DNA of 64,000 nucleotides from a virus, in the IMG/VR virus record IMGVR_UViG_3300009163_000025, positions 24,349 through 88,348 of that record; one strand, written 5' to 3'. Of the stretch, positions 1 through 64,000 are shown one piece after another. A program made the translations under genes and the position numbers. Each line of letters starts with the position of its first letter. Positions within the stretch are counted from its first letter, which is position 1. The notes under the pieces are model-generated. The model did no database searches, was not told the origin of the DNA, and saw only the letters and a program-made list of their open reading frames with translations.

Positions 1-53
1 TGTTTAAAATACTTATCGTTTTCACGTTGAATAACAAAGATTTTAGATTTCAT
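1..53 (-). CDS. Partial hypothetical protein (N-terminus only)
   Basis: An ATG at 51-53 opens a frame that runs off the window edge after 17 residues, starting MKSKIFVIQREN. The upstream sequence GAAGTGAAATAAA gives only a weak ribosome site. The frame is too short to assign a family. It lies directly after an A/C-rich stretch that could act as a weak terminator of the preceding unit. Confidence 0.4.
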   Translation of the reverse strand, partial: MKSKIFVIQRENDKYFK

Positions 54-86
54 TTTATTTCACTTCAAAAAAAAAGGGGGAAAACA

Positions 87-257
87 TTACGCAACACAAG
101 TCCGCCTAGCGGTAGGGCTAGTTTTCCCCTCAAGGATATTCTTTACAATTTTATCTGTCATAATTACACCACCATATGCACGGCGATAAATTTCAGCACA
201 TTCTTTAATTCCAAAAACTAAAACTTTACCAGTTGGCATGAGGAGGGTGTAATTCAT
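87..257 (-). CDS. Small hypothetical protein, 56 aa
   Basis: A 56-residue frame starts at an ATG almost touching the stop of the upstream gene at 259, so the two are probably translationally coupled. It begins MNYTLLMPTGKVLVFG and ends in a basic tail, TARRTCVA. There is no cysteine pattern, signal peptide or membrane segment. I do not recognise the family. The upstream GGGTGTAATTC offers no strong Shine-Dalgarno site, which favours coupling. Confidence 0.55.
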   Translation of the reverse strand: MNYTLLMPTGKVLVFGIKECAEIYRRAYGGVIMTDKIVKNILEGKTSPTARRTCVA

Positions 258-258
258 T

Positions 259-1008
259 TTAAGCCGCCATTAATATAAGAGTAGGATACTTTACAAAACC
301 AGTGGTGTCTTTTTTTGCTTTGCCTTTTGCATACAAACCAACAACAACACCTTTAGGATCAAGGAAACGCAAATCGGATTCGTCACCATTGAAAACTGGC
401 ATACCCATATAAGTCTCAGGCATTGGCAAAGTTTTCTTAATACCAAACACGGTAGCAACATTATAACCTTGTTGAATTGCTTTTGCAACATCAACATCAT
501 TGCCGTCAGCGGCAGAAAATGTCAAATGGTAGTTAGCGATATCAACAATTTTACGACCAAGAATCTTGGTGTAGTCATAGAATTGGACTTCAGGAAAAGC
601 GGTGAACATGTTACGAAACAATTGACCGTTACGGACAACTTCATACTTTTCAAACGCAAGGTCGGAAGTACCATTCAAACGGAATACAGGAATCAGGTTC
701 ATCCGTTTGCTTTGCTTAATTGCTAATTCAATATCGGCAACCAGCAGGTTCATAAATTGAATACGGTCTTCGAAAAACATTTTGGTTTTGCGAATGCGGG
801 CTTGTTGAATAACGTTAGTGGTTTCGCCACGCTTAAACATACCGCCACGACCAGCGAGGTTCAAACAAGCGGCAGTACAACCAGCGGTACGCTTGGCGCA
901 AGTTTCATAGCCACTCAAATCTGCTGGCGCAAGGTGCAGAATGTAGGTATTGTAACCTTGTGACATTCCTTTAAGAACTTTGGGGTTTCCAGTAGATAGA
1001 AGTTTCAT
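259..1008 (-). CDS. Conserved phage protein with an N-terminal cysteine cluster
   Basis: About 249 residues. The start is placed at the ATG of MKLLSTGNPK because AAAGGAAA lies just before it; the frame stays open nine codons further. Residues about 35-60 hold C-x6-C-x3-C and the glycine-rich LAGRGGMFKRG, suggesting metal or nucleotide binding. The middle has FRLNGTSDL and YDYTKILGRK. I recall such proteins as unnamed in several phages and cannot give a function. It is the first gene of a short early unit under the promoter at 1044-1071 and shares the 5' leader of the gene at 15939-16271. Confidence 0.7.
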   Translation of the reverse strand: MKLLSTGNPKVLKGMSQGYNTYILHLAPADLSGYETCAKRTAGCTAACLNLAGRGGMFKRGETTNVIQQARIRKTKMFFEDRIQFMNLLVADIELAIKQSKRMNLIPVFRLNGTSDLAFEKYEVVRNGQLFRNMFTAFPEVQFYDYTKILGRKIVDIANYHLTFSAADGNDVDVAKAIQQGYNVATVFGIKKTLPMPETYMGMPVFNGDESDLRFLDPKGVVVGLYAKGKAKKDTTGFVKYPTLILMAA

Positions 1009-1043
1009 AAAATTTCCTTTTGTTTTCTCACTCAACAGAATCT

Positions 1044-1071
1044 ATTGTACACCGTTCCGAACGTAAGTCAA
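1044..1071 (-). promoter_or_regulatory. Early sigma70 promoter of the 259-1008 gene
   Basis: On the minus strand TTGACT (1066-1071) and TACAAT (1044-1049) are separated by 16 bp. It belongs to a 41-nt module (1031-1071) repeated at 14875-14915 and 16294-16334. A GTTG/CAAC dyad lies upstream at 1109-1124. Confidence 0.75.
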
Positions 1072-1108
1072 GGGTTATTTTTGCTGTGGGGTAAAAACAA
1101 CAATAGGT

Positions 1109-1124
1109 GTTGCAAAAAAACAAC
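1109..1124. promoter_or_regulatory. GTTG-N8-CAAC dyad upstream of an early promoter
   Basis: GTTGCAAAAAAACAAC is an imperfect palindrome. It is one of eight such sites in the window, most of them 14-17 bp upstream of an early -35 box. Here the gap is longer, about 37 bp, and the site overlaps the end of a terminator. Confidence 0.45.
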
Positions 1125-1126
1125 GC

Positions 1127-1150
1127 AAAAAACCGCCTTTTGGGCGGTTT
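1127..1150 (-). terminator. Rho-independent terminator after the 1209-1619 gene
   Basis: AACCGCC at 1131-1137 pairs with GGCGGTT at 1143-1149 around a 5-nt loop, with a T-run on the minus strand after the stem. The A-run on the other side means it could also work on plus-strand transcripts. Confidence 0.75.
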
Positions 1151-1208
1151 TTCTAGTCTAGGAGGGGTCTGAGTACAGTCTAGGACGAAGAGCCGCCCAA
1201 AAGCCGCC

Positions 1209-1619
1209 CTATACTGTCTTCTGATGCCAACTGCGAAGTGCTTTATCCAAGTTTCGGAATGCTTCCTCTTCCTCATCGGTTGTTTTATCATATGCGTATG
1301 ATGTTGTACTTCCACCCAAATCTAATGGAGCGGTTGTATAAGTTGGTGGTTGATAATTATTCATTGTACTCATTGCGCTAAAATCATATTTAACTTCATT
1401 TTTTTCATCCCTAACTGCATCAAATACAGTTTGAAATTTTTCATACAATGTAGAATCGATATCGTCAATCATACCTTCAAGTGTATAGATTGCAGATTGC
1501 ACCACTTTCATATCTACATCATTCTCTGCGCCAGCAACAAGAAGTTTAAAGAGATTTTTAAACTCCCCAACTCGGATGATTGCAGATTCCAGTTCAGTTA
1601 GTTCAGCCCAATGTTTCAT
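1209..1619 (-). CDS. Hypothetical protein, 136 aa
   Basis: The N-terminal half, MKHWAELTELESAIIRVG, is predicted helical and contains acidic heptad-like stretches. The middle is Thr/Tyr/Pro-rich, and the C-terminus DEEEEAFRNLDKALRSW is acidic and helical. There is no recognised domain. Its ATG overlaps the TGA of the upstream membrane peptide (ATGA), so it sits in a coupled string with the genes at 1616-2309. A strong terminator follows at 1127-1150. Confidence 0.65.
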   Translation of the reverse strand: MKHWAELTELESAIIRVGEFKNLFKLLVAGAENDVDMKVVQSAIYTLEGMIDDIDSTLYEKFQTVFDAVRDEKNEVKYDFSAMSTMNNYQPPTYTTAPLDLGGSTTSYAYDKTTDEEEEAFRNLDKALRSWHQKTV

Positions 1620-1783
1620 ATTGACTCCAGTTTAATAGGTTTTGGTGCAGGTTGTTCTTGCACCGATTCTTTAATAACGCCTTGAAAATTATTTACCGAT
1701 TTATCAATCAATTTTGCAATGCCAGTTGTACCAGCAGTTGCAAGAAAGATTCCAAACGCAATACCAAATGCAAAATTTATCAT
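1616..1783 (-). CDS. Small single-pass membrane protein, 55 aa
   Basis: Residues 1-20, MINFAFGIAFGIFLATAGTT, form a glycine-rich hydrophobic helix. A short amphipathic part and a Pro/Lys tail follow. Both ends overlap neighbours by ATGA (stop with the 1209-1619 start, start with the 1780-2088 stop), which strongly supports a real coupled gene. The topology resembles the small single-pass proteins common in T4-like phages. Function unknown. Confidence 0.7.
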   Translation of the reverse strand: MINFAFGIAFGIFLATAGTTGIAKLIDKSVNNFQGVIKESVQEQPAPKPIKLESI

Positions 1784-2088
1784 GCTGTGATCCAATCAAT
1801 ATCATCACGAATTTCTACAGATTCAGCACCATCATATTCGTGAATACGAAAAGCAGTACCGACAGGCAACCATTGAACTTTTAAATCACCTGCACCACCA
1901 CAGTATGTGTCTGGATATTTGGCTTCGCAATATTGTGTAATTGTTTCAGAATTTGTTCCGTCTTCAATCATCTCTACAATAGTTGGATCAAACAACAATT
2001 CTGAATTAGAATTCCATGTTGACCAACCAGCACCAAATCCTGGAGATACAAGTACTGCAACTTTTCCATCACGAATAACTTTGTTCAT
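1780..2088 (-). CDS. Conserved phage hypothetical protein, 102 aa
   Basis: The N-terminus reads MNKVIRDGKVAVLVSPGFGAGWST. A SPGFGAGWST-type motif recurs in small uncharacterised phage proteins that I recall, but I know no function. Two cysteines (YCEAKYPDTYC) lie near residues 54-62. No signal peptide or membrane segment. It lies between ATG/stop-overlapping neighbours in a coupled early operon. Confidence 0.7.
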   Translation of the reverse strand: MNKVIRDGKVAVLVSPGFGAGWSTWNSNSELLFDPTIVEMIEDGTNSETITQYCEAKYPDTYCGGAGDLKVQWLPVGTAFRIHEYDGAESVEIRDDIDWITA

Positions 2089-2309
2089 AACATAAATTTC
2101 CTAAGAACTTTTTTTGCATCCGAAAACTCACTAATCATTGATTCATCAATCAATTCATGTAAGATCAATTTCATTAGCACATCACTCATTCTTTTATCAC
2201 CATCAGTTAAAGATTCATACCACTCAAGATATTCATCTTCTTTATCGATTGACCACATAGCATCTAGCAATTCAACTTGATGTTCTGTCAAATTTTCGAT
2301 TTTAATCAT
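2085..2309 (-). CDS. Conserved small phage protein, 74 aa
   Basis: A helical acidic protein starting MIKIENLTEHQVELLDAMW, with WYESLTDGDKR in the middle. I recall similar N-termini (TEHQVELLDAMW) in small proteins of unrelated phages, always unnamed. Its stop overlaps the 1780-2088 start and its start overlaps the phosphoesterase stop, so translation is coupled on both sides. Confidence 0.7.
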   Translation of the reverse strand: MIKIENLTEHQVELLDAMWSIDKEDEYLEWYESLTDGDKRMSDVLMKLILHELIDESMISEFSDAKKVLRKFML

Positions 2310-3145
2310 ACTTCAATCACCTTTGCAAAATATGGTTCTTTATCATTGCTTTCACGTTCGTAGTTAACGTAGCCTCTTGGATTGCAAACAACTCTAGTAC
2401 TACCAATCATGTAATCAAACACTTCATGCGTATGCCCATGCGTCCACAGTTTAATTTCAGGATGATCTAAAATAAAATCATTTAAATCGCTAGAGTATGC
2501 ACCATTCATCATAGTCTCATGTTTATAACGTGGATGAGTAGATTGTTTGCTAGGTGCATGATGCCCAACAACAACATACTTGTTAGATTTACCCATCAAA
2601 GAAATCATCAATCGAATGTACTCAAGCATTTTTCTATGATCTTCAACTGAATCTTCTGGTGTAAAACGTGGCGGTCTTGTTTTTGTATGAATACGATTGC
2701 TGTTTGTAACACAACGGAAGTCATTCATAATACCTTTGATATTATACAGAGTAAGTCCATCTTCTTTGTTCATATCTGTCCAAAGTGTTCCGCCAATGAA
2801 AGTAACGTCATCAATAGTCACATGTGATTTGTCAAGAAACTTTACACCAATATCGTGACATGCACTACCTAGGATAGTTGCAGTTGTTGCAAAGTCTCCA
2901 TTATAGTGTTCGTGATTACCCATAATATAAAGAACATGTTTATATTCTTTAACACAATTTTTCAAGAATTCAATGAACCTATGTCCTTTGTATTCTATGG
3001 TTTGATTGGGATCACCAACTGCGTTTTCAACTTCATTGGCAGTCATAATATCACCACTTAGAATGAGAACGTCAGCATTCTCAGGATTGACTGGATACCA
3101 GTCTCCAAATTCCAAGTGTATATCTGATGTAATTGCAACTTTCAT
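2306..3145 (-). CDS. Calcineurin-like metallophosphoesterase
   Basis: A 279-residue protein with all five blocks of the two-metal calcineurin-like fold: SDIHLEFG near residue 8, LSGDIM near 29, MGNHEHY near 75, VGHHAPS near 195 and THGHTHEV near 236. The family hydrolyses phosphomono- or diesters; the substrate cannot be read from sequence. It is the first of three phosphoesterases in this window (others at 10283-10867 and 35551-36330). It is cytoplasmic, with no signal peptide, and its ATG nearly touches the stop of the upstream lipoprotein gene. Confidence 0.88.
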   Translation of the reverse strand: MKVAITSDIHLEFGDWYPVNPENADVLILSGDIMTANEVENAVGDPNQTIEYKGHRFIEFLKNCVKEYKHVLYIMGNHEHYNGDFATTATILGSACHDIGVKFLDKSHVTIDDVTFIGGTLWTDMNKEDGLTLYNIKGIMNDFRCVTNSNRIHTKTRPPRFTPEDSVEDHRKMLEYIRLMISLMGKSNKYVVVGHHAPSKQSTHPRYKHETMMNGAYSSDLNDFILDHPEIKLWTHGHTHEVFDYMIGSTRVVCNPRGYVNYERESNDKEPYFAKVIEV

Positions 3146-3756
3146 TAGTCTACCTTCATTGCATTTAATTCGCTAATCTTTTGTGTTTCAATCTTATCTG
3201 TTTGTTTATCTAACTCACGAAAAGATTTAGATGCACGTAACTGAGCATAGAGTGCGGCGTTACGTTGTACTTCAGCAAGCATGATCTTGTTTGATTCGTC
3301 AGCAGAGAAACGCAGTCTAACGAATGTACGAAAGCCACTACCTTCTTTTACTGTCATAAAGTTAACACGTTGTACACCAACTAAATTTACTTTAGAAACA
3401 ATCAATCGTGTAGTACGTTCAATGTCAGCATTAGCAACACCTTTACCTAACACACCAGATTCAACTGCAAAGTCTTTCATCATAGCACTAGTGTATGAAG
3501 AATAGTTAGATGCAAGTTCACGTTTAGCAGACAACATTGCTTTGTCTACAGAGAACTGAAAATCGTTTGAGTATTCAGTACCAACACCATAGATAGCAGA
3601 ATCATCTTTCTTTGGTGCATCAGCATACCACTTAGGATAGTCAACTTCATTACTAAACATTTTTGTTTCACTCACACTCGGACCATCTTTGATAGTACTA
3701 CATGCGCTTAATGAAATTACAAACGGCACCACAATATAACAGAGTAATTTTTCCAT
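3145..3756 (-). CDS. LPP20-like outer-membrane lipoprotein
   Basis: The N-terminus is a type II signal peptide with lipobox SLSAC, Cys19 being the lipidated residue. After it the protein shows the pattern of LPP20/FlgP-type lipoproteins: PKWYADAPKKDDSAIYGVGTEYS, then A-rich helix MLSAKRELA and VQRVNFMTV. It should be exported and anchored in an envelope membrane. It starts an envelope cassette with the entericidin-like and DUF4384-like genes upstream. Phage lipoproteins of this kind may act in superinfection exclusion, but that is inference. Confidence 0.75.
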   Translation of the reverse strand: MEKLLCYIVVPFVISLSACSTIKDGPSVSETKMFSNEVDYPKWYADAPKKDDSAIYGVGTEYSNDFQFSVDKAMLSAKRELASNYSSYTSAMMKDFAVESGVLGKGVANADIERTTRLIVSKVNLVGVQRVNFMTVKEGSGFRTFVRLRFSADESNKIMLAEVQRNAALYAQLRASKSFRELDKQTDKIETQKISELNAMKVD

Positions 3757-3759
3757 GAT

Positions 3760-3888
3760 TTATTTTCCCACATTCTTAATGTATTGACCTGCTTGATTCA
3801 AGTCTTGTCCAGCACCTTGCAAAGTGCCACCCACAGTACCACAGCCAGTTAAGACTATCAGTACACCCATAATAAAAAGAGACTTCAT
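3760..3888 (-). CDS. Entericidin-like small lipoprotein, 42 aa
   Basis: A 42-residue frame with signal sequence MKSLFIMGVLIVLTGC, Cys16 being the lipidation site. The mature part GTVGGTLQGAGQDLNQAG matches the entericidin A/B pattern (short, Gly- and Gln-rich, amphipathic). In enterobacteria EcnA/EcnB are antidote/toxin lipoproteins of stationary phase. The start follows GAGGTAAG. It is followed by the LPP20-like gene and preceded by the exported 3891-4619 protein, so three consecutive genes encode envelope proteins. Confidence 0.7.
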   Translation of the reverse strand: MKSLFIMGVLIVLTGCGTVGGTLQGAGQDLNQAGQYIKNVGK

Positions 3889-3890
3889 AC

Positions 3891-4619
3891 TTACCTCATA
3901 ATGTTAATTTGATGATTTACAAGTTTCCTTCCTAAGAAAGGAAGACTCATTACCAACTGATCAAACTCAAGTGTACTATACTTCGGTTGAAATGTCAAGT
4001 TATCTTCGGTAAACAAAAACACTAGAACTTCTTTTGATTGTTGTTTTGTTATTGGCAATAATGCTTCGAACTTTTGATTTGCCGTTGGCAAAGTAAATTC
4101 TTTGTTTGGCAATTTAACAGAGTACTGGTGTATTAGTCGGTATTCATTGCCTGTCATGTTGAATACCGCAAGTTTACCAGCACGATTGATAACAGCATTG
4201 AATGCAAATCTATCACCATGTTTGTACTCTGTTTTGCCGTCTACTTTGAATTGAATTTGATTTGTGACCTTTTCTACATCTGCAACAATGTCAACAAAAC
4301 AAATTGTTTGCTTATGTTGTGGTGCTGTGTAACGATTCTTGCTAATGACGTTTTTGACTTCGCCGCTTGTCTCCGAAAAGTATTTTCGATACGATGTACA
4401 ATACTCATCCTTACAAATTTCGTTTGTTGAATGTTCAATTAGTTCACCAACAAATTTCTCAATAGCATCTTTCTTAGCACGTTCTTCTGCTAGACTACAT
4501 GCAATGTTTTCTGCTGTTTCTGGACCGAAACGATACTCACCATTTCCTACGACTGTCGCATTTGCCGAGAGTCCTCCGAGTATTGCAAGTATTGCGAGGG
4601 AAAGTTTTGCCTTAACCAT
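3891..4619 (-). CDS. Exported protein with a DUF4384-like C-terminal domain
   Basis: A 242-residue protein with a type I signal peptide (MVKAKLSLAILAILGGLSANA, cleavage after ANA). The N-terminal mature part (about 22-110) resembles LPP20/FlgT-type helical domains with paired cysteines. Residues about 120-215, KHGDRFAFNAVINRAGKLAVF and later GNEYRLIHQYSVKLP, fit DUF4384, a beta domain of bacterial envelope proteins. It is probably periplasmic or surface exposed. Its 5' end overlaps the small gene at 4547-4699 by about 73 nt. Confidence 0.65.
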   Translation of the reverse strand: MVKAKLSLAILAILGGLSANATVVGNGEYRFGPETAENIACSLAEERAKKDAIEKFVGELIEHSTNEICKDEYCTSYRKYFSETSGEVKNVISKNRYTAPQHKQTICFVDIVADVEKVTNQIQFKVDGKTEYKHGDRFAFNAVINRAGKLAVFNMTGNEYRLIHQYSVKLPNKEFTLPTANQKFEALLPITKQQSKEVLVFLFTEDNLTFQPKYSTLEFDQLVMSLPFLGRKLVNHQINIMR

Positions 4620-4699
4620 GATATAGCATCCTGTTCATTATCAAAATATGGACCAATAATTCGAGTGTTTTGCATCCAAAAATAAGTATAGGTTGCCAT
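4547..4699 (-). CDS. Small hypothetical protein, 50 aa (overlapping)
   Basis: The start is placed at the ATG of MATYTYFWMQNTRIIG, with AGGG eight bases upstream. The frame continues GPYFDNEQDAISWLRQNF, which looks like a small folded phage protein. The last 24 codons overlap the signal-peptide region of the 3891-4619 gene in another frame, an unusually long overlap, so either the C-terminus or the whole call may be wrong. Confidence 0.45.
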   Translation of the reverse strand: MATYTYFWMQNTRIIGPYFDNEQDAISWLRQNFPSQYLQYSEDSRQMRQS

Positions 4700-4724
4700 T
4701 TGTGCATCCCTATACTTTATCAAT

Positions 4725-5195
4725 TCAAGCAATTTTCAATCCTTTAAGTCTATCTGCGGCATATGATGCGGCAAACGCTTTTGGTTTCACCATAGGAATT
4801 ACATTACATGTTCCACGAATGTAACCAATTGCTTCTTGAAGAACACATGAAGAACCAAACATTTCATTCGGATTAATATCCAAATGAACTTCAACTTCTC
4901 TATCTTCTAATACGTCAAAAAGTTTCAAGTATAACTCCGAAAGTTTATATGCTTCGTTCATTAAACGATAGCGTGGTTTACTAACTTTTTTATCAAAATC
5001 TTTTTCACGTATCACTTCACCAAAAAGTTTACATCCATGTTTACCATCGATATGAACAACGATTGCAAGTATGTAGTCTGCGTACCAAACACCATCAACA
5101 CGCAATCTTTCAGAATCGCACCCCAAATAGATTTTAGTCTCAGGCGTCTGTTTTTCAATGAACTCTTTTACTTCTTCTAAATTTAATTTTGCCAC
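4725..5195 (-). CDS. RNase H-like protein of the YkuK (DUF458) family
   Basis: 156 residues. IYLGCDSER near residues 22-30 and EVHLDINPNE near 104-113 correspond to the two acidic blocks of the DUF458 RNase H-like fold, and the C-terminus KPKAFAASYAADRLKG matches the family end. No nuclease activity can be claimed from sequence. A near-consensus early promoter sits just upstream (5219-5247), between this gene and the tRNA-Trp gene. Confidence 0.75.
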   Translation of the reverse strand: MAKLNLEEVKEFIEKQTPETKIYLGCDSERLRVDGVWYADYILAIVVHIDGKHGCKLFGEVIREKDFDKKVSKPRYRLMNEAYKLSELYLKLFDVLEDREVEVHLDINPNEMFGSSCVLQEAIGYIRGTCNVIPMVKPKAFAASYAADRLKGLKIA

Positions 5196-5218
5196 AATAT
5201 TTCCTAAGTCATGACTAC

Positions 5219-5247
5219 ATTATTGCACAATAACAATTGCCTGTCAA
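5219..5247 (-). promoter_or_regulatory. Early sigma70 promoter of the 4725-5195 gene
   Basis: Minus-strand TTGACA (5242-5247), 17-bp spacer, AATAAT (5219-5224). It restarts transcription directly downstream of the tRNA-Trp gene. Confidence 0.7.
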
Positions 5248-5255
5248 GTTATTTA

Positions 5256-5329
5256 TGGCATCCCGCCAGGGATTCGAACCCCGATCAACGGTTTTGGAGA
5301 CCGCTATGTTGCCTTTACACTAGCGAGAT
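5256..5329 (-). tRNA. tRNA-Trp (anticodon CCA)
   Basis: A 7-bp acceptor stem ATCTCGC/GCGGGAT with discriminator G and encoded CCA. The anticodon loop CTCCAAA sits on a 5-bp stem and the T-loop is TTCGAAT. The cloverleaf is clear. Confidence 0.93.
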
Positions 5330-5331
5330 AT

Positions 5332-5406
5332 TGGTGGGCTTAAGTGGATTCGAACCACTACCTTATCAATTATGAGTTGACGGCACTACCTTTATGCTAT
5401 AAGCCC
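5332..5406 (-). tRNA. tRNA with anticodon CAT (Met or Ile2)
   Basis: Acceptor GGGCTTA/TAAGCCC, discriminator A, encoded CCA. The anticodon loop CTCATAA sits on a 5-bp stem, and the T-loop is TTCGAAT. The G1-C72 pair rules out initiator identity. The loop is the same in elongator Met and in lysidine-modified Ile2 tRNAs, so these two cannot be separated by eye. Confidence 0.92.
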
Positions 5407-5409
5407 AAT

Positions 5410-5494
5410 TGGTATGAGTAGCCGGAATCGAACCGGCATGCCTTGCGGCGAGAGATTTTAAGTCTCTTGCGTCTACCTATTTCGCCATACTCAC
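5410..5494 (-). tRNA. tRNA-Leu (anticodon TAA)
   Basis: An 85-nt class II tRNA with a long variable arm. Acceptor GTGAGTA/TACTCAT, anticodon loop CTTAAAA, encoded CCA. Its 5' end abuts the stop of the halogenase-like gene at 5495. Confidence 0.92.
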
Positions 5495-6763
5495 TCAACT
5501 ACCATCATTTGCGATTTGAAGCCTCAACTCTTGCAGTTGGTGTAAGGTAATTTTATCGAAAAATCCATAGCCGAAGTGTGTATCAGAATCCATGATTTTA
5601 AAATTCTTTTCGTTGAAAACAAAACTTAGCGATCTGTAGTAATTTCTTGAGTCACCAAAACGCATTGCATGAATGAAATCATGAAACGCATCACTTTCTT
5701 CTAAGATTTTTTGCGCTGGTTCTTTAATTCCATTCCAGAATGGTGTATCGTGAATACTGCCATCACGATACATGTATGCGATAACAGTAGCAACATTATT
5801 AATTTCAGCAGATATTACCGCATTTGCTCCTTCTTTTGATCCACCATATGCAATATACCCAACAATTGCACGATTGATTGTGTCATATAAGTGTAGTGAA
5901 TTTGCAAATAGCGGTTCGAAAAATACAGCACGATTACCATTCTTAAAAATTCTTTTACCAATAATTTGTTTAGCACGATATGAATTGAATTTGTATTCAA
6001 TATTTTGCAACTCTTCTACAGGAACACCAATCTCTTTAGAGAAATTTTGAAGTGCTTCTTCTTTCGTTGTTATTGTATCATTAAAAAGATATCCATAACT
6101 TTTTCTATTGGTTAATGGCACACCAAACATCCATCCATCCGGTGTCGCTCTATGTAATGTATATTTCCATCCTTCTTTATCATCCTCTTGAACATTATGA
6201 ACAAGGCAATGATTGACTGTTTGAACGGGCATCAAACTGTAATCTTCATATGATTTTGGAAACCCACGACAATCTACAACAAAATCGTAATTGTGTTCTT
6301 CACCATCGATAACCATAGTGACTTTATCATCATGCTCCGTCATTGAATCGACTGTACCAACTACTTCTTTAAATTTTTCACGCCAAACTTTTTTGAGTCT
6401 AGGTATTGCAAATTCTCTAAGTTTAAATGTATTAAAATGAATCGCCGCACTACCATTAATTAATGGATTGTGAAAGTCGTGTTCACGCCAATTTTCAAAT
6501 TTTGTTGTTAGTTTTAATGTTGCGTCTAATTCTTCTAAATTATCATACAAATTAAATCGTGTACCATATTCAAGCGCAGTAATGAATGTTGGATTTGTAC
6601 TCTCACCAATTCCTACAATAGGAATAGATGGATCATGAATTGACACAACCTCAAATTCAAGCCCATCAAGCCAAGCAAGAAAAAAAGATAATGACTGAAT
6701 GCCAGCACTACCAGTTCCAATAACTGCAACTTTTTTCTTTATGATTTCTTTTACACTATGCAT
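5495..6763 (-). CDS. Tryptophan-halogenase-like flavoprotein (divergent)
   Basis: 422 residues. The FAD-binding GTGSAG (about residues 16-21) and GIGESTNP (about 51-58) follow the flavin-dependent halogenase pattern GVGEATIP. ATLKLTTKFENW near 81-92 keeps the catalytic lysine context, and FFEPLFANS near 270 keeps the conserved Glu. The diagnostic WxWxIP is replaced by WMFGVP, so halogenation is uncertain and a monooxygenase-like role is possible. AAGGAG precedes the start. It groups with three 2OG-Fe(II) oxygenases and tRNA genes; a canonical paralogue lies at 26394-27869. Confidence 0.8.
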   Translation of the reverse strand: MHSVKEIIKKKVAVIGTGSAGIQSLSFFLAWLDGLEFEVVSIHDPSIPIVGIGESTNPTFITALEYGTRFNLYDNLEELDATLKLTTKFENWREHDFHNPLINGSAAIHFNTFKLREFAIPRLKKVWREKFKEVVGTVDSMTEHDDKVTMVIDGEEHNYDFVVDCRGFPKSYEDYSLMPVQTVNHCLVHNVQEDDKEGWKYTLHRATPDGWMFGVPLTNRKSYGYLFNDTITTKEEALQNFSKEIGVPVEELQNIEYKFNSYRAKQIIGKRIFKNGNRAVFFEPLFANSLHLYDTINRAIVGYIAYGGSKEGANAVISAEINNVATVIAYMYRDGSIHDTPFWNGIKEPAQKILEESDAFHDFIHAMRFGDSRNYYRSLSFVFNEKNFKIMDSDTHFGYGFFDKITLHQLQELRLQIANDGS

Positions 6764-6788
6764 TATTTCTCCTTAACGAATTTTATAA

Positions 6789-7394
6789 TTATTCAACTTT
6801 TTTCATCGTATTAAAACTAATAATCACTCTATTCTTAGTTTGATTTTGTTCATAGTTTGACCCATGCTTTAACCAACTAGGAAAGAATAAAATATCTCCC
6901 GCACCAACTTTAATAGTCCAAAGATCGACAGTATACATTGTTTTGATTTTAGTTGGTGTTAAACATTTTATTTGATTCAATGGCGCATCAAATGTTATAC
7001 CTGTACTATCCTCATCAACATTAATGTATATAGCGGCTGATGCCCAACTATCTGGATGATAATGTTGTTTTAAAACGCTACCTTCATGCTGTATTGCATA
7101 CCATGAATTTGTGATAGCCAATCGATACATTCCAAATTTTTCTGCGTATTCATTAATGCCATTTTCAAGAAATTCATACAGCCCATGACAACTTGGAATA
7201 TTTTTTTCTAATTCTTGAATGAATAATGTTTCTTCAAGATAACTTGTCCTAACGTTTCCAGTTAAAGTGTCGTGTGAAGTGCCGTGTGGTTTTGCCATTA
7301 TATATTCAAATATATCTTTTCGGCGCTGTTCTTCAATGACACCTCTGTGCCATCTAACCAAAGTTGGGAATATATCAAAGTCTATTGTTTCCAT
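6789..7394 (-). CDS. 2OG-Fe(II) oxygenase of the phage Oxy_5 type
   Basis: 201 residues with a double-stranded beta-helix pattern. The metal-site block is QHYHPDSWASAAIYIN near residue 113, the distal His is in FFPSWLKHGSN near 174, and Arg in NRVIISFN near 189 would bind 2-oxoglutarate. PF13759-type proteins are frequent in T4-like marine phages. The substrate is unknown. It is followed after one base by the next oxygenase and downstream by the halogenase-like gene, so the three are likely cotranscribed. Confidence 0.8.
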   Translation of the reverse strand: METIDFDIFPTLVRWHRGVIEEQRRKDIFEYIMAKPHGTSHDTLTGNVRTSYLEETLFIQELEKNIPSCHGLYEFLENGINEYAEKFGMYRLAITNSWYAIQHEGSVLKQHYHPDSWASAAIYINVDEDSTGITFDAPLNQIKCLTPTKIKTMYTVDLWTIKVGAGDILFFPSWLKHGSNYEQNQTKNRVIISFNTMKKVE

Positions 7395-7395
7395 A

Positions 7396-7917
7396 TCAAA
7401 CGAAAAATGTAAATGTTAATCGGGAATCTTCAATTGTAGTTCCAAAAAATCTTTGTGGACGATGAAGTATATTCTTATATAGCACAAGTCGGTTAAATTT
7501 ATTTTCAACTACAATTTCTTTACCATTTGAAACCAAAATCGTTCCACTATTAGGTTCAGGTGTTTTATTTAGATAGATCACACCAGCACAAGAACATTGA
7601 TCTGTGTGCCACCAATGCCGAACTGGTATATCATAATTAGCAAATTCTGGAATGATTGCAAGATATGCACTTGCCTTTGTGTAATCGAATTTAACTGACT
7701 TTGATACTATTTGTTTCAATGTATCAATTTGAGTCTTACTGATATCCGTAGAACGATATCCACGCCACATTGCAGGCGGCCGTGAAGGTTCATTGGAGTC
7801 AATTTGAACTCCATCAATAATCCTGTCTTCAAATGTATAATAAGTTGCAATCCTTGAAAGTGCGACTAATTGATCTGGATCAGATAAAATGTTATCAACT
7901 ACAATATAATCATTCAT
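7396..7917 (-). CDS. Putative 2OG-Fe(II) oxygenase (DUF6445-like)
   Basis: 173 residues. HWWHTDQCSCAGVIYLN near residues 102-118 supplies the H-x-D metal pair, NILHRPQRFFG near 149 supplies the distal His, and DSRLTFTFF at the end supplies the 2-oxoglutarate Arg. This order matches DUF6445-type proteins, a branch of the 2OG-Fe(II) fold. The tRNA-Arg gene begins six bases upstream of its start, so the transcript presumably also carries the tRNAs. Confidence 0.72.
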   Translation of the reverse strand: MNDYIVVDNILSDPDQLVALSRIATYYTFEDRIIDGVQIDSNEPSRPPAMWRGYRSTDISKTQIDTLKQIVSKSVKFDYTKASAYLAIIPEFANYDIPVRHWWHTDQCSCAGVIYLNKTPEPNSGTILVSNGKEIVVENKFNRLVLYKNILHRPQRFFGTTIEDSRLTFTFFV

Positions 7918-7922
7918 AATTA

Positions 7923-7997
7923 TGGCCCGACCTGAGGGAATCGAACCCCCATAATGACTTTAGAAGAATCATGTCCTATCCGTTGAACGAAGGTCGG
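7923..7997 (-). tRNA. tRNA-Arg (anticodon TCT)
   Basis: Perfect acceptor CCGACCT/AGGTCGG, discriminator G, encoded CCA. Anticodon loop CTTCTAA on a 5-bp stem with one G-T pair. T-loop TTCGATT. Reads AGA/AGG. Confidence 0.92.
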
Positions 7998-8004
7998 AAT
8001 AAAT

Positions 8005-8078
8005 TGGAGCGGGATATGAGAATCGAACTCATAACTGAAGTTTGGAAGACTGCCGTTTTACCACTAAACTAATCCCGC
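8005..8078 (-). tRNA. tRNA-Gly (anticodon TCC)
   Basis: Acceptor GCGGGAT/ATCCCGC, discriminator T, encoded CCA. Anticodon loop CTTCCAA. T-loop TTCGATT. The U34 anticodon could read all four GGN codons. Confidence 0.92.
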
Positions 8079-8081
8079 AAT

Positions 8082-8156
8082 TGGTGGAGATGGAGAGAAT
8101 CGAACTCTCAATTTCTGGTTGCAAACCAGATGTGTTCCCATTAGCACTACACCCCC
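8082..8156 (-). tRNA. tRNA-Ala (anticodon TGC)
   Basis: Acceptor GGGGGTG/CATCTCC with two wobble pairs, discriminator A, encoded CCA. Anticodon stem TCTGG/CCAGA around TTTGCAA. Its 5' end directly abuts the stop codon of the oxygenase gene at 8157. Confidence 0.9.
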
Positions 8157-8738
8157 TTAAATATCTTTCTTAACGTAATGACAATTAATTGCAATACTCA
8201 ATCTATCTTCATCACTACGATTTTCATTTACATAATGCATTAGCCAACTAGGAAAAATCAAAAGTGTTCCTGCGTTAGGTGCTACAACAAATATACTGCT
8301 GTTGAATTCATTATAACTACTAATAATTTCGTCGGAATAAGAATGCAATGCGGCCGCATTTGGTGTTGTAAATTCTATAGTTCCAAATTCTTTTTTTCCT
8401 ATTGGATAATAAACCGCACTAAAAAAAGAAGTTGGATGTGTATGAGGTTTGCTTGTTACATAACAATTATTTATTGTACACCAAGCCTCTCTAATTTTTA
8501 AAAAATATTCATCACTAAATCCATATCGTTTGTATACTTCATTAAATTTATTTTCAACATGATCGAATAAGTCTTTGATAACACCACTAACATTTTCTTG
8601 TCTTATCCAAGATTGATGATCCGACATACGATTTTTTTCTGTGATAAGATTTTTACGACAAAAATTAACAATTGACTCATTGTCCAATGATAATTGATCC
8701 ACCGCTAAAAATGTTGTAAATATGTTCGTATATTGCAT
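8157..8738 (-). CDS. 2OG-Fe(II) oxygenase of the phage Oxy_5 type
   Basis: 193 residues. SKPHTHPTSFFSAVYYP near residue 103 is the first metal block, LIFPSWLMHYVNEN near 162 gives the distal His, and DRLSIAINCH near 180 gives the 2-oxoglutarate Arg. It is a clear paralogue of the 6789-7394 protein in motif spacing. The promoter at 8841-8869 has consensus boxes and would transcribe tRNA-Pro, this gene and the tRNAs below it. Confidence 0.8.
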   Translation of the reverse strand: MQYTNIFTTFLAVDQLSLDNESIVNFCRKNLITEKNRMSDHQSWIRQENVSGVIKDLFDHVENKFNEVYKRYGFSDEYFLKIREAWCTINNCYVTSKPHTHPTSFFSAVYYPIGKKEFGTIEFTTPNAAALHSYSDEIISSYNEFNSSIFVVAPNAGTLLIFPSWLMHYVNENRSDEDRLSIAINCHYVKKDI

Positions 8739-8758
8739 AAATTCCCCACAAAATAAAT

Positions 8759-8832
8759 TGGTCTCGATGGCAAGAATCGAACTTGCGCCTCATGGTCCCA
8801 AACCACGAATGATACCATTTCACCACACCGAG
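8759..8832 (-). tRNA. tRNA-Pro (anticodon TGG)
   Basis: Acceptor CTCGGTG/CATCGAG, discriminator A, encoded CCA. Anticodon stem CGTGG/CCATG around TTTGGGA. T-loop TTCGATT. It lies right after the promoter at 8841-8869. Confidence 0.92.
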
Positions 8833-8840
8833 TTTTCTCT

Positions 8841-8869
8841 ATTATACATCAATCTGCTATCAATGTCAA
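8841..8869 (-). promoter_or_regulatory. Consensus early sigma70 promoter before tRNA-Pro
   Basis: Minus-strand TTGACA (8864-8869), 17-bp spacer, TATAAT (8841-8846): exact consensus in both boxes. The -35 box overlaps the last codons of the D,D-peptidase gene. Confidence 0.85.
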
Positions 8870-9609
8870 AGCAAATTGATTATATTCTTTACCAGACTGT
8901 CTACGTCATTTCTTGTTTTGCCGCCAAGAACAACAATTGCAAATCTGTCTTCTCTTTTATGTACAATCATCACAACGCATTTACCAGCAAGATTTGTTGT
9001 TCCGGTCTTGGACATTTCAATCACATCAAATTTAGATAACAAATTTTTATTTGTGCTATTGATTTCAATCAATCGCTCTCTATTCTTTTTATCATACACA
9101 TGAAGATCATATTCACGCAATGATGCAATTTCTTTTATCTTCTCAATGTTATACGCATAATTCAGTAGTGTAACTAACTCAACTGCATTACTCACATTCT
9201 TTGGACTCAATCCAGATGGGTCATCAAACTTTGTATTAACCATTCCTAACATTTCTGCTTTACGATTCATTTGATATACGAACCATGCTTTACCATGATT
9301 GCTATCTGCTAATGCATCGGCTGCCTTGTTGTCACTTTTAACTAATAACAAATTCAACAATTCTTCTCTAGTAAATTTTTTGCTAGAGAAAAACATTCCC
9401 CTATATGTAACTTTCTCATCCAATGGCAGTCCACTCTCCATGATAACAATAGCAGTCATCAATTTCGTAATACTTGCAATTGGTTTTACATCATAAATTT
9501 CAGAGTCAACTATTGGAATATCTTTTGTTATGTTATGTGCGTAAACTGTTATTGCATTTGCATTCATACACATAAAAACTGTGAGTATGCAATATAGTAT
9601 TTTTTTCAT
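8866..9609 (-). CDS. Periplasmic D,D-peptidase (peptidase S11, PBP7-like)
   Basis: 247 residues with signal peptide MKKILYCILTVFMCMNANA. All three active-site blocks of penicillin-binding S11 peptidases are present: SITK (Ser46, Lys49), SDN (92-94) and KTG (201-203). Such enzymes remove the terminal D-Ala or cut D-Ala-diaminopimelate cross-links in periplasmic peptidoglycan. The length is shorter than DacA and near that of PbpG, without a C-terminal anchor. It sits between tRNA-Val and the promoter before tRNA-Pro. Its role could be cell-wall softening, lysis timing or exclusion; that is inference. Confidence 0.88.
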   Translation of the reverse strand: MKKILYCILTVFMCMNANAITVYAHNITKDIPIVDSEIYDVKPIASITKLMTAIVIMESGLPLDEKVTYRGMFFSSKKFTREELLNLLLVKSDNKAADALADSNHGKAWFVYQMNRKAEMLGMVNTKFDDPSGLSPKNVSNAVELVTLLNYAYNIEKIKEIASLREYDLHVYDKKNRERLIEINSTNKNLLSKFDVIEMSKTGTTNLAGKCVVMIVHKREDRFAIVVLGGKTRNDVDSLVKNIINLL

Positions 9610-9619
9610 ATTTACTTTC

Positions 9620-9694
9620 TGGTACCTTGTGACAGGATCGAACTGCCGACCTTCTCCGTGTAAAGGAGTTACTCTACCGCTGAGTTAACAAGGC
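9620..9694 (-). tRNA. tRNA-Val (anticodon TAC)
   Basis: Acceptor GCCTTGT/ACAAGGT, discriminator A, encoded CCA. Anticodon loop TTTACAC, T-loop TTCGATC. The outermost anticodon-stem pair is an A-A mismatch. Confidence 0.9.
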
Positions 9695-9699
9695 GTTAT

Positions 9700-9773
9700 T
9701 GGTGCCCCTTGACAGAATCGAACTGCCGTAACCTGATTACAAAACAGGCGTAATACCATTATACTAAAGGGGC
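9700..9773 (-). tRNA. tRNA-Thr (anticodon TGT)
   Basis: Perfect acceptor GCCCCTT/AAGGGGC, discriminator A, encoded CCA. Anticodon loop TTTGTAA; the pair closing the loop is a T-T mismatch. T-loop TTCGATT. Confidence 0.9.
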
Positions 9774-9792
9774 TCATACTTTATATATCTAT

Positions 9793-9866
9793 TGGCAGAG
9801 GGTACAAGAATCGAACTTGTGACAACGGAATCAAAATCCGTGGTTATACCATTTAACTAACCCCCA
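9793..9866 (-). tRNA. tRNA-Gln (anticodon TTG)
   Basis: Acceptor TGGGGGT/ACCCTCT with an unpaired first position (T1/T72), in keeping with the weak 1-72 pair of Gln tRNAs. Anticodon stem ACGGA/TCCGT around TTTTGAT, encoded CCA. Confidence 0.9.
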
Positions 9867-9871
9867 ACATT

Positions 9872-9961
9872 TGGTGGAAGCGGTGAGATTCGAACTCACG
9901 GACCCTTTCGGATCGACAGTTTTCAAGACTGTTGCCATAAACCTGACTCGACCACGCTTCC
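9872..9961 (-). tRNA. tRNA-Ser (anticodon TGA)
   Basis: A 90-nt class II tRNA with perfect acceptor GGAAGCG/CGCTTCC, anticodon loop CTTGAAA, a long GC-rich variable arm and encoded CCA. Confidence 0.93.
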
Positions 9962-9967
9962 ATTAAT

Positions 9968-10042
9968 TGGCACCCAATGAAGGAATCAAACCTCCAACTC
10001 CTCGTTCGTAGCAAGGTGTGATATTCATTTCACTAATCGGGT
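9968..10042 (-). tRNA. tRNA-Arg (anticodon ACG)
   Basis: Acceptor ACCCGAT/ATTGGGT, discriminator G, encoded CCA. Anticodon loop CTACGAA on a 5-bp stem. A34 would need TadA-type inosine modification to read CGC and CGA. The T-loop is TTTGATT instead of TTC. Confidence 0.88.
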
Positions 10043-10045
10043 AAT

Positions 10046-10128
10046 TGGTGCCCCAAGAGAGACTTGAACTCTCACGCACTAGGCACTGGCTTCTAAGACC
10101 AGCGTGTCTACCATTCCACCATCGGGGC
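10046..10128 (-). tRNA. tRNA-Leu (anticodon TAG)
   Basis: Acceptor GCCCCGA/TTGGGGC, anticodon loop CTTAGAA, long variable arm, T-loop TTCAAGT, encoded CCA. With U34 it could read all CUN codons, complementing the TAA leucine tRNA. Confidence 0.92.
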
Positions 10129-10136
10129 AATATACT

Positions 10137-10210
10137 TGGTACCCAGTAGAGGTATCGATCCTCTGATTAACGCTTATCAAGCGTTTGTTATACCATTTAA
10201 CTAACCGGGC
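10137..10210 (-). tRNA. tRNA-Ile (anticodon GAT)
   Basis: Acceptor GCCCGGT/ACTGGGT, anticodon stem AACGC/GCGTT around TTGATAA, encoded CCA. The T-loop is ATCGATA, with A in place of the near-universal T54. Confidence 0.9.
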
Positions 10211-10215
10211 ATATT

Positions 10216-10291
10216 TGGTACCGACTTCAGGTTACGATCCTGATTCTCTGGTTTTTCAAACCAGCGCAATGACCACACTTGCTCAATCGGC
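10216..10291 (-). tRNA. tRNA-Phe (anticodon GAA)
   Basis: Acceptor GCCGATT/AGTCGGT, anticodon stem CTGGT/ACCAG around TTGAAAA, encoded CCA. The T-loop is ATCGTAA (A54). The first nine bases also encode the last codons and stop of the phosphoesterase gene at 10283-10867. Confidence 0.9.
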
Positions 10292-10867
10292 AGAACCATT
10301 TCCGTTCTTAAATCCTACTACACCACCTTCTTCTTTGATGCGTTTGATAACGTCTTCAAAAAGAATTGGCGTGTAATCTGTTTGTTCTACACATACACAA
10401 TAGTATCTTGGATCGGGAACTGGAACACCATACTTACCTACTGGTTGCATCATCACTCTGTTAGAATGTAGATGCCCATGAATGTTCACACCGAATCTTC
10501 CAAGACTGTCTACGTGAATAGGAATGTGAGAAAGAATCATTCCGTTCATTACATGATAAGCACGTAACTCTCTAAAATATTTTCTATACTCATCATCACG
10601 AAAAATATCGTGATTACCACGAATTAAAACTTTGTCACCATTTAGCCTACTCATAATGCCTAGACTTTTACGATTGATAACAACATCGCCTAGATGATAA
10701 ACTTTATCGTTAGGGCGAACTCTATCATTCCAGCGCCTAACCATTTCTTCATCCATCTCATCTGCATTATCCCATGGACGTAGTTTTGTCACACCATCAT
10801 TACGCATGAATCTACACACACCAGTGTGACCAAAGTGTGTGTCACTAACTAAAAATACTGATGGCAT
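10283..10867 (-). CDS. Metallophosphoesterase, calcineurin-like
   Basis: 194 residues with SDTHFGH (residues 8-14), HLGDVV (about 58), RGNHD (about 82), SHIPIH (about 112) and HGHLH (about 129), the full two-metal site. It resembles the small phage/YfcE-type phosphoesterases. The substrate is unknown. The stop TGA lies inside the acceptor stem region of tRNA-Phe, a 9-nt overlap of coding sequence and tRNA. A good AAAGGAG site precedes the start. Confidence 0.87.
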   Translation of the reverse strand: MPSVFLVSDTHFGHTGVCRFMRNDGVTKLRPWDNADEMDEEMVRRWNDRVRPNDKVYHLGDVVINRKSLGIMSRLNGDKVLIRGNHDIFRDDEYRKYFRELRAYHVMNGMILSHIPIHVDSLGRFGVNIHGHLHSNRVMMQPVGKYGVPVPDPRYYCVCVEQTDYTPILFEDVIKRIKEEGGVVGFKNGNGSAD

Positions 10868-10881
10868 ATATTACTCCTTTG

Positions 10882-10955
10882 TGGGGTGTCTAATGAGGAT
10901 CGAACTCATACGGAGGGAATCACAATCCCTAATGCTACCACTACATCATAGACAC
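10882..10955 (-). tRNA. tRNA-His (anticodon GTG)
   Basis: Perfect acceptor GTGTCTA/TAGACAC with discriminator C and encoded CCA. The base before position 1 is G, giving the G-1:C73 pair that marks histidine tRNAs. Anticodon stem AGGGA/TCCCT around TTGTGAT. Confidence 0.93.
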
Positions 10956-10964
10956 CATAAAAAT

Positions 10965-11039
10965 TGGTAGGGGCACCGAGAATCGAACTCGGATTAATAG
11001 GTTAAAAGCCTACTACTTTAGCCGTTAAGTTATGCCCCC
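10965..11039 (-). tRNA. tRNA-Lys (anticodon TTT)
   Basis: Acceptor GGGGGCA/TGCCCCT, anticodon stem GTAGG/CCTAT around CTTTTAA, T-loop TTCGATT, encoded CCA. Confidence 0.92.
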
Positions 11040-11043
11040 ATAT

Positions 11044-11118
11044 TGGTGGTTCAGGTTGGATTCGAGCCAACGACCTACTCCGTATGAAGGAGTTGCACTA
11101 CCGCTGTGCTACTGAACC
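11044..11118 (-). tRNA. tRNA with anticodon CAT (second copy; Met or Ile2)
   Basis: Perfect acceptor GGTTCAG/CTGAACC, discriminator A, encoded CCA. Anticodon stem ACTCC/GGAGT around TTCATAC. T-loop CTCGAAT. It differs greatly from the CAT tRNA at 5332-5406, so the two are probably different species, one elongator Met and one Ile2. Confidence 0.9.
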
Positions 11119-11121
11119 GAT

Positions 11122-11207
11122 TGGTGGAGAATCAGGGATTCGAACCCCGTATACCTTAAGGTGACAGATTTACAGTCTGCTGAAGTCGCCAATGCTTCTC
11201 ATTCTCC
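11122..11207 (-). tRNA. tRNA-Tyr (anticodon GTA)
   Basis: An 86-nt class II tRNA with perfect acceptor GGAGAAT/ATTCTCC, anticodon loop CTGTAAA, long variable arm, T-loop TTCGAAT and encoded CCA. Confidence 0.92.
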
Positions 11208-11213
11208 GTTGTT

Positions 11214-11292
11214 TGGCTCCGAGTAAGAGAATCGAACTCTTCTAACCAGTGATTAACAGTCACGCCCATGCACCTTGCTCGGGTTTCTCGGA
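11214..11292 (-). tRNA. tRNA-Asn (anticodon GTT)
   Basis: Acceptor TCCGAGA/ACTCGGA with a mismatch at the inner pair, discriminator G, encoded CCA. Anticodon loop CTGTTAA. The D-arm is long, with an unusual CCCG/TGGG stem, giving 79 nt in total. Confidence 0.85.
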
Positions 11293-11510
11293 ATAAATGC
11301 TTTCTCTCTGCGGCGGTAATTATAGTACTAATGGACTCTGAGGACGTCTGTTTTACCAGACACTCATACCACGTACCCTCCACCCGCTCCCCGACCAGAG
11401 AAAACTCTCGTATTGCCAACGCTACTTTGGTAAGAGTAGTACCACACTTGAGTAACGAACTCACTTCACTTCCTGCGTGTCACAGTAGCCAGACGTTACT
11501 CCAGCGGGTT
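11293..11510 (-). other. Structured stretch without an assigned gene in the tRNA cluster
   Basis: No convincing protein frame. The minus strand has an 8-bp perfect inverted repeat, GAGTAACG (11494-11501) with CGTTACTC (11450-11457), and short hairpins such as GTCTG/CAGAC near 11348-11363. Two tRNA-sized blocks ending in ACCA or TCCA (11428-11503, 11332-11400) have acceptor-like pairing but no proper anticodon or T-arm. It may be a stable RNA or decayed tRNA genes. Confidence 0.4.
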
Positions 11511-11583
11511 TGGTTGCAGGTAGTGGTAACGCTCCACTCTCGCTATGGCTTATGAGACCATGCGGGTCCTTGACCTACCTGCG
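11511..11583 (-). tRNA. Initiator-like tRNA-Met (anticodon CAT), deviant D- and T-arms
   Basis: 73 nt. Acceptor CGCAGGT/ACCTGCA pairs at six positions and leaves C1 opposite A72, the hallmark of bacterial initiator tRNA; the end GCAACCA equals that of E. coli tRNA-fMet. Anticodon stem ATGGT/GCCAT carries CTCATAA. The T-arm is AGTGG/CCACT with loop AGCGTTA, close to the ATCGTTA of the tRNA-Asp in this cluster. The D-arm is shortened to GGTC/GACC with a 3-nt loop. The 5' end lies three bases from the stop of the 11587 gene. Confidence 0.62.
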
Positions 11584-11586
11584 ATA

Positions 11587-12042
11587 TTACTTTATAACTT
11601 GTAGATACTCGTAATTAACTGTATCTTCGTTTTCTCTAAACACTATTGCACCATTACGTGTATGAAACCTTTTGGCTAAATCAGTCTTTGGTGATAGTGT
11701 CACAAATCGTTTAATGTCTGGATTGTTTTCTTTGATAGATTTTACCGCTTCAAATATCAATGTGCGACCTGCTCCTGGTGCGTAACTCCATATCGTATAG
11801 AATACAGCAACATCTGGCGTATCACAAATCTCAAACAACTCAGATTCTTTTGTTGGAATCATGTTTTGATAACTAACACATGTCATTGCTTTCACTTCAT
11901 CTTGTTCATTGCGGAACACAAAGATATCTCTGTTCTTTCCGATTCTATCAACGTGAGGAATGTTTGGGCGAACTGGATCGTCAATCAAAAATTCAAAAAA
12001 CTTATCAGTCAATTCTTTTATAGTACGTATCATATTATTCAT
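11587..12042 (-). CDS. GNAT-like N-acetyltransferase
   Basis: 151 residues. TIWSYAPGAGRTLIFEAVKS near residues 88-107 has the acyl-CoA pyrophosphate loop pattern of GNAT enzymes (the usual Q/R-x-x-G-x-G/A is degenerate here), followed by VTLSPKTDLAKRFHTRNGA, matching the C-terminal GNAT half. I recall similar small acetyltransferases in T4-like phages of aquatic bacteria. The substrate is unknown. A T4-type late promoter, TATAAATA, lies 25 bp before the start. A second ATG three codons in is possible. Confidence 0.68.
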   Translation of the reverse strand: MNNMIRTIKELTDKFFEFLIDDPVRPNIPHVDRIGKNRDIFVFRNEQDEVKAMTCVSYQNMIPTKESELFEICDTPDVAVFYTIWSYAPGAGRTLIFEAVKSIKENNPDIKRFVTLSPKTDLAKRFHTRNGAIVFRENEDTVNYEYLQVIK

Positions 12043-12066
12043 TTCTTAAAATTATAAATCGTCATA

Positions 12067-12074
12067 TATTTATA
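12067..12074 (-). promoter_or_regulatory. T4-type late promoter TATAAATA
   Basis: An exact minus-strand TATAAATA, 25 bp upstream of the acetyltransferase start and just downstream of tRNA-Asp. The sequence is the gp55-dependent late -10 element of T4-like phages. Confidence 0.65.
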
Positions 12075-12081
12075 TAAAATC

Positions 12082-12157
12082 TGGCGGTCTTAGGGGGTAA
12101 CGATCCCCACTCTTATGGCGTGACAAGCCATCGTGCGTCCATGAACACTTTAAGACC
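12082..12157 (-). tRNA. tRNA-Asp (anticodon GTC)
   Basis: Perfect acceptor GGTCTTA/TAAGACC, discriminator G, encoded CCA. Anticodon stem ATGGC/GCCAT around TTGTCAC. The T-loop is ATCGTTA (A54). Confidence 0.9.
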
Positions 12158-12162
12158 AATCT

Positions 12163-12250
12163 TGGCGGAGAGTATCAGATTCGAACTGATGCATCGCTTT
12201 CGCAATGACGGTTTAGCAAACCGCTGGTTTAACCACTCACCCAACTCTCC
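12163..12250 (-). tRNA. tRNA-Ser (anticodon GCT)
   Basis: An 88-nt class II tRNA with perfect acceptor GGAGAGT/ACTCTCC, discriminator G, anticodon loop TTGCTAA on a 5-bp stem, long variable arm and encoded CCA. Reads AGC/AGT. Confidence 0.93.
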
Positions 12251-12256
12251 TTTGTT

Positions 12257-12333
12257 TGGAATAGGTGACAGGACTCGAACCTGCATGAAACGGATTTGCA
12301 ATCCGTAGCCTAACCATTCGGCGACACACCTAC
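12257..12333 (-). tRNA. tRNA-Cys (anticodon GCA)
   Basis: Acceptor GTAGGTG/CACCTAT, discriminator T as required for cysteine identity, anticodon stem ACGGA/TCCGT around TTGCAAA, T-loop TTCGAGT, encoded CCA. Confidence 0.93.
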
Positions 12334-12344
12334 GTATCTAATTC

Positions 12345-12472
12345 TACCATTTGTTTTGCTGACGCACTATTTGCAAAGCCTCAACGGAATTGGTGGCCAC
12401 ACTACCGTTTATTGACAGAGTTACTCAAGGTTGACGTTTACCTCATGGCTTACGTCAGCAAAACAAATGGTA
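12345..12472 (-). ncRNA. Long-stem structured RNA between tRNA-Glu and tRNA-Cys
   Basis: Positions 12345-12364 and 12453-12472 are a perfect 20-bp inverted repeat enclosing 88 nt. The interior adds AAGCC/GGCTT just inside the stem and AACGG/CCGTT around a GTGGCCAC palindrome. The upper arm includes the CCA end of tRNA-Glu (five shared bases). There is no protein frame. T4 itself carries stable RNAs of unknown function in its tRNA cluster, so a stable RNA or a processing signal is plausible; an inserted palindrome is the alternative. Confidence 0.6.
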
Positions 12473-12542
12473 CTCGGTAGGGGAATCGAACCCCTCTTTC
12501 CGGCGTGAAAGGCCAGCGTCCTAACCGATAGACGAACCGAGC
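12468..12542 (-). tRNA. tRNA-Glu (anticodon TTC)
   Basis: Acceptor GCTCGGT/ACCGAGT, discriminator A, encoded CCA. Anticodon stem CTGGC/GCCGG around CTTTCAC, T-loop TTCGATT. It is the first tRNA after the promoter at 12598-12626. Confidence 0.93.
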
Positions 12543-12597
12543 ATTTGACAGGCAAATTGTTAAAGAACATTTGATTGATTTCTCAATCTATGAATAG

Positions 12598-12626
12598 AGT
12601 ATAACACGATACGCTATCCATGTCAA
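12598..12626 (-). promoter_or_regulatory. Early sigma70 promoter of the tRNA cluster
   Basis: Minus-strand TTGACA (12621-12626), 17-bp spacer, TATACT (12598-12603). It faces tRNA-Glu and probably drives the upper tRNA cluster. A dyad lies 17 bp upstream of the -35 box. Confidence 0.82.
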
Positions 12627-12643
12627 CAATATTTTTTGGTACT

Positions 12644-12659
12644 GTTGTTTTTTGTAAAC
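12644..12659. promoter_or_regulatory. GTTG-type dyad upstream of the tRNA promoter
   Basis: GTTGTTTTTTGTAAAC is a degenerate copy of the GTTG-N8-CAAC dyad, 17 bp upstream of the -35 box of the tRNA promoter. Confidence 0.4.
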
Positions 12660-12664
12660 ACAAA

Positions 12665-12700
12665 TAAAAATCCCCTAGTTTTTTAGGCTAGGGGGCTTTT
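12665..12700 (-). terminator. Rho-independent terminator before the tRNA promoter
   Basis: CCCCTAG (12672-12678) pairs with CTAGGGG (12688-12694), with ATTTTTATTT following on the minus strand. It ends the MazG-like unit and insulates the tRNA promoter. Confidence 0.8.
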
Positions 12701-12724
12701 GTTTGCATTTAAGGTTTTTGGTCC

Positions 12725-12838
12725 TCAGGTGCAAGCCCCCATTCCAGGTGTGTGGCAATCGGCAATCTCAAAGCGAGAATTACCCTGCCAACTTGATGGC
12801 ATATAATTCGTCTTTGACTGTACCGATAATAGTTTCAT
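12725..12838 (-). CDS. Small candidate gene coupled to the MazG-like gene, 37 aa
   Basis: Its ATG overlaps the TAA of the MazG-like gene (TAATG). It encodes MKLLSVQSKTNYMPSSWQGN and ends TPGMGACT. No family recognised. A competing frame here reads NETIIGTVKDELYAIKLAG without a start (see findings), so the coding assignment is uncertain. Confidence 0.3.
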   Translation of the reverse strand: MKLLSVQSKTNYMPSSWQGNSRFEIADCHTPGMGACT

Positions 12839-13116
12839 TAAATTTTCTCTTTAGTAAAAATGTCTGACCACGTTTGTAATTTCTTACGTTTGTTTTGTGA
12901 AGCCTGTTCTACTTCATCAATGTTGATGATTTTATTTTCAATCATCAATTGAATCATGCAAAACAAATCTCCAACTTCTTCTGTTAACCTTTGCCGATTG
13001 GTGCGATCCAAATGAACTGCATCAATGCCAAATCGAAAAACTTTGCTAATCGCTTGTGTCACTTCCGCACATTCTTCCTGTGCAATCAGCAATACTTCTT
13101 TTTCGACCTCATTCAT
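12838..13116 (-). CDS. MazG-like nucleotide pyrophosphohydrolase
   Basis: 92 residues from MNEVEKEVLL, chosen because AAAGGA lies before it; a longer reading would start inside the -10 box. QEECAEVTQAISKVFRFG gives the EExxE metal motif and EEVGDLFCMIQLM the second ExxD helix of all-alpha NTP pyrophosphatases. These enzymes hydrolyse (d)NTPs or alarmones; phage copies are often linked to nucleotide or ppGpp control. It is transcribed from the consensus promoter at 13137-13165. Confidence 0.8.
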   Translation of the reverse strand: MNEVEKEVLLIAQEECAEVTQAISKVFRFGIDAVHLDRTNRQRLTEEVGDLFCMIQLMIENKIINIDEVEQASQNKRKKLQTWSDIFTKEKI

Positions 13117-13133
13117 TATATATCCTTTTTCTT

Positions 13134-13421
13134 TCAATTATACACTTGTTCGAGCAAATTGTCAAGAACTTTTTTTGTTTCTTTGCTTGTCGCACCATAA
13201 ATCTTAAATTGATCTGCTAGTGACATTACGCCTTGAACTAACATTTCTTTCGGCTCGCCTTTATTGTATTCATACATCACTCGCTTATTCAAGAATGACG
13301 CAACCTTTTCAATTACGATTCTTGGAAACTCATCTGTTTTTAAATTCCATTGATTAGCACTCAAATCAACACTAATGTTTGTTCGAATCGCAATATTTGG
13401 ATGCGGTTTATTGATATTCAT
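13134..13421 (-). CDS. Hypothetical protein, 95 aa
   Basis: Mostly helical, starting MNINKPHPNIAIRTNISVDL. The C-terminus SKETKKVLDNLLEQVYN is amphipathic. No motif recognised. The start overlaps the stop of the 13418 gene by four bases, and the 3' end contains the MazG promoter. Confidence 0.6.
   Translation of the reverse strand: MNINKPHPNIAIRTNISVDLSANQWNLKTDEFPRIVIEKVASFLNKRVMYEYNKGEPKEMLVQGVMSLADQFKIYGATSKETKKVLDNLLEQVYN
13137..13165 (-). promoter_or_regulatory. Consensus early sigma70 promoter of the MazG-like gene
   Basis: TTGACA (13160-13165), 17-bp spacer, TATAAT (13137-13142) on the minus strand, exact in both boxes. It overlaps the end of the 13134-13421 gene. Confidence 0.85.
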
Positions 13422-13714
13422 TCTACAAATTTCCTTACAAGAAAACGTTTTACATCATAACACTTTTTAAAATATACTGAAGATCGTTTGTTATTAATTG
13501 ACAACTTCACTTCAATATTCTTCGGTGATTTCACAACAACTGCACCATAACAATTTTTGTTCAACCCAAATGGTATCACATAACCATCACCTCTGTCAAG
13601 TTTTTTCTTTGCATATCCGTTTGCGCCTTTGATCTTATCCAAAGCACCAAAACGAATTGTGTCCAAAACTTCTACGGCAATAGATTGTCTCGGACCCATG
13701 CCTTCAATATACAT
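13418..13714 (-). CDS. Hypothetical protein, 98 aa
   Basis: The start is placed at MYIEGMGPRQSIAVEVLD because AAGGA lies six bases upstream. The protein looks like a beta-rich domain (GDGYVIPFGLNKNCYGAVVVK) ending in a basic tail KRFLVRKFVE. No family recognised. It overlaps the neighbour at 13704 by 11 bases. Confidence 0.6.
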   Translation of the reverse strand: MYIEGMGPRQSIAVEVLDTIRFGALDKIKGANGYAKKKLDRGDGYVIPFGLNKNCYGAVVVKSPKNIEVKLSINNKRSSVYFKKCYDVKRFLVRKFVE

Positions 13715-13844
13715 ATTGTTCCTTGTGCTTTGGTTCTCTCTTACGTTTGTCTTCAACCACACGCATACGATACTTAGGGCTACGCAAGTCCTTTGCTACC
13801 ATATTACGTGGCTTTGATCTACAAACTTTCACCGTAATCACCAT
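13704..13844 (-). CDS. Small basic phage protein (VAK family)
   Basis: The core RNMVAKDLRSPKYRMRVV followed by a Lys/Arg-rich tail resembles a family of 30-50 residue basic proteins present in many phages, whose function is unknown. The start is unsure: ATG at 13844 follows GAGG closely, and an internal ATG at 13802 is possible. It overlaps the 13819-14052 gene in another frame if the longer start is right. Confidence 0.5.
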   Translation of the reverse strand: MVITVKVCRSKPRNMVAKDLRSPKYRMRVVEDKRKREPKHKEQYVY

Positions 13845-14052
13845 AGTCCTCATTTGTTCCCATTCCTGCTGAAGCCATAGCGGAATCAAAATCTCCGTCC
13901 ATGCTTTCATTATACTCTACATCCATAAAACTTGCAACAAAATCATCTACCAATTCTACTGGTATACTAAGCATTGTTGCAATCGTGAATTCATTGTATC
14001 CTTGTGTATACAATTGTTCAATCTCCATAGCCAACTCGCTCATCCTACTCAT
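13819..14052 (-). CDS. Hypothetical protein, 77 aa, HTH-like N-terminus
   Basis: Residues 5-45 (AMEIEQLYTQGYNEFTIATML) resemble a small helix-turn-helix of the type that senses a repeated Q-L-Y-x-x-G-Y pattern. The C-terminus is acidic. DNA binding is possible but not shown. The ATG overlaps the stop of the upstream 14049 gene. Confidence 0.55.
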   Translation of the reverse strand: MSRMSELAMEIEQLYTQGYNEFTIATMLSIPVELVDDFVASFMDVEYNESMDGDFDSAMASAGMGTNEDYGDYGESL

Positions 14053-14393
14053 GCTAGTTCCTTTTGTTTATCCAAAACTTCCTGATACGTCATTGTGGGT
14101 TCTTTGCTAGTGATAGCACCATCAAACTGTAACTGAGACCTCTCAAACCATGAAAGGTAATCATCACTTTCCATAGACCAATCAGTCATGTACTCGCTGG
14201 AATAATCTGTATCTGTTTCAATGCCAGTCAAGGTGAACTTCACAAACTCATTATAGTCTATGTTAAGCGGAACGTCAAGTATCTTATACTCGGAACCGCC
14301 TTTTGCTTTCCAATACTGAGGACACTCACCCACACCATCCCAATCATGTGCGCCATAATTTTCGTGGTACTGAGTGCGGATAACTATCATCAT
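14049..14393 (-). CDS. Conserved phage hypothetical protein, 114 aa
   Basis: Begins MMIVIRTQYHENYGAHDWDG, followed by GECPQYWKAKGG, an N-terminal signature I recall from many unrelated phages, where it has no assigned function. The rest is acidic with Trp-rich WSMESDDYLSWFERS. A short gene string of similar early genes surrounds it. Confidence 0.72.
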   Translation of the reverse strand: MMIVIRTQYHENYGAHDWDGVGECPQYWKAKGGSEYKILDVPLNIDYNEFVKFTLTGIETDTDYSSEYMTDWSMESDDYLSWFERSQLQFDGAITSKEPTMTYQEVLDKQKELA

Positions 14394-14405
14394 ATATTTA
14401 GTCCT

Positions 14406-14600
14406 TTAATAACTTTGGTGTGAATGACCTATTGCGAACAATGGAGCACCATCGTTGTCATCGCCAGCAGGCCGTGGCAAAAAACAATCCGCAAAATCGT
14501 CATAACAATAATAACCAGTCTGTGTCACAACCAACCGAGCATCGGCTGGCAAAGCGGACAAAGCGGCAATCATATCTGCAACATTAATAAAATTAGTCAT
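14406..14600 (-). CDS. Hypothetical protein, 64 aa
   Basis: Starts MTNFINVADMIAALSALPAD, then a beta-like ARLVVTQTGYYCYDDF and GDDNDGAPLFAIG. No family recognised. Small, acidic, without membrane segments. An AAGGAGA site precedes the start. Confidence 0.6.
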   Translation of the reverse strand: MTNFINVADMIAALSALPADARLVVTQTGYYCYDDFADCFLPRPAGDDNDGAPLFAIGHSHQSY

Positions 14601-14601
14601 A

Positions 14602-14856
14602 TTATCTCTCCTTAAAACCTAATTCAAATTCCATCATCAACATTTTGGCAATATTGATATACTGCCTTGCATCATTCAACGCACGTTCACTACCCGACTG
14701 CATCACTTCCTGTGCATCAGAAAGGTAACTTGCAATCACCATACCAGGACCAGAAAATTTGAAACTGATTGAATCCGTAACGGACTCAAGAATTTCGGAT
14801 TTCTTAGCACCGTATGCTTGGATTTCCCAGAGGGTTTGTTCGTTTGCTGTTCTCAT
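14602..14856 (-). CDS. Hypothetical protein, 84 aa
   Basis: The start at MRTANEQTLWEIQAYGAK is supported by AAAGGACATTGAA before it. The protein looks helical throughout (EVMQSGSERALNDARQYIN). No recognised domain. It is the first gene after the early promoter at 14888-14915. Confidence 0.62.
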   Translation of the reverse strand: MRTANEQTLWEIQAYGAKKSEILESVTDSISFKFSGPGMVIASYLSDAQEVMQSGSERALNDARQYINIAKMLMMEFELGFKER

Positions 14857-14887
14857 TTCAATGTCCTTTATCAACTCAACAGAATTA

Positions 14888-14915
14888 ATTATACACGGTT
14901 CGGAGGGTAAGTCAA
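14888..14915 (-). promoter_or_regulatory. Early sigma70 promoter (41-nt module copy 2)
   Basis: TTGACT (14910-14915), 16-bp spacer, TATAAT (14888-14893) on the minus strand. It shares TTCGGAGGGTAAGTCAA with the promoter at 16307-16334. Confidence 0.8.
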
Positions 14916-14932
14916 CAACTATTTTTGATAGT

Positions 14933-14948
14933 GTTGTTATTCTGCAAC
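14933..14948. promoter_or_regulatory. GTTG-N8-CAAC dyad
   Basis: GTTGTTATTCTGCAAC, 17 bp upstream of the -35 box at 14910-14915. It overlaps the stop codon of the upstream gene. Confidence 0.5.
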
Positions 14949-15119
14949 AGTTGCAAACATCTTGCGGCCGTCAACCATGAACCGCTCGAATGCTTCCATA
15001 GTCTTTTCAGAGTAAACCATCTTACCTTCACGTTGGATATCTTGCAACAACTCCAAGAAACCCAAGCCTAAAAATTCACGTTCTTTATTCAGAATACCAA
15101 TTGCTGTTTCGATTTTCAT
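14937..15119 (-). CDS. Hypothetical protein, 60 aa
   Basis: A helical small protein, MKIETAIGILNKEREFLGLG, with MEAFERFMVDGRKMFATV at the end. An ideal AAGGAAAT site precedes the start. No family recognised. Its stop lies inside the dyad upstream of the next early promoter. Confidence 0.62.
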   Translation of the reverse strand: MKIETAIGILNKEREFLGLGFLELLQDIQREGKMVYSEKTMEAFERFMVDGRKMFATVAE

Positions 15120-15128
15120 TTTATTTCC

Positions 15129-15308
15129 TTAATCAAAAAAGTTGCCAGACTGACACGAAAATGCATTCTGGCCAGCATCAAACCAAGCCATAGGATGCAA
15201 ATCTAATTTATCAATCACTTGACGATTGCACATTTCCATCGCATTCAGTTTAGACTCTGCGGTGAATTCATAAACATCTTTACCAACATAAAATTTGTAT
15301 GTAATCAT
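15129..15308 (-). CDS. Hypothetical protein, 59 aa
   Basis: The start is set at MITYKFYVGKDVYEF, directly after the TAA of the 15310 gene. A longer frame would overlap that gene entirely. Contains two cysteines (EMCNRQ and FSCQSGNFFD). No domain recognised. Confidence 0.6.
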   Translation of the reverse strand: MITYKFYVGKDVYEFTAESKLNAMEMCNRQVIDKLDLHPMAWFDAGQNAFSCQSGNFFD

Positions 15309-15309
15309 A

Positions 15310-15546
15310 TTAAGCACCATAAAAGTCAGAAGTAAAACCACAAGTATTGTAGACACATTCCCGAACATCTGTGTCCATTGCTTCACCAAATTTGCTGTAA
15401 TCATTTTTGGCTAACATGTTGAGACACTTGTAAGTTTCTGGCCATGTCAGGTTCATTGTTACTGCGGCAACAACAACACCATGAACGGCTAAGTTACCAA
15501 CTTCGCTAAACATTCCGTAAGAGATATCATGTGATAATGTAGTCAT
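15310..15546 (-). CDS. Hypothetical protein, 78 aa
   Basis: Starts MTTLSHDISYGMFSEVGN after AAGGAAAT. It has a short hydrophobic stretch (VHGVVVAAVTMNL) and two cysteines near the C-terminus. No family recognised. Confidence 0.6.
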   Translation of the reverse strand: MTTLSHDISYGMFSEVGNLAVHGVVVAAVTMNLTWPETYKCLNMLAKNDYSKFGEAMDTDVRECVYNTCGFTSDFYGA

Positions 15547-15555
15547 TTTATTTCC

Positions 15556-15825
15556 TTAAATCAAATCAACTTGAACTTGCGTACCAACTTGCGAGGTATT
15601 GTAACTTGTCATACCAACACCAGTGGGAACCAACGCACCATCTTTTTGTGCCATGTAACGCATGTAAGACAAACGCAACAGAGCATCATTGGCCGCTTGT
15701 GAATGAGTGTATGTAGCAAACACACTAGACACACCAGCAACGGTGGTGTAGACACCAATTCCGTCAAACATCACACGAATTTTCTGTGAATTTTTGAAGC
15801 CTTGGATGTAGGTTTTAGTACGCAT
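15556..15825 (-). CDS. Hypothetical protein, 89 aa
   Basis: A basic N-terminus, MRTKTYIQGFKNSQKIRV, then GIGVYTTVAGVSSVFATYTH, which looks like a beta domain. An AAAGGAAAT site precedes the start. It is the first gene of a unit driven by the promoter at 15863-15890. No function can be named. Confidence 0.62.
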   Translation of the reverse strand: MRTKTYIQGFKNSQKIRVMFDGIGVYTTVAGVSSVFATYTHSQAANDALLRLSYMRYMAQKDGALVPTGVGMTSYNTSQVGTQVQVDLI

Positions 15826-15862
15826 TTCAAATTTCCTTTTCTTTTCTCAATCTCTAGACTCT

Positions 15863-15890
15863 AGTATACCACAATGGGTACATATGTCAA
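15863..15890 (-). promoter_or_regulatory. Early sigma70 promoter
   Basis: TTGACA (15885-15890), 16-bp spacer, TATACT (15863-15868) on the minus strand, with a dyad 17 bp upstream of the -35 box. Confidence 0.8.
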
Positions 15891-15907
15891 CAACTATTTT
15901 CAATTCT

Positions 15908-15923
15908 GTTGTTTTTATGCAAC
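15908..15923. promoter_or_regulatory. GTTG-N8-CAAC dyad
   Basis: GTTGTTTTTATGCAAC, identical to the copy at 52454-52469. It lies 17 bp upstream of the -35 box at 15885-15890. Confidence 0.55.
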
Positions 15924-15938
15924 TGAATACTTTGGTAT

Positions 15939-16271
15939 TCACATTGCTCCCATCCAACGAACATTCTGAAAAGTCCGTGCCATCGTGTTTCCACGGGCAA
16001 AATTCTTAGCGGGACTTGCCCATCCAGCGGCTTTCAAAATGTCGCCTTTAGTGAATTTGCCCATGTCACGGAGACAAACAAACGAATGCACGGAACGACC
16101 GCTACCTTTGCGACCAGTAATTACTTTGATGTAACTGCGACCAACTTCAAATGACAGGCTATCGCAAAAATCTTGCGCCATTGCCTTTTGGGTTTCAGTA
16201 GGTGTTGCACCTTGCCACTTAATGTAGTCAGCCTTGATGCATTCCAGATATTCGTTAAAACCGTCAATCAT
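15939..16271 (-). CDS. Hypothetical protein, 110 aa
   Basis: The start at MIDGFNEYLECIKADYIKW follows AAAGGAAAC. The middle, YIKVITGRKGSGRSVHSFV, contains a glycine-rich basic loop. The end FTKGDILKAAGWASPAKNFARG is typical of small phage proteins. I recall similar sequences as unnamed. Its 5' leader resembles that of the 259-1008 gene, so both are probably controlled alike. Confidence 0.65.
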   Translation of the reverse strand: MIDGFNEYLECIKADYIKWQGATPTETQKAMAQDFCDSLSFEVGRSYIKVITGRKGSGRSVHSFVCLRDMGKFTKGDILKAAGWASPAKNFARGNTMARTFQNVRWMGAM

Positions 16272-16306
16272 TTTGTTTCCTTTAGTTTTCTCACTCAACA
16301 GATACA

Positions 16307-16334
16307 AGTATACTCGCTTCGGAGGGTAAGTCAA
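16307..16334 (-). promoter_or_regulatory. Early sigma70 promoter (41-nt module copy 3)
   Basis: TTGACT (16329-16334), 16-bp spacer, TATACT (16307-16312) on the minus strand. It belongs to the repeated 41-nt module 16294-16334. Confidence 0.8.
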
Positions 16335-16348
16335 GGGTTTTTTGATGT

Positions 16349-16364
16349 GTTGCACAAATACAAC
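16349..16364. promoter_or_regulatory. GTTG-N8-CAAC dyad
   Basis: GTTGCACAAATACAAC, 14 bp upstream of the -35 box at 16329-16334. Confidence 0.5.
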
Positions 16365-16377
16365 ATATTTGTGGGGA

Positions 16378-16420
16378 AAAAACAACGCCCTAGAACCGGT
16401 TTTAGGCGGTTTCTAGGGCT
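16378..16420 (-). terminator. Rho-independent terminator with a CCCTAGAA stem
   Basis: On the minus strand CCCTAGAA-CCG pairs with CGG-TTCTAGGG and is followed by a T6 run. It ends the unit 19609-16479. A second hairpin, GACGGCT/AGCCGTC, lies upstream near 16442-16460. Confidence 0.7.
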
Positions 16421-16478
16421 AAGGAGGGGTGTCAGTACATTAGACGGCTTGAGCCGTCCTAGAGGGCGGTTTAGAACG

Positions 16479-16670
16479 CTATTTTACATCATCAAAGTCT
16501 TCAAATTCATCCCACTCATCCTCTTTAATATTTTTAGGATCAATGAATCGAATTTGCTTACGGAATTTATCTTTTTGCTTTTGTGATTCGCTCACGTTTT
16601 TAGATTTCTTTTTTGGACGATCATCGTCCTCATAAAATTCTCGAAACGTGTTATACTTTTTGCTTGTCAT
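16479..16670 (-). CDS. Hypothetical charged protein, 63 aa
   Basis: Highly charged: basic in the middle (RPKKKSKNVSESQKQKDKF) and acidic at the end (EDEWDEFEDFDDV). Probably disordered. In related phages such a small protein often sits next to the DUF6433-like gene, as here. Function unknown. Confidence 0.6.
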   Translation of the reverse strand: MTSKKYNTFREFYEDDDRPKKKSKNVSESQKQKDKFRKQIRFIDPKNIKEDEWDEFEDFDDVK

Positions 16671-16675
16671 GGAAT

Positions 16676-17116
16676 TTATTTTTCCCCTAGAAAAACTTCT
16701 GGCAATGCTTCTTCAACAAGTTTGCGTGAGAAGCCTTTGTAGGACAATTTCTTGTCTTTGATTTGAAGAATGAGTTTTGCCTCTTCTGGCGAAACTGATT
16801 CTAAAATTTCAATGAAGATTTTTTCACGTTTAATTGTATTGACGTTATATGTCGCAAGCAAATATTCAAACTTACGCATTTCTTTCGGCAATCTATTGTG
16901 TCCCCAATTGTCAGGTGTTTCCATAGGTTTGTATGGAGGTGCACCTTCGGGCAAATCAAATTTTACATCATTGCGATAAACGTACCACAAAAGAACTTTT
17001 ACGTCTTTTCGTAGATTCCCAATTTGTTTCAGCGCATCAACTCTTTTACCTGCCGATAAATCGGATACGTGTTTAAGTATTTCGGGCAAAGTCATTTTAT
17101 CAACATTAATAGCCAT
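16676..17116 (-). CDS. DUF6433-like conserved T4-like phage protein
   Basis: 146 residues. MTLPEILKHVSDL, then LLWYVYRNDVKFDLPEGAPP, and later VSPEEAKLILQIKDK and YKGFSRKLVEEALPEVF. I recall this combination from the DUF6433 family of T4-like cyano- and pelagiphages, usually located next to rnh, as here. No enzymatic motif is visible. Confidence 0.7.
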   Translation of the reverse strand: MAINVDKMTLPEILKHVSDLSAGKRVDALKQIGNLRKDVKVLLWYVYRNDVKFDLPEGAPPYKPMETPDNWGHNRLPKEMRKFEYLLATYNVNTIKREKIFIEILESVSPEEAKLILQIKDKKLSYKGFSRKLVEEALPEVFLGEK

Positions 17117-17117
17117 G

Positions 17118-17984
17118 TTAAAATTCCTGTATGTGTTCCATCAGCATCTTCAAACGATACTTGATAAAGTAATTAAAAATCTTGTCCCTGCTATTTTCAT
17201 TAGCGGAGTCATAATGTTCTAGAATTTTGTCCTGAATTTCTTGTGGAATTTTAGAGAGATCAATAAGCATTTCATTACGTTTATAGTTTCTCAGCATAAT
17301 TTCATCACAAAAAGTCTCAGGTTCTTGTTCTAGCCAACTATTTAGTTTTTTTTCAGTTACAGGTTTCTGGCGGCTTTCTGCGACAAACGTATCATCGGAA
17401 GACAAGAAGTTAGGAATGCCATCACTTCGATCACCCTTAAGAATGTGTTCTTTTAGGAATTTGTCTGCGCTATTTGTGCGTAGGAATTTCTTGCCCATCG
17501 GGCTGTATTGTTCCACATTGACAAACTTTTGCAATTGCATAAAGTCTTTATCACTAGAGAGAATAAGAATTTTTTCAGTCGCATCATTTTTAAGTTGTGT
17601 TCCGAACTTGTGGCAGAGTGTGCCGATAATGTCATCGGCTTCTGTTTTATCAACTTGGATAACTTTATATGGTAAGTGTTCCTTGATTTCATCACGCACT
17701 CTGTTTAGCGTTTCAAAAATTAGATTCCAATCAAACGGAGATGCTTCTCTGTCTTTCTTACGTCCTGCTTTGTAGTAAGGAAAGAAGTCTCTGCGCCAAT
17801 ACTTCTTGTCATCGCTACAGATAACAATATCACCATACTGTTCTTTGAATTTAGTATTGTACATTCGAATGCTGTTAAGCACCATGTGACGAATTAGATT
17901 TTCATCTAACGGTGTTGATGCATTAGAACCAATCTGCATCATCAGATTGGAAATCATTACCTGATTCAAGTCAATCAAAATCAT
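17118..17984 (-). CDS. rnh: T4-type RNase H (5'-3' exonuclease)
   Basis: 288 residues. MILIDLNQVMISN (residue 5 Asp), then YWRRDFFPYYKAGRKKDRE near 64-82 and DKTEADDIIGTLCHKFG near 111-127 carry the acidic residues of the FEN-1/T4 RNase H active site. ILSSDKDFMQLQKF near 146 adds the second cluster. The enzyme removes RNA primers from lagging-strand fragments. Length fits T4 RNase H (305 aa). It lies two bases upstream of the DUF6433-like gene. Confidence 0.88.
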   Translation of the reverse strand: MILIDLNQVMISNLMMQIGSNASTPLDENLIRHMVLNSIRMYNTKFKEQYGDIVICSDDKKYWRRDFFPYYKAGRKKDREASPFDWNLIFETLNRVRDEIKEHLPYKVIQVDKTEADDIIGTLCHKFGTQLKNDATEKILILSSDKDFMQLQKFVNVEQYSPMGKKFLRTNSADKFLKEHILKGDRSDGIPNFLSSDDTFVAESRQKPVTEKKLNSWLEQEPETFCDEIMLRNYKRNEMLIDLSKIPQEIQDKILEHYDSANENSRDKIFNYFIKYRLKMLMEHIQEF

Positions 17985-17993
17985 TTTATATTC

Positions 17994-18176
17994 TCAATAG
18001 TTCTGAACAATCCAAGCAGATAGTTCTTTAACTCGGGATTCAAGTACCGAGATTGCGGTATGAATGTGTCCAGTATCATGGTCTTCTATTCGGCTTTTTA
18101 AGATTTCAATTTCATCTTTAAGTGCCTCAACATGCTTAACACGATCATGCACTTCACTTGTAGTAACGATTGCCAT
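17994..18176 (-). CDS. Small coiled-coil protein, 60 aa
   Basis: Heptad-like throughout: VEALKDEIEILKSRIEDHD and ISVLESRVKELSAWI. It should form a short coiled coil. No family recognised. It sits between rnh and the 372-residue gene, in the same direction with short gaps. Confidence 0.6.
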   Translation of the reverse strand: MAIVTTSEVHDRVKHVEALKDEIEILKSRIEDHDTGHIHTAISVLESRVKELSAWIVQNY

Positions 18177-18187
18177 AATGTATTCCT

Positions 18188-19306
18188 TTAATTTAATACT
18201 CTAACAATGATTGTATCAGAATTAATACGTCCTGTCAACTCGCTAGGTTTGGTAGACAAACCATCTAGGAGTTTTTTCAACACAATCTTGCCACCATCAA
18301 GTACTTGCTTAACAGTCACTTCAGGCTTACGCAAACGTTTGCCAATGGACGTTTCAACATTAAAGTTTTGAATTGTCGTACCTTTGATCGTCAAACCTTT
18401 TGCGTTATCTGCATTGTACATGCCAAGCAATTTAGTTTTGGTATTATACAACCACACTTGATTCGCACCAATAATCTTTTCGGGTAGAACACTCTTCAAA
18501 TTCAACTCAGCAAAATCTTTCATGTATTGCACTTTGGCGGCAACTACACTTGCTGGTTTCTCTTTTACTTTACGTGCTTTACGGGTAGGTTTCTTTTCTG
18601 CGCCACGATTTGTTTCTGCAACAATCGCATCATAAAATTCTTTAATCTTACGCAATTGTACTTTGCTGAAATTAGAATAACCTTCTTTGATATCAGCATC
18701 GGTTGTATTCATCGCATCTTCAAACTCTTTAGAACGTTTAATGAACACTTCACACATACGCTTTTGCACAACGGAAGATAAGTCTTTGCTTTTCAGATAT
18801 GATTGCATGTCTGGTGCAGATTTGCATCCACCAGCAATGAAGTCATCCACAAGCCCCTCAATTTCGCCAACTTCTTCAAGTGCCTTCTCATGTATACGAT
18901 CTTGAATGTTAACAGTTATTACTGCAATGTGCTGTGCGGTTTTGGCTTTTGCTTTTGTTTTCTTTGCAGTTTCAAGAACATTCTTAAACTCTTTGACAAA
19001 GAATTTCTTGAATGATTCGGAAGGTTCGTAGCCCATACACATCATACGTGCTACCCAACCAAGTTGCACTGGAATAGATGCGTCACTTGATGCGACTAGA
19101 GCAATTTCTTCCTTCGGTCTATCAATGCTATCCATGTATTCGATAACAAACGTTTTTGCTTGCTTGTTGTCACAAAAATAATTATACCAATTCAATGCAC
19201 GAATTTCTTCGCTTCTAAGATTAGTCATCTCGGCTTGATTGGTCCAAGAAGGTTCCATGCCATATGCTTTTGCATCGGCACCAGGATTAATCTTGGAAAA
19301 TTTCAT
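18188..19306 (-). CDS. Conserved T4-like phage hypothetical protein, 372 aa
   Basis: The N-terminal half is helical (RSEEIRALNWYNYFCDNKQA, then KKTKAKAKTAQ). A basic linker (ETNRGAEKKPTRKARKVKEK, about residues 235-255) separates it from a beta-rich C-terminal domain (KIIGANQVWLYNTKTKLLG). I recall related proteins from aquatic T4-like phages, unnamed. The basic linker suggests nucleic-acid contact. Its neighbour rnh points to replication; that is inference only. Confidence 0.65.
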   Translation of the reverse strand: MKFSKINPGADAKAYGMEPSWTNQAEMTNLRSEEIRALNWYNYFCDNKQAKTFVIEYMDSIDRPKEEIALVASSDASIPVQLGWVARMMCMGYEPSESFKKFFVKEFKNVLETAKKTKAKAKTAQHIAVITVNIQDRIHEKALEEVGEIEGLVDDFIAGGCKSAPDMQSYLKSKDLSSVVQKRMCEVFIKRSKEFEDAMNTTDADIKEGYSNFSKVQLRKIKEFYDAIVAETNRGAEKKPTRKARKVKEKPASVVAAKVQYMKDFAELNLKSVLPEKIIGANQVWLYNTKTKLLGMYNADNAKGLTIKGTTIQNFNVETSIGKRLRKPEVTVKQVLDGGKIVLKKLLDGLSTKPSELTGRINSDTIIVRVLN

Positions 19307-19309
19307 AGT

Positions 19310-19609
19310 TTATTCACCCAATGTAAATGATACAGATTTAATAGAATCGTAACGGAATGAACGCCATTCGTTTTTCTCTAAGTCAACTACAGAGATAGAC
19401 TCATCAGTTGAAGTGATGCGAACACGCTCGGTTTTCTTTTCATATACTGGAATTGCAGATTCTTCTAGTGTGCATTTCATGGTACGCATTGTGCCATCTT
19501 TCTTTTGAAAGTCAACAGTCACAGGACCAAATTTGAGGTGGCTAACAAGCCACTTCCGAAATGCTTTTTGTTCACTTGTATTAGCACTCGCATAATAAAA
19601 ATTCGTCAT
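19310..19609 (-). CDS. DUF2693-like small protein
   Basis: The start is placed at MTNFYYASANTSEQ because GGAG lies eight bases upstream. KFGPVTVDFQKKDGTMRTM near 28-46 and NEWRSFRYDSIKSVSF at the end match DUF2693 (WYL-like SH3 fold), a family common in phages. The biochemical role is unknown. It is transcribed from the promoter at 19653-19681. Confidence 0.68.
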   Translation of the reverse strand: MTNFYYASANTSEQKAFRKWLVSHLKFGPVTVDFQKKDGTMRTMKCTLEESAIPVYEKKTERVRITSTDESISVVDLEKNEWRSFRYDSIKSVSFTLGE

Positions 19610-19652
19610 ATCAAAGTTCTCCATGTTAAAAATAACGTTTGTCAATGTTTCT

Positions 19653-19681
19653 AGTATACTCACAACTCGGTGGATTGTCAA
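19653..19681 (-). promoter_or_regulatory. Early sigma70 promoter
   Basis: TTGACA (19676-19681), 17-bp spacer, TATACT (19653-19658) on the minus strand. The -35 overlaps the end of the glutaredoxin-like gene. Confidence 0.8.
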
Positions 19682-19932
19682 GTGTCATCTTCATCATTAT
19701 CCAATTTTGTTAATTCATGTAGATGGTCATACAACTCTTTTAGCCCGCCAATATAATTAAGCCCATGATATACGTGAGGTATTTGCTTCGTTTCTGGATG
19801 CAATCTTAGCAATTGATTTACAGTATAGTGCTTGCCGATAAGAAAAATTTTATATTGTTGGTGAGATGCCAGCAATAAATTTTCTGCTTTATCTGTAGCC
19901 CTACTATTTTCTGCTCCGTATATGTAGAACAT
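19678..19932 (-). CDS. Glutaredoxin-fold protein lacking the active-site cysteines
   Basis: 84 residues. MFYIYGAENSRATDKAENLL aligns with the first strand and helix of glutaredoxins, but the CPxC position reads NSRATDK. QIPHVYHGLNYIGGLKELYD carries the cis-Pro and the GG-x-x-x-L glutathione loop. No cysteine is present, so it cannot do thiol redox chemistry by the usual route. It overlaps the 19932-20312 gene by one base. Confidence 0.65.
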   Translation of the reverse strand: MFYIYGAENSRATDKAENLLLASHQQYKIFLIGKHYTVNQLLRLHPETKQIPHVYHGLNYIGGLKELYDHLHELTKLDNDEDDT

Positions 19933-20312
19933 TATCGACCTTGTTGAATTTTGATAAACTCACCAGGGTCATAATTTAATTTTGTTGACATAATTTTTCC
20001 TTTATAGTCGTAAGTAACGTAATATCCACTCAATACATTTTGAGTTTCATTTTCGTATACGATTCTACAAGAAATTTGATTCGGAGTCACTATGGTAATT
20101 GAATTATCGAATCTATCATAATGAGTCCGCTGTTGGATTTTATTGCACACTTGCCGTGATACAAGTCTATCCTGTTTATCAAACACAAGTTCCTTAGTTA
20201 GAATTTTTGCTTGATACGTTCCATTCTCAGCAGAATCGGATACAACATTCACTTCTGCATGTACTGCATTAATGAATGCTATCAGTAATACTGCTTTTAT
20301 ATATGCTTTCAT
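19932..20312 (-). CDS. Exported small protein, Gly-zipper-antigen-like, 126 aa
   Basis: Signal peptide MKAYIKAVLLIAFINAVHA, then RLVSRQVCNKIQQR and ISCRIVYENETQNVLSGYYVTYDYKGK. The layout (paired cysteines, then a YDYKGK strand) is shared with the next gene, 20309-20656. It recalls the beta part of 17-kDa-antigen-type proteins of Proteobacteria, although the glycine zipper itself is missing. Probably periplasmic. Confidence 0.6.
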   Translation of the reverse strand: MKAYIKAVLLIAFINAVHAEVNVVSDSAENGTYQAKILTKELVFDKQDRLVSRQVCNKIQQRTHYDRFDNSITIVTPNQISCRIVYENETQNVLSGYYVTYDYKGKIMSTKLNYDPGEFIKIQQGR

Positions 20313-20656
20313 TCTATTACATAAATTCGTTTAACAACTTTAATTGGTACTCTCATTGCAGGTTCTTTAGCCAATTTTACTGTACGCAATTCTCCATCAT
20401 ACTCAATTGTCACATTGTATCCAATTGGTGTAGTATAATACATCTTATCATGATATGTGGTGCAACTTTGTTTTTCCTGATTGGTACCAACTTGCATAAT
20501 TGTGGTGCATGATTGTCGTGGTACAGTATTGAAACCAGTCTTTAGAATTGGATCAACATTGACAACCCTAGCATAGTCATACTGAACAACTTCCTGTGCG
20601 GATGCAATAGCCGCAAATGATGCAAGCAAGGCAAAGGCTAAAGTTTTGTATTTCAC
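20309..20656 (-). CDS. Exported small protein, paralogue of the 19932 gene, 115 aa
   Basis: The start is set at a GTG preceded by AAAGGAAAAATC, giving signal peptide VKYKTLAFALLASFAAIASA. The mature part, DYARVVNVDPILKTGF and PRQSCTTIM, then YNVTIEYDGELRTVKL, follows the pattern seen in the DYARV part of glycine-zipper 2TM proteins. It shares its fold pattern with the preceding gene, suggesting duplication. The envelope role is inference. Confidence 0.62.
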   Translation of the reverse strand: MKYKTLAFALLASFAAIASAQEVVQYDYARVVNVDPILKTGFNTVPRQSCTTIMQVGTNQEKQSCTTYHDKMYYTTPIGYNVTIEYDGELRTVKLAKEPAMRVPIKVVKRIYVIE

Positions 20657-20666
20657 GATTTTTCCT

Positions 20667-20819
20667 TTAAAAAAGTTTATCTGCAAGTGCCGCCGCATTC
20701 CATGCTGAAAAGAATATATTCAGCCATCCCATTTTATTGTTTCCATTTTCAAAGTCAATTGTTGCAAACTTCCAACACATTACCATAAACAATACATTGA
20801 GTACAATAAACATATTCAT
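20667..20819 (-). CDS. Small membrane protein, 50 aa
   Basis: MNMFIVLNVLFMVMCWKFAT is a clear N-terminal membrane helix, followed by GWLNIFFSAWNAAALADKLF. The ATG overlaps the TGA of the upstream membrane protein gene (ATGA) and an AAGGA-like site precedes the next gene, so the frame fits the local operon. Function unknown. Confidence 0.65.
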   Translation of the reverse strand: MNMFIVLNVLFMVMCWKFATIDFENGNNKMGWLNIFFSAWNAAALADKLF

Positions 20820-21019
20820 GATTTCATTCCTTTAATCATAGAACCGACTAGGAATTGTAAATACGCTAATGCTAAAATAGTTTCCAAGTCAAAGGAAATT
20901 GAAGTTAAAAATACAGTATTGATTGCCCATATCGTAATCGCAGAGGATATAATAACGGCAACAAACATGCCTGCTAAAAATACCAAAATGGCAGTTAGTG
21001 TCATTTCTTTAGTGTTCAT
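20816..21019 (-). CDS. Small two-helix membrane protein, 67 aa
   Basis: The start at MNTKEMTLTAILVFLAGM follows GGAG. Two hydrophobic segments, about residues 7-33 and 45-60, predict an integral membrane protein. First gene after the promoter at 21042-21070, in a unit with the 50-residue membrane protein and two exported proteins. Confidence 0.62.
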   Translation of the reverse strand: MNTKEMTLTAILVFLAGMFVAVIISSAITIWAINTVFLTSISFDLETILALAYLQFLVGSMIKGMKS

Positions 21020-21041
21020 AAAATCTCCATTCATATTTAAC

Positions 21042-21070
21042 ATCTTAACATACTTGAATTGGCATGTCAA
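21042..21070 (-). promoter_or_regulatory. Early sigma70 promoter of the membrane/export unit
   Basis: TTGACA (21065-21070), 17-bp spacer, TAAGAT (21042-21047) on the minus strand. The -10 is weaker than in neighbouring promoters. Confidence 0.6.
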
Positions 21071-21071
21071 G

Positions 21072-21389
21072 TCAGAATGTATTTAAGGTTGGTTCGCATT
21101 CTGCTATCAACTCACGTTCCCTTTGGTGGGCTGGTTTGCGTCCACGAATGATTTCCATCACTTCGTATTGCCACTTTGCGCCAGACAATTCACGCAATGC
21201 ATTACACATTGCCCAATCTTTGTCTTCGCACTTTGCACGGCTCACATGCTTTTGCCACCGAACTTTTACGGAACGCAAGTAGGCTTGACCCTGTGCAACA
21301 GTCAAGCCGATGTATGTATCACCTGTATCCACGCAAGTAACTCTGTACAGAACGTGGTTTCTATCAGAACGTTTTTTTCTCATTACCAT
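21072..21389 (-). CDS. GIY-YIG nuclease-like protein
   Basis: About 105 residues. VLYRVTCVDTGDTYIGLT supplies the two strands with Y and YIG, then VRWQKHVSRA (Arg and His) and ERELIAECEPTLNT (Glu and Asn) in the family order. Such short stand-alone domains occur in phages as homing-type or repair nucleases. It is transcribed divergently from the plus-strand cassette, with its promoter at 21396-21423. Confidence 0.7.
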   Translation of the reverse strand: MVMRKKRSDRNHVLYRVTCVDTGDTYIGLTVAQGQAYLRSVKVRWQKHVSRAKCEDKDWAMCNALRELSGAKWQYEVMEIIRGRKPAHQRERELIAECEPTLNTF

Positions 21390-21395
21390 ACTTAC

Positions 21396-21423
21396 AGTAT
21401 AGCATAGTGAGGATGTAAGTCAA
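21396..21423 (-). promoter_or_regulatory. Early sigma70 promoter of the GIY-YIG gene
   Basis: TTGACT (21418-21423), 16-bp spacer, TATACT (21396-21401) on the minus strand. A dyad lies 14 bp upstream of the -35 box. Confidence 0.78.
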
Positions 21424-21437
21424 GTACTTTCCACATT

Positions 21438-21453
21438 GTTGCACAAAAACAAC
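21438..21453. promoter_or_regulatory. GTTG-N8-CAAC dyad (minus-strand promoter side)
   Basis: GTTGCACAAAAACAAC, 14 bp upstream of the -35 box at 21418-21423. A second copy follows at 21474-21489 in this divergent intergenic region. Confidence 0.55.
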
Positions 21454-21473
21454 AAAATCCCCCTACAGAAAGT

Positions 21474-21489
21474 GTTGTTTTTACGCAAC
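21474..21489. promoter_or_regulatory. GTTG-N8-CAAC dyad (plus-strand promoter side)
   Basis: GTTGTTTTTACGCAAC, about 10 bp upstream of the plus-strand -35 box at 21500-21505. With the copy at 21438-21453 it brackets the divergent control region symmetrically. Confidence 0.55.
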
Positions 21490-21499
21490 ATCCTAGGAC

Positions 21500-21529
21500 T
21501 TGGTTTACCATAAATAAAGGCACTATAAT
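21500..21529 (+). promoter_or_regulatory. Plus-strand promoter of the 21548-24844 cassette
   Basis: TTGGTT (21500-21505), 18-bp spacer, TATAAT (21524-21529). CATAAATA at 21509-21516 is one mismatch from a T4 late -10 element, so the cassette may have both early and late starts. GGGAGGG precedes the first ATG. Confidence 0.65.
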
Positions 21530-21547
21530 CCTAGGGAGGGAATAGTT

Positions 21548-21697
21548 ATGGACATGGTAGAAATACTTTTAAAAGCATGGCCAGTTTTTTTAGCGTTTAT
21601 TACTCTCGTTATTGTTTTAGCAAAAATGGATGTGCGAATTGGTGTCTTAGAAGACAAAGTAAAATCGCTTTTCGATTTATATAACAAAGGAAAGTAA
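21548..21697 (+). CDS. Small membrane protein, 49 aa
   Basis: MDMVEILLKAWPVFLAFITL begins a single membrane helix (about residues 10-25), followed by VLEDKVKSLFDLYNKGK, a short coiled coil. The site GGGAGGG lies before the ATG. It is the first gene of the only plus-strand block. The next gene starts two bases after its stop, suggesting a functional pair. Confidence 0.7.
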   Translation: MDMVEILLKAWPVFLAFITLVIVLAKMDVRIGVLEDKVKSLFDLYNKGK

Positions 21698-21698
21698 A

Positions 21699-22043
21699 AT
21701 GGCAGAAGAAAATAAAGAAAGTGCTAAAGGCGCTTTCATAGAGAAACTATTGTTTGCTCTACTCCCCCTACTAATTGGTTCAACGGGATACTTAATTCAA
21801 GCATTGGGTTCTATTCAACACGATGTAACTATTTTGAATCAAAAAGTTAGTTTAGTTGTTACAACAGATAATAAACAAGCAAGTAACAGCGGTGCTGAAT
21901 TAGCCCGTGAAAAACTACGTCAAGACTTAGAAAAAGAAATTCAAAAGAACCGTGATGCTATCATGGAAAATCGCCAACATATTGCCGTCTTGGAAGATAG
22001 ATTAGGTTTTGGTTCAAAGAAAATTGGCTCAATGAAAGATTAA
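21699..22043 (+). CDS. Membrane-anchored coiled-coil protein, 114 aa
   Basis: A polar N-terminus, a hydrophobic helix LLFALLPLLIGSTGYLI (about residues 17-33), then a long coiled coil (EKLRQDLEKEIQKNRDAIME to about residue 100). The topology is like small phage membrane or spanin-like proteins, but no family is certain. AAGGAAAG precedes the start. Confidence 0.65.
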   Translation: MAEENKESAKGAFIEKLLFALLPLLIGSTGYLIQALGSIQHDVTILNQKVSLVVTTDNKQASNSGAELAREKLRQDLEKEIQKNRDAIMENRQHIAVLEDRLGFGSKKIGSMKD

Positions 22044-22061
22044 AGAAAGTAAAATACTATA

Positions 22062-22802
22062 ATGGTAACAAAAAAAGTTATAGCGAAACCAACTACAAAA
22101 AAAGCAACACCTGTTAAAAAGGCAACAGTAAAAAGAACAGTTAAAAAAGTATCACCTGCACCAACATCAGTAATTAGTGTTGATGTGAGTGGTGCTACAA
22201 AATCTGCATCTTCTATGGTAGATAAGGCTATTGATTTAATTAAGTGGGTTGACACGCCGTTCAAATTGTTTGAAGTTATTCTTCTCGCTAGTATATTCTT
22301 TTTTGGATACTTTGCATGGGATAGTAGAGTTGTAATTCTAAATGCAATTACACAATCAAGTCATGTGACAAATCTTAAAGAAGTGAACCATCTTGTTCCA
22401 GTTGCAGGGAGTTTACAAAAAGATTTAGAAGCAACAACTGTAATTGTACACAAAGCATCTCTTAATGTGAATACAAGAAAAACAATGTTAGCGTTTGGTC
22501 CAAAAGGAAGAGATAATTCATTAGATGGATTAAATTCTAGTTTGTTTAGTAAAGATCAATCTAGAAATGCTGGCATCATTGGTATGTTAAATGGTGAAGT
22601 TGTTTGCGATAAAATAAGTGTGCTTGATAAATCTTCTGAATGGGAATCTAAACAAGGCGTGACATTTGTTTGCCGTGGTGGTATTCCTCCTGAGATTGGA
22701 GACTTTGATGGGTATGTTGCTGTGGGATGGAAAAAGGAACCTAGTGATCTAACAATAGTGAAAACTAGAATTAACCTAGCATCGTCTGAAATGTCGCAAT
22801 GA
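22062..22802 (+). CDS. Membrane-anchored hypothetical protein, 246 aa
   Basis: The first 35 residues are extremely Lys/Thr-rich (KKATPVKKATVKRTVKK), followed by a polar region and one membrane helix near 71-88 (VILLASIFFFGYFAW). The rest is a soluble domain with two cysteines (VVCDKI, FVCRGG) that could form a disulfide outside the cytoplasm. I do not recognise the family. Its stop overlaps the next start. Confidence 0.62.
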   Translation: MVTKKVIAKPTTKKATPVKKATVKRTVKKVSPAPTSVISVDVSGATKSASSMVDKAIDLIKWVDTPFKLFEVILLASIFFFGYFAWDSRVVILNAITQSSHVTNLKEVNHLVPVAGSLQKDLEATTVIVHKASLNVNTRKTMLAFGPKGRDNSLDGLNSSLFSKDQSRNAGIIGMLNGEVVCDKISVLDKSSEWESKQGVTFVCRGGIPPEIGDFDGYVAVGWKKEPSDLTIVKTRINLASSEMSQ

Positions 22803-23077
22803 AATGGATTATTCTATTCGTAGGAATGTCTGCGTTGATTGTTGGGTCAACAGCGCAGGTACCATGTGATCTCGGTGAGTTTAAAACTATTGCGTTAACT
22901 ACGCATCATCCCTATGAACGTAAGGCAAAAATAATAGAGTGGTTGAAATCAAAAGGACCACAATGCGACAAAGAACAAGTCTCAAAGATATATAATAATT
23001 TAGCACACCTATTGGGAACTTCGGATGATGCAGAAGTTCGTGCTGTGACATATGAAATGTACCGGAATGCAAAATAA
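22799..23077 (+). CDS. Small exported protein, 92 aa
   Basis: Signal peptide MKWIILFVGMSALIVGSTAQ, then a helical mature part with two cysteines (VPCDLGEF, GPQCDKEQ). ATGA overlap with the preceding gene. No family recognised; export to the periplasm is the supported statement. Confidence 0.62.
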   Translation: MKWIILFVGMSALIVGSTAQVPCDLGEFKTIALTTHHPYERKAKIIEWLKSKGPQCDKEQVSKIYNNLAHLLGTSDDAEVRAVTYEMYRNAK

Positions 23078-23311
23078 ATGGACGCCGTTCGATGGTTTCC
23101 AATCGTTGCGCCAAGTTATGCAAATGTAGATGGCATACTAGCCGATGTTCATGCAAGAAAAAATGAAGAACGTTGGGACGAATATAATAAACAGTTAATT
23201 GAAAAAATACATCTTAGAGATTATTTGTATGATTTGTATTCGAAAAGATCACATGAGAATCACATACGCATGGAAATATACAATGTCAGCACTATAGATT
23301 TTTACGTTTAA
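23078..23311 (+). CDS. Hypothetical protein, 77 aa
   Basis: Begins directly after the stop of the exported protein gene with MDAVRWFPIVAPSYANVDG. Charged and helical in the middle (RWDEYNKQLIEKIHLRDYL). No domain recognised. Position and direction fit the plus-strand operon. Confidence 0.55.
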   Translation: MDAVRWFPIVAPSYANVDGILADVHARKNEERWDEYNKQLIEKIHLRDYLYDLYSKRSHENHIRMEIYNVSTIDFYV

Positions 23312-23316
23312 TTAAA

Positions 23317-24090
23317 ATGGATCCAATCACACTATTTGCCATGGCTAATGCCGCTGTGTCAGCGGTTAAAAAAGGATGCCAACTATACAAAGATATTAAA
23401 GGTGCGGCTGGTGATGTTAAAGCAGTACTCAAAGATTTAGATGAACAGTTTCATAATAACCACAAAGACAAGCCAGCAACAGTTACGCAACGTAATGCTT
23501 ACATAGTAGAAAATAATCGTGTTATAGAAGTAAACAAACGAGATGGTGAAACTGTTGGTATCTATACAGAAATTGGAAATCATCTTGGCACATACTATGA
23601 TAACTTAAATAAATGCATGGCTATCTTTGCAGAAGAAGAACGTAGAAGTAAAGAGGAGTTATATGAAGGTGATGATAGTTTAGGTAAACGTGCGCTACAG
23701 CGTGTTCTGATGAAAAAACAATTGGAACAAATGGGGACCGAATTACGTGAATTGATGGTGTATCAAAGCCCACCTGAGTTAGGTGCTTTGTATACTGAAG
23801 TAGAAGAGATGATGAAAGTTATGGGTAAAGAACAAAAAATACTTATGACAATTAAGATGAGAGCAGAAGAAGTGCAATCAAAAAGAAGAGCCGCACAGAT
23901 AAAACAGTTAAGGCAAGATGCTATAATAGGTCTGGTTATTTTAATAGTAATATTTACTATGGGCGCAATGTTTATGTGGGTTGCATACGATAGACAACAA
24001 AAATATCCTCAATACGGTGATGAGTTATTTCCTAAGAGTGAACGTCAACGACAGCGAGAAAGAGAACCACAGGTATATATAGGTAGATAA
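23317..24090 (+). CDS. Tail-anchored helical protein, 257 aa
   Basis: MDPITLFAMANAAVSAVKKG, then long charged helices (residues 90-200). A hydrophobic segment near 207-227 (IIGLVILIVIFTMGAMFMWV) places the protein in a membrane with a short basic C-terminal tail. The layout resembles unnamed proteins that I recall from aquatic T4-like phages. A structural or injection role is speculative. Confidence 0.65.
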   Translation: MDPITLFAMANAAVSAVKKGCQLYKDIKGAAGDVKAVLKDLDEQFHNNHKDKPATVTQRNAYIVENNRVIEVNKRDGETVGIYTEIGNHLGTYYDNLNKCMAIFAEEERRSKEELYEGDDSLGKRALQRVLMKKQLEQMGTELRELMVYQSPPELGALYTEVEEMMKVMGKEQKILMTIKMRAEEVQSKRRAAQIKQLRQDAIIGLVILIVIFTMGAMFMWVAYDRQQKYPQYGDELFPKSERQRQREREPQVYIGR

Positions 24091-24112
24091 TAATAAAAGG
24101 GGAGATATAATT

Positions 24113-24844
24113 ATGGCAGGCGAAGCGGCAGAAAGACAAGAATCTGGAGTAGTTAAGGCTATTAAAGATGCTGTTAAAAAAAATAAAAATAATCCAATAA
24201 CTATAGTTGCGGGCAAAACAACAATCGCTGGAGTTATTAATGCGGAAAAATTTACTGGTCGACAAGAAAGTGGATCCGAACCATATACGGATGTACAACT
24301 TTTCATTTACAATAAAAAAGAACCAATTAATCTTTCGCTAAAAGGGGAATCAGCACCATCACTTGCTGGTGGTGGTTTACGTGGACTTGAATTGGCCGTT
24401 CCAGGAATAGCAAAAAAATTTATGAAAGCCGCATTTGAACATTTAACAAAAAAAGTTAAGTTGAAACCCGGAGATAAAGTTCCTGATGTATTTGGTAAAA
24501 TTGGAGGACCCGCAAAATTGAAAATTGTTGTTGGTAATAAAGCCATGGGGGGACCAATTGATTATATGTACATTGGACCCATGAATGTTGTTGCGCCATA
24601 TGATATGAAAAAAAACATAGTAAAATTTAATGGTGCATTAACTGGTGCAGTTGAGTATGCAAAAACTCATGATTTGTATTTTAGATTTAGGGCTAGAAGA
24701 GAAGATCAAAGATTTGATCCAACCGCAAAAGATGCAGACGGAACTCCAAAGATATATGGAAAATCTCCCTCTAGGGGAGATTCAGCAGGAAGAATAGTTG
24801 TCACCGATAAAGTTTCAGGCAAAGGTGAATTAGTCAATATATAA
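24113..24844 (+). CDS. Hypothetical virion-type protein, 243 aa
   Basis: A strong AAGGGGAGA site precedes MAGEAAERQESGVVKAIKDA. The body is beta-rich with glycine turns (LAGGGLRGLELAVPG, GGPIDYMYIGPMNVV) and ends DKVSGKGELVNI. No recognised domain; a structural role is a guess from composition. It ends eight bases before the convergent 24853 gene, with no terminator between. Confidence 0.6.
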   Translation: MAGEAAERQESGVVKAIKDAVKKNKNNPITIVAGKTTIAGVINAEKFTGRQESGSEPYTDVQLFIYNKKEPINLSLKGESAPSLAGGGLRGLELAVPGIAKKFMKAAFEHLTKKVKLKPGDKVPDVFGKIGGPAKLKIVVGNKAMGGPIDYMYIGPMNVVAPYDMKKNIVKFNGALTGAVEYAKTHDLYFRFRARREDQRFDPTAKDADGTPKIYGKSPSRGDSAGRIVVTDKVSGKGELVNI

Positions 24845-24852
24845 CTAATATA

Positions 24853-25056
24853 TTACTTTACAGGCTTCTTTTTTGAGTAATTTCTAGCCGCAGGTTTTTT
24901 GACAGGACTTGCTGGAACTGGTTTAGGTTCTTCAATCTTTGCAACAACTGGCTCTGGAGCCTTCGGCACTTCAACAACTGGCTCTGGATGTGGCCAATTT
25001 GTTGATTGTTCAACAGGTTTAGTTCCTAGAACCCAATCTTTAATTTTCTTAAACAT
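24853..25056 (-). CDS. Small Pro/Lys-rich protein, 67 aa
   Basis: An amphipathic N-terminus, MFKKIKDWVLGTKPVEQS, then Pro/Glu/Val repeats (PEPVVEVPKAPEPVVAK) and a Lys-rich end. Low complexity and probably disordered. It follows the endolysin gene by ten bases and could be cotranscribed with it from the late promoter. Confidence 0.55.
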   Translation of the reverse strand: MFKKIKDWVLGTKPVEQSTNWPHPEPVVEVPKAPEPVVAKIEEPKPVPASPVKKPAARNYSKKKPVK

Positions 25057-25066
25057 AAACTTTCCT

Positions 25067-25687
25067 TCAAGTTAAAATTTCAATCGCATGATTGTAATGA
25101 TTGATACGATCTTCAAGTCCAATGTAACCGCCATTAATGCGTTTAGTCATCAACTTCAAGTCTCCGATATCTGCTAAATCATTTAACTTAGCGGCAGTCC
25201 AAAACCAACCTGCTGAGTGAATTGCATATTCTGGATCAAGCAACATGTCTGGATTCTGTACTAAAGAATCATCTTCAAACATATTCTGCGACACTTTTAT
25301 ATAGTTATTTTTTCCTGTGATTTGAACAATTCCTCGACCACGATAAGTCCATCCATCATTACTACGTTCATCACCATTGCCCATACGATTTGCATAAACT
25401 CTATTTGCAATCTTTTGAGGTTGTCTTTCGTATTGCTTTGCAATCTCATCTGTTGGGAAGTATTTACCAAACGTTCCTCTGAGTCCCTTTGCACTATAGT
25501 TTAGGTTCTCTTGCATGAGAGTAAATCCACCCGATTCATGTCCACATTGTGCCATGAATGCCGCAACTCTTTGGGGCGTGTCGATATCGTAATCAGGTAA
25601 AATTGTGCTTAACAATTCATACCATTGATCAAAATTCTTTACTTTCGGCATCAATTGTTTTGCCGCTTCTGGTGTAAAAAAGTCCAT
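25067..25687 (-). CDS. GH19 endolysin (chitinase-like lysozyme)
   Basis: 206 residues without a signal peptide. AAFMAQCGHESGGFTLMQEN near residues 43-62 carries the catalytic Glu, and YRGRGIVQITGKNNY near 114-128 the substrate-cleft motif typical of glycoside hydrolase 19 endolysins. It would cleave peptidoglycan glycan strands at lysis, needing a holin and spanins (candidates at 40335-41052). A T4-type late promoter lies 30 bp upstream, consistent with late expression. Confidence 0.9.
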   Translation of the reverse strand: MDFFTPEAAKQLMPKVKNFDQWYELLSTILPDYDIDTPQRVAAFMAQCGHESGGFTLMQENLNYSAKGLRGTFGKYFPTDEIAKQYERQPQKIANRVYANRMGNGDERSNDGWTYRGRGIVQITGKNNYIKVSQNMFEDDSLVQNPDMLLDPEYAIHSAGWFWTAAKLNDLADIGDLKLMTKRINGGYIGLEDRINHYNHAIEILT

Positions 25688-25716
25688 TGCTGTCTCCTAT
25701 TTTATAATCATAGGAG

Positions 25717-25724
25717 TATTTATA
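25717..25724 (-). promoter_or_regulatory. T4-type late promoter TATAAATA before the endolysin
   Basis: Exact minus-strand TATAAATA, 30 bp upstream of the endolysin start, overlapping the very end of the intergenic space after the 25726 gene. Confidence 0.75.
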
Positions 25725-25725
25725 T

Positions 25726-26397
25726 TCAATCCCAAAGTGCTTGATAGTATTTTCCGAACAAACGAAATCCGTTCTTGATTCGTTCCTCAACAATTGCCAT
25801 GCCGTCATAGTCACATTTGTATGTGTGTTTGGGACCTTCTTCCAATCTAAACATTTTTGGCTTACCATTTTCATCCCACTCACAAGCAACCGACTTATGA
25901 TCAAATTCACCTGACCGATATCCTTCTTCCCACTCTTTATTGATGTGGTGATCGAATGCAAAAATCATTTCATCCATGACCCAATCCCAACGCTTGAAAT
26001 GGTTGTCATCGGTGTCCCATTCATTTTCTTTTGCTGGCGCTGAAGTAGACTTCAATTCTTCTGGCACATCTTCATCATCAACAAAAGGCGCACCATGCTT
26101 TTTATCTTTCAACTGTTTCAACATAGGCAAAGCAATTTGACCAAGAGTATGATCCATAGACCAAGTATCCCAATAGTCAATCTTCACATAGTCAATCTTA
26201 GGGTGAATTACATCCAAGACTTTTGCAATCACTTTGCAGATAGGGTCTAAAAAATTAACCCACTTCTCGTATGGTGCGTTAGGCTTGTCTTCGAGATTAT
26301 AGAACACATCATTAGTTTTTTCCCAAAAGCAAACAAACTCTAAGATGTGATATGGACTTAGCCAGTGATTACGATATCCGCTGATGTAGACTTTCAT
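25726..26397 (-). CDS. Conserved aquatic-phage hypothetical protein, 223 aa
   Basis: MKVYISGYRNHWLSPYHILE, then DYVKIDYWDTWSMDHTLGQIALPML and HFKRWDWVMDEMIFAFDHH, a Trp/Asp/His-rich pattern. I recall it from unnamed proteins of T4-like phages. A run of acidic residues and histidines could bind metal. The ATG overlaps the halogenase stop, so it may work with that enzyme; this is inference. Confidence 0.68.
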   Translation of the reverse strand: MKVYISGYRNHWLSPYHILEFVCFWEKTNDVFYNLEDKPNAPYEKWVNFLDPICKVIAKVLDVIHPKIDYVKIDYWDTWSMDHTLGQIALPMLKQLKDKKHGAPFVDDEDVPEELKSTSAPAKENEWDTDDNHFKRWDWVMDEMIFAFDHHINKEWEEGYRSGEFDHKSVACEWDENGKPKMFRLEEGPKHTYKCDYDGMAIVEERIKNGFRLFGKYYQALWD

Positions 26398-27869
26398 ATT
26401 GGTTGGTATTCGTTGATTTGTTTAAGGAATTCTTTATGATCTAATGCTTGAGTTGCAGTCAAAGCATCAATTATTTCTCTATACTCTTGTGGTGATGGAC
26501 GAACATTCTCAAAGCCCTTAATATTGATAGGCTTTTCAAATATTTCAAGTCCATAACCAACTTGAAGATAACTATACAAAGCAAAGTATACATTGATACG
26601 CATGTTTGGAATGTTATAGGGACGTAGATTTCCATCTTTAAGAAATGGAATCAAATTTCTAATATATTCTGGTGGAGGATTTTTCTCCACAAACTCAGTC
26701 CAAAATGGGCTATCTTTTCGTTTTGTGAGATAGTGAAAGTATACAAACCCCATAGTGTCATCCATGTTGTTTCTTGCAATATCGTTAAACACTTTGATAC
26801 TATTCTCATCGGGATTGTCAATCTCATTAATGAATTGACGGAAAGTATCTAACTCACCGACAGACAAAAAGATAGACGTTGATTCTAATGGTTCAATAAA
26901 ACTAGAAGACAATCCAACTGCAAGACAGTTTTTGATCCAATAGTTTTCAAAGCGACCTGGATTCAGATCAATAACTTTACGCACCTTGATTTCTTGCCCT
27001 AAGTATTCTTCAACTTCAGCCTTTGCTTGTTCTACTGTGATATAATCGGAATCGAAAACATAACCTGCACCTGTACGATGTTGCAGAGGAATTTGCCACA
27101 TCCATCCATACTTCATTGCAATTGCAGAAGTGTATGGTTTGAGTTCAGTCTCTTGAATCCAAAATGGAATCGCTTTCTTCATTGGCAGATATTTTGAATA
27201 CGATACCCATTCGTCTTTATACACTCCACCAATCAACAGTCTAGCCATGCCAGAACAATCAAAAACAAAGTCTACGGGAACACTACGCCCATCTTCAAGA
27301 TTCAATGCTTTAATATACTCACGTTCATCTTGTGTTGCGTGAGTATACACACCTTCAACAATTTCAATACCACGTTCAACACCTTTTTCGGATAAATATT
27401 TTGAAAATTCATTCGTATCGAAATGAATTGCCCATTCCGTTCTATGCAAATCAATTTTATTATCGTATGCTAGATGAATTTGATAATTGTAATCTTCTAA
27501 ACTCAAACCTTCAGCAATACATTTCTTCAAAAAGAAATCTTGCCCGTCTACACCAAATGTAGGTTGAACTGAGAAGTCTGTGACTTTATCACAAAATCCA
27601 TGCATGTAACGTTTCTCATCGCCATTCCAATTTTCAAAATTAATTCCACTCTTAATCGTGCCTTTAGTGCTTCGAATCAAATCGATGATATCAATATTAA
27701 TTTGCGAAAGAAACGCAACGATGTTTGGTGTTGTCGCTTCACCAACACCAATGATACCAATTTCTTTGCTTTGAACGACAGTAATTTTATCATTTGGAAA
27801 AACTGTATGTGCATACAATGCAGTCAACCAACCAGCGGTACCGCCACCCAATACTACGATATTTCTCAT
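26394..27869 (-). CDS. Flavin-dependent tryptophan halogenase family protein
   Basis: 491 residues, close to bacterial tryptophan halogenases (510-540 aa). GGGTAGW (8-14) and GVGEATTP bind FAD. TIKSGINFENW holds the catalytic Lys, WMWQIP is the diagnostic WxWxIP, and SSFIEPLEST holds the Glu of the active site. All key residues are therefore present. It would chlorinate or brominate an indole or other aromatic using FADH2 from a reductase not seen here. The real substrate is unknown. Confidence 0.85.
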   Translation of the reverse strand: MRNIVVLGGGTAGWLTALYAHTVFPNDKITVVQSKEIGIIGVGEATTPNIVAFLSQINIDIIDLIRSTKGTIKSGINFENWNGDEKRYMHGFCDKVTDFSVQPTFGVDGQDFFLKKCIAEGLSLEDYNYQIHLAYDNKIDLHRTEWAIHFDTNEFSKYLSEKGVERGIEIVEGVYTHATQDEREYIKALNLEDGRSVPVDFVFDCSGMARLLIGGVYKDEWVSYSKYLPMKKAIPFWIQETELKPYTSAIAMKYGWMWQIPLQHRTGAGYVFDSDYITVEQAKAEVEEYLGQEIKVRKVIDLNPGRFENYWIKNCLAVGLSSSFIEPLESTSIFLSVGELDTFRQFINEIDNPDENSIKVFNDIARNNMDDTMGFVYFHYLTKRKDSPFWTEFVEKNPPPEYIRNLIPFLKDGNLRPYNIPNMRINVYFALYSYLQVGYGLEIFEKPINIKGFENVRPSPQEYREIIDALTATQALDHKEFLKQINEYQPI

Positions 27870-28027
27870 GCTAACTCCATTTTTTTATTTCGTTTTTCTA
27901 TTTCTATAATATTTAATAGTCTTTTCGCTTCTTTATGAACTTCGCTAGTAACTGCCCACCCGAATCCTTCTGGATGCAATAAGTTTTCTAAAAAATGCAC
28001 AACCTCATCATACGTCTTTTGATTCAT
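27866..28027 (-). CDS. Small hypothetical protein, 53 aa
   Basis: The start at MNQKTYDEVVHFLENLLHPE follows AAGGATAT. The protein is helical and ends with a Lys-rich stretch. Overlap with the halogenase start by ATGA. No family recognised. Confidence 0.5.
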   Translation of the reverse strand: MNQKTYDEVVHFLENLLHPEGFGWAVTSEVHKEAKRLLNIIEIEKRNKKMELA

Positions 28028-28244
28028 CATATATCCTTGTAAATGGACTGTTAACAACAAAATCTTCAGGCAATGCTTCTACAATCTTTGTGAAATGATA
28101 TGGATCCGGATAGTGCCTTAGAATACTTCTCGCACGTTCACGCACGTATTTAGGCACTTTTGGTGTTACTTTGGGATTCAATAAATCTAAAAGTAATTGT
28201 TGTCCGCATCTCAACGAACGATATCTTTCATCGGGTAGAGTCAT
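28008..28244 (-). CDS. BPSL0761-like small conserved protein, 78 aa
   Basis: MTLPDERYRSLRCGQQLLLD, then KVPKYVRERARSILRHYPDPY, matches a small family annotated as BPSL0761-like in beta-proteobacteria and their phages. No function is known. This is one of the few pointers to a beta-proteobacterial host. It overlaps both neighbours slightly. Confidence 0.68.
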   Translation of the reverse strand: MTLPDERYRSLRCGQQLLLDLLNPKVTPKVPKYVRERARSILRHYPDPYHFTKIVEALPEDFVVNSPFTRIYDESKDV

Positions 28245-28716
28245 AATTATCTTTCCGAATGTGTTCGTCCATTGTGGTAAAAAATGTTTTCTTTTTCAAC
28301 TCATCATTCCATACTTTTGCGTAATCATTGTCTTTGTCGCACAATGCAAGTGCTTCTTCTTCAGTCACAATACGATGTGACATAATAGTTTCACCCAAAT
28401 GTTCTTGTGAAAATTCTTTTGCTTCACTTAGAGTAACAGTATCAAGTGCCCACTCCGATTTATCTTTACCATAGCGATCTGTGCCAATAGGAACTTCTAC
28501 CATGTAGCGTTCACGGAACATAGAAACGGCTTCAACAAGAACCCATTGTGTTTCTTTCTTTCTCATAGTCCAACTCCCATCACCATTGTCAATCCAATCT
28601 AAAGTGTCGCCAGTTTGCCAACCAGTTCCTGCAAGTATTTCATCATTCAATGGAAGAATCAAGTCACCAGTTTCGGCGTCTTTTTCCAACGTTATAATCC
28701 AAGATTTGTTTTCCAT
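28228..28716 (-). CDS. AbrB-like N-terminal domain protein, 162 aa
   Basis: The N-terminal 60 residues (TGDLILPLNDEILAGTGWQT then LDWIDNGDGSW) resemble the swapped-hairpin AbrB/SpoVT fold seen in many short phage and bacterial proteins. The C-terminal part is helical with RIVTEEEALALC. It may bind DNA; no evidence beyond pattern. First gene after the consensus promoter at 28742-28770. Confidence 0.62.
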   Translation of the reverse strand: MENKSWIITLEKDAETGDLILPLNDEILAGTGWQTGDTLDWIDNGDGSWTMRKKETQWVLVEAVSMFRERYMVEVPIGTDRYGKDKSEWALDTVTLSEAKEFSQEHLGETIMSHRIVTEEEALALCDKDNDYAKVWNDELKKKTFFTTMDEHIRKDNYDSTR

Positions 28717-28741
28717 AGGTACTCCTTAAGCGAATACATTC

Positions 28742-28770
28742 ATTATAACTTAACAACTGTGGAATGTCAA
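28742..28770 (-). promoter_or_regulatory. Consensus early sigma70 promoter
   Basis: TTGACA (28765-28770), 17-bp spacer, TATAAT (28742-28747) on the minus strand, overlapping the stop of the 28767 gene. Confidence 0.83.
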
Positions 28771-29060
28771 GCCATGAGCATTCGTGCTAAACCAATGCTA
28801 TCGATTGTCGTTAGCAATATGTAGTTAGCAAGCATCCCAAATGATTTCCGAGTATAACTAGCCCAAGCATAGATACCACAGCCGATGATCCAAATAGGGT
28901 ACAAAGTAAGTAGGGGCGGATTTGGGACTGTGACAGCCATGGTAATTGAACAGCCAATAGAAATAGCCCAAGCAAGACACTCAGCAACAAAACGAATACG
29001 ATTACTATACCAGTCATCTTTAATCCAATCTACAGTAGGTCTAAACAAATCAATAATCAT
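28767..29060 (-). CDS. Membrane protein, 97 aa
   Basis: Three hydrophobic segments, about residues 26-45, 51-68 and 76-92, predict a polytopic inner-membrane protein. The N-terminus MIIDLFRPTVDWIKDDWYSN resembles unnamed membrane proteins that I recall from T4-like cyanophages. Function unknown. Confidence 0.65.
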   Translation of the reverse strand: MIIDLFRPTVDWIKDDWYSNRIRFVAECLAWAISIGCSITMAVTVPNPPLLTLYPIWIIGCGIYAWASYTRKSFGMLANYILLTTIDSIGLARMLMA

Positions 29061-29061
29061 A

Positions 29062-29877
29062 TCAATCTAAATGAAAAAGTTGTGGATGATGTTTCATAAA
29101 ATGTTCACGCAATACTGCCCAATACTGATACATTTGCGGTGAATCCATTTTGAGTGAAAGTTCTTTAATCTCATTCAATACAACAAGCGGTTTTTCAAAC
29201 TCACCAGTATTGTAAACACTAAAATCAACTGGTTGACTATAAACTTTGTATTCGGGATGTAAATGTAGAAACGTAGAGAACAATCTTTCAACAATGAAAG
29301 GAAACATGCTGAGATTTTTATCTCTGCTGTAGTTTGCGCTACCATGATAAATCTCTGCATTCTCTCCAGTCAATGCTTCAAGTCTATCATAAATGTCTCT
29401 AACAAAATCTAAGTAATCTCGCCAAAAAACTTTTGTTGCAACAAAGTAACTTGAGTAACACACGTTCTTTGTCATAATAACATCTAGAATTTTTTCATTG
29501 TAACCTGCGGCTTTCAATGCGGCCGCAGTTACTTGTTTAATTCCTTTGTGAAATATTTCACCATGTTCCCAAACGTTATATGTAAATGCGCTAACAACCC
29601 TTGCATGATTGAATACGTACACATCATGTCCTGGATTATCATCAATTGAATTCATAATCACTTCAGATGAGTATCTAAGTTTTTGTTGCCAACGTGGACC
29701 GAAAACGCCCCATGCATCTAGACCATCTGCAACGTTTTCTTTTTCAATTCTATCAAAAGAATGAAACTCACGCAACTCAGGTCTTTCATTTGATGTATTA
29801 TCAAATGGCTTAAGTAAAGGATCAACTTTAGAGATTTGATCCTTGTCGAAACAAATTTGAAAAATTTCGTATTTCAA
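29062..29877 (-). CDS. Putative glycan-related protein (DUF4422-like)
   Basis: 271 residues. YHGSANYSRDKNLSMFPFI then VERLFSTFLHLHPEYKVYS near the C-terminus resembles the end of DUF4422 glycosyltransferase-like proteins (NMFI then ERL and WL). The earlier part, HDVYVFNHARVVSAFTYNVW, is unfamiliar. Its ATG abuts the 29874 gene, which also looks glycan-related. The call rests on local similarity only. Confidence 0.45.
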   Translation of the reverse strand: MKYEIFQICFDKDQISKVDPLLKPFDNTSNERPELREFHSFDRIEKENVADGLDAWGVFGPRWQQKLRYSSEVIMNSIDDNPGHDVYVFNHARVVSAFTYNVWEHGEIFHKGIKQVTAAALKAAGYNEKILDVIMTKNVCYSSYFVATKVFWRDYLDFVRDIYDRLEALTGENAEIYHGSANYSRDKNLSMFPFIVERLFSTFLHLHPEYKVYSQPVDFSVYNTGEFEKPLVVLNEIKELSLKMDSPQMYQYWAVLREHFMKHHPQLFHLD

Positions 29878-30644
29878 TCTGACACCTGTGTACCGTTAGG
29901 CGCAATACCACCTTCAATTCCGATCTTATCAGGAACACGAATTTGTGTGGGATTTAAATAGTTAAAAAGCAAATGTTCAATGTCAATGTATCCGCCATTG
30001 TTAATTCGTGTTACCATGTGTGCATACATTGCTTGATAGCATTCTGTAATGTAGTTTATAAGACTAGTATCAAAACTCCATAAACGGCTCATATACTGTC
30101 TTGTAATTCCTCCAGTTGTTTCTGGTGGGAATTGACTTGTATACGGACCACGTATCACAATGCCATGTTTGGTTTTATTGTGAAAATCAAAATCGAAATT
30201 ATCATTCAGAATATATCTACCGCTTACTTTAAAAACTCTTGAATATTCTTTTTTAATTTGTTCTGCATTTTGTGTAAAGAACGTTCCATACATCAAAATT
30301 TCAATTGCATTTTTTACGATATCTTGACTCGGTACTGCTTGAATGCCTTTAACCTCTGTCTCATCTGTATACGAAATGAAACGGCTCATGCTACCCCTGA
30401 GAATATCTTTTTCACTATCAGATAGGTGTTTATATCCACCATCTAAAATAATAATGTCGGAATTAGGAACCTTTGTTTTAATTGAATCGCAAGTTGCAAT
30501 CGTTTGATTCAATCTTTCTTCCGCACTATAGATTCCGTGTTTAGCGTGTATTGCTGAAGATATGAGAAATAGTGACTTACTCTTTAGTTGCTCGTTTTGC
30601 TGGAGTTCGTTTTGTTGGGGGTTTTGTTGATTTTGATTTTGCAT
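29874..30644 (-). CDS. Putative glycosyltransferase-like protein with a Gln/Asn-rich start
   Basis: 256 residues. The first 25 are almost pure Gln/Asn/Glu. Then SLFLISSAIHAKHGIYSAEE, SDIIILDGGYKHLSDSEKD and VFKVSGRYILNDNFDF follow, which resemble uncharacterised glycosyltransferase-like proteins of phages and bacteria. AAGGTG sits well before the ATG at 30644. That start overlaps the ClpP-like gene by 68 nt in another frame. Confidence 0.5.
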   Translation of the reverse strand: MQNQNQQNPQQNELQQNEQLKSKSLFLISSAIHAKHGIYSAEERLNQTIATCDSIKTKVPNSDIIILDGGYKHLSDSEKDILRGSMSRFISYTDETEVKGIQAVPSQDIVKNAIEILMYGTFFTQNAEQIKKEYSRVFKVSGRYILNDNFDFDFHNKTKHGIVIRGPYTSQFPPETTGGITRQYMSRLWSFDTSLINYITECYQAMYAHMVTRINNGGYIDIEHLLFNYLNPTQIRVPDKIGIEGGIAPNGTQVSD

Positions 30645-31227
30645 TTTTCACCTTATCAATTGCATCATTCTTTTTGCCGAGTCGTTTGACAACATCGTCT
30701 GCACTCATCCAAATGTCTTTATTATCTAGTATAGATTTAATTTCATCTTCTGTCAAAAAGTCTGCATAAACATTACGCATCATTTTATCTGACCATTTAC
30801 GTTCATATACTAATTCATCATACATCTCACCACCCTTACCGATGGTACCACCAGAGTAGTTGTGAAACATAAACATAGCATGTTCTGAGATTTCATATGC
30901 GCCAGCACTTAAGAAAATCATTGTTGCGGCTGACATACAAGCACCTTCAACCGATGCAACGATTGTAGCAGGAGTTTCTGCCATCACTCGCATAAACTGT
31001 ACTGCTGTGAATAGATCACCACCAGGAGAATTGATATGTAGTCTAACAACATCACTTTCTGATGTATTACGCATAGTCTCAAATATTTCAATATAATCTT
31101 CTGCTTCAGTAATTGCACCAGACAAATAGATTGAGTATACATGTCCAATCGGTTTAGGTTGTCTAGGTTTTTTACTGTCGTTTAAATTAAATAATTGTGA
31201 CGTTACCTGTTCTTCTTCCATTTTCAT
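30577..31227 (-). CDS. ClpP-like serine protease
   Basis: 216 residues. RLHINSPGGDLFTAVQFMRV near 62-81, EGACMSAATMIFLSAG near 94-109 (nucleophile Ser in the MSAA context) and MFMFHNYSGGTIGKGGE near 117-133 (catalytic His) match the ClpP fold, with an Asp near KDIWMSADD. In T4-like phages such proteins may assist head maturation or modify host proteolysis. The Lys-rich tail KSTKPPTKRTPAKRATKE is encoded over the start of the next gene. Confidence 0.82.
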   Translation of the reverse strand: MKMEEEQVTSQLFNLNDSKKPRQPKPIGHVYSIYLSGAITEAEDYIEIFETMRNTSESDVVRLHINSPGGDLFTAVQFMRVMAETPATIVASVEGACMSAATMIFLSAGAYEISEHAMFMFHNYSGGTIGKGGEMYDELVYERKWSDKMMRNVYADFLTEDEIKSILDNKDIWMSADDVVKRLGKKNDAIDKVKNAKSKSTKPPTKRTPAKRATKE

Positions 31228-31254
31228 AAATTCTCACTTTCTGCTAGAATATCT

Positions 31255-31283
31255 ATTATACTCTATTGGGTTTCAGTTGTCAA
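31255..31283 (-). promoter_or_regulatory. Consensus early sigma70 promoter of the ClpP-like gene
   Basis: TTGACA (31278-31283), 17-bp spacer, TATAAT (31255-31260) on the minus strand. It overlaps the C-terminus of the RuvC-like gene. Confidence 0.83.
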
Positions 31284-31826
31284 CTTATCTACTCCATACT
31301 TACATATCCAGTAAGCATCAATCAAATCGGAAGACGGATTCCATTGCTTCTCTGTCATATGTAGTTCTTCTTTAAGCCGAATGTTTGTGTTCTCTTCAAA
31401 AACTTCTTGCATTCTTGCCTTATCTGCATTACCTTTACCAGTGGCAAACTTCTTAATCACGGTAGGTGGTATAGTTTCAAATGTGACATGAAAGTTCCAT
31501 AATCTATATTTAAACACGCCTGTGTTTTCGGCTATATGAAAAACTCTGCCCTTTGAACCCATTGAATAATCTTCAATGAAAACTTTAACTTCATCGTCTA
31601 GTTCTAAGATTCTATCGATAAAAAAACTAGAGATGATATCGTATCTTTGCATCTCATTTGTATATTCAAAAAAATAACCTTTTACATTTTTAAATTTAAC
31701 ATCATATTTTTTGCTTTGCGTCATGTAGTGCAAATCACAATTTTCAAATTTAAAATCATTACTCTCAATATTGTATAAACATATTGCAGGTGAAGTCATT
31801 GAATAGTCAACGCCAGCAACATACAT
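31263..31826 (-). CDS. RuvC-like Holliday-junction resolvase
   Basis: The start at MYVAGVDYSMTSPAICLYN is set where the ATG overlaps the TAA of the zinc-finger gene (GGAAAG before it). Asp7 in VDYS, IEDYSMGS near 91 (Glu, Asp) and SSDLIDAYWICKY near 170 (Asp pair) form the acidic set of RuvC-type nucleases. T4-like cyanophages carry related resolvases. It may replace the T4 gp49 role in debranching DNA before packaging. Confidence 0.78.
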   Translation of the reverse strand: MYVAGVDYSMTSPAICLYNIESNDFKFENCDLHYMTQSKKYDVKFKNVKGYFFEYTNEMQRYDIISSFFIDRILELDDEVKVFIEDYSMGSKGRVFHIAENTGVFKYRLWNFHVTFETIPPTVIKKFATGKGNADKARMQEVFEENTNIRLKEELHMTEKQWNPSSDLIDAYWICKYGVDKLTTETQ

Positions 31827-32035
31827 TATTCTTTCCAATCATCAACATCGTCTAAGCCTTCTTCGGATAACTTATCCCAATCATTCTCATCTTCATCGTA
31901 TTCTTTTATCAAATCATCGTTTAATGTTTCACCACAATATGCACAATGTGCTGGTGGATCAATATTGATTCCATCCAATGACGTTACTGAGTATTCAGCG
32001 TCACACGATTCACAAACTACTTCGTATGTTGGCAT
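31826..32035 (-). CDS. Small zinc-ribbon protein, 69 aa
   Basis: MPTYEVVCESCDAEYSV has CxxC, and HCAYCGETLND has the second CxxC, giving a four-cysteine zinc ribbon. The acidic tail runs to the end. A start with AAGGAG precedes it. It overlaps the RuvC-like start (TAATG), so the two are coupled. Confidence 0.72.
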   Translation of the reverse strand: MPTYEVVCESCDAEYSVTSLDGINIDPPAHCAYCGETLNDDLIKEYDEDENDWDKLSEEGLDDVDDWKE

Positions 32036-32045
32036 TTTTTTCTCC

Positions 32046-32678
32046 TTATTCGTACATTATTGTATCTGCATCACCAATCGCCCATTTTGGATTTTGCTCT
32101 ACAATGTATTTTTTTGTGCAGACTTTAAAGTCCGGAAATAGCATCTCTTTCGGATTGCTTGCGGCATCAAGAAATATGCAACGATTGTTCGGCTGTGCCG
32201 CATACTGTCCGTTGTCTAGTTCAAGAAAGTTATATGATTTATGATCTTCTGGATTCTCGCTATCACCCATATCTAGATGTTCATCTGATGCACAATTGTC
32301 AACAGTAAACATATAATTACCTTGATACCATTGTTTATCTTTAGCATAAAATTTGCCACTTAGATTTAATAGAAATGATTTTTGTATTACAGTAAGGTCA
32401 TACGATAAACAATCCCATATCTGTAAATGATCTAGAGGCAGAAATTTATCTCTATCTAAATCGTGATTTCTACTCACATACGCTTCTAATGGAAGTTTAT
32501 CATACAATGCTCCATACTCAGGCAAATACGATTCGATGAAGAATGCCCTACGGCTCATTGATTTGATTGATATCCAAATACAAGGTACGTATTCACCAAA
32601 GCCTTTTTCAAAATTATAAAGAAATTCTTTTCTTATATAACATCTAACTCTTGGTGTGTTTGCAACTAAAAAACTCAT
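32046..32678 (-). CDS. Conserved T4-like phage hypothetical protein, 210 aa
   Basis: Starts MSFLVANTPRVRCYIRKEFL, continues GFGEYVPCIWISIKSMSRRAFF and ends KCT/CTKKYIVEQNPKWAIGDADT. I recall this as an unnamed conserved protein in T4-like cyano-/pelagiphages next to a RuvC-like gene. No enzyme motif is visible. Confidence 0.68.
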   Translation of the reverse strand: MSFLVANTPRVRCYIRKEFLYNFEKGFGEYVPCIWISIKSMSRRAFFIESYLPEYGALYDKLPLEAYVSRNHDLDRDKFLPLDHLQIWDCLSYDLTVIQKSFLLNLSGKFYAKDKQWYQGNYMFTVDNCASDEHLDMGDSENPEDHKSYNFLELDNGQYAAQPNNRCIFLDAASNPKEMLFPDFKVCTKKYIVEQNPKWAIGDADTIMYE

Positions 32679-32684
32679 ATATTT

Positions 32685-32834
32685 TTACCAATGCCTTATA
32701 ACGCCTGCTACAATAAACAGATTCGTTATTATATAGCAAAGTACAATAGTTGTTCTAATAATTGCAACTTTATCCGATTCTTTATCACACTCACTAGATT
32801 TGTGTCCTAGTGCTTTTGCCCACAGTCGCCACAT
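32685..32834 (-). CDS. Small membrane protein, 49 aa
   Basis: MWRLWAKALGHKSSECDKES, then VAIIRTTIVLCYIITNLFIV, a membrane helix, ending IRHW. Small proteins with exactly this layout (a charged start, a helix and a final HW) occur in T4-like phages. The start lies two bases after the stop of the 32837 gene. Confidence 0.7.
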   Translation of the reverse strand: MWRLWAKALGHKSSECDKESDKVAIIRTTIVLCYIITNLFIVAGVIRHW

Positions 32835-32836
32835 GG

Positions 32837-33136
32837 TTATTGAGTGCAAGTTCTTTCACGATAGATTCTTCCATCGGATTGCTGAATTTCTTTCCAATCA
32901 GTACACACTTGAGGTGACTGTTGAATTATAACGGGCTGTTGTTGTACATATATTGGTTGCGGTTGAACATATATGGGTTGTTGTCTTGCAATTTCATATC
33001 CAATGACACCGCCGATGATTGTAGGTCCAATCCAACTGTATGGTCTAATTCCATAGCCGTGATGACGGCCGTGATGATGTTGTGCAAATGCTGAAGCAGA
33101 CACCATCAACAAAAATATAGTTAATAGTTTTTTCAT
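32837..33136 (-). CDS. Exported Gln/Pro-rich surface-type protein, 99 aa
   Basis: Signal peptide MKKLLTIFLLMVSASAFA, then a His-rich HHHGRHHGYG, a glycine-rich turn and YVQPQPIYVQQQPVIIQQ, a Gln/Pro repeat. Two cysteines close the protein (QVCTDWK, RTCTQ). The layout (signal, zipper-like middle, Q/P repeat, CTDW end) resembles small envelope proteins of Proteobacteria. Confidence 0.6.
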   Translation of the reverse strand: MKKLLTIFLLMVSASAFAQHHHGRHHGYGIRPYSWIGPTIIGGVIGYEIARQQPIYVQPQPIYVQQQPVIIQQSPQVCTDWKEIQQSDGRIYRERTCTQ

Positions 33137-33137
33137 G

Positions 33138-33608
33138 TTATTCACACCAAGAAGTTTTTGCTTCGCCGTAGTATTCACGGGCTAGCCCGTTTGCAATCAA
33201 TGCTTGGCGTAAACTTTTTCCGTCTAAGATAACATCACCAAGAAGACGGCCACCATACTTGTCCCAATCCATTACAATGACTTGGCGTTTCTTTGCAGAA
33301 GTAACTGCTTTTTTTGTGAATTCAGTAGCCTTTTGTCCCATCACATCTTCTTTTGGGCATTGCGCTCTGAATCCTTTTTCTGGTGTGTCAACACCAAAGA
33401 CACGGATGCTCAATTCTTTTTTGAGTGGGTCTGGAAGCCAAGGCGCTTCAACCGCAACAGTATCCCCGTCAATCACTCTAGTGATCACAGCGTCATACAA
33501 AACTCCTGGTTTTTGTTTTCCTGTTTGTGCGTGTGCATTCAATGCAGAAAATGTAAATCCTGCAACAATCAATGCAAGAGCAAAAAATACATATGTTAAT
33601 TGTTTCAT
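33138..33608 (-). CDS. Exported Staphylococcal-nuclease-like protein
   Basis: Signal peptide MKQLTYVFFALALIVAGFTF (to about residue 27). VIDGDT (45-50) and RVFGVDTPE (69-77) align with the Asp, Arg and Glu positions of micrococcal nuclease, and YGGRLLGDV near 120 supplies the second Arg. It should act as a calcium-type nuclease in the periplasm. A periplasmic nuclease could attack incoming DNA or recycle host DNA; the stop overlaps nothing. Its start overlaps the nrdB stop by four bases. Confidence 0.82.
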   Translation of the reverse strand: MKQLTYVFFALALIVAGFTFSALNAHAQTGKQKPGVLYDAVITRVIDGDTVAVEAPWLPDPLKKELSIRVFGVDTPEKGFRAQCPKEDVMGQKATEFTKKAVTSAKKRQVIVMDWDKYGGRLLGDVILDGKSLRQALIANGLAREYYGEAKTSWCE

Positions 33609-34597
33609 GCCGCTTTACCCCATACGTCTGCCCAATCACCTTTTGTAGCACCCTTTGCATAATCGGTTGCTCTGTTCTCAAAGAAATTAGTATGCGTTGG
33701 CGCATTAATCATTTCTTCAACCCAAGGTAATGGATTTCTTTTAACTTTAAAAATGCCTTTTAGTCCAAGACTGATAAGGCGCCTGTCTGCAATATAACGA
33801 ATGTACTTCTTAACTTCTTCTGAGGTGAGTCCTTCCATCTCATTGATGCCGAATGCCAAGTCAATAAACTTATCTTCAAGTTCAACCATTCTTTCTGCAA
33901 TAGTATATATCTTTGATTTAAGTTCATCATTCCAAATTTCAGGGTTTTCTTCTATGTATGTACGAAATAGTTTAATCATACCTTCGCAATGTTGAGTTTC
34001 ATCAACGATTGACCAAGTTACAATTTGCCCCATGCCTTTCATCTTACCTGTGCGTGGAAAATTCAAAAGCATAATGAATGAAGAGAACAACTGCATACCT
34101 TCCGTGAATGCTGAAAATACTGCAATATGTGTAGCAGTAGATTGCAAGTCACCATTCTTATCTGAAATGTCTAACACATAATCGTGTTTGTCTTTCATTT
34201 CTTGATATGCTAAGAATTCGTTATATGTTGTATCTGGCAGACCCAATGTTTCAATAAGGTGTGAGTATGCGGCAACGTGCAATGCTTCTCTAGCGGCAAA
34301 GCCAAGCAACATCATACGTACTTCTGGTTGCTTGAAGTATGGCAGATAGTTTTTTACATAACCACCAGCAACGTCAATGTCACCTTGAGTAAAGAATCTA
34401 AAGATGTTTGTGAGAAAATGTTTCTCTTCTGCACTAAGTTTTTTCTTCCAATCTTTTACGTCTTCAGCCATAGGCACTTCAGTATGCAACCAATGTGATT
34501 GTTCATGCTTAAGCCAAGCATCATAAGCCCAAGGATAGTTAAATGGTTTGAAACTATTTCTGTCTTCTAACAAACTACTATTCTTCTTTTTAACCAT
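33605..34597 (-). CDS. nrdB: Class Ia ribonucleotide reductase small subunit
   Basis: 330 residues. Iron ligands lie in AREALHVAAYSHLIET (Glu, His, with Tyr at the position of the radical Tyr122 of E. coli), EGMQLFSSF and DETQHCEGM. The C-terminus DWADVWGKAA would dock to NrdA. With NrdA and thioredoxin it makes dNTPs for phage DNA synthesis. The start overlaps the thioredoxin stop by eight bases. Confidence 0.93.
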   Translation of the reverse strand: MVKKKNSSLLEDRNSFKPFNYPWAYDAWLKHEQSHWLHTEVPMAEDVKDWKKKLSAEEKHFLTNIFRFFTQGDIDVAGGYVKNYLPYFKQPEVRMMLLGFAAREALHVAAYSHLIETLGLPDTTYNEFLAYQEMKDKHDYVLDISDKNGDLQSTATHIAVFSAFTEGMQLFSSFIMLLNFPRTGKMKGMGQIVTWSIVDETQHCEGMIKLFRTYIEENPEIWNDELKSKIYTIAERMVELEDKFIDLAFGINEMEGLTSEEVKKYIRYIADRRLISLGLKGIFKVKRNPLPWVEEMINAPTHTNFFENRATDYAKGATKGDWADVWGKAA

Positions 34598-34835
34598 TTA
34601 AAAACTCCGTTAATTTTTCTTTTGTTTGCATACCAATAAGTCTTCCAACTTCAGTATTATTTTCGTCTAACTTGATCAGCGTTGGAACACCACGCACACC
34701 ATAAAACATTGGTATGTCAGTAGATTGATCGATATCAATCACTTCAATTGGAATATTTGTTTCGATATCAGCAAGTGTCATTGCTAATCCTTTGCATGGT
34801 TGACACCATGATGCTGTAAATCTAAGTACTTTCAT
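34590..34835 (-). CDS. Thioredoxin
   Basis: 81 residues. FTASWCQPCKGL gives the CxxC active site, GVRGVPTLIKLD the cis-Pro loop. Its place between NrdA/glycan genes and nrdB suggests it is the electron donor for ribonucleotide reductase. The motif CQPC is closer to thioredoxin than to glutaredoxin. Confidence 0.88.
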   Translation of the reverse strand: MKVLRFTASWCQPCKGLAMTLADIETNIPIEVIDIDQSTDIPMFYGVRGVPTLIKLDENNTEVGRLIGMQTKEKLTEFLNG

Positions 34836-34849
34836 TTTTTACCCTTAAG

Positions 34850-35569
34850 TTATTTCCAGTATTTTGAATAATCAATATTATTCCAATACTTTTCATTATT
34901 ACGATTCCAAAAATTCTTAATAAGATACCAAGTCATACCTGTATATCCCATTATTTCAAATCTTCTACTATCTTGACCAAAATGATGATTCATTAATTTA
35001 AATTTTTTCGGATCATATTTTTTCGATAGAAAAAAATCTTCGCTTACTTTATACTTCTCAGAAAATCCATCAAATTCTCTAAATTTATCTGTTCTAGTTA
35101 ACATGAAAGCACCAACAGCAAAAGGAACTTTATATTTCATAATACTGTTGATTGTGTTAAACAATGTAAATCCAATTTGTGTTCTAACATTTCCATCATA
35201 GCATTTAATTTTTAATCCTATAAGATCCAAATTTTTTGATTCAATTGTATTGACAGCATCTCGTATTGCATTATTCTTAAAGAAACGAACATCCGCATCG
35301 AGAAATAGTATATATGGTGTCGTAACTAACTTGGCACCACTATTCTTAGCAAATGAAACTGTACCACCGTCAATAATTTCAACGTTCAACTCACCTTTCA
35401 TCATTTGAATAACCCATCGTGTATTGTCCGTGGAACAATCGGCAATAATGATTCTTGTATTTCCAATTTCTTGTAGACGCAAAGATTCTAATAAATGATG
35501 AATATAATTTTCTTCATTTTTACAAGGAACAACTATTGTAATTTTTTCTTCTACGATACTTCTTGACAT
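34850..35569 (-). CDS. Family 2 glycosyltransferase
   Basis: The start at MSRSIVEEKITIVVPCKNEE is chosen because the longer frame lies inside the phosphoesterase gene. ITIVVPCKNEENYI (nucleotide binding), DADVRF (DxD metal site) and SEDFFLSKKYD near the end match GT-A family 2. It has a C-terminal amphipathic Trp-rich helix, MTWYLIKNFW. It overlaps the LpxH-like gene by 19 bases. It could modify host LPS or a virion glycan. Confidence 0.78.
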   Translation of the reverse strand: MSRSIVEEKITIVVPCKNEENYIHHLLESLRLQEIGNTRIIIADCSTDNTRWVIQMMKGELNVEIIDGGTVSFAKNSGAKLVTTPYILFLDADVRFFKNNAIRDAVNTIESKNLDLIGLKIKCYDGNVRTQIGFTLFNTINSIMKYKVPFAVGAFMLTRTDKFREFDGFSEKYKVSEDFFLSKKYDPKKFKLMNHHFGQDSRRFEIMGYTGMTWYLIKNFWNRNNEKYWNNIDYSKYWK

Positions 35570-36330
35570 TTTGTTTGATCTTCTACAGTTACTATTTTTT
35601 CCCAATGAATAATTTCCCACGTACCATTCATGTTTTCAACCAATGCTGTACAAGATTCTACCCAATCACCATCATTCATATAAATGATTCCGTCTATTTC
35701 TTTTATTTCTGCATGATGTATATGTCCACATATAACACCATCATAACCACGCTTCTTACAGTAGCCCGCTAAATTCTTTTCGAACTGAAATATAAAATCT
35801 ACTGCTTTTTTGACTTTGTGCTTAAGGAATTTACTAAGACTAAAGTACCCAAAACCAAAACGATGACGTATCCAATTGAACTTACTATTGAGCGATAAAA
35901 TGAAATCATATGCTTTATCTCCTAAAAATGCTAGCCACGGTGCTAATCTTGTTATACCATCAAACAAGTCACCGTGAGTAACAAGATAATGTTTACCATC
36001 AATACCAATGTGTTCTATTTGATTGTGTATTTCTACTAAACCAAAACTAAAACCATATGGTATCATCGGTCTTAGAAATTCATCATGGTTGCCCGCAATG
36101 TAAAGAACTCTAGTACCACGTTTAGCATGACCTAATACTCTACGAACAACATTCGTATGACTTTGTTTCCATCGCCATTTGTTCTGTTGAATTCGCCACG
36201 CATCTATTATATCACCGACAAGATAAAGTGTATCACACTTATTATGTTTCAAAAAATTATTTAAAAAATCCGCTTTACAGTCATTCGTACCCAAATGCAC
36301 ATCACTAATGAATATGCTTTTGTATTTCAT
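35551..36330 (-). CDS. LpxH-like metallophosphoesterase
   Basis: 259 residues. FISDVHLGTNDCKADFL, YLVGDIIDAW, IAGNHDEFLRP, THGDLFD and CGHIHHAEI carry the full metal site in the layout of UDP-2,3-diacylglucosamine diphosphatase relatives (LpxH-like/LpxI-like hydrolases). The family hydrolyses a pyrophosphate bond in lipid A synthesis. A phage copy next to a glycosyltransferase suggests a lipid or glycan target. The exact substrate is unproven. Confidence 0.8.
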   Translation of the reverse strand: MKYKSIFISDVHLGTNDCKADFLNNFLKHNKCDTLYLVGDIIDAWRIQQNKWRWKQSHTNVVRRVLGHAKRGTRVLYIAGNHDEFLRPMIPYGFSFGLVEIHNQIEHIGIDGKHYLVTHGDLFDGITRLAPWLAFLGDKAYDFILSLNSKFNWIRHRFGFGYFSLSKFLKHKVKKAVDFIFQFEKNLAGYCKKRGYDGVICGHIHHAEIKEIDGIIYMNDGDWVESCTALVENMNGTWEIIHWEKIVTVEDQTKCQEVS

Positions 36331-36332
36331 TT

Positions 36333-38114
36333 TTAACCTTCACATGCAAGACACGCATCGCCATCAATAAGTGCTTTCATATCTAATTCTTTAATTACTT
36401 CACGTTCAATGCGTTTTGATACTTTGTCTGCTTTACCAATCTTTTCTGAACGGCAATAGTACAATGTCTTCAAGCCTTGTTTCCACGCTTGAAAGTGTAC
36501 TGCATGTAAATATTTAATGTTTACATCAGGACGAAAAAACAAATTCAATGATTGTGCTTGGTCAATATACTCTTGTCTATCTGCGGCATGATTGACTAAC
36601 CAACGTTGGTCAATCTCCATAGATGTTTTGAATACATCTTTCTGCCAATCATCTAAAATATCTAAGTGCTGTACGCTACCATCATTTGCGATAATACTAG
36701 ACCAGACTGTTTGATATTCATCATCTGATTTTACTACACTCTTGATGATTCTGTCAAGCCACTTGTTCTTGGCTAATGATGACCCCGATAAAGTGTCCTG
36801 ACGATAAGCATTAGCACGATAAGGTTCGATACTAGGGCTAGTATTTCCCATGATGATAGACGAAGAAGCATTTGGAGCAACAGCCATAAGATGACTGAAA
36901 CGTTGACCAGTGCCAACAGCATCAAGAGCCTCGCCTCGCTCTTTACCCAATTTAAGATTCGCATCATTGAGTTGTTCCCTTATGTGTTTGAAGATTTGTT
37001 TGTTTCTTCCGACTGCAAGTGCGGATTCGAACGGCACGTTATTTCGTTGTAGATAAGCATGAAACCCAAGAGCGCCGATGCCAATACTGCGCTCACGTAT
37101 GGCAGAGAACCTTGCACGTTCAACGGCGGCAGGAGCATTATCGATAAAATACTGAAGAACATTATCAAGCATTTCTGCAATATCAGCAAGGAATAGAGGA
37201 TCATTTTTCCACTCATCATAGTACTCCAAGTTAACTGAAGACAAACAACATACTGCTGTTCTATCTTTATCTGTAGGCAAAATAATTTCAGAACAAAGAT
37301 TACTTTGCTTAATACTTAGTCCCAAGTCTTTTTGAAACTGTGGCATAGCACGATTGCTTGCGTCAATGAAGTGTAGATATGGTTCACCAGTCTGCATACG
37401 AATGTCAAGTATACGTTGCCACAAATCTTTAGCAGAAACAACTTCACGCAATTCATTACTGTGTGGGTCTCTTAATTCCCAAGAATCATCTGCGTCTTTA
37501 TCTTGCATACAATTCTCAACGATTTGCATGAATGAATCTGGAATGTTGATGCCGTGATGCAAGTTCAATGTACGTAAATTGGGATCGCCCGTAGGCTTTC
37601 TCATTTCAAGAAATAGAAGAATGTCTGGATGAGAAATATCAAGATAAGTAGCATAGGAACCACGGCGAGTCCTACCTTGTCTATAAGCGAGAGATGATGC
37701 GTCATATGTGCGAAGGTGCGGCATGACTCCAACCGATTTATCATCCGAACTGCGAATGCCGACACCGATGCCGACACCACCACCCAACATCGATAACCAA
37801 TTGACTTCAGCGAGGCAATTGACAAGCCCTTCTGCACTATCGTGTAGATATGGAAGAAAACATGAAATAGGGAGCCCACGACTACTGCGACCAAAAGAAA
37901 GAATGGGAGTAGAATAAGACAACCAATGCCTACTGCTGTATTCGTATAATCGCTGTGCGTGTTCTGGATTGGAACCAAACGCTTTTGATACATGTGCAAA
38001 TCTTTCTTGTGGAGAAGTTTCATCTTCTCTCATATAACTTTCTTTTAATCGTTTAATTCCTAATTCATCAAACAATGAATCTCTACTATAATCGATTACG
38101 ATTTCTTTTGTCAT
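36333..38114 (-). CDS. nrdA: Class Ia ribonucleotide reductase large subunit, no ATP-cone
   Basis: 593 residues, against about 750 in T4 and E. coli. The N-terminal ATP-cone domain is absent, so no allosteric dATP off-switch of the usual type is expected. The redox-active Cys in PISCFLPY, the radical Cys with Asn and Glu in SNLCSEIILP, the partner Cys in AVCCLSSVNL, and the C-terminal CLACEG pair are all present. It lies between thyX and the LpxH-like gene. Confidence 0.93.
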   Translation of the reverse strand: MTKEIVIDYSRDSLFDELGIKRLKESYMREDETSPQERFAHVSKAFGSNPEHAQRLYEYSSRHWLSYSTPILSFGRSSRGLPISCFLPYLHDSAEGLVNCLAEVNWLSMLGGGVGIGVGIRSSDDKSVGVMPHLRTYDASSLAYRQGRTRRGSYATYLDISHPDILLFLEMRKPTGDPNLRTLNLHHGINIPDSFMQIVENCMQDKDADDSWELRDPHSNELREVVSAKDLWQRILDIRMQTGEPYLHFIDASNRAMPQFQKDLGLSIKQSNLCSEIILPTDKDRTAVCCLSSVNLEYYDEWKNDPLFLADIAEMLDNVLQYFIDNAPAAVERARFSAIRERSIGIGALGFHAYLQRNNVPFESALAVGRNKQIFKHIREQLNDANLKLGKERGEALDAVGTGQRFSHLMAVAPNASSSIIMGNTSPSIEPYRANAYRQDTLSGSSLAKNKWLDRIIKSVVKSDDEYQTVWSSIIANDGSVQHLDILDDWQKDVFKTSMEIDQRWLVNHAADRQEYIDQAQSLNLFFRPDVNIKYLHAVHFQAWKQGLKTLYYCRSEKIGKADKVSKRIEREVIKELDMKALIDGDACLACEG

Positions 38115-38822
38115 TCAATTTCCTTCTCTTATACTTTTAATTATTGGAAATACATTTGCAATTACTTCTGCACATGCTCTTGCAATCTCTGCGTGTTCTT
38201 TTTGTGTTCCATTACCATCTCTCAAATCAATGTAGTGAATCCATGATCTAAGTGTACCATTCACATACAATCTTGATACAGTAAGTCCTTCTGGCAATAC
38301 TGCTCTTGCTTGTTCTTTTGCAATACCATTCTTAATCGCCCACTCATATTCTTTTTTAACTGCGTATAGCACTCGCTTTTGAGAACGTTCCCAGTCATAT
38401 GCTAATAGTCTTTGCTTTTCATCAGACATATCAAGTTCTACAGAATTCTGACGATTCTTTGTATCCTGCATTCTCGCTTCACGCAAAACAAATGCGTTAT
38501 CTAACTCTGCTGTTGGATCTGCGTATCGTTGACTAAATTCTTGAAACGAAAAACTTCTATGTCTCAAGAGTTGTCTTGCAATGTCTCTTGTTGTCTCAAC
38601 TTCAATACATGCGGAGACCATTTCCAGTGGACTCCAATGCTTGTGTTTGATGAGGTATTTGATGAGTCTTTCTGAAGTTTCAGAATTGACTTGATTGGAG
38701 GGATTAGAGACTCTTGCACAATATGCAACGAGGTCTTGTAAGTTTGGTAGTTCGAATTCAAATTCATCTTGTTTACTCGGATCGATTGCTTGTTGTGAAT
38801 AACTTATTAATTTTACGCTCAT
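38115..38822 (-). CDS. thyX: Flavin-dependent thymidylate synthase
   Basis: The start at MSVKLISYSQQAIDPSKQDE overlaps the primase TGA (ATGA) and follows GGAAGTTAAG. RHRSFSFQEFSQRY near residues 84-97 is the ThyX signature RHR-x7-S-x-R. The enzyme makes dTMP from dUMP using FAD and methylene-folate. It adjoins nrdA, giving a compact dNTP-supply module. T4 itself uses the unrelated ThyA-type td. Confidence 0.93.
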   Translation of the reverse strand: MSVKLISYSQQAIDPSKQDEFEFELPNLQDLVAYCARVSNPSNQVNSETSERLIKYLIKHKHWSPLEMVSACIEVETTRDIARQLLRHRSFSFQEFSQRYADPTAELDNAFVLREARMQDTKNRQNSVELDMSDEKQRLLAYDWERSQKRVLYAVKKEYEWAIKNGIAKEQARAVLPEGLTVSRLYVNGTLRSWIHYIDLRDGNGTQKEHAEIARACAEVIANVFPIIKSIREGN

Positions 38823-39841
38823 CTTAACTTCCATATGTTGAATTCGAGTAATGCTTTGGGACCAGAAAAAGTATTTTTATTTATTGTCTCAATGATTTCA
38901 TCTTGAGTTTTATCTGCAAGAATCATCTCATTAATATCTTTTTCTTTGTATGATTTAGGCCAAATACAGACGCTTGCGCCTGCATCAATTGCATCTCCAA
39001 TTTCTTTTACGATTTCTTTATTTCTAGGTTCATTGTCATAGATAAGAACTAACTTATCTTTAGGCAAATGATTTAATGCATACTTTAAATTAGAGTTTCC
39101 AACTGCGACTGCATTTGGAAGAAACAAACTATCAATAGGTCCTTCAGTAACAAAAATAGTCTGTGATCTATCTATCCCATTCATATTGTAAATCATAGGC
39201 AAATCATCTTTTATTTTCACTACAAGATATCTTTGTTTCTCACCACGCAATGCACGGCACGAAAGTCCAACTAGTTCGTTTTCACTATCATAAAAAGGCA
39301 ATACAAGTCTAGGCTCATTCGTTACAATTTTATCATCATAGTTTGGTGAAAATAACTTTAACTTTTGAACATCTTCAACATAGTATAAAGTCTTTAATTT
39401 ATCATTTGGGATTTTTCTAGAACGTGCGTAAACAAGGGATTCATGATTCTCATTAAATTTAATTATCGCAGTCAATACGCCTTTGAAGTTATCAGACTTA
39501 TTACTACCGAATACGACAGGCTTAAAAATGAATCCGTGTTCTTTGTGTGCTTTGCGACCCGTGTCACCTTCTTTGTATCGTTCTAAACAATACTCTTTAT
39601 ATAAGTTGGGATCAATGGCTTTGATAAGATTTCCGAGTGACATACTAGCCGAACAATTGTGGCACTTGTAAAATAGCCCACCTTTTTTGGCAAAAATATA
39701 ACCCCTCGCTTTGTTACGATTCGTTTGAGAATCTCCACAAATGGGGCATCGGAAATTGTAAGTGTAATCGTCCTTACGAACGAATTTGTCCAGACGGACA
39801 GAGAGTGTACCAACGTACTTTTGATCAACCCAAATACTCAT
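38819..39841 (-). CDS. 61: T4-type DNA primase (gp61)
   Basis: 340 residues. The N-terminal zinc ribbon uses CPICGDSQTN and CHNCS; the Toprim core has VTEGPIDSLFLPNAVAVGN and IYDNEPRNKEI. It would synthesise pentaribonucleotide primers with the gp41 helicase. It is the first gene of a long unit (primase, thyX, nrdA, and onward) under the promoter at 39880-39908. Length matches T4 gp61 (342 aa). Confidence 0.88.
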   Translation of the reverse strand: MSIWVDQKYVGTLSVRLDKFVRKDDYTYNFRCPICGDSQTNRNKARGYIFAKKGGLFYKCHNCSASMSLGNLIKAIDPNLYKEYCLERYKEGDTGRKAHKEHGFIFKPVVFGSNKSDNFKGVLTAIIKFNENHESLVYARSRKIPNDKLKTLYYVEDVQKLKLFSPNYDDKIVTNEPRLVLPFYDSENELVGLSCRALRGEKQRYLVVKIKDDLPMIYNMNGIDRSQTIFVTEGPIDSLFLPNAVAVGNSNLKYALNHLPKDKLVLIYDNEPRNKEIVKEIGDAIDAGASVCIWPKSYKEKDINEMILADKTQDEIIETINKNTFSGPKALLEFNIWKLR

Positions 39842-39868
39842 AAATGTTTCTCATAATATACAAATTTT

Positions 39869-39898
39869 ACGTAATGTACATTATAACGTACATTACGT
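39869..39898. promoter_or_regulatory. 11-bp inverted repeat bracketing the primase -10 box
   Basis: ACGTAATGTAC (39869-39879) and GTACATTACGT (39888-39898) are perfect inverted repeats around an 8-bp centre that contains the -10 box TATAAT. This is the arrangement of a dimeric repressor operator. Confidence 0.65.
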
Positions 39899-39908
39899 GA
39901 GAAGTCAA
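39880..39908 (-). promoter_or_regulatory. Early sigma70 promoter of the primase-thyX-nrd unit
   Basis: TTGACT (39903-39908), 17-bp spacer, TATAAT (39880-39885) on the minus strand. Confidence 0.82.
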
Positions 39909-39909
39909 G

Positions 39910-40338
39910 TTAACCGAAAATCTTTGATATATGTTCGATTTTAATATTGGATAGTACCCATGCAAGAACTACGATGCCACCAGCGGCCATCCATTTCCAT
40001 TCCATAATTTTACGCAATTCGTTATCTTCTTTACGATTGTGTTCCTGAATTTCTTCACGTAATGCTTTAATCTCATCCATAATTCTACGTTCTGTCAATT
40101 CGACTTTATCTGACACATCACGACTGATTGTAGTAATTCTAGAATGTAATTCTTTGATATCTGCGTTTGTATCCGATTTTCTTTTTTCCATATCGTTGTA
40201 AATTTGATTGACCATACGGTCGTGGTTATCTACCAGTTTTTCGATAACTGAGTCCATTTTACCACATAACTGTGTGAGTGTCAAGATTTGATTCTTTAAC
40301 ACTTCAACATCTACTTTTATTTCTACCAGGTCACTCAT
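39910..40338 (-). CDS. Tail-anchored coiled-coil protein, 142 aa
   Basis: The start at MSDLVEIKVDVEVLKNQI overlaps the spanin stop by ATGA. A long coiled coil spans residues 10-115. A hydrophobic segment near residue 117-135 (WMAAGGIVVLAWVLSNI) anchors the C-terminus. The topology is the reverse of a usual i-spanin, so I only call it a membrane-anchored coiled coil in the lysis neighbourhood. Confidence 0.6.
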   Translation of the reverse strand: MSDLVEIKVDVEVLKNQILTLTQLCGKMDSVIEKLVDNHDRMVNQIYNDMEKRKSDTNADIKELHSRITTISRDVSDKVELTERRIMDEIKALREEIQEHNRKEDNELRKIMEWKWMAAGGIVVLAWVLSNIKIEHISKIFG

Positions 40339-40607
40339 TTCTTTAATGTCTCGAAAATTATTTTTTGAGTTTCGTACCATTCTATCCAAGCATCGTTTCT
40401 AACTGCACATTCGTAATACGTTGTATAGTTTTCGGTTATTATCTTGGCCATGTCGGACAATTTAGCCTCTTCGTTTAAAGTTTTTAACTGAGGGCATCTG
40501 ACTTTTATTCTGTCTGGCGCATCAGGAAATTTTACTGTTACGGGAACGACAGTTGAACACCCTGTTACTAATATAAGCAATAAAGGTGCAAGGTATTTAT
40601 TTAACAT
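40335..40607 (-). CDS. Putative o-spanin lipoprotein (Rz1-like)
   Basis: The start at MLNKYLAPLLLILVTGC gives a lipoprotein signal with Cys17. The mature part begins STVVPVTVKFPDAPDRI, which is proline-containing like Rz1 proteins. It overlaps the coiled-coil gene upstream by 11 bases, as in many Rz/Rz1 pairs. It would link outer membrane to the inner-membrane partner. Confidence 0.65.
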   Translation of the reverse strand: MLNKYLAPLLLILVTGCSTVVPVTVKFPDAPDRIKVRCPQLKTLNEEAKLSDMAKIITENYTTYYECAVRNDAWIEWYETQKIIFETLKK

Positions 40608-41052
40608 CTCTACGCTCCTTTGCCGCATCATTATGTGCTATGAAAAATTCTTTAGGTAACTCACATATACCACCTGGTGCAAATTTAGCGTCATACTTTA
40701 CAACTTCTCTGTCAACATACTTTATGACTTCGTTACCTTGCACTCTAACGATTTCAAGTTTCTTAACTACTTTTTCAACAATCTTTATATTTTCTTTGGC
40801 AGACTGCACTTGAACTTCTGCAACTTTTGCTTCAACATCTTTTACTTTAGCAAGCCATGCGTTATTGTCTGCTATAGCACCAAGCATGTATGTACCAAAA
40901 CATAATGCAATAACAGATAACAACTGAATTGGGATTCTATACGTTGATAGAAATGGAATAAATTTTAAAGCATATGTCGCAAGCAGTCCGAGAAATCCTC
41001 CAAAGAAGATTACACCGAAAACCCAATTAGGCAACCACTCTAAAATCCACAT
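40597..41052 (-). CDS. Putative i-spanin (Rz-like), 151 aa
   Basis: Several hydrophobic helices in the first 75 residues, then a coiled coil VKDVEAKVAEVQVQSAKENI to about residue 115, and a C-terminus DAAKERRDVK. More membrane helices than a classical Rz. Its neighbour is an Rz1-like lipoprotein overlapping its 3' end, the reason for the spanin call. Confidence 0.5.
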   Translation of the reverse strand: MWILEWLPNWVFGVIFFGGFLGLLATYALKFIPFLSTYRIPIQLLSVIALCFGTYMLGAIADNNAWLAKVKDVEAKVAEVQVQSAKENIKIVEKVVKKLEIVRVQGNEVIKYVDREVVKYDAKFAPGGICELPKEFFIAHNDAAKERRDVK

Positions 41053-41057
41053 AGTGA

Positions 41058-41177
41058 TTACTCTTTACTTGCGAATAGAGAACGTACTTTGTCTTCTATT
41101 GTTTTAGCCCATGCTGGTTGTGGAAAGTGCCAACCAACAAATGCACCGATTAAAATCCAAAAAATTGTTTCTAACAT
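41058..41177 (-). CDS. Small membrane protein, 39 aa
   Basis: MLETIFWILIGAFVGWHFPQ, a single helix, then PAWAKTIEDKVRSLFASKE. Very similar short proteins (MLETIFW, GW-FPQP-WA) are known to me from T4-like cyanophages, always unnamed. AAGGAAAT precedes the start. It lies just upstream of the i-spanin-like gene. Confidence 0.68.
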   Translation of the reverse strand: MLETIFWILIGAFVGWHFPQPAWAKTIEDKVRSLFASKE

Positions 41178-41178
41178 T

Positions 41179-41871
41179 TCATTTCCTTTCGAATTGTTCT
41201 GTAAACATTCCGCTACGCCCATAGCGTAAGAATGTCATAGCACCAGTCTTATCGTCTTGAAGAATGATTGGACGCTTTGGATACTTTCTTCCGTATTGTC
41301 TAATTGCATCACCAACTTCATCCGATCCAACATATTTCTCATACTTAAGATATTTCTTCTTACCTAATCGTGCTTTGTTGATTCGTTCTGTATCAACAAC
41401 AAACACATGATTCTTTCCAAATCTTCTTAAGAATGCGGCTTGTGCGCCTTTACCCATTGGGGGATCACCAGTGGTGCCTGCAATGTTTCCACCACCAACA
41501 GCATTTGCTGGTGCATCTTCTTCAACCTTTGCTTCAGTCAAATAACTTTGATTGTAGTATGCAACAAAGCCTTCTTCAAGTGTCTCTTCAGTTATATTCT
41601 TTTCTTCTTTAACAAGATACAATGCGGCCGCATAGTTTGCAAGTCTAGTTTTACCAAATGGTAATTTTTCTAAAACTTTTTTCAGTTTCAAAATTAATAG
41701 GTCAAATTTAGTGAACGAATTGTCTTGATCAATTGATCTCTTCTCTTGTGGAACGACAACATTACCCTCTGCATCAATGACACCAGTAGTGTATGCATCC
41801 CATTCAGTATATGGTGTAGTGAATAGTCTAAGTATTCTATACACCAAATATAAATCTACTAAATTTGCCAT
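41179..41871 (-). CDS. Conserved virion-type protein of aquatic T4-like phages, 230 aa
   Basis: MANLVDLYLVYRILRLFTTP, then FTKFDLLILKLKKVLEKLPF, ANYAAALYLVKEEKNI and a C-terminal YLKYEKYVGSDEVGDAIRQY. I recall this pattern as a conserved structural-type protein of marine T4-like phages. A Gly/Ala-rich linker divides the two halves. Its ATG overlaps the end of the 41871 gene. Function in the virion is unproven. Confidence 0.68.
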   Translation of the reverse strand: MANLVDLYLVYRILRLFTTPYTEWDAYTTGVIDAEGNVVVPQEKRSIDQDNSFTKFDLLILKLKKVLEKLPFGKTRLANYAAALYLVKEEKNITEETLEEGFVAYYNQSYLTEAKVEEDAPANAVGGGNIAGTTGDPPMGKGAQAAFLRRFGKNHVFVVDTERINKARLGKKKYLKYEKYVGSDEVGDAIRQYGRKYPKRPIILQDDKTGAMTFLRYGRSGMFTEQFERK

Positions 41872-42230
41872 TAAATCTTCTTCTTTAATTCGTTATACAA
41901 GCCTAAATCTAGATAGTCTAAATTTTCGGCATCGATATATTTTAGAAAGAGTAAAAATGCATTTAATATATCGTGATTGTGTTCATCAACTTTATACTGT
42001 AGCATGTTGACAGTTGCCTCTACTCCAAAAACATTTGAAAGAGAGATGATGTGATTAAGTATCAATCGCTCTTTCAGTTCTTTCTTATCTGCGTATTTGT
42101 TTATAAGTCTCTTAATGTACTTGATTGTTTTTAGATCATCAAGAAACTCTAGAACAGATATGCAATTTGGATTAAAATAATGACTTACTGCATACTCATC
42201 AAAATTGTCATCATTTAATAATATAGACAT
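41871..42230 (-). CDS. Conserved T4-like phage hypothetical protein, 119 aa
   Basis: MSILLNDDNFDEYAVSHYFN, then KYADKKELKERLILNHIISL and NVFGVEATVNML. The middle motif KERLILNHII occurs in small unnamed proteins of aquatic T4-like phages as I recall. All-helical, no enzymatic motif. Located between two virion-type genes. Confidence 0.68.
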   Translation of the reverse strand: MSILLNDDNFDEYAVSHYFNPNCISVLEFLDDLKTIKYIKRLINKYADKKELKERLILNHIISLSNVFGVEATVNMLQYKVDEHNHDILNAFLLFLKYIDAENLDYLDLGLYNELKKKI

Positions 42231-42232
42231 TT

Positions 42233-42769
42233 TTAGAAGGTACTCAACGATACTCTCTTAATGTGTGTTGCGTTAGCGGCAATGTAAAGATAGTTTGCAT
42301 CCCACGTAATTGTACCTACACCCCAACCGACAGCAGTATTGTTACTGCTTGCTGGTGTTTGAGTTGTGCGAATACGAATTGCATCAGAATTGATATCAAG
42401 TGCTTCTGTTGGAGCATTTGTCATAATACCGATTGCATCAGCAGATGCATCAACATAAAACATGTTTGTTTGATTATCTGACGCAATCTTAGTGTCGGAA
42501 TCTGCACCAGTACTATTAATGCTAACGCCTTTAGTGATCGTTACATTATTTGATGTAGTGAGGGTGAAGTTGTTTGCTGTTAACGATGTATCGGCAGTTG
42601 ACGTTAGGTTAATAGTAGTTACACTTAGACCTGATGTTTTACCGAATAAATCTTCAACTGTGATTTTTTTACTGATTGGTGAACCTGATGGATCATCGAT
42701 GATTAGAAGTAAATCATTATTTGCTGGTGCAGTCAATGCTGTTAACTGCGTGACTTTTTTATCTGCCAT
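42233..42769 (-). CDS. Virion/tail-fibre-type protein, 178 aa
   Basis: Begins MADKKVTQLTALTAPANNDL, a motif typical of phage structural proteins (KKVTQLTAL). The middle is Ser/Thr/Asn-rich beta (LTTSNNVTITKGVSINST), and the end NYLYIAANATHIKRVSLSTF resembles fibre C-termini. AAGGAAGAA precedes the start. It is probably a small fibre or decoration protein. Confidence 0.68.
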   Translation of the reverse strand: MADKKVTQLTALTAPANNDLLLIIDDPSGSPISKKITVEDLFGKTSGLSVTTINLTSTADTSLTANNFTLTTSNNVTITKGVSINSTGADSDTKIASDNQTNMFYVDASADAIGIMTNAPTEALDINSDAIRIRTTQTPASSNNTAVGWGVGTITWDANYLYIAANATHIKRVSLSTF

Positions 42770-42830
42770 TTTTCTTCCTTAATGTAAACCCAATTGAATG
42801 GGAATGCTAATTCCGGGACTCGGACCAAAA

Positions 42831-42860
42831 GGGGCGATGGTTTTATCCATCACCCCATAT
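42831..42860 (-). terminator. Rho-independent terminator after the Ig-like gene
   Basis: GGGGTGATGG pairs with CCATCGCCCC around ATAAAA on the minus strand, followed by TTTTGG. A 23-residue frame (MDKTIAPFGPSPGISIPIQL and three more) overlaps it and ends before the next gene; it is too short to call. Confidence 0.7.
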
Positions 42861-42864
42861 AAGA

Positions 42865-43668
42865 TTAAACTGTTGTCAATGTTGCGTTTGAAGTTACAAC
42901 GTTCGCTGAAATACTTGGGCCAGACATTGTGCAACGGAATATTGCGTTGGAAAGTCCACCGCCACCAGCCGCAATCGTATTGTTTGCAATATTCAATGTT
43001 GCTGTATTTGAATTTGTGTATGTGCCAGTGTCTGTCAAGTTTACAAATGCTGAACTTGTGTTTGCGGCACGTTGCCATCTGTAATTCAAAGTATTTGCGG
43101 CTGGATAGATTATTGCACTAACCGTAAATGTAACAGCACTATTATTAGCGGCGCTACTATTACTTGGTTGTGTCAATATTCTAATAACGCTATCGCCAAA
43201 TACTGTATCTTCAGCATCACCAGTAATGCTGTTCATTGCAATTAAATTTTCAGATTTTCTACGGGCATTGCCGTGCATGTCTGTGTATGTGTATGCTAGT
43301 GTCCAACCTGCTTCACCTTGTGCGCCAGGACCCGCTTCGTTAGCATCAACACCAAAAAGTAATGTTGTGTTTGCTTGCTGTGAACTTTGAACAGTTGCAC
43401 TATTAGCGGCTAACCACTTTGGTGTGTCTTGTCCTGTAACACTTCCTGCAACGTTAGCCGCAGTCCATGCTGGTTCAAAAGTCAATACTGTATTGCTTGT
43501 GATTCCAACAATTTTGCGTCTTGTTCCAGCAAGAACAAATGTGTCACCAACTTCAACTTCTGTTGTAAAAACAGTTGATGTGCCTGTTAGTGTTGTAGTA
43601 TTAACAGTACTGTTTGCAAATGCAGTTCCTGTTAGGTTAAATGTATCTCTGCTTCCCCATAGTGCCAT
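42865..43668 (-). CDS. Virion surface protein with an Ig-like C-terminal domain, 267 aa
   Basis: MALWGSRDTFNLTGTAFANS is the start of a T4-like structural protein (MALWG-like). The C-terminal part, NSAVTFTVSAIIYPAANTLN then YRWQRAANTSSAF, is an immunoglobulin-like fold, common on phage capsids and tails as a carbohydrate-binding decoration. A late promoter, TATAAATA, lies 53 bp upstream at 43721-43728. Confidence 0.75.
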   Translation of the reverse strand: MALWGSRDTFNLTGTAFANSTVNTTTLTGTSTVFTTEVEVGDTFVLAGTRRKIVGITSNTVLTFEPAWTAANVAGSVTGQDTPKWLAANSATVQSSQQANTTLLFGVDANEAGPGAQGEAGWTLAYTYTDMHGNARRKSENLIAMNSITGDAEDTVFGDSVIRILTQPSNSSAANNSAVTFTVSAIIYPAANTLNYRWQRAANTSSAFVNLTDTGTYTNSNTATLNIANNTIAAGGGGLSNAIFRCTMSGPSISANVVTSNATLTTV

Positions 43669-43679
43669 GGTGTTCTCCT

Positions 43680-44171
43680 TTAATATCCTAGTTTTCTTAA
43701 TTGTGAAATAGTGTTCATACTATTTATATGTCTTATTCCAATTCCTCCTGCTGAAACCCATTCTTTGATGTTTTTTTCGTAATCATCAATCAAAAGATTT
43801 GGTTTTCCTTCATTTGTGACTGCAAATTTTCGCTTATCTTCCCTAGGAACAAGGTAAATATGCTCAACTGTGCCCAAATGTTTTCTGACCCATTCAATCT
43901 TTTCGGGTTTGCATGAAGCCATGCGTTTTGATGGTGTAGATAATATATATGGATTATAAGATTTTATATATCTCCACAACATCATAGCATCAGGCATCGG
44001 TTCTAGATTAGCCCAAAATTTTGGCACCTTACTGAGTGCTTCCCATTTTAAATCTTTTTCTGTGTGCTGAAAAGTCTCTAGTCCTTGTGCGGTTAGTACT
44101 TTGTTAGCACCACCCATAAAGTTGACTAGAACCTGATCCATGTCACAATAGATTTGCGGTAGTTCGTTCAT
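43680..44171 (-). CDS. HAD-like 5'(3')-nucleotidase-type protein
   Basis: 163 residues. IYCDMDQVLVNF (motif I, DxD) and NLLIDDYEKNIKEWVSAGG (motif IV) match the 5'(3')-deoxyribonucleotidase branch of the HAD fold, as does PYILSTPSKRM for the motif II region. It may dephosphorylate dNMPs or another small phosphate. The gene overlaps the 44172 gene region without gap and carries a late promoter inside its 3' end. Confidence 0.78.
   Translation of the reverse strand: MNELPQIYCDMDQVLVNFMGGANKVLTAQGLETFQHTEKDLKWEALSKVPKFWANLEPMPDAMMLWRYIKSYNPYILSTPSKRMASCKPEKIEWVRKHLGTVEHIYLVPREDKRKFAVTNEGKPNLLIDDYEKNIKEWVSAGGIGIRHINSMNTISQLRKLGY
43721..43728 (-). promoter_or_regulatory. T4-type late promoter TATAAATA before the Ig-like gene
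   Basis: Exact minus-strand TATAAATA inside the end of the nucleotidase gene, 53 bp upstream of the Ig-like virion protein. Confidence 0.6.
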
Positions 44172-46166
44172 TTATTTTACTTGATTCAATTCTGGATTAA
44201 TCGTAACTGGTTCTTGTTTACCAGAAAGTTTTTCGCCTTGCTTGATAGATTTCTTCTTATCATTTGCTGTGGCTTCTTTACTATCTTTCTTTTCTTCGTC
44301 AATCTCATTCATTGAAATGTTATTGATTGTTTTAATCTTAACATTAGATTTAATTCCTAAAGACTTGAATGCTTTGTCAAACTTTTTTGCTAGTTTGTCT
44401 CCACCAGTCTTGAACTCAGGAACTTTCTCTTCTGTTGGTTCACCGAGCCATTTAGCGACACCAGTTTTAGTTGTTTGACCTTTTGTGATTTTCTTTGTCG
44501 TGGCATTGATTGAAATATCGTTTGCTTCGTTTTTAGTAGCCATTGCTTTTCTAGCGGCTAATGCGGCAATCTTTGCACGTTTGGCAGCCGCTTCTTTATC
44601 GTGTGGCTTGTCGCTTGGCTTAACATTCTTGTCGTATGCATCACTTTCTTCCATGTCTTTAGGCTTCTTACCCGCCTTCTTCATAGCAATAGCGATAGCC
44701 GCTTGCTGTGCAGGTGAAGATGCTTCATCTACAGATTCAATGTACATGTTCAATTCATACTTATGATTGTCCATGTTGTAAACTTGTAAATGCAATTTCT
44801 TTTTAGACTCTTTGCCATCTTTCATTAGATTAACAGAGAATGAATTTGTCTTACCAGCAGACGGCTTCTTAGGACCAGTAGCAACTTTGTCGTGCCAATC
44901 GTCCATGTCTACTTCAAAGCCACGCTTCTCTGCTTGCTTAATAGCAGTCTGTACTGCACCAGAATAGTCTTTGTGATAAACTTCGTAGTCAGATTTTTCT
45001 TGCAAGTCAGTTTCTTCTTTACGCAACTTTGCTAAATCTGAACCATCAATCTTACCATTCTTGTTCTTGTCTAATTCTTTTTGTTTTGGTGACAATTCTT
45101 CAGTCTTCTTACGCAAGTGTGCTAGATCAAACCCATCAATCTTGCCGTTCTTGTTTTTATCAATTTCTTTTTGTTTTGGCGACAACTCTTCATTTGTTTT
45201 CTTACCATGCATGTCAACTAGTTGTTTAACATAGAAATTATAATGACTACGGCGGTCATTGTATTCTCTTTCTCCAAGCACAGTCTTTAGTGCTTGCACA
45301 GCGTCTTTTAATTCTGAACCTTGCATTATTTTTAATGCGTCAGTAATCAATGAATCAACTCTTTGTGAAGCCTCCGACATACCCTGCTTTGCATCATTGT
45401 CGAATTGTTTTCTAGTTGCTTTCATAATGCCAGAGAAACGCTTGTTACCTTTTTTAGTATCGCCTGCTTTGTCTGCTTTAGATGCGTCTTCGCCTGCTTT
45501 CTTTTTGTAGTCTCCAAGTTTTTCATTAGACAATTCAGCAATTTGAACGTCTTCTTTTTTATATAACTTAGTGTCTACTCTACGATTTTGATTTGCACCT
45601 TTTTTGGCTGGTGCTTTATCTTTAGGATGAATTTCGGGTTTGTTATCATCGTCATGTCCTGAATATCCAGCGGCCGCAGATTTCTCTGAACCATATGTGC
45701 CTTTGTGAACATAACGCCCACCTTTGTCTGACATATATTCTTTAATGCTTCTACCTTCATTTGCAGGCTTACGGCGTGCAACACGATTCTGTGCAAGTTT
45801 AGAAACAAATTTAACACCAGCATTTGCAAGTGCTTCTAATGACTTTGCGTCTAATCTATCAAGCATAGCAATCAACTTCTTGTATGTGTCACTTGATGGA
45901 TCAATTGTATTGATCTTAGAGTACTCTGCCTTCAAAGCGGCAATTTGAGATGCGCTAAACGATTCTGTCATATCTGCTTCCTCTTTAACTTTAACTGCGG
46001 ATTTTTTCTTTTGCAAAGCAATACGTTCTTTTTCTTGCTTCAACCTTAATTCTGCGGCTTGAAGATTTAACTTCGCACGTTTCTGTTGATCTTGCGTATC
46101 TTTAATAGAAGTGCCAGAACCAACTTCTGCTTCTGTTACACTTTTAAATTTATCTAATAATCTCAT
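44172..46166 (-). CDS. Large virion-type protein with EF-hand-like repeats, 664 aa
   Basis: The start at MRLLDKFKSVTEAEVGSGTS follows GGAGACAAG. Highly charged, Lys/Glu/Ala-rich, with low-complexity stretches. Two tandem repeats near residues 325-385, SPKQKEIDKNKNGKIDGFDL and the matching SPKQKELDKNKNGKIDGSDL, are EF-hand/dockerin-like calcium loops (DxNxNGxID). Proteins of this style occur in aquatic T4-like phages; I expect a head or internal protein. Confidence 0.68.
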   Translation of the reverse strand: MRLLDKFKSVTEAEVGSGTSIKDTQDQQKRAKLNLQAAELRLKQEKERIALQKKKSAVKVKEEADMTESFSASQIAALKAEYSKINTIDPSSDTYKKLIAMLDRLDAKSLEALANAGVKFVSKLAQNRVARRKPANEGRSIKEYMSDKGGRYVHKGTYGSEKSAAAGYSGHDDDNKPEIHPKDKAPAKKGANQNRRVDTKLYKKEDVQIAELSNEKLGDYKKKAGEDASKADKAGDTKKGNKRFSGIMKATRKQFDNDAKQGMSEASQRVDSLITDALKIMQGSELKDAVQALKTVLGEREYNDRRSHYNFYVKQLVDMHGKKTNEELSPKQKEIDKNKNGKIDGFDLAHLRKKTEELSPKQKELDKNKNGKIDGSDLAKLRKEETDLQEKSDYEVYHKDYSGAVQTAIKQAEKRGFEVDMDDWHDKVATGPKKPSAGKTNSFSVNLMKDGKESKKKLHLQVYNMDNHKYELNMYIESVDEASSPAQQAAIAIAMKKAGKKPKDMEESDAYDKNVKPSDKPHDKEAAAKRAKIAALAARKAMATKNEANDISINATTKKITKGQTTKTGVAKWLGEPTEEKVPEFKTGGDKLAKKFDKAFKSLGIKSNVKIKTINNISMNEIDEEKKDSKEATANDKKKSIKQGEKLSGKQEPVTINPELNQVK

Positions 46167-46191
46167 TCTTGTCTCCAATTTACTTATATTA

Positions 46192-46788
46192 TTATACGGC
46201 TAATGATGATGTTTCGTAAGAACCACTAATATCAAAGTGGCTAACGTTTGATGTTGCATTAACTGGCGTAGTTGATTTCCATGCTAAGTCTGTTGTACTG
46301 CCAGAATAATAAAGCAACATCGTTGTATTTGATACATCATCAATGTCAGTAATTCCAGCAATGTGATATAACGCATTGTTTGCTGGATTAGCAGGTTTAC
46401 TGTGCAATGTGCCACCACGAATTGTTACTGTTGATGCAACAGGAAAAGGTAATGTTACTTGATATTGACTAGCATTTCCAAAATCTGATGTATTTGCAAA
46501 ATTAACATTGACTCTAAAATGAACAATTGCACCCTGTTTAACATAAGCGCCAGTTGTTGCGGTACCAGATAACGTATTACCAGATACAGTTTTAAATTGA
46601 GGAGAATATGATGTGCTAACAGAAGAAACGCCAAATGGTATGCCACCAGGAGTTACACCATTGGATAGCCTCATTGCTGATGTGCCGTCTACATCATAGA
46701 ATACTTCACCAGTTGTACCGATATAAGTATTCGCCTGTGTGCCGCCCATTTTGTCGGCAAATATTTTGAATGTTGTATTAGTTGACAT
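46192..46788 (-). CDS. Virion/tail-fibre-type protein, 198 aa
   Basis: MSTNTTFKIFADKMGGTQAN, then GTTGEVFYDVDGTSAMRLSN and YVKQGAIVHFRVNVNF, a beta-rich fibre-like pattern. A T-rich region between domains is typical of collar or fibre proteins. GGAAAT precedes the start. It is probably in the same late unit as the large 46802 gene. Confidence 0.68.
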   Translation of the reverse strand: MSTNTTFKIFADKMGGTQANTYIGTTGEVFYDVDGTSAMRLSNGVTPGGIPFGVSSVSTSYSPQFKTVSGNTLSGTATTGAYVKQGAIVHFRVNVNFANTSDFGNASQYQVTLPFPVASTVTIRGGTLHSKPANPANNALYHIAGITDIDDVSNTTMLLYYSGSTTDLAWKSTTPVNATSNVSHFDISGSYETSSLAV

Positions 46789-46801
46789 TTATATTTCCGA
46801 C

Positions 46802-49498
46802 TTAATCTAAATCGCTTACGCTTTTGTCTGAACGCCACATTTGGCAAGACCAGTAGTTTGCTTTCCATTTTGGTCCAGGATTATCGCAACCGTGTCTAGC
46901 ACGATAACTCTTTAATCTCTCAGGATCATCACGTTTGATTTCCATATTGGGATCACCAAAACGAACAACAACAACTTTACCATTTGGTCCCATAGTGTAG
47001 ACACCAAACTTCTTTGGACCATCAGGTGTTCTAAATGGATAATTCATCTTAACGGACTTACCTTGATATTCTGCTTCGTTGACAACTTGTTCCCAATCAA
47101 CTTCTTCTGCTACTTCTTCGCTAACAGGAACACAATTTGGAACACTCTTACCATTTTTCATTTTTGTTCCAACTTGCTTGTATCCATCCCAACATGTACT
47201 GCCGTCCGAACCTTCTTCTATGCAATCATCACAACATGCATCTTCTTTTTGATGATCTGCAAGTTGAACGTCTGTTGGTTGACCAGGAGTGTCTGCGGCA
47301 TACTTTTGACGCAATGCATCTGTACCCCACTCTAATGCTTCAGCAAATTTAGAAAACTGTTCATTTGATCTCACTTTAGATGCTAAGTCGCTATCTGCTT
47401 TGCCCCAAGTGCCAGAACCTTTTGTGATAAATGAATTGACTCTAGCGAATGCCCATTGTTGTGGTGTTGTTCCAGGACGATGCCCACCTTGCCATGCGGC
47501 CATACCACGATCATAAACCTTTTTCAATATACCATAAGAAATGCCAGACTTTTCCGATTTCTTTTTAAGCCCTTCAATCTCTTCTAAGAGTGGCTTGAAT
47601 TCTTCGTAGTATTGACCAAAATCTTCTGCTTCTATGCCATCAAGATAGTCATCAAGTTCACCGCTATACTCACCATCATCGTCTTCTTCTTCGCCATCAT
47701 CAGAATATTCGTCTTCAAATTCTAGATAGTCATAGACAGTTGAAATGTAATCAGATGCTTTTGTAATTTTAGAGAGAACCCATTGTTCTGGTTCTTCGTC
47801 CATCATATCTAATTTTTCAATTAAATCTTCTGCGTCATCTACAATGTTTGCGAGTTCAATTTGTGCCATTCTGATACCATCTGACTCAGTATCGTCATAG
47901 TCTTCTTCATAGTCATCATAGTCTTCGCCAATCAATTTCATACCAGTTACATCTTGAATTAACTTCCAAGCGGCAGTTTGATTTTTATCGGCAATCAGTT
48001 TTTTAAGTTTTTCTTTTTGATCTTTTGTTGCAACTTCAAAGAACTTCATCATTTCCATCATACCAATGTTGCCTTTGTATGCGGCTTCATAGACAGATTC
48101 TCTTTGCAATTGTGTCTTTGTCATTCTAAACAATGCGTCACTTGATGTTACCATATCAAGTAATGTTGTCAGCAAATCATTTGTTGCATTACGCTCCGTT
48201 GGACTTAGTGTGTCACCAGACTTTAATTTTTCAACTGAACGTTTGATAACTGTTAGTAATGCTTTGTCTGCTAGACCCATGCGAACCAATTGGTCTAGCC
48301 TAGACATTTCTTTTTTATCAACTGCTTCACCATACATCTGTTTGAATTTGAGTGTGTGCTTAGATTGTTGCATACCCTTTTCACGGGCTTCTTTATCACC
48401 AGGCGCATCTTTGTATGCACTCTTATCGGAATCCGATTTAGGTCCATTTACTGCAAAGTGTGATGCTCTAGCATCTTTCGTATTTTTATCTAAGCCTTTG
48501 TAATATTTACTTGGCTGTGTTCCTTCTTTATCTTTAACATCTTTGTCTTGCGGTAGAGTTGGCTTCTCAACAATGAAGTTTGAAAAAACAACATTAACGT
48601 CTTCTTTACGCATTGATGCTTGTTGTCTACGTTGAATTTCCAACTGCCTGACTTGAGGTATTAGTCTTGTTGCAATCTTTTTAATAACTGGCGTGATCTT
48701 TTGCAATCGTGTATCGATAGTAATCTTTTCGCCAGCACTTAAATCTGCATAATGTTTACCGCCAGCAAGTCTATCACGGAACATCTGATAAGCACGATTG
48801 ATTGCTCTTCGTTGCAATGTTTTAGCATTACCACTACGCTTTAATGACATAGCCCTTGCTCTTGCAAGTCTTTTTGACATACGCCTTGCTCTATTCGCTC
48901 TACCCATTCTAGCAGAGTAACTCAGTACTGCTTCGTTTTGTTCTAATTCTTCTTTCAAATTCATCCCCTTTTTAACTGCGTCAAATAATGCTTTGGCATC
49001 TTTGTCCGACAATTTTGATGGTACACCTTGTTTAAAACTATTGAAGTCATTGGATGCAACAAAGCCACGCATCTTAGAACCTGACATACCAGTTACGCCT
49101 TCTGCATCAGGATCACGTTCGCCGGCTGAAATAACTTCAATAGTTTTAAAGGTAAAATCTTTACCATTGTACTTATTTAATAATGTTTTGAATTCTGGAA
49201 TTCGATCACTACCTACGACAACAACTAGCGTATCATATTTACCAGACAACTCTTTAGCAACTTCAATGATTGTTCTTGCGGCTGAATTCTGAACCATAGG
49301 TCCGAATGCTTTCTTTGCGAACTTAACTTTTGTTGCAAAGTCTAGGGGATCTTTTTTGGGATTTGTACTGTGGGAAAGATACAGTTTAGCATCGGCATTG
49401 CGCTTGAATGCTTCGTTCTTGATTTTATCGGCTAGTTTTTCATGACCGTTTGTCATTGGGTTCATGCGCCCGAATGACGTAACTACTGTTTCTTTCAT
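46802..49498 (-). CDS. Very large multidomain protein with an N-terminal nucleotidyltransferase, 898 aa
   Basis: The first 150 residues form a cytidylyltransferase fold: SFGRMNPMTNGHEKL ((H/T)xGH-like) and VGSDRIPEF, then SGSKMR (SxSxxR). Next comes a basic segment rich in Arg, then acidic low-complexity, then AWQGGHRPGTTPQQWAFARV and KADSDL (near 700-760), and a final RFGDPNMEIKRDDPERLKSY with ARHGCDNPGPKWKANYWSC. Such fusions occur in aquatic T4-like phages and may be polyproteins cut in the prohead. A late promoter lies 60 bp upstream. Confidence 0.7.
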   Translation of the reverse strand: MKETVVTSFGRMNPMTNGHEKLADKIKNEAFKRNADAKLYLSHSTNPKKDPLDFATKVKFAKKAFGPMVQNSAARTIIEVAKELSGKYDTLVVVVGSDRIPEFKTLLNKYNGKDFTFKTIEVISAGERDPDAEGVTGMSGSKMRGFVASNDFNSFKQGVPSKLSDKDAKALFDAVKKGMNLKEELEQNEAVLSYSARMGRANRARRMSKRLARARAMSLKRSGNAKTLQRRAINRAYQMFRDRLAGGKHYADLSAGEKITIDTRLQKITPVIKKIATRLIPQVRQLEIQRRQQASMRKEDVNVVFSNFIVEKPTLPQDKDVKDKEGTQPSKYYKGLDKNTKDARASHFAVNGPKSDSDKSAYKDAPGDKEAREKGMQQSKHTLKFKQMYGEAVDKKEMSRLDQLVRMGLADKALLTVIKRSVEKLKSGDTLSPTERNATNDLLTTLLDMVTSSDALFRMTKTQLQRESVYEAAYKGNIGMMEMMKFFEVATKDQKEKLKKLIADKNQTAAWKLIQDVTGMKLIGEDYDDYEEDYDDTESDGIRMAQIELANIVDDAEDLIEKLDMMDEEPEQWVLSKITKASDYISTVYDYLEFEDEYSDDGEEEDDDGEYSGELDDYLDGIEAEDFGQYYEEFKPLLEEIEGLKKKSEKSGISYGILKKVYDRGMAAWQGGHRPGTTPQQWAFARVNSFITKGSGTWGKADSDLASKVRSNEQFSKFAEALEWGTDALRQKYAADTPGQPTDVQLADHQKEDACCDDCIEEGSDGSTCWDGYKQVGTKMKNGKSVPNCVPVSEEVAEEVDWEQVVNEAEYQGKSVKMNYPFRTPDGPKKFGVYTMGPNGKVVVVRFGDPNMEIKRDDPERLKSYRARHGCDNPGPKWKANYWSCQMWRSDKSVSDLD

Positions 49499-49558
49499 GG
49501 AGTTTTCCTTAGACTTATCCCAAACAGGTTTGCCTTAGCCTTACTGTTCAATATCATT

Positions 49559-49566
49559 TATTTATA
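49559..49566 (-). promoter_or_regulatory. T4-type late promoter TATAAATA before the 898-residue gene
   Basis: Exact minus-strand TATAAATA, about 60 bp upstream of the start. The 150-bp gap 49499-49650 holds this promoter and a 20-codon frame overlapping the start, which I do not call. Confidence 0.68.
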
Positions 49567-49650
49567 ATTACCTTTATTTACAGCATATCTGCCTAGTATT
49601 TACGTGTCCCGAGTTATACATAAAGGTGTCCGGTTTCAATTTAAACCTTA

Positions 49651-50877
49651 TTACCTCTGCCAACCTTTAATAACATCAGGCGAGAAATTAGCGTAACTGA
49701 ACTGCATTCTGTCAACCAGTTTGACTGCATTGCCTTTAATCTTATCGATTGCTACGTATCCCTCAACACCAGTCACTTCGTAGCCTTTCTTTGTCAACAA
49801 GAAAGTATTCAACGTCTTAACTTCATCCATCTTCTTAATTAGAATCAACTTCGCTTCTGCTAAGAGATTCATCATTGTGAAAATGTCTTCTAAGTGTGTT
49901 TTGTTTTTGGCAGAGAAAAACTTCAAAACGTTTTGTTTCTTTAGCATTTGAGTAGCACGACCTTTTTCGCCTTTGCCTTCTGCTTGCTTTTCATAATATG
50001 AATCAACGTAGTCAATCAATTCTGCTACGTGCGTTTTTACGTTTGTGATTTTTAACTGTTGACGCACTTTAGAGTTGTTGAATGTTTTGATTCTTTCAAT
50101 CAAATCTGCATCTGAGTTGATGTAGTTTAGAGTTTTAGCATCCAACTTTTGAAATATTTTACCTGCTTGGGATAGAATTGCTGTTACTTGATTAGTTTCT
50201 TCCTGTGTCATTGTTGCTTTACCCGACACATCATGATAATCTACGCCTGTCATCCAAACGTTAGGATTTTGTGTGAGTGAGCCGATAACATCCTTACCAA
50301 AGACTGCTTTCATTGTTTCAAATGAATTGCCTTCGTAAATTGTGTGCCATACGACACCAATTTTTGCTCTTTTTATGTTCTTAGCGAGTTCACTTTCTGC
50401 TGGAACTGCGTATACAATTGTATTCGGATGAAATGTTACATACGATTCGCCATCAATTGTTTCTGTTTTTAAATCGTTTGCAGTAAACAATAAGTCGCCT
50501 TGAATGACGCCTTTGATTCCTATCTTAGGCAACCACATTAAACATGCTTTGAGTTTTTCTGCTAGATCGCCTGAAGTGTCTGCTTCAATATCAGCAAATG
50601 TTTTATAGACTTTTGGATTTTTATTGAAGACACCCTTCTTCGCAACAAAGAATTTGCCGTCTGTTGGGTCTTGTCCTGCGAATACTGCTGGCGCACCATC
50701 CCATTTGACTGTAACGTCAACTTTCTTTTCGGAATGACCGGCAAGCATGTCACGTACTGCTCTGAGTGCGTTTATGCTGTCTCTTGTGCCTTGAACACCA
50801 CCATTTAGAACATCGTCTTCCGCATGTTCCATGTGTGTGTTTTTTTGTTCTATAAGATAATCAGTAAATTTTTTCAT
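49651..50877 (-). CDS. DUF6267-like protein with nucleotidyltransferase (ligase) motifs
   Basis: 408 residues. VTVKWDGAPAVFAG near residues 55-69 fits motif I of covalent nucleotidyltransferases (KxDG, Lys58). GVIQGDLLFT near 124 and IGVVWHTIYEG near 168 fit motifs III/IIIa, and EGYVAI with AVKLVDR near the C-terminus fit motifs IV and V of ATP-dependent ligases. The family is annotated only as DUF6267 in T4-like phages as I recall. DNA or RNA ligase or capping-type activity is inference. A late promoter lies 24 bp upstream. Confidence 0.65.
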   Translation of the reverse strand: MKKFTDYLIEQKNTHMEHAEDDVLNGGVQGTRDSINALRAVRDMLAGHSEKKVDVTVKWDGAPAVFAGQDPTDGKFFVAKKGVFNKNPKVYKTFADIEADTSGDLAEKLKACLMWLPKIGIKGVIQGDLLFTANDLKTETIDGESYVTFHPNTIVYAVPAESELAKNIKRAKIGVVWHTIYEGNSFETMKAVFGKDVIGSLTQNPNVWMTGVDYHDVSGKATMTQEETNQVTAILSQAGKIFQKLDAKTLNYINSDADLIERIKTFNNSKVRQQLKITNVKTHVAELIDYVDSYYEKQAEGKGEKGRATQMLKKQNVLKFFSAKNKTHLEDIFTMMNLLAEAKLILIKKMDEVKTLNTFLLTKKGYEVTGVEGYVAIDKIKGNAVKLVDRMQFSYANFSPDVIKGWQR

Positions 50878-50900
50878 TAGAGTCCACCGTTGCGATGGAC

Positions 50901-50908
50901 TATTTATA
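50901..50908 (-). promoter_or_regulatory. T4-type late promoter TATAAATA before the DUF6267-like gene
   Basis: Exact minus-strand TATAAATA, 24 bp upstream of the start and immediately after the stop of the 50910 gene. It sits next to a GCGATGGAC/GTCCACCGTTGC dyad. Confidence 0.7.
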
Positions 50909-50909
50909 A

Positions 50910-51248
50910 TTATCTACGCATTAACGCTTGGTCTTTTGCATCATCATCGGAGAAGATGGGTACTGCATTAGATTTATGTAACGTGCCAATCCCAATCATC
51001 TTGTCGCCAGTGTAAACTTTGCCATAAACAGGCTTAGTGCAATTGTCACCGAATGTTGCTAAACTAGGATGACGTACAGTTTCACGTACATATGGTTTTG
51101 GAGGTTTGTATGCTTCTACCTCTTTAGGTTTTTTAAACCCTTTAGAGAATGAAGTTGTCGGCAAGGAATCTTTCCACTTCTGATATTCCGCCATCTTCTT
51201 TGCGGGAACTTTTTTCTTTTTTGATTTTTGATATGTGTATATTAGCAT
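50910..51248 (-). CDS. Conserved aquatic-phage protein, 112 aa
   Basis: Start chosen at MLIYTYQKSKKKKVPAKKMA, because homologues that I recall begin with a similar Lys-rich stretch. MAEYQKWKDSLP at 51194 is an alternative. The C-terminus VYTGDKMIGIGTLHKSNAVP is the diagnostic part. The first half overlaps the amidotransferase-like gene by about 107 nt, if the longer start is right. Confidence 0.65.
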   Translation of the reverse strand: MLIYTYQKSKKKKVPAKKMAEYQKWKDSLPTTSFSKGFKKPKEVEAYKPPKPYVRETVRHPSLATFGDNCTKPVYGKVYTGDKMIGIGTLHKSNAVPIFSDDDAKDQALMRR

Positions 51249-51894
51249 CGTTTTCAATCAATGTGTTTACAAAATCTAACAATAATTTATGGTTTCTTTC
51301 TTCATGCCAATGTTTTGATAAGTATGCTCTAGGGTTTTCATACCAATACTTTTGACTCTCTGGATGACAACCTATTATACCTACTCTGTTTTGAATGATT
51401 GCCATAGCATCACCATTTGCATAAGTAGATACTATTTTAGCACGTTCTAGATCACCTGTCAATGCACATCCATCATAGAAGAAAATCGTTTCAGGTTTGC
51501 CGTTCCATGTTACATTTGCTACGGTAGAATATGATCTGCGAATGTCTGCTGTTTTTTGTTTAATATATTGAACAGGTTCAATGCCGTCTAATATATCAAA
51601 ATACTCACTTCCAGCCCAATACGCACCCATGCATATTCCTAGATAATATCCTTTAGACTCTACAAAATCTGCTATCATGTTAGCACGTTTGCGTCTAAAG
51701 AATTTATCATAAGAACTTACATCACCGATACCTCCAGGAAATGCAACAATATCTGTAGTGTTTAAAACTGTGGATAAATCATCATCGATATTGAATAAAT
51801 TAATATTGTAATTTGGCAACAAAGCCTTAATCATACCCTCACAACAATCCTGAGAACATTCTGGATGATTGATGAAAATTGATATAGTTTTCAT
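51142..51894 (-). CDS. BPL-N-type class I amidotransferase-like protein
   Basis: 250 residues. DIVAFPGGIGDVSSYDKFF, then YLGICMGAYWAGSEYFD (nucleophile Cys) and IGCHPESQKYWYEN (His and Glu) give the glutamine-amidotransferase triad in the order of biotin-protein-ligase N-terminal domains. The activity is unknown in phages. The C-terminal 35 residues (HISKIKKEKSSRKEDGG...) overlap the next gene and may be artefactual. Confidence 0.72.
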   Translation of the reverse strand: MKTISIFINHPECSQDCCEGMIKALLPNYNINLFNIDDDLSTVLNTTDIVAFPGGIGDVSSYDKFFRRKRANMIADFVESKGYYLGICMGAYWAGSEYFDILDGIEPVQYIKQKTADIRRSYSTVANVTWNGKPETIFFYDGCALTGDLERAKIVSTYANGDAMAIIQNRVGIIGCHPESQKYWYENPRAYLSKHWHEERNHKLLLDFVNTLIENDANIHISKIKKEKSSRKEDGGISEVERFLADNFIL

Positions 51895-52094
51895 TAAGCC
51901 ATTTTATCTACATTCTGTCCATTACGATTCATCATACGATTATTTTCAATTCGTGCTTGTTCTGCCACTTCACGTATTTGTTTATTTCTACGTTCTTCTA
52001 GTCTTAATTCGTCAAGTCTGCGTTCTGCATTTTTAATTTGCATGTTACGATATATCTCAGCATTGTATTCTGCAATTCGATTAATAGTTGTCAT
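51894..52094 (-). CDS. Small charged coiled-coil protein, 66 aa
   Basis: Almost fully helical and charged: RRLDELRLEERRNKQIREV, then ENNRMMNRNGQN. No domain recognised. It overlaps both neighbours by a few bases, consistent with a coupled string. Confidence 0.58.
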   Translation of the reverse strand: MTTINRIAEYNAEIYRNMQIKNAERRLDELRLEERRNKQIREVAEQARIENNRMMNRNGQNVDKMA

Positions 52095-52384
52095 TTGAAT
52101 ACCAGTAGTGCTAATACAATTGATTGTAAGAAAAATCCTAAACCATTACTTACCATATACAGCCGATCTTTAACGATAGCAGAACGAATAAAGAATAAGA
52201 GTAATCCAGACCAGATAAAAAGTACCATGCTTAATGGAGGCAATGCAACCGCATCACCCATAATAGCACCATACGTGATTGGCAAAGTAGAACCGTGAAT
52301 TAACACAAGTCCTAGCCAACCACATATCTCACCAAAGTTTAAAACGATTTTTTGCCAAATTTCTGAGAATTTAATATTGTACAT
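52091..52384 (-). CDS. Membrane protein, 98 aa
   Basis: The start at MYNIKFSEIWQKIVLNFG follows AAAGGG; an earlier ATG six codons upstream is possible. Three to four hydrophobic segments (about 17-35, 40-66, 78-96). Integral membrane protein of unknown function, under the promoter at 52409-52437. Confidence 0.6.
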   Translation of the reverse strand: MYNIKFSEIWQKIVLNFGEICGWLGLVLIHGSTLPITYGAIMGDAVALPPLSMVLFIWSGLLLFFIRSAIVKDRLYMVSNGLGFFLQSIVLALLVFK

Positions 52385-52408
52385 TATTGAAGCCCTTTTC
52401 ATTATTAC

Positions 52409-52437
52409 ATCATAACTCATCTTGGGTGGTAAGTCAA
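52409..52437 (-). promoter_or_regulatory. Early sigma70 promoter of the membrane protein gene
   Basis: TTGACT (52432-52437), 17-bp spacer, TATGAT (52409-52414) on the minus strand. A dyad lies 16 bp upstream of the -35. Confidence 0.68.
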
Positions 52438-52453
52438 GTTCTTTCTCAGAAGT

Positions 52454-52469
52454 GTTGTTTTTATGCAAC
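52454..52469. promoter_or_regulatory. GTTG-N8-CAAC dyad
   Basis: GTTGTTTTTATGCAAC, identical to the copy at 15908-15923, 16 bp upstream of the -35 box at 52432-52437 and directly after the gp41 stop. Confidence 0.55.
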
Positions 52470-52470
52470 A

Positions 52471-53877
52471 TCATACTTTAAACCCCTGAAAGTTTCTCGA
52501 CCTCTCACGTTTACCAAAATCAGTCTTATCAAACGCTGGACCAGTATCAACTTGTCCACTATCTGAGATATCAGATTGTGCGCTTTGCTCAACATCATAA
52601 AGTTTCATTTTTGCTCTATCAACACCGATAACAAATCTTTTATTAGTGGTTGGATCATTGTATCGATTCTTTAATTGCTTGACCATGATTTGATTCATTG
52701 CTTCAAGTTCTTCAGTACTAATCAAAGCAAACATCAAGTCAGCAGTAGCAGGCAGACCAAATGATTCTGAAGTATCTTCAAGTCCAACGTCTGAGTTTGT
52801 GAAACCACTTCTCGTTGTTTGTGTAGCAGAAACAACTGGCACTTTATGTTCAACTGCAAGCCCACGCAATTCTTCTGCAATTGCTTTAATGTATGTGTAA
52901 GAGTTTACACTATTACCTTGCTTGACACGGGAAGATGAACAGATATTCAAGTAATCGATGTAGATGATATCGGGAATGAATTGTCGTTTCAATTTCAACT
53001 CATTCAACAAGTGCTTGAAGTGCGTTACGTTTGCACTAGCAGTTGGATATTCTTTAATGATCAACTTACCATCTGTCTTCTCACGAATACGATCAACTTT
53101 ACTAATGTAAGTTTCTTTTGCAACACCAATCAGTCTGTCAACTTCAACGTTCATTAAGTTAGCATCGATACGTTCTGCAATACGTTCTTCAGCCATTTCA
53201 AGTGTAATGTACAAAACGTTTTTGCCGATTGTAAGATTGGCTGCCGCACAATGACACATGAACAATGACTTACCAACACCAGTGCCAGCAAGAACAATGT
53301 TTAAAGATTTTTGTGGGAGTCCACCTTTAGTGATTCGATTTAAGTAATCTAAGTCAAAGGGAATACGTTGTTCGACTCTATGGTAAAAGTCATAGCGGTC
53401 TTCAGCATCATCAATAAAATCATGCCCAACATGATTATCAAATGATACCGATAAAGCATCGGCGAGGATTGACGGGATCGCACCTTTGTCGAGTTTCTCT
53501 TTTGTATCAATCTTGTTATCCAAGATTTGAATCGATTGCATAATGCCATTGTAGATTGCTTTCTCTTGACAAAAACCTTCTGTTGCATCTACTAACCAAT
53601 TTGTATCACCGATATCTTCGTGAACACAAACTTCATCAACTAACGAAATTGTTTTCTTATGTTGTTCGTCTGTTAGATTAACTTTCTTGTCAATCTCAAT
53701 TACTAATGCTTCTTTTGTTGGCATCGTATTGTACTTAAGAACATAACCATTGATTTGTTCGTACAACATTTTTTCTGAAGATTCGGAAAAATATTCTGCT
53801 TTGATAAAAGGCAGAACCTTGCGTGTATACTTATCGTCCAATATCAGATGCTTTAGAATCTTCTTCTCTAAGTTCAT
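52471..53877 (-). CDS. 41: T4-type replicative DNA helicase (gp41)
   Basis: The start at MNLEKKILKHLILDDKYTRK follows AAAGGTATAAA. LAGTGVGKSLFM (Walker A) and the DnaB-type H4 motif region IIYIDYLNIC (Walker B) are present. About 468 residues, like T4 gp41 (475). It unwinds the fork and recruits primase gp61. Its start overlaps the 53831 gene by 47 nt. Confidence 0.9.
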   Translation of the reverse strand: MNLEKKILKHLILDDKYTRKVLPFIKAEYFSESSEKMLYEQINGYVLKYNTMPTKEALVIEIDKKVNLTDEQHKKTISLVDEVCVHEDIGDTNWLVDATEGFCQEKAIYNGIMQSIQILDNKIDTKEKLDKGAIPSILADALSVSFDNHVGHDFIDDAEDRYDFYHRVEQRIPFDLDYLNRITKGGLPQKSLNIVLAGTGVGKSLFMCHCAAANLTIGKNVLYITLEMAEERIAERIDANLMNVEVDRLIGVAKETYISKVDRIREKTDGKLIIKEYPTASANVTHFKHLLNELKLKRQFIPDIIYIDYLNICSSSRVKQGNSVNSYTYIKAIAEELRGLAVEHKVPVVSATQTTRSGFTNSDVGLEDTSESFGLPATADLMFALISTEELEAMNQIMVKQLKNRYNDPTTNKRFVIGVDRAKMKLYDVEQSAQSDISDSGQVDTGPAFDKTDFGKRERSRNFQGFKV

Positions 53878-54178
53878 TTTTATACCTTTTCTCTGCTTCA
53901 ACTAGGGACACTCTAAGAATGTCATTGAGAATGACACCTAAGACTTTTTCAAACTCTTCATTGCCATGAAGATTTTTACTCTCTTCATTCATTATATCAT
54001 AGTTGAAACTAATTGAATACGTCCCATCAGGATTTTCTTCTTCGGCAAATGTAATTTCGCCAAAATGAAATTCGGTATCTTTAAATTCGCCAGTGGTAAT
54101 CTTAATCGTTGCGATAACATCTTGTTCTCGGTATCGAACATCTGTCTCTGTAATAATATAATCTTCATCAATTTTCAT
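53831..54178 (-). CDS. Conserved T4-like phage hypothetical protein, 115 aa
   Basis: MKIDEDYIITETDVRYREQD, then FGEITFAEEENPDGTYSISF, a beta-rich domain, and a helical acidic C-terminus VSLVEAEKRYKNELREEDSK. Small proteins of this kind precede gp41 in aquatic T4-like phages. No enzyme motif. It starts three bases after the oxygenase stop. Confidence 0.62.
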   Translation of the reverse strand: MKIDEDYIITETDVRYREQDVIATIKITTGEFKDTEFHFGEITFAEEENPDGTYSISFNYDIMNEESKNLHGNEEFEKVLGVILNDILRVSLVEAEKRYKNELREEDSKASDIGR

Positions 54179-54180
54179 TT

Positions 54181-54795
54181 TTAAAGTCCGCTAACATTCA
54201 CATTAACTGTTATACGATTTTTATGATTCACTGGACTATTAGATGCGTGATATAAATCTCCATTAAAAACAACCAAACGTCCTGCTTTAGGTTCAATAGT
54301 TTTCTTTACTGTCCAAGGCGCACTCTTCTCATTAAAAATAATTGTATCGCCATCAGAATCATTTGCGAAATAAAGAAAAACTGAATGTTTTTTATTATCA
54401 TCTTTATGTGGAGTGTGATATGATTTCTTTTCAGAATCTTTAATAGTTGGATACAAATTTGTCTTGCATCGCAAAATATTTACGCCACCCTCAAATGCAT
54501 GTTCATTGCGTAGTTTGTGAACGCCAATATTAACAATAAATTTACAAATTTCAAACCAGTCAGATTGAGTTCCATCTGGATGAAGAAGCCAATGCGTAAA
54601 GAATGGTGCTTCATATGAATGATCATCATTCAATTTAACATATTCATATTGAGGTGGATGTGTTGTATCTTGTGAGTGCCAACTGAAGTTTGAATTCAAT
54701 ACCTCATTTTGAATTTTTTCAATATCTTCTTCATTAAGAAAATTGTCAATAACAATGATCTCATTGTCACCCGTTAAAAAGTCATTAATCTTCAT
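54181..54795 (-). CDS. 2OG-Fe(II) oxygenase, prolyl-hydroxylase-like
   Basis: 204 residues. [19 protein letters not shown] near residues 123-141 supplies H-x-[10 protein letters not shown] near 184 the distal His, and [10 protein letters not shown] the Arg. The fold is that of prolyl-4-hydroxylase-type dioxygenases, common in T4-like phages. The start overlaps the uvsX stop by 11 bases. The substrate is unknown; it sits between uvsX and gp41. Confidence 0.82.
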
Positions 54796-55852
54796 TTGTC
54801 AACTCCACTTCGTTATCTTCGACACTACCAACACTATCTTGTCCATATAAGAATTCTTTCTTACATGCTTCATCAATTTGATCCAAGATATCTTTAGTGA
54901 AATACTTTTCTGGTTCTTCGTTGATGTTCTTACCAAACACTTTTACGCCATTAGACAATTCATAACGTGTAGATACTTTCTTGATGATGCCATACTTCTC
55001 TGCGATATCAAGCAAACCATAATAACGATCTAAGCCTGTGCTGTACGTAATCTTAATCTCAACTTGAGAGTTCTCTTTAGTCAAACGTGATTTCTGCAAC
55101 TTACAACGAACGATATTACCAACAACTTCAGTACCATCTTTGTCTTTACGCTTAGACAAGAAAACGATTGTTGATGCTGTGTACTTCAAGCCAGAACCAC
55201 CAGACATTTCTTTCATTGGCACATATGAACCAACAACATCATAAACGTGATTTGTTACAATCAAAGGCACACCAATCTTAGCAAGTTTTAAATTCAATAC
55301 ACGAAATGTTGCTTTGAGAATTGCACTCTTAGTCATGTCTTTTGTTTCTTTACCTTCAGCAGTATCTTCCATTTCTTTCGTAGAAGACAACTGCCCAAGT
55401 GAATCAAGAACCATCATCATTGGTTTACGTTTTGCTTCTGGTTGCGTAGAATACTTCTCAATGATTTGCAATGCAGTATGACGAAACTTTTGAATTGTAT
55501 CTGGTTCAGAGATAACGACACGTTTAGTATCTACGCCTCTTGTTTCCATCATAGACTTTGTAACTGCGGCTTCAGTATCAAAATAGATAACACCACCATC
55601 AGGATTTGCATCAAGAAATTGTTTGACAATGCCAAGCACAAAAAAAGTCTTACCTGTTGAAGACTCGCCAGCAAATGCTGTTACTTTGTTGTTTGGTACG
55701 CCACCATAGATACTGCCTGATAGCAATGCGTTAAGAGCATATGAACCAGTGTCAATACTTCCGCTAAACTCTGCTGATGCATCACCATCTGCAAGAATCT
55801 TTGTGTCCTCATCTTTTAATTGGTCAACCAAATCTGTAAAAAAATTACTCAT
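54785..55852 (-). CDS. uvsX: UvsX recombinase (RecA-like)
   Basis: 355 residues. [14 protein letters not shown] is the Walker A motif and [12 protein letters not shown] the Walker [16 protein letters not shown] is the loop region. Length fits T4 UvsX (391) with a shorter C-terminus. It coats ssDNA for recombination-dependent replication. Its promoter lies at 55874-55902. Confidence 0.92.
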
Positions 55853-55873
55853 AAATCATCTCCATAAAAACAT

Positions 55874-55902
55874 AGTATAACATAAAATCATCCTCTAGTC
55901 AA
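55874..55902 (-). promoter_or_regulatory. Early sigma70 promoter of uvsX
   Basis: TTGACT (55897-55902), 17-bp spacer, TATACT (55874-55879) on the minus strand. Confidence 0.8.
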
Positions 55903-56295
55903 TAAAAGCACTCTATCTATTTGTTCTTGAATCTTTGCGGTACGATTAGGCCAATAGATATATTCCTTCTCAGGATTTTTCATTAGGTTAACTAATAGTG
56001 GCATAATTAACTGCTCAAGTGATTTTAAATTTGCGGTTACTTCAGCCTTCATTGCATCACGCTCTGCATCCAATCCAAGTTTACCCGAATTGTATAGTGA
56101 AAGCATTTCATTCAATTTATCTTCGATACGTTGAATTGATTCTGAAGACTGTGTAATTGTTTCCCTAACAACAATAGTATCTTCTAAAGTGTTTGGGTCT
56201 GTTGTACGATTAACATCCGACTCATCGATTGCGCTGAATCCAAAATCATCTTGTTGTCTGAATGCTAGATATTCTGCTGGTATTTTAGTTGTCAT
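55888..56295 (-). CDS. Conserved T4-like phage protein between gp43 and uvsX, 135 aa
   Basis: The start at MTTKIPAEYLAFRQQDDFGF overlaps the polymerase stop by ATGA, with GGAGAG before it. The second half is helical (IQRIEDKLNEMLSLYNSG, LKSLEQLIMPLLVNLM), ending YWPNRTAKIQEQIDRV. Unnamed homologues occur at this position in aquatic T4-like phages. Possibly replication-related. Confidence 0.65.
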   Translation of the reverse strand: MTTKIPAEYLAFRQQDDFGFSAIDESDVNRTTDPNTLEDTIVVRETITQSSESIQRIEDKLNEMLSLYNSGKLGLDAERDAMKAEVTANLKSLEQLIMPLLVNLMKNPEKEYIYWPNRTAKIQEQIDRVLLLTRG

Positions 56296-58790
56296 GTGAA
56301 GAAACTCTCCAATGTTGATTTCTTTTCTGTACTCCAATTCATTGTGGAAACAATCACTCGCAATGGTTCGAGATATGCTTTCATAAATTGCGTATCATAA
56401 TCAATAAACTTTTCAAGATCAAATTCTTTTGGTAATACAGTCAGAATAGAAAATACATTTTCCTGTACAGGATTAGGTACTTTCATGTAGCAGAATTTTG
56501 TCTTGTCGCCATCTTTAATAGATTGGTACTTCTTTGTTAGTTTGTTTTTTTCTAGCAAAGAATTAAATAAGATTGCACCACGCACATGAATTGGTGTGCC
56601 TTTTGTGTATATTTCTAATGCACTCTTATATTTAGACAATTCGCTCACGCCTCTAGGAAATGCAATATCTTCAAACGGAAGAGTTTTAAATTCTTTTTTG
56701 AATGCATCCACAAAAGATTGAAAGTCTTGTTCATTGCCATTCATCACAATCTTTAAAGATTCTTTAATCTTATCACGGCATGACATTGGTGTAGAAGACT
56801 TGACCGCTTCAATGCCCATCATCTTTAATTTAGGCTCAGCAAATCGAACACCCTCAGAATCATAGACGTTTAGAATATAACGCTTCTTTGCGGTCCAGAT
56901 GCCTTTGTTCGCAATCACTTCACGTTTCATCTGCATCTTCTGATCAAATGCATTCATGTAGTCTGCTAGTTCCTGATACGCCTTATCTATGAATGGCTCG
57001 ATTTTTTCTTTGCAGGCCTTGTCGATAAAGTCAACGATCTTTTCAGTTTGCGCTTGATTCTTCGATCCGTAGACCATATCAACAAGCGGACCAAGATTAA
57101 CGTATACAGAGTCCGTATCCGAGGCGATAACATAATCAACACCCTCACTTTTCAATAATTTGTTTAGATAACTATTCAACTTCATTTCAATCCATCGAAT
57201 AGCAAGTTGACCAGACAGAGTGATTGCCTCTGCTTGTCGAATGTCAAAGAACCTAAAATATTGATTACCGAGTGCGCCATAAGCAGAATTCAATTGTACT
57301 TTCTTTGCAAGTTGCAAGTTCTTGTACTTTGAAATCTGATTTGTTATTTCACGTTTACGTTCTTTATCAGTTTCTTTTTCGTAAGCCTTTTGAGCCTCAA
57401 TCATTTTCTTTTTATATAGTGACCGATCATCATACATGCGTTGCATCATAGCAGGCAAGAAGCCTTGTTTGTCACGCTTGAAGTAATGTCCGTTAGCGGC
57501 CATGCAATACTCTCCTTGCGGCTGATATTCACCATCTAGCAAGTTATCAATAGAGATGCTTGTATGTTTGCCTTCAACAATTGTTTCAGGTGAAACATTG
57601 TACTGCATAATCAAGTGTGGATACAATGAGTTCAAGTCAAACGATACAACCCATTGATGCATACCGACTTTTGGATCTTTCACGTAAGCGCCAGCATACT
57701 GTTCATCTTTTGGTGTGCGAACATTCTGTGGCACAACAATCTTTTGTTCAATCAATTCATTATGTATCAAAGTATCCCACATGCGTACTTGCGTGAACAC
57801 ATCGGTGTAATTAACTTTAGCATCATACGCAAGCGCAAGTGCCATGTCAATCAATTGCATCTTAGCGTCAATACGATCCACAAGTTCAACGTCATGGATG
57901 TTGTACTCAATAAACTTTTGAAAGTTTGTTCGATACAACTGATGAAGACTTTCAACTTCAGAGTAGTCTAACTTCTTCTCACCAAGTTCTAGGTATGAAA
58001 TGTGATTAAGACTAAAACTTTCTTGCTGTGAGTAAGTAAACTTTTTGTACAGTTCAATGTAATCAAGGATAGCAATACCCACCAAGTCGAATGCTACTTG
58101 CTGTTTGTTGTGGATCGTAGTTGTACGTTCACCAATTCTACGAAATGGAGATAAACGTTTTGCTGTATTGTCGCCCATGAGTCTTGTGATACGATTGTTC
58201 AGATATGGAATATCAAAAAATTGAATATTCCAACCAGTCACAATGTCTGGTGATGTTTCTTCCCACATGTCGAGAAAACGCATAATGAGATTGTTTTCAT
58301 CATTGCATTTGAAATACGTTACGTCATCACGATTGTTATCATAGTCACCACAACCAAACACATAGAAGTGTTCAGATATCTTAAACGTGATTGCAGTAAT
58401 TGGCTCACTTGCAGATGCAGGTTCGGGAAAGCCATTCTCAGAACCAACCTCTATATCAATGTTTGCAATTTTGATTTGAGATGGATCGTAATCCACTTTG
58501 CCGGGAAACGCTTCATTGATATACACATAAGGAAAGTTTGTTGAGCCATAGATTTTAAAATTGTCAACGTCTTCATAACGTTTTACAAAATCCATAGCAT
58601 CACGCATTGTGCCTTGTTGTACAGGCGCAAGTGCGTGTCCGTCTAGTGTTTGATATCCTGCGCCTCGATTGCCAGCAGTCAAATACAATACTGGATTGTA
58701 TTCAACCTTATCGCTGAACCTCTTGCCGTTGTTATATCCACGTACAAGAATATTGTTACCGAGTTTGGAAAAGTGTGTATAGAATTTCAT
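56292..58790 (-). CDS. 43: T4-type family B DNA polymerase (gp43)
   Basis: 832 residues. The exonuclease acidic residues lie in IANIDIEVGSE and VTGWNIQFFDIPYL; the polymerase motifs are FDLNSLYPHLIM (A), KVQLNSAYG (B) and VIASDTDSVYV (C). All are intact, so proofreading is expected. Slightly shorter than T4 gp43 (898). It is preceded by the Sm-like gene and followed by the 55888 gene. Confidence 0.95.
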   Translation of the reverse strand: MKFYTHFSKLGNNILVRGYNNGKRFSDKVEYNPVLYLTAGNRGAGYQTLDGHALAPVQQGTMRDAMDFVKRYEDVDNFKIYGSTNFPYVYINEAFPGKVDYDPSQIKIANIDIEVGSENGFPEPASASEPITAITFKISEHFYVFGCGDYDNNRDDVTYFKCNDENNLIMRFLDMWEETSPDIVTGWNIQFFDIPYLNNRITRLMGDNTAKRLSPFRRIGERTTTIHNKQQVAFDLVGIAILDYIELYKKFTYSQQESFSLNHISYLELGEKKLDYSEVESLHQLYRTNFQKFIEYNIHDVELVDRIDAKMQLIDMALALAYDAKVNYTDVFTQVRMWDTLIHNELIEQKIVVPQNVRTPKDEQYAGAYVKDPKVGMHQWVVSFDLNSLYPHLIMQYNVSPETIVEGKHTSISIDNLLDGEYQPQGEYCMAANGHYFKRDKQGFLPAMMQRMYDDRSLYKKKMIEAQKAYEKETDKERKREITNQISKYKNLQLAKKVQLNSAYGALGNQYFRFFDIRQAEAITLSGQLAIRWIEMKLNSYLNKLLKSEGVDYVIASDTDSVYVNLGPLVDMVYGSKNQAQTEKIVDFIDKACKEKIEPFIDKAYQELADYMNAFDQKMQMKREVIANKGIWTAKKRYILNVYDSEGVRFAEPKLKMMGIEAVKSSTPMSCRDKIKESLKIVMNGNEQDFQSFVDAFKKEFKTLPFEDIAFPRGVSELSKYKSALEIYTKGTPIHVRGAILFNSLLEKNKLTKKYQSIKDGDKTKFCYMKVPNPVQENVFSILTVLPKEFDLEKFIDYDTQFMKAYLEPLRVIVSTMNWSTEKKSTLESFFT

Positions 58791-59089
58791 TAAATAATAA
58801 TAGATTGTTTCTTAGGCATGACGATACCTGAGCCGTAAATCTCATTATACTTGTTTTGAATCTCTTGTGCAACTGATACGTTGTAAATAACATGGCTAAG
58901 TTGCAACTCTACCACCTTCTGTTCGGAGAAGATTAACATTGGTTGCATTTGCAATGTTGCTTTGCCATTTGGACCCATTCCGATTCCAATAACGCATGGG
59001 TTCTCAATTCGAACATTGTTGTCGCTGATAGTAATATCGCCAACAACTTCTTCACCACTAATCAATTTTAAAATTCTCAAGTTTGCCAT
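58790..59089 (-). CDS. Sm-like fold protein next to gp43, 99 aa
   Basis: The start at MANLRILKLISGEEVVGDI follows AGGATATAAA. LISGEEVVGDITISDNNVRI resembles the Sm1 motif of LSm/Hfq-type proteins, and later VIGIGMGPNGKATLQMQPML. Proteins like this are common beside gp43 in marine T4-like phages. RNA binding is possible. The stop overlaps the polymerase start by one base. Confidence 0.68.
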   Translation of the reverse strand: MANLRILKLISGEEVVGDITISDNNVRIENPCVIGIGMGPNGKATLQMQPMLIFSEQKVVELQLSHVIYNVSVAQEIQNKYNEIYGSGIVMPKKQSIII

Positions 59090-59103
59090 TTTATATCCTA
59101 TAA

Positions 59104-59130
59104 TAAAATGGGGGCATTGCGCCCCCATGT
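59104..59130 (-). terminator. Rho-independent terminator before the Sm-like gene
   Basis: On the minus strand ATGGGGGCGCAATGCCCCCA forms a 7-bp GC stem followed by TTTTATT. Confidence 0.78.
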
Positions 59131-59131
59131 G

Positions 59132-59215
59132 TCATTTAAAACGTTCTGCTTTATGTTTTTTTATTTCTTGAATAGATTCAAGAATAGATGCAAAAAATGC
59201 TTTGATCACTTTCAT
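59132..59215 (-). CDS. Small phage protein, 27 aa
   Basis: MKVIKAFFASILESIQEIKK then HKAERFK. Short proteins of this type (KAFF..I.E...AE) are widespread in phages and bacteria, without a known role. The ATG overlaps the Hsp20 stop by ATGA and a strong terminator follows. Amphipathic helix likely. Confidence 0.6.
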   Translation of the reverse strand: MKVIKAFFASILESIQEIKKHKAERFK

Positions 59216-59721
59216 AGATCATCCTCAGTCAAGAATTGCTTAGTTGATTTCTTAGTTTTAGGTTCAGCATCAACTGTATCCTTAACTTCAATCTTCTTAG
59301 GCTTCTTGTGTTCTGGAATGATTCGCTCCAAAGCAATCTTCAACATACCGTTAATCAAAGCGGCATCTTGAATTTCGATTTGGTCATCAAGTGCAAATGT
59401 GCGAGTGAATGCACGATTAGCAATTCCTTTGAACAAGAAATTATCGCTATCATCTTTTGTGGCACCAGCAACAATAAGTTTATTGTCTTCTAGTGTGATA
59501 TCGATTTCTTGCTTACCGAAACCAGCAACAGCAAGTTCAATGACATAGGTATTGTCACCAGTCTTGCGAATGTTGTATGGTGGATAGTTAGGAATGTTTT
59601 TAGTTAGATCATCGTGAATCTTTGCAAGTTTGTTGAATTGATCATCAAAGCCTACAAAAAATTTATCAAAGTCTTTAAAACCTTGTGCGCCAAAAATAGC
59701 CGGAATTGGTGTGTGATTCAT
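59212..59721 (-). CDS. Small heat-shock protein (Hsp20/IbpA-like)
   Basis: The start at MNHTPIPAIFGAQGFKDFDK follows GAGGAGATATAAT. PPYNIRKTGDNTYVIELAV through AFTRTFALDDQIEIQDAAL is the alpha-crystallin domain, then NGMLKIALERIIPEHKKPKK with the I-x-I-type end. About 169 residues. Hsp20 proteins occur in many T4-like cyanophages and may stabilise virion or host proteins. Confidence 0.88.
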   Translation of the reverse strand: MNHTPIPAIFGAQGFKDFDKFFVGFDDQFNKLAKIHDDLTKNIPNYPPYNIRKTGDNTYVIELAVAGFGKQEIDITLEDNKLIVAGATKDDSDNFLFKGIANRAFTRTFALDDQIEIQDAALINGMLKIALERIIPEHKKPKKIEVKDTVDAEPKTKKSTKQFLTEDDL

Positions 59722-59734
59722 ATTATATCTCCTC

Positions 59735-59962
59735 TTACTTAGATGTTGAAAATGCTTTCTTAGCATCAAAAGTGTATGCAGATAAACCAAGAGTTGTATA
59801 AAACTTATTGACTTCTTCTGCTACTGCTTTTGCGTAAGATGTTTGTGCATCAACAAAAGTATTGAGGGGTTTTGCAAGTTCTTCATTCTTAACGAATGTT
59901 TTGACGAATTGCTTTTTTGCGCCTTGAAATGTATCAATGGCTGTGTTTATGTTTTGTAACAT
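59735..59962 (-). CDS. Phasin-like small protein, 75 aa
   Basis: Helical and amphipathic: MLQNINTAIDTFQGAKKQFV, then TFVDAQTSYAKAVAEEVNKF. The layout is like the short phasins that coat polyhydroxyalkanoate granules. A virion or storage-granule role is inference. It follows a long leader with a late promoter at 60118-60125, and precedes hsp20. Confidence 0.5.
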   Translation of the reverse strand: MLQNINTAIDTFQGAKKQFVKTFVKNEELAKPLNTFVDAQTSYAKAVAEEVNKFYTTLGLSAYTFDAKKAFSTSK

Positions 59963-60117
59963 AGTTTTCTCCTATTAAGCGAGTTTAGAAAATTGATACC
60001 CCGAAGGCGTATCATTAAAATCCTGCTTACTGAATACAGGGGTACCATAACGTTGTACCAGCGTTAGACGCTCCTAAGGTAGAAGAGCCATTAACGTTCC
60101 CATCCCTGAGATACGTT
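59963..60117 (-). other. Leader of the phasin-like gene with interrupted coding frames
   Basis: No intact gene. One minus-strand frame reads NVNGSSTLGASNAGTTLWYP; another continues YGTPVFSKQDFNDTPSGYQF to SKLA and TAA at 59975. They join if one C of the run at 60039-60042 is removed. Small hairpins (GATAC/GTATC) are also present. Pseudogene, frameshift or assembly error are possible. Confidence 0.35.
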
Positions 60118-60125
60118 TATTTATA
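60118..60125 (-). promoter_or_regulatory. T4-type late promoter TATAAATA before the phasin-like gene
   Basis: Exact minus-strand TATAAATA, about 155 bp upstream of the phasin-like start. It would also transcribe hsp20. Confidence 0.65.
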
Positions 60126-60130
60126 ACAGA

Positions 60131-60358
60131 TTAAGCCTGTCCAACCATTCTGCGTGAAACAAAATAAGTTGTGTTACCTTCTGTGTTCATATCTTTACGA
60201 ACCTTGTAGCCGCTTTGGCGCAAGTCGCTGATACGGGCACGAAGGTTTTTAATGCCAAACAAAGACCTTGCTTGGGGTGCAGAGATTCCACGACCAGTAC
60301 CACGCAAGTACGATACCAAGAGTTCTGTCTGTGTTTTGCTAGAATTTACAAATGCCAT
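60131..60358 (-). CDS. Small winged-HTH-type DNA-binding protein, 75 aa
   Basis: TQTELLVSYLRGTGRGISAP then QARSLFGIKNLRARISDLRQ and GYKVRKDM is a compact helix-turn-helix with a wing, of the DNA-binding type that occurs in many phages. The basic, Arg-rich character fits nucleic-acid binding. A regulatory role for nearby early genes is inference. Confidence 0.68.
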   Translation of the reverse strand: MAFVNSSKTQTELLVSYLRGTGRGISAPQARSLFGIKNLRARISDLRQSGYKVRKDMNTEGNTTYFVSRRMVGQA

Positions 60359-60399
60359 TTTAAATACCTCATCAATTAATGATAAAAAATTACTAAGAA

Positions 60400-60621
60400 T
60401 TATTTCTTAGCGGGTTCTCCAGCGTCTTTCTTAGCCGCTTTGTCCTTAGGAGTCATTGCTTTCTTCTTAGGAGCCTCGGCTGGCTTTTCTGCTGGTGCTG
60501 TTGTTGCTGTTGCCGCTGGTTTTGCTTCAGCAGGTTTTTTCTCTGCTGGCTTGTCAGCCGCAACTGCAATTAGGGAAAGAGTTGTTAGTGATACTGCAAC
60601 TAATGCTTTAAGTGATTTCAT
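60400..60621 (-). CDS. Exported Lys/Ala/Pro-rich protein, 73 aa
   Basis: Signal peptide MKSLKALVAVSLTTLSLIAVA, then low-complexity AEKKPAEAKPAATATTAPAE and KKKAMTPKDKAAKKDAGEP. Probably disordered in the periplasm, with a strong positive charge. AAGGGAACACCC before the ATG. Under the promoter at 60649-60677. Confidence 0.6.
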   Translation of the reverse strand: MKSLKALVAVSLTTLSLIAVAADKPAEKKPAEAKPAATATTAPAEKPAEAPKKKAMTPKDKAAKKDAGEPAKK

Positions 60622-60648
60622 GGGTGTTCCCTTTTGTTTAGAGATAAC

Positions 60649-60677
60649 ATTATCTCATAATATACAACGTTTGTCAA
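60649..60677 (-). promoter_or_regulatory. Early sigma70 promoter
   Basis: TTGACA (60672-60677), 17-bp spacer, GATAAT (60649-60654) on the minus strand, upstream of the exported 73-residue protein. Confidence 0.75.
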
Positions 60678-60711
60678 GTGCTTTTCGTTTACATATTATG
60701 GTAATGATGAA

Positions 60712-61149
60712 TTACTTTCTCAATGTCGCCTTAAGCATCCATGCGTGTTTACCAAATGCATCTTGACGTTCAGCCATAAAATTACTTAAATGATGTGCGT
60801 GGACTTGTTCAGCAAGTTCGTATACACGTTCAACACTTGCAAGCATAACTGGAATATCATCCAATAAATTTTGCAACATTATCTCTGCTGGCGGCACACT
60901 TTCATCACCTTGAATCTGTGACAATTGAATAAATCGATTGAAACTTCCTGGTGCGTATGCATCCAATACACGAATTTCTTCTGCAATCTTATCAACTACG
61001 CCATACACTTCTGTATAGATATTTTCTAGAAATTCATGATACTGTGGAAAGTTTGGACCAGTTACGTTCCAATGGTAGTAGTGCGTCTTCAAATAAAACG
61101 CATAGTGGTTTGCTAAAACCACTTTAAGTGATTGTACTAGTTCTTCCAT
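60712..61149 (-). CDS. Dps-like ferritin
   Basis: 145 residues. KTHYYHWNVTGPNFPQYHEF near 21-40 carries the ferroxidase ligands (His, Trp-flanked) of Dps, and VVDKIAEEIRVLDAY near 51-65 the second helix. Dps proteins oxidise iron with peroxide and may bind DNA. Its neighbours are regA, gp62 and gp44. Phage-borne Dps-like genes are known but not common. Confidence 0.85.
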   Translation of the reverse strand: MEELVQSLKVVLANHYAFYLKTHYYHWNVTGPNFPQYHEFLENIYTEVYGVVDKIAEEIRVLDAYAPGSFNRFIQLSQIQGDESVPPAEIMLQNLLDDIPVMLASVERVYELAEQVHAHHLSNFMAERQDAFGKHAWMLKATLRK

Positions 61150-61557
61150 TTAATTTGCTTCCCTCTTTTTACCTATATTGTATTTAGCGGTAAGTTCCCA
61201 TTCGTTTTTCTCTTTGTAAGAGATAATCTTGATCTGCGACAAAGGTGCTACAGGTGAACTTGATTTATCTTTGTTTACGACTTCTACTAGTCCCCATTCA
61301 GATAAAAGATTTGCAATTGCATTTCTTCTTCCTAAATCATTATCTTCAAAATCAGTATTCTTTCCATCTAGTGCAAACAGTTCTTTAAAGTGTACAATGT
61401 AATACTTGCCCCTCTTATGTAAGATGTGACAGGATTGATACAATGTTTTGTCTTTACGTGATGCTACACCTATGCGTGTGAGTGTCTCTTTTACTTTAAG
61501 AAAGTCATCTTCATTTTTTAATTTGACCTCAAGTAAATCTTCAATTTCTATTGCCAT
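61150..61557 (-). CDS. regA: RegA translational repressor
   Basis: 135 residues, about the length of T4 RegA (122). KLKNEDDFLKVKETLTRIGV near the start, LYQSCHILHKRGKYYIVHFK, then DLGRRNAIANLLSEWGLVEV match RegA block by block. RegA binds early mRNA start sites. It lies between gp62 and the Dps-like gene, as in T4 (regA next to 62). Confidence 0.92.
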   Translation of the reverse strand: MAIEIEDLLEVKLKNEDDFLKVKETLTRIGVASRKDKTLYQSCHILHKRGKYYIVHFKELFALDGKNTDFEDNDLGRRNAIANLLSEWGLVEVVNKDKSSSPVAPLSQIKIISYKEKNEWELTAKYNIGKKREAN

Positions 61558-61960
61558 TCTTTTTCTCCTTAGTTTTCAAACCACCTTTTTCTAGTTTTTC
61601 TCGCATAATTTGAAGTTGATCGGGAGATATTAAGTGTGATATTTGTTTAGCCTTTGAATTATTATACCCAAAGAATTCCGAAATAATACGAATGTCCTCG
61701 CCCAACTCATTTTTCAGCCACTTGCTATAGCGTTTTCTAGGCCTGAGACTATTTAGTAAATAGGCAAACTGAGGTTTGTTGTCGAGAATGTTGTGAAAAT
61801 TCATCTCATTAGCGTATAGAACGCTATCGGGAAATAAAGAAAGTCCACGATTTACAATAAAAGCATTATAAGTTTTTTCTGCTAGTTCATCGTTTTCTGT
61901 TCCGTTCATCATATCAGTCTTTGTGTGACTGACTGCATTAATGTAATCAAATGGGCTCAT
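61541..61960 (-). CDS. 62: Clamp-loader small subunit (gp62)
   Basis: 139 residues. AEKTYNAFIVNRGLSLFPDS, ANEMNFHNILDNKPQFAYLL and NSLRPRKRYSKWLKNE match the T4 gp62 pattern. With gp44 it loads the gp45 sliding clamp. It overlaps the regA start by 17 bases. Two nuclease genes separate it from gp44, unlike T4. Confidence 0.85.
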   Translation of the reverse strand: MSPFDYINAVSHTKTDMMNGTENDELAEKTYNAFIVNRGLSLFPDSVLYANEMNFHNILDNKPQFAYLLNSLRPRKRYSKWLKNELGEDIRIISEFFGYNNSKAKQISHLISPDQLQIMREKLEKGGLKTKEKKNGNRN

Positions 61961-61961
61961 A

Positions 61962-62627
61962 TCAAAAAAACTCTATAAGGTTGTTTGACGGTTCGTATAT
62001 TTTTTTGGTATCGAATGGCGTCAGTTTCATTGCTTCAACTATATCATTTAAATAACTATTTTGCAAGTTTTCTAAGTTTTCAACATAATTAGATAAATTA
62101 ACACGATGAATTTTTGTAAAATCTGATGGTGCTGTTATAAACACCACTTCGGACATTGGAATATTCTTAGCAGAAATTCCATCACCATAATACTGAATGT
62201 AATTATTTAAAATGTTTTTATCAATCACGGCAGAAGATTGTTCGTCAACTATCATAATAAATTCAGAATAAGTTAACGGCAAAGTCAAATGTTTATTTGT
62301 GCTTCTACTGTTGAGTAAAATTATTTCACTAATCTTTTCTTTTTTATTTCCAGTTTTTGTGTGAAGTCCATGTGATACATATTTCATTTCAACATGTATA
62401 TTATATTTTGGATAGAAGAAGTCTCTACCCACATCATCGAGATATTGTAATTTGCCTGCGCTAAATTTCTCTACTGCCTTTTCAAACAAATCACTTTTAT
62501 GAAATCTCATCTTTCGACTATTCAATGAAGTTCCAATTGAATTAACCAAAACATTCATTGCAGTCCATGAAATGTCTTCTCTCAAAGATTTTGCAATATC
62601 ACTTGAATTCACAATTGGCAAACTCAT
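61962..62627 (-). CDS. Restriction-endonuclease-like protein
   Basis: 221 residues. DDVGRDFFYPKYNIHVEMKY then VSHGLHTKTGNKKEK near 64-95 looks like the D/E-x-K core of the PD-(D/E)xK nuclease fold. The rest is helical with LTYSEFIMIVDEQ. No partner methylase is visible. It adjoins an endonuclease-VII-like gene and lies between gp44 and gp62, which suggests a mobile insertion. Confidence 0.5.
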   Translation of the reverse strand: MSLPIVNSSDIAKSLREDISWTAMNVLVNSIGTSLNSRKMRFHKSDLFEKAVEKFSAGKLQYLDDVGRDFFYPKYNIHVEMKYVSHGLHTKTGNKKEKISEIILLNSRSTNKHLTLPLTYSEFIMIVDEQSSAVIDKNILNNYIQYYGDGISAKNIPMSEVVFITAPSDFTKIHRVNLSNYVENLENLQNSYLNDIVEAMKLTPFDTKKIYEPSNNLIEFF

Positions 62628-63043
62628 AATGTAGTTCTCTTTAAGTATTCAACTGCTTTCATAAGGCCTTCAAGTGTATCGCCCAATGCACCAATGGCAC
62701 GATTGCATGGACCACAAAGCCAGCCTCTAAACTTTATATTAACAGGATCGTGGTCTAAATTCAAGCCATATTGTCTTCGACTTAGATCAGCATTGCTTCC
62801 TAAGTTGGGTGGTAATCCACAACAATCACAAACCAATGGAACAGGTGGTGCAGATTTTCGTATTTCTTCAATCTGATTTTTACGCACCTTTATACATGGT
62901 GTGCAACGTGTGTCTAAATTATCCCACTTCTGATAATGCGGTGCAAATTCAGTTGTTGGTTTTTCTTCTTTACAGTAAATACATCTCTTCATTTTTTGTT
63001 GAAGAGGTATGCCTAAGAATTCATGTAACGTGCCATTGCTCAT
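62624..63043 (-). CDS. Endonuclease VII-like HNH nuclease
   Basis: 139 residues. CIYCKEEKPTTEF and CTPCIKVRK give a first zinc site; CDCCGLPPNL, NLDHDPVNIKFRGWLCGPCN and RAIGALGDTLEGLMKAVEYL match the recombination endonuclease VII/HNH pattern. It overlaps the gp44 stop by four bases and the 61962 gene by four. Stand-alone members often act as homing endonucleases. Confidence 0.8.
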   Translation of the reverse strand: MSNGTLHEFLGIPLQQKMKRCIYCKEEKPTTEFAPHYQKWDNLDTRCTPCIKVRKNQIEEIRKSAPPVPLVCDCCGLPPNLGSNADLSRRQYGLNLDHDPVNIKFRGWLCGPCNRAIGALGDTLEGLMKAVEYLKRTTL

Positions 63044-63978
63044 TTGAATTCACAACTAGCCATCACTTCGGTTAGAAACGCAACAAAGTTGATTTCTTGA
63101 TCAACAACAAATGCAGATTTGTATTGATAGTCTGCTAAAAACAAAACCATTTGTGGTACTGAATTGGGTGCAAGATAGTCATTGCAACCATCAAAGATTC
63201 TACGGAACATAACTGATGGTTCATTATCTAAGTTCTCAGATACCCACTTACGCATTCCTGCAAAGTCTTTATCTTTCAATTTAGTAATGAGAGTTTTGAT
63301 GTTGTCTTCAGATACACTAGACAAAAGTCCTGCATCAATTTTACCTGTAGCAGAGTAGCGTTGAAGTTCATTGAGAACACGCCTCCAATCAGGAAAGAAT
63401 TTCATGATCAAGCCAGCAACAGCCGACAATTCAAATTCAATCTTTTCTGTTTCGAGAATGCCAGTCACACGTTTCATAAAACGACCAGCAAGTTTTGGTT
63501 TGTCTGCGTTACTTATTTTAAATTGTATAACGGAACATCTGCTGTGGAGTGGGGCAATGATACGATTGAGAAAATTGCAAGTAAGGATAAAACCACAATT
63601 AGCAGAAAACTCTTCCATGAAGTTCCGTAATGCGGGTTGAGTAGATTGAGGATTAAGGTAATCAGCCTCATCAAGTATGACATATTTTCTTCCACCAGTG
63701 AATGAAACAGTTGACGCAAAGTTTTTAATTTCATTGCGTAAGGTATCAATGTTGCCATTCATCGATCCGTTAATAACGATATAAGTGCATCCAAGTTCTT
63801 CAAGCAATGCCTTAGCGATAGTAGTTTTACCAACGCCAGGACCGCCCGCAAGAATTAGATTGGGGACATTCTTTTGGTCAACGAATTGTTGAAATGTCGC
63901 TTTTAAGTCTGCTGGAAGAATAGTATCTTCAACAGTTTTTGGTCGATACTTCTCGACCCACAAGAAATCTTGTAGCAT
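63040..63978 (-). CDS. 44: Clamp-loader large subunit (gp44)
   Basis: 312 residues, as T4 gp44 (319). FLWVEKYRPKTVEDTILPAD at the start, AGGPGVGKTTIAKAL (Walker A), KYVILDEADYLNP (Walker B), and the sensor region ILTCNFLNRIIAPLHSRCSV with SRC. It is an AAA+ ATPase that opens the sliding clamp. The start ATG lies 22 bases from the window end. Confidence 0.93.
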   Translation of the reverse strand: MLQDFLWVEKYRPKTVEDTILPADLKATFQQFVDQKNVPNLILAGGPGVGKTTIAKALLEELGCTYIVINGSMNGNIDTLRNEIKNFASTVSFTGGRKYVILDEADYLNPQSTQPALRNFMEEFSANCGFILTCNFLNRIIAPLHSRCSVIQFKISNADKPKLAGRFMKRVTGILETEKIEFELSAVAGLIMKFFPDWRRVLNELQRYSATGKIDAGLLSSVSEDNIKTLITKLKDKDFAGMRKWVSENLDNEPSVMFRRIFDGCNDYLAPNSVPQMVLFLADYQYKSAFVVDQEINFVAFLTEVMASCEFK

Positions 63979-64000
63979 AATTCACCTCACCATAACATAA

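Follow-up and report, generated by a model that had tools for sequence, protein, structure and literature searches.

The base pairs G2:C71 and C3:G70, together with a mismatch at 1:72, have been named as determinants of formylation (PMC7949028). The residues G18, G19, U54, U55, C56 and A58 have been described as conserved in all domains of life, and pseudouridine-55 has been called universal (PMC7912444, PMC4810234). Phage-encoded initiator tRNAs as such are already known. Phage T5 has an annotated tRNA-fMet within its tRNA set (AY543070, 32428-32505), with U1:U72, U31:G39 and U73, a canonical D-loop (GG), the T-loop TTCGATT and normal linkers. Canonical types are also detectable by BLAST in phage records, 411 of which match the E. 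coli initiator, some of them being host-derived fragments. The idea, from an earlier sequence-only reading of the present locus, that a phage-encoded initiator would be unusual is not borne out by these records, and its further suggestion that such a tRNA lets the phage steer initiation is likewise unsupported.

Compact tRNA cores have been described elsewhere. The delta-N tRNA-Pyl of Methanomethylophilus alvus has a 4-nt D-loop and has lost U8, and the anticodon stem of tRNA-Pyl is lengthened and, on its 3' side, interrupted by an unpaired base; when described, the delta-N architecture was said to be unseen in other tRNAs (PMC11467909, PMC7609411). The mitochondrial type I tRNA-Ser(UCN) has a one-nucleotide linker between the acceptor and the D-stem, a small D-loop and a lengthened anticodon stem (PMC7609411). 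Escape from host anticodon nucleases has been proposed for phage tRNAs with changes in the anticodon loop; VapC targets initiator tRNA, and phages are said to avoid fMet in general (van den Berg 2023, PMC10264068).

The tRNA analysed here lies on the minus strand at 11511-11583 of the window, which is the whole stretch of 64,000 nucleotides under study. The window comes from a viral record of 88.3 kb with T4-like genes, that of a freshwater phage whose DNA polymerase is approximately 52% identical to cyanomyovirus polymerases. We consider it probable, judging from sequence comparison, that this tRNA-Met(CAU) is a functional, formylatable phage initiator that completes a set of 25 tRNAs. Read on the RNA strand from a predicted mature 5' end at 11583, its 73 nt comprise the acceptor 5' strand CGCAGGT (11577-11583); a one-nucleotide linker A to the D-stem (11576), with no U8 and no position 9; a D-arm of 4 bp with a 3-nt loop carrying A18 and G19 (GGTC-AAG-GACC, 11565-11575); the triplet CGC (11562-11564); the anticodon arm ATGGT-CTCATAA-GCCAT with U31:G39, drawn from sequence and covariation (11545-11561); a bulged A (11544); the triplet GCG within the variable region (11541-11543); AG; the T-arm AGTGG-AGCGTTA-CCACT with A54, G55, C56, G57 and U58 (11522-11538); the acceptor 3' strand ACCTGCA; and ACCA, with the CCA encoded at 11513-11511. 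In the acceptor, C1 is unpaired with A72, followed by G2:C71, C3:G70 and A4:U69.

The C1 opposite A72, the GCAACCA end and the CTCATAA loop on a 5-bp stem, as well as the GGTC/GACC D-arm with its 3-nt loop and the T-loop AGCGTTA, had all been listed in the sequence-only reading, and all are present in the reverse complement. The same reading described the arms as stunted and non-canonical. The features are there, but they are not damage; they belong to a coherent alternative core made up of an extended anticodon helix, A18:G55 and the A54/U58 swaps. The cloverleaf has a minimum free energy of -26.9 kcal/mol (z about -3), with 1 of 200 shuffles as good. ARAGORN did not call the tRNA in the window, and the Rfam model RF00005 gave no match at 11511-11583, either at its gathering cut-off or at E <= 10; the homologous copies in genomes G002-G006 are likewise absent from the RF00005 listings. 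This class of phage tRNAs thus escapes standard tRNA annotation. The model R1, which was built with the window sequence included, scores it at 93.7 bits. The tmRNA and permuted tmRNA calls that ARAGORN made at 11000-11650 under a lowered threshold were rejected as noise.

Relatives of this tRNA, here termed class 1, were collected by two routes. The neighbouring gene (11587-12042, minus strand) encodes a 151-aa protein with a weak Pfam match to the MCD C-terminal domain, a probable GNAT-fold acetyltransferase, and this protein was used as bait to fetch homologous loci (L010-L089) without reference to the RNA. Among these, L010, L012-L014, L015-L017 and L039 carry a class-1 tRNA, in four distinct sequences whose stems have changed and yet pair. 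Further members came from a pattern scan of viral contigs, giving dozens of relatives in all, although some of the conserved core (AGGT..ACC, GTCTCATAAGC) was dictated by the search pattern itself.

A feature overlooked in the sequence-only reading is the pairing of the three nucleotides before the anticodon stem (CGC) with a triplet inside the variable region (GCG). The corresponding pairings in class 1 are CGA/TCG, CGG/CTG, CGG/CCG, CAA/TTG, CGC/GCG and CAC/GTG, and all three pairs are formed in 47 of 49 distinct sequences, with 0 of 10,000 shuffles as good. As the three extra pairs covary, the anticodon helix totals 8 bp, with a single bulged base (A in 40/52) between the 5 bp of the stem and the 3 bp of its extension. 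The class-1 D-loop is 3-5 nt long across 52 sequences. The linker is A in 52/52; the search pattern accounts for part of this, yet the protein-bait loci show it as well. This core resembles delta-N tRNA-Pyl in its short D-loop, the lack of U8 and the 3'-side bulge in a lengthened anticodon stem. It is unlike tRNA-Pyl in its 8-bp helix and initiator marks, where tRNA-Pyl has a 6-bp broken stem, a CUA anticodon and a paired 1:72; the window tRNA carries CAU, C1:A72 and A73 in place of CUA, G1:C72 and G73. The likeness is a convergence in form, and it is one of architecture only, with no claim of sequence kinship. The mitochondrial type I tRNA-Ser(UCN) has a similar linker, D-loop and stem, but keeps G18 G19 and T-psi-C and is a serine tRNA, not an initiator.

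Of the canonical elbow pairs G18:U55 and G19:C56, the window tRNA keeps G19 and C56 and has A18 and G55. The T-loop AGCGTTA thus reflects a tertiary swap, in which A18/G55 replaces G18/U55. Pseudouridine-55 and m5U54 cannot be made on a T-loop with G55 and A54. Among phage initiators, the D-loop dinucleotide and T-loop position 55 were AG with G55 in 57 and GG with U55 in 53, with approximately seven others that were mostly mis-parsed. For all ARAGORN-called tRNAs of the loci, AG without GG was found in 90/104 tRNAs with G55 versus 2/2165 with U55 (Fisher p ~1e-143, to be read as a strong association and not as an exact probability, since the sequences are related). Given that 18:55 covaries and that G19 and C56 are kept, contact between the short D-loop of class 1 and the T-loop is probably retained, by way of A18:G55 and G19:C56. 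The 19:56 pair is also swapped in the ARAGORN-called tRNAs, where 36 of 38 tRNAs with U56 carry A19. The window tRNA-Arg(ACG) (9968-10042, minus strand) has this A19/U56 swap, with GA in the D-loop and TTT in the T-loop, as do its homologues. A54/U58 in place of U54/A58 occurs in approximately 100 distinct tRNAs, and class-1 initiators mostly carry both this and A18/G55. A54/U58 is also seen in the window tRNA-Asp(GUC) (12082-12157, minus strand; missed by Rfam), which keeps G18 G19. The sequence-only reading had likened its T-arm to that of the class-1 tRNA, which holds for the T-loops, one base apart (AGCGTTA and ATCGTTA), and fails for the T-stems, which differ.

ARAGORN called 23 tRNAs in the window. 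Together with the class-1 tRNA and a tRNA-Asn(GUU) (11214-11292, minus strand), which was missed by both ARAGORN and Rfam and was identified by BLAST to annotated tRNA-Asn of Acinetobacter phages, the set comprises 25 tRNAs and covers all 20 amino acids. Superwobble and the reading of codons through lysidine and inosine are established decoding rules, and given these, with the modifications made by the host, the 25 tRNAs would read every sense codon. Two further CAU tRNAs are present, a canonical elongator tRNA-Met (11044-11118, minus strand; called by ARAGORN and supported by comparison) and a tRNA-Ile2-like tRNA with a canonical cloverleaf (5332-5406, minus strand; assigned by resemblance), and the class-1 tRNA therefore fills the initiator slot.

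In the proposed sequence of events, the host MetRS would charge the class-1 tRNA, the host formyltransferase would formylate it and IF2 would bring it to the P site. A search of class-1 phage genomes for a formyltransferase gene found none; a peptide deformylase was found in 2 of 10. With the other 24 phage tRNAs, it would form a decoding set for 20 amino acids plus initiation, and such a complete set would keep phage translation running after the loss or cleavage of host tRNAs. The least certain step is that host tRNA nucleases or elbow-reading enzymes would plausibly act poorly on the class-1 tRNA, owing to its rebuilt elbow and U31:G39. U31:G39 adjoins the known cut site of enteric VapC, and escape of the class-1 tRNA from VapC or other nucleases is speculation. 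The phage tRNAs of van den Berg 2023 are alike in having changes at positions that host enzymes may read; class 1, by contrast, does encode fMet, and its changes lie in the elbow and stem and not in the anticodon loop.

The distribution of the swap bears on this last step. The class-1 pattern gave no matches in 84,980 prokaryote species genomes, while it does recover known members, and BLAST with a class-1 sequence gave no match in 50,697 INPHARED phage records. Viral contigs were present in number among the matches listed for a pattern of A18/G55 elongator tRNAs, which had no matches in samples from three bacterial phyla (398, 395 and 393 genomes, 1,186 in total); a canonical tRNA pattern, as a control, gave 6-10 matches per genome in three control genomes. 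Bacterial matches to a longer-gap A18:G55 pattern were rejected, since the one read out was no tRNA and ARAGORN called none at all three loci. In some phage clusters, the swap extends to nearly every tRNA (L451, 15/15; L431, 17/18; L502, 25/27; L510, 19/21) or to about three quarters (L110 and L100), though these fractions do not estimate frequency, as swap-rich loci were partly picked by the A18/G55 pattern. Class-1 genomes have few swapped tRNAs apart from the initiator. A phage with mostly elbow-swapped tRNAs also carries a tmRNA gene (L303:13871-14307; RF00023, 100 bits), whose T-arm is canonical, GGTTCGAATCC, and the notion of a whole-set swap reaching tmRNA was rejected.

We tentatively suggest that phages repeatedly evolved the A18:G55 elbow, in some across nearly the whole set, and the Pyl-like initiator core, to hide their tRNAs from elbow-reading host enzymes or defence nucleases; this is possible, if somewhat doubtful. 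If true, phages would have a privileged translation system that extends even to initiation. A serious competitor for the least certain step above, and for that step only, is that the core is no adaptation against host enzymes and arose by mitochondria-like neutral drift, repaired by compensatory changes while selection was relaxed, the tRNA simply boosting initiation. We regard this as a substantial possibility that stops short of probable. The A18:G55, A19:U56 and A54/U58 swaps do recur scattered over isotypes and phages, and fast evolution is expected of phages. However, the swap pattern was seen in 0 of the 1,186 bacterial genomes, and the clusters with nearly all tRNAs swapped speak against drift alone, which is not expected to change an entire set in step. 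In the openly licensed literature, we found no report of A18/G55 phage tRNAs or non-canonical phage initiators, nor of this core on any initiator. By that search, two things are new: an initiator built on a compact core like that of tRNA-Pyl, and an A18:G55 elbow swap that recurs. Class 1 makes it directly testable why phages carry whole tRNA sets. It offers a naturally covarying elbow alternative on the tRNA with the most partners (MetRS, formyltransferase, IF2 and the P site), and natural material on which elbow and anticodon-stem features initiation needs.

An altered elbow would also suit a tRNA mimic with no role in translation, either a regulatory RNA or a decoy or sponge that occupies tRNA nucleases, toxins or modification enzymes of the host. 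Conserved structured RNAs lie adjacent in the same cluster, and the T5 cluster holds annotated "tRNA-like stable RNAs". A decoy, however, has no need of the combination that is kept here, namely CTCATAA, the formylation determinants and the 1:72 mismatch, and without the class-1 tRNA a set that is complete in all else would have no initiator. This explanation appears unlikely.

Among 52 class-1 sequences, 1:72 is mismatched in 45 (C:A, U:U, A:A or G:A), G:U in two and A:U in five, and is never G:C, so that it is unpaired or weak in 52/52. G2:C71 and C3:G70 occur in 48/48 sequences. The purine11:pyrimidine24 pair is present, as G11:C24 in the window and in 48/52 and as A:U in 3/52, with U:A in 1/52, and is partly fixed by the search pattern. 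The window tRNA has the CAU anticodon within the CTCATAA loop. In class 1, 30:40 is invariantly G:C, 29:41 may be either G:C or A:U, and U:G occupies 31:39 in the window tRNA and in 51/52. The strict 3GC signature (29:41, 30:40, 31:39) is thus incomplete, with G29:C41 and G30:C40 followed by U31:G39 in the window, and class 1 is therefore classed as a phage variant that would work like an initiator and not as a canonical tRNA-fMet. U31:G39, A29:U41 and U73 in place of A73 (18/52) are its departures from cellular initiators; the U1:U72, U31:G39 and U73 of T5 recur in many members. With the E. coli tRNA-fMet of the metY/metZWV type, the window tRNA shares C1:A72, G2:C71, C3:G70, purine11:pyrimidine24 (A11:U24 in E. 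coli), CTCATAA, G29:C41, G30:C40 and A73-CCA. It differs in U31:G39 (not G31:C39), the 1-nt linker, the 3-nt D-loop, the lack of U8:A14, the 8-bp bulged anticodon helix, A18/G55 and A54/U58.

The initiator assignment of the sequence-only reading is upheld by the 1:72 and invariant acceptor pairs, the separate elongator Met and Ile2-like tRNAs and the compensatory stems. The alternative of an elongator, for Met or Ile2, whose first pair is weak is very improbable. The CAU anticodon and the A:U at 1:72 in 5/52 relatives would fit, but the cluster already provides canonical elongator Met and Ile2-like tRNAs, 1:72 is never G:C, the G2:C71/C3:G70 pairs are invariant and the CTCATAA/G30:C40 arm is of initiator type. 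Each of ten class-1 records searched holds one class-1 copy, and a second initiator-like match was absent from these ten except for weaker ones in G013. Elsewhere, six phage loci (L060-L063, L066 and L030) each hold two different initiator-like tRNAs.

Comparison with related phages, put forward as a check in the sequence-only reading, showed the stem pairs to be kept. In 48 distinct class-1 sequences, 99.5% of the cells were paired under the drawn structure, and 11 of 23 pairs showed compensatory changes on both sides, a level reached in 0 of 500 shuffles. Pairing fell to 32-50% in slid-partner controls, and RNAalifold on the alignment returned the same structure. Compensatory changes occurred in the acceptor (three of six pairs, 2:71 and 3:70 being invariant), anticodon, extension and T helices. 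The D-stem was invariant in this set because the search pattern had fixed most of it; a later scan, with the T-arm and 3' acceptor end alone, left it free to vary and recovered compensations as GATC/GATC (L356 and L395) and GTTC/GAAC (L339). By this comparison, class 1 is a conserved class and a maintained folded molecule, not a decayed gene. A degenerate pseudogene or by-product of cluster decay, although it would account for the missing U8, G18, U54/U55 and A58 and for the failure of standard tRNA finders, is contradicted by the covariation and very improbable in view of this pairing, the compensations in all helices, the invariant initiator determinants and the sole strong initiator match in large genomes.

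Two other RNAs were noted in the cluster. Between tRNA-Glu and tRNA-Cys lies a structured RNA of 125 nt (12340-12470, minus strand), closed by a stem of 20 bp, which begins at the CCA of tRNA-Glu. It is kept in at least 10 other phage loci, with 15 of 36 predicted pairs compensatory, had no match in Rfam, and is likely an undescribed phage ncRNA. A 216-nt stretch between the initiator and tRNA-Asn (11295-11510, minus strand) likewise had no Rfam match and is a probable second RNA of undescribed kind. It was rejected as a split or precursor part of the initiator, as it lies elsewhere in the cluster of L015-L017. It is 83-84% identical in L009 and L010 and in L015-L017. The tRNA region also encodes a tryptophan-halogenase-like protein and two 2OG-Fe(II) oxygenase-like proteins (5495-7394 and 8157-8738, minus strand).
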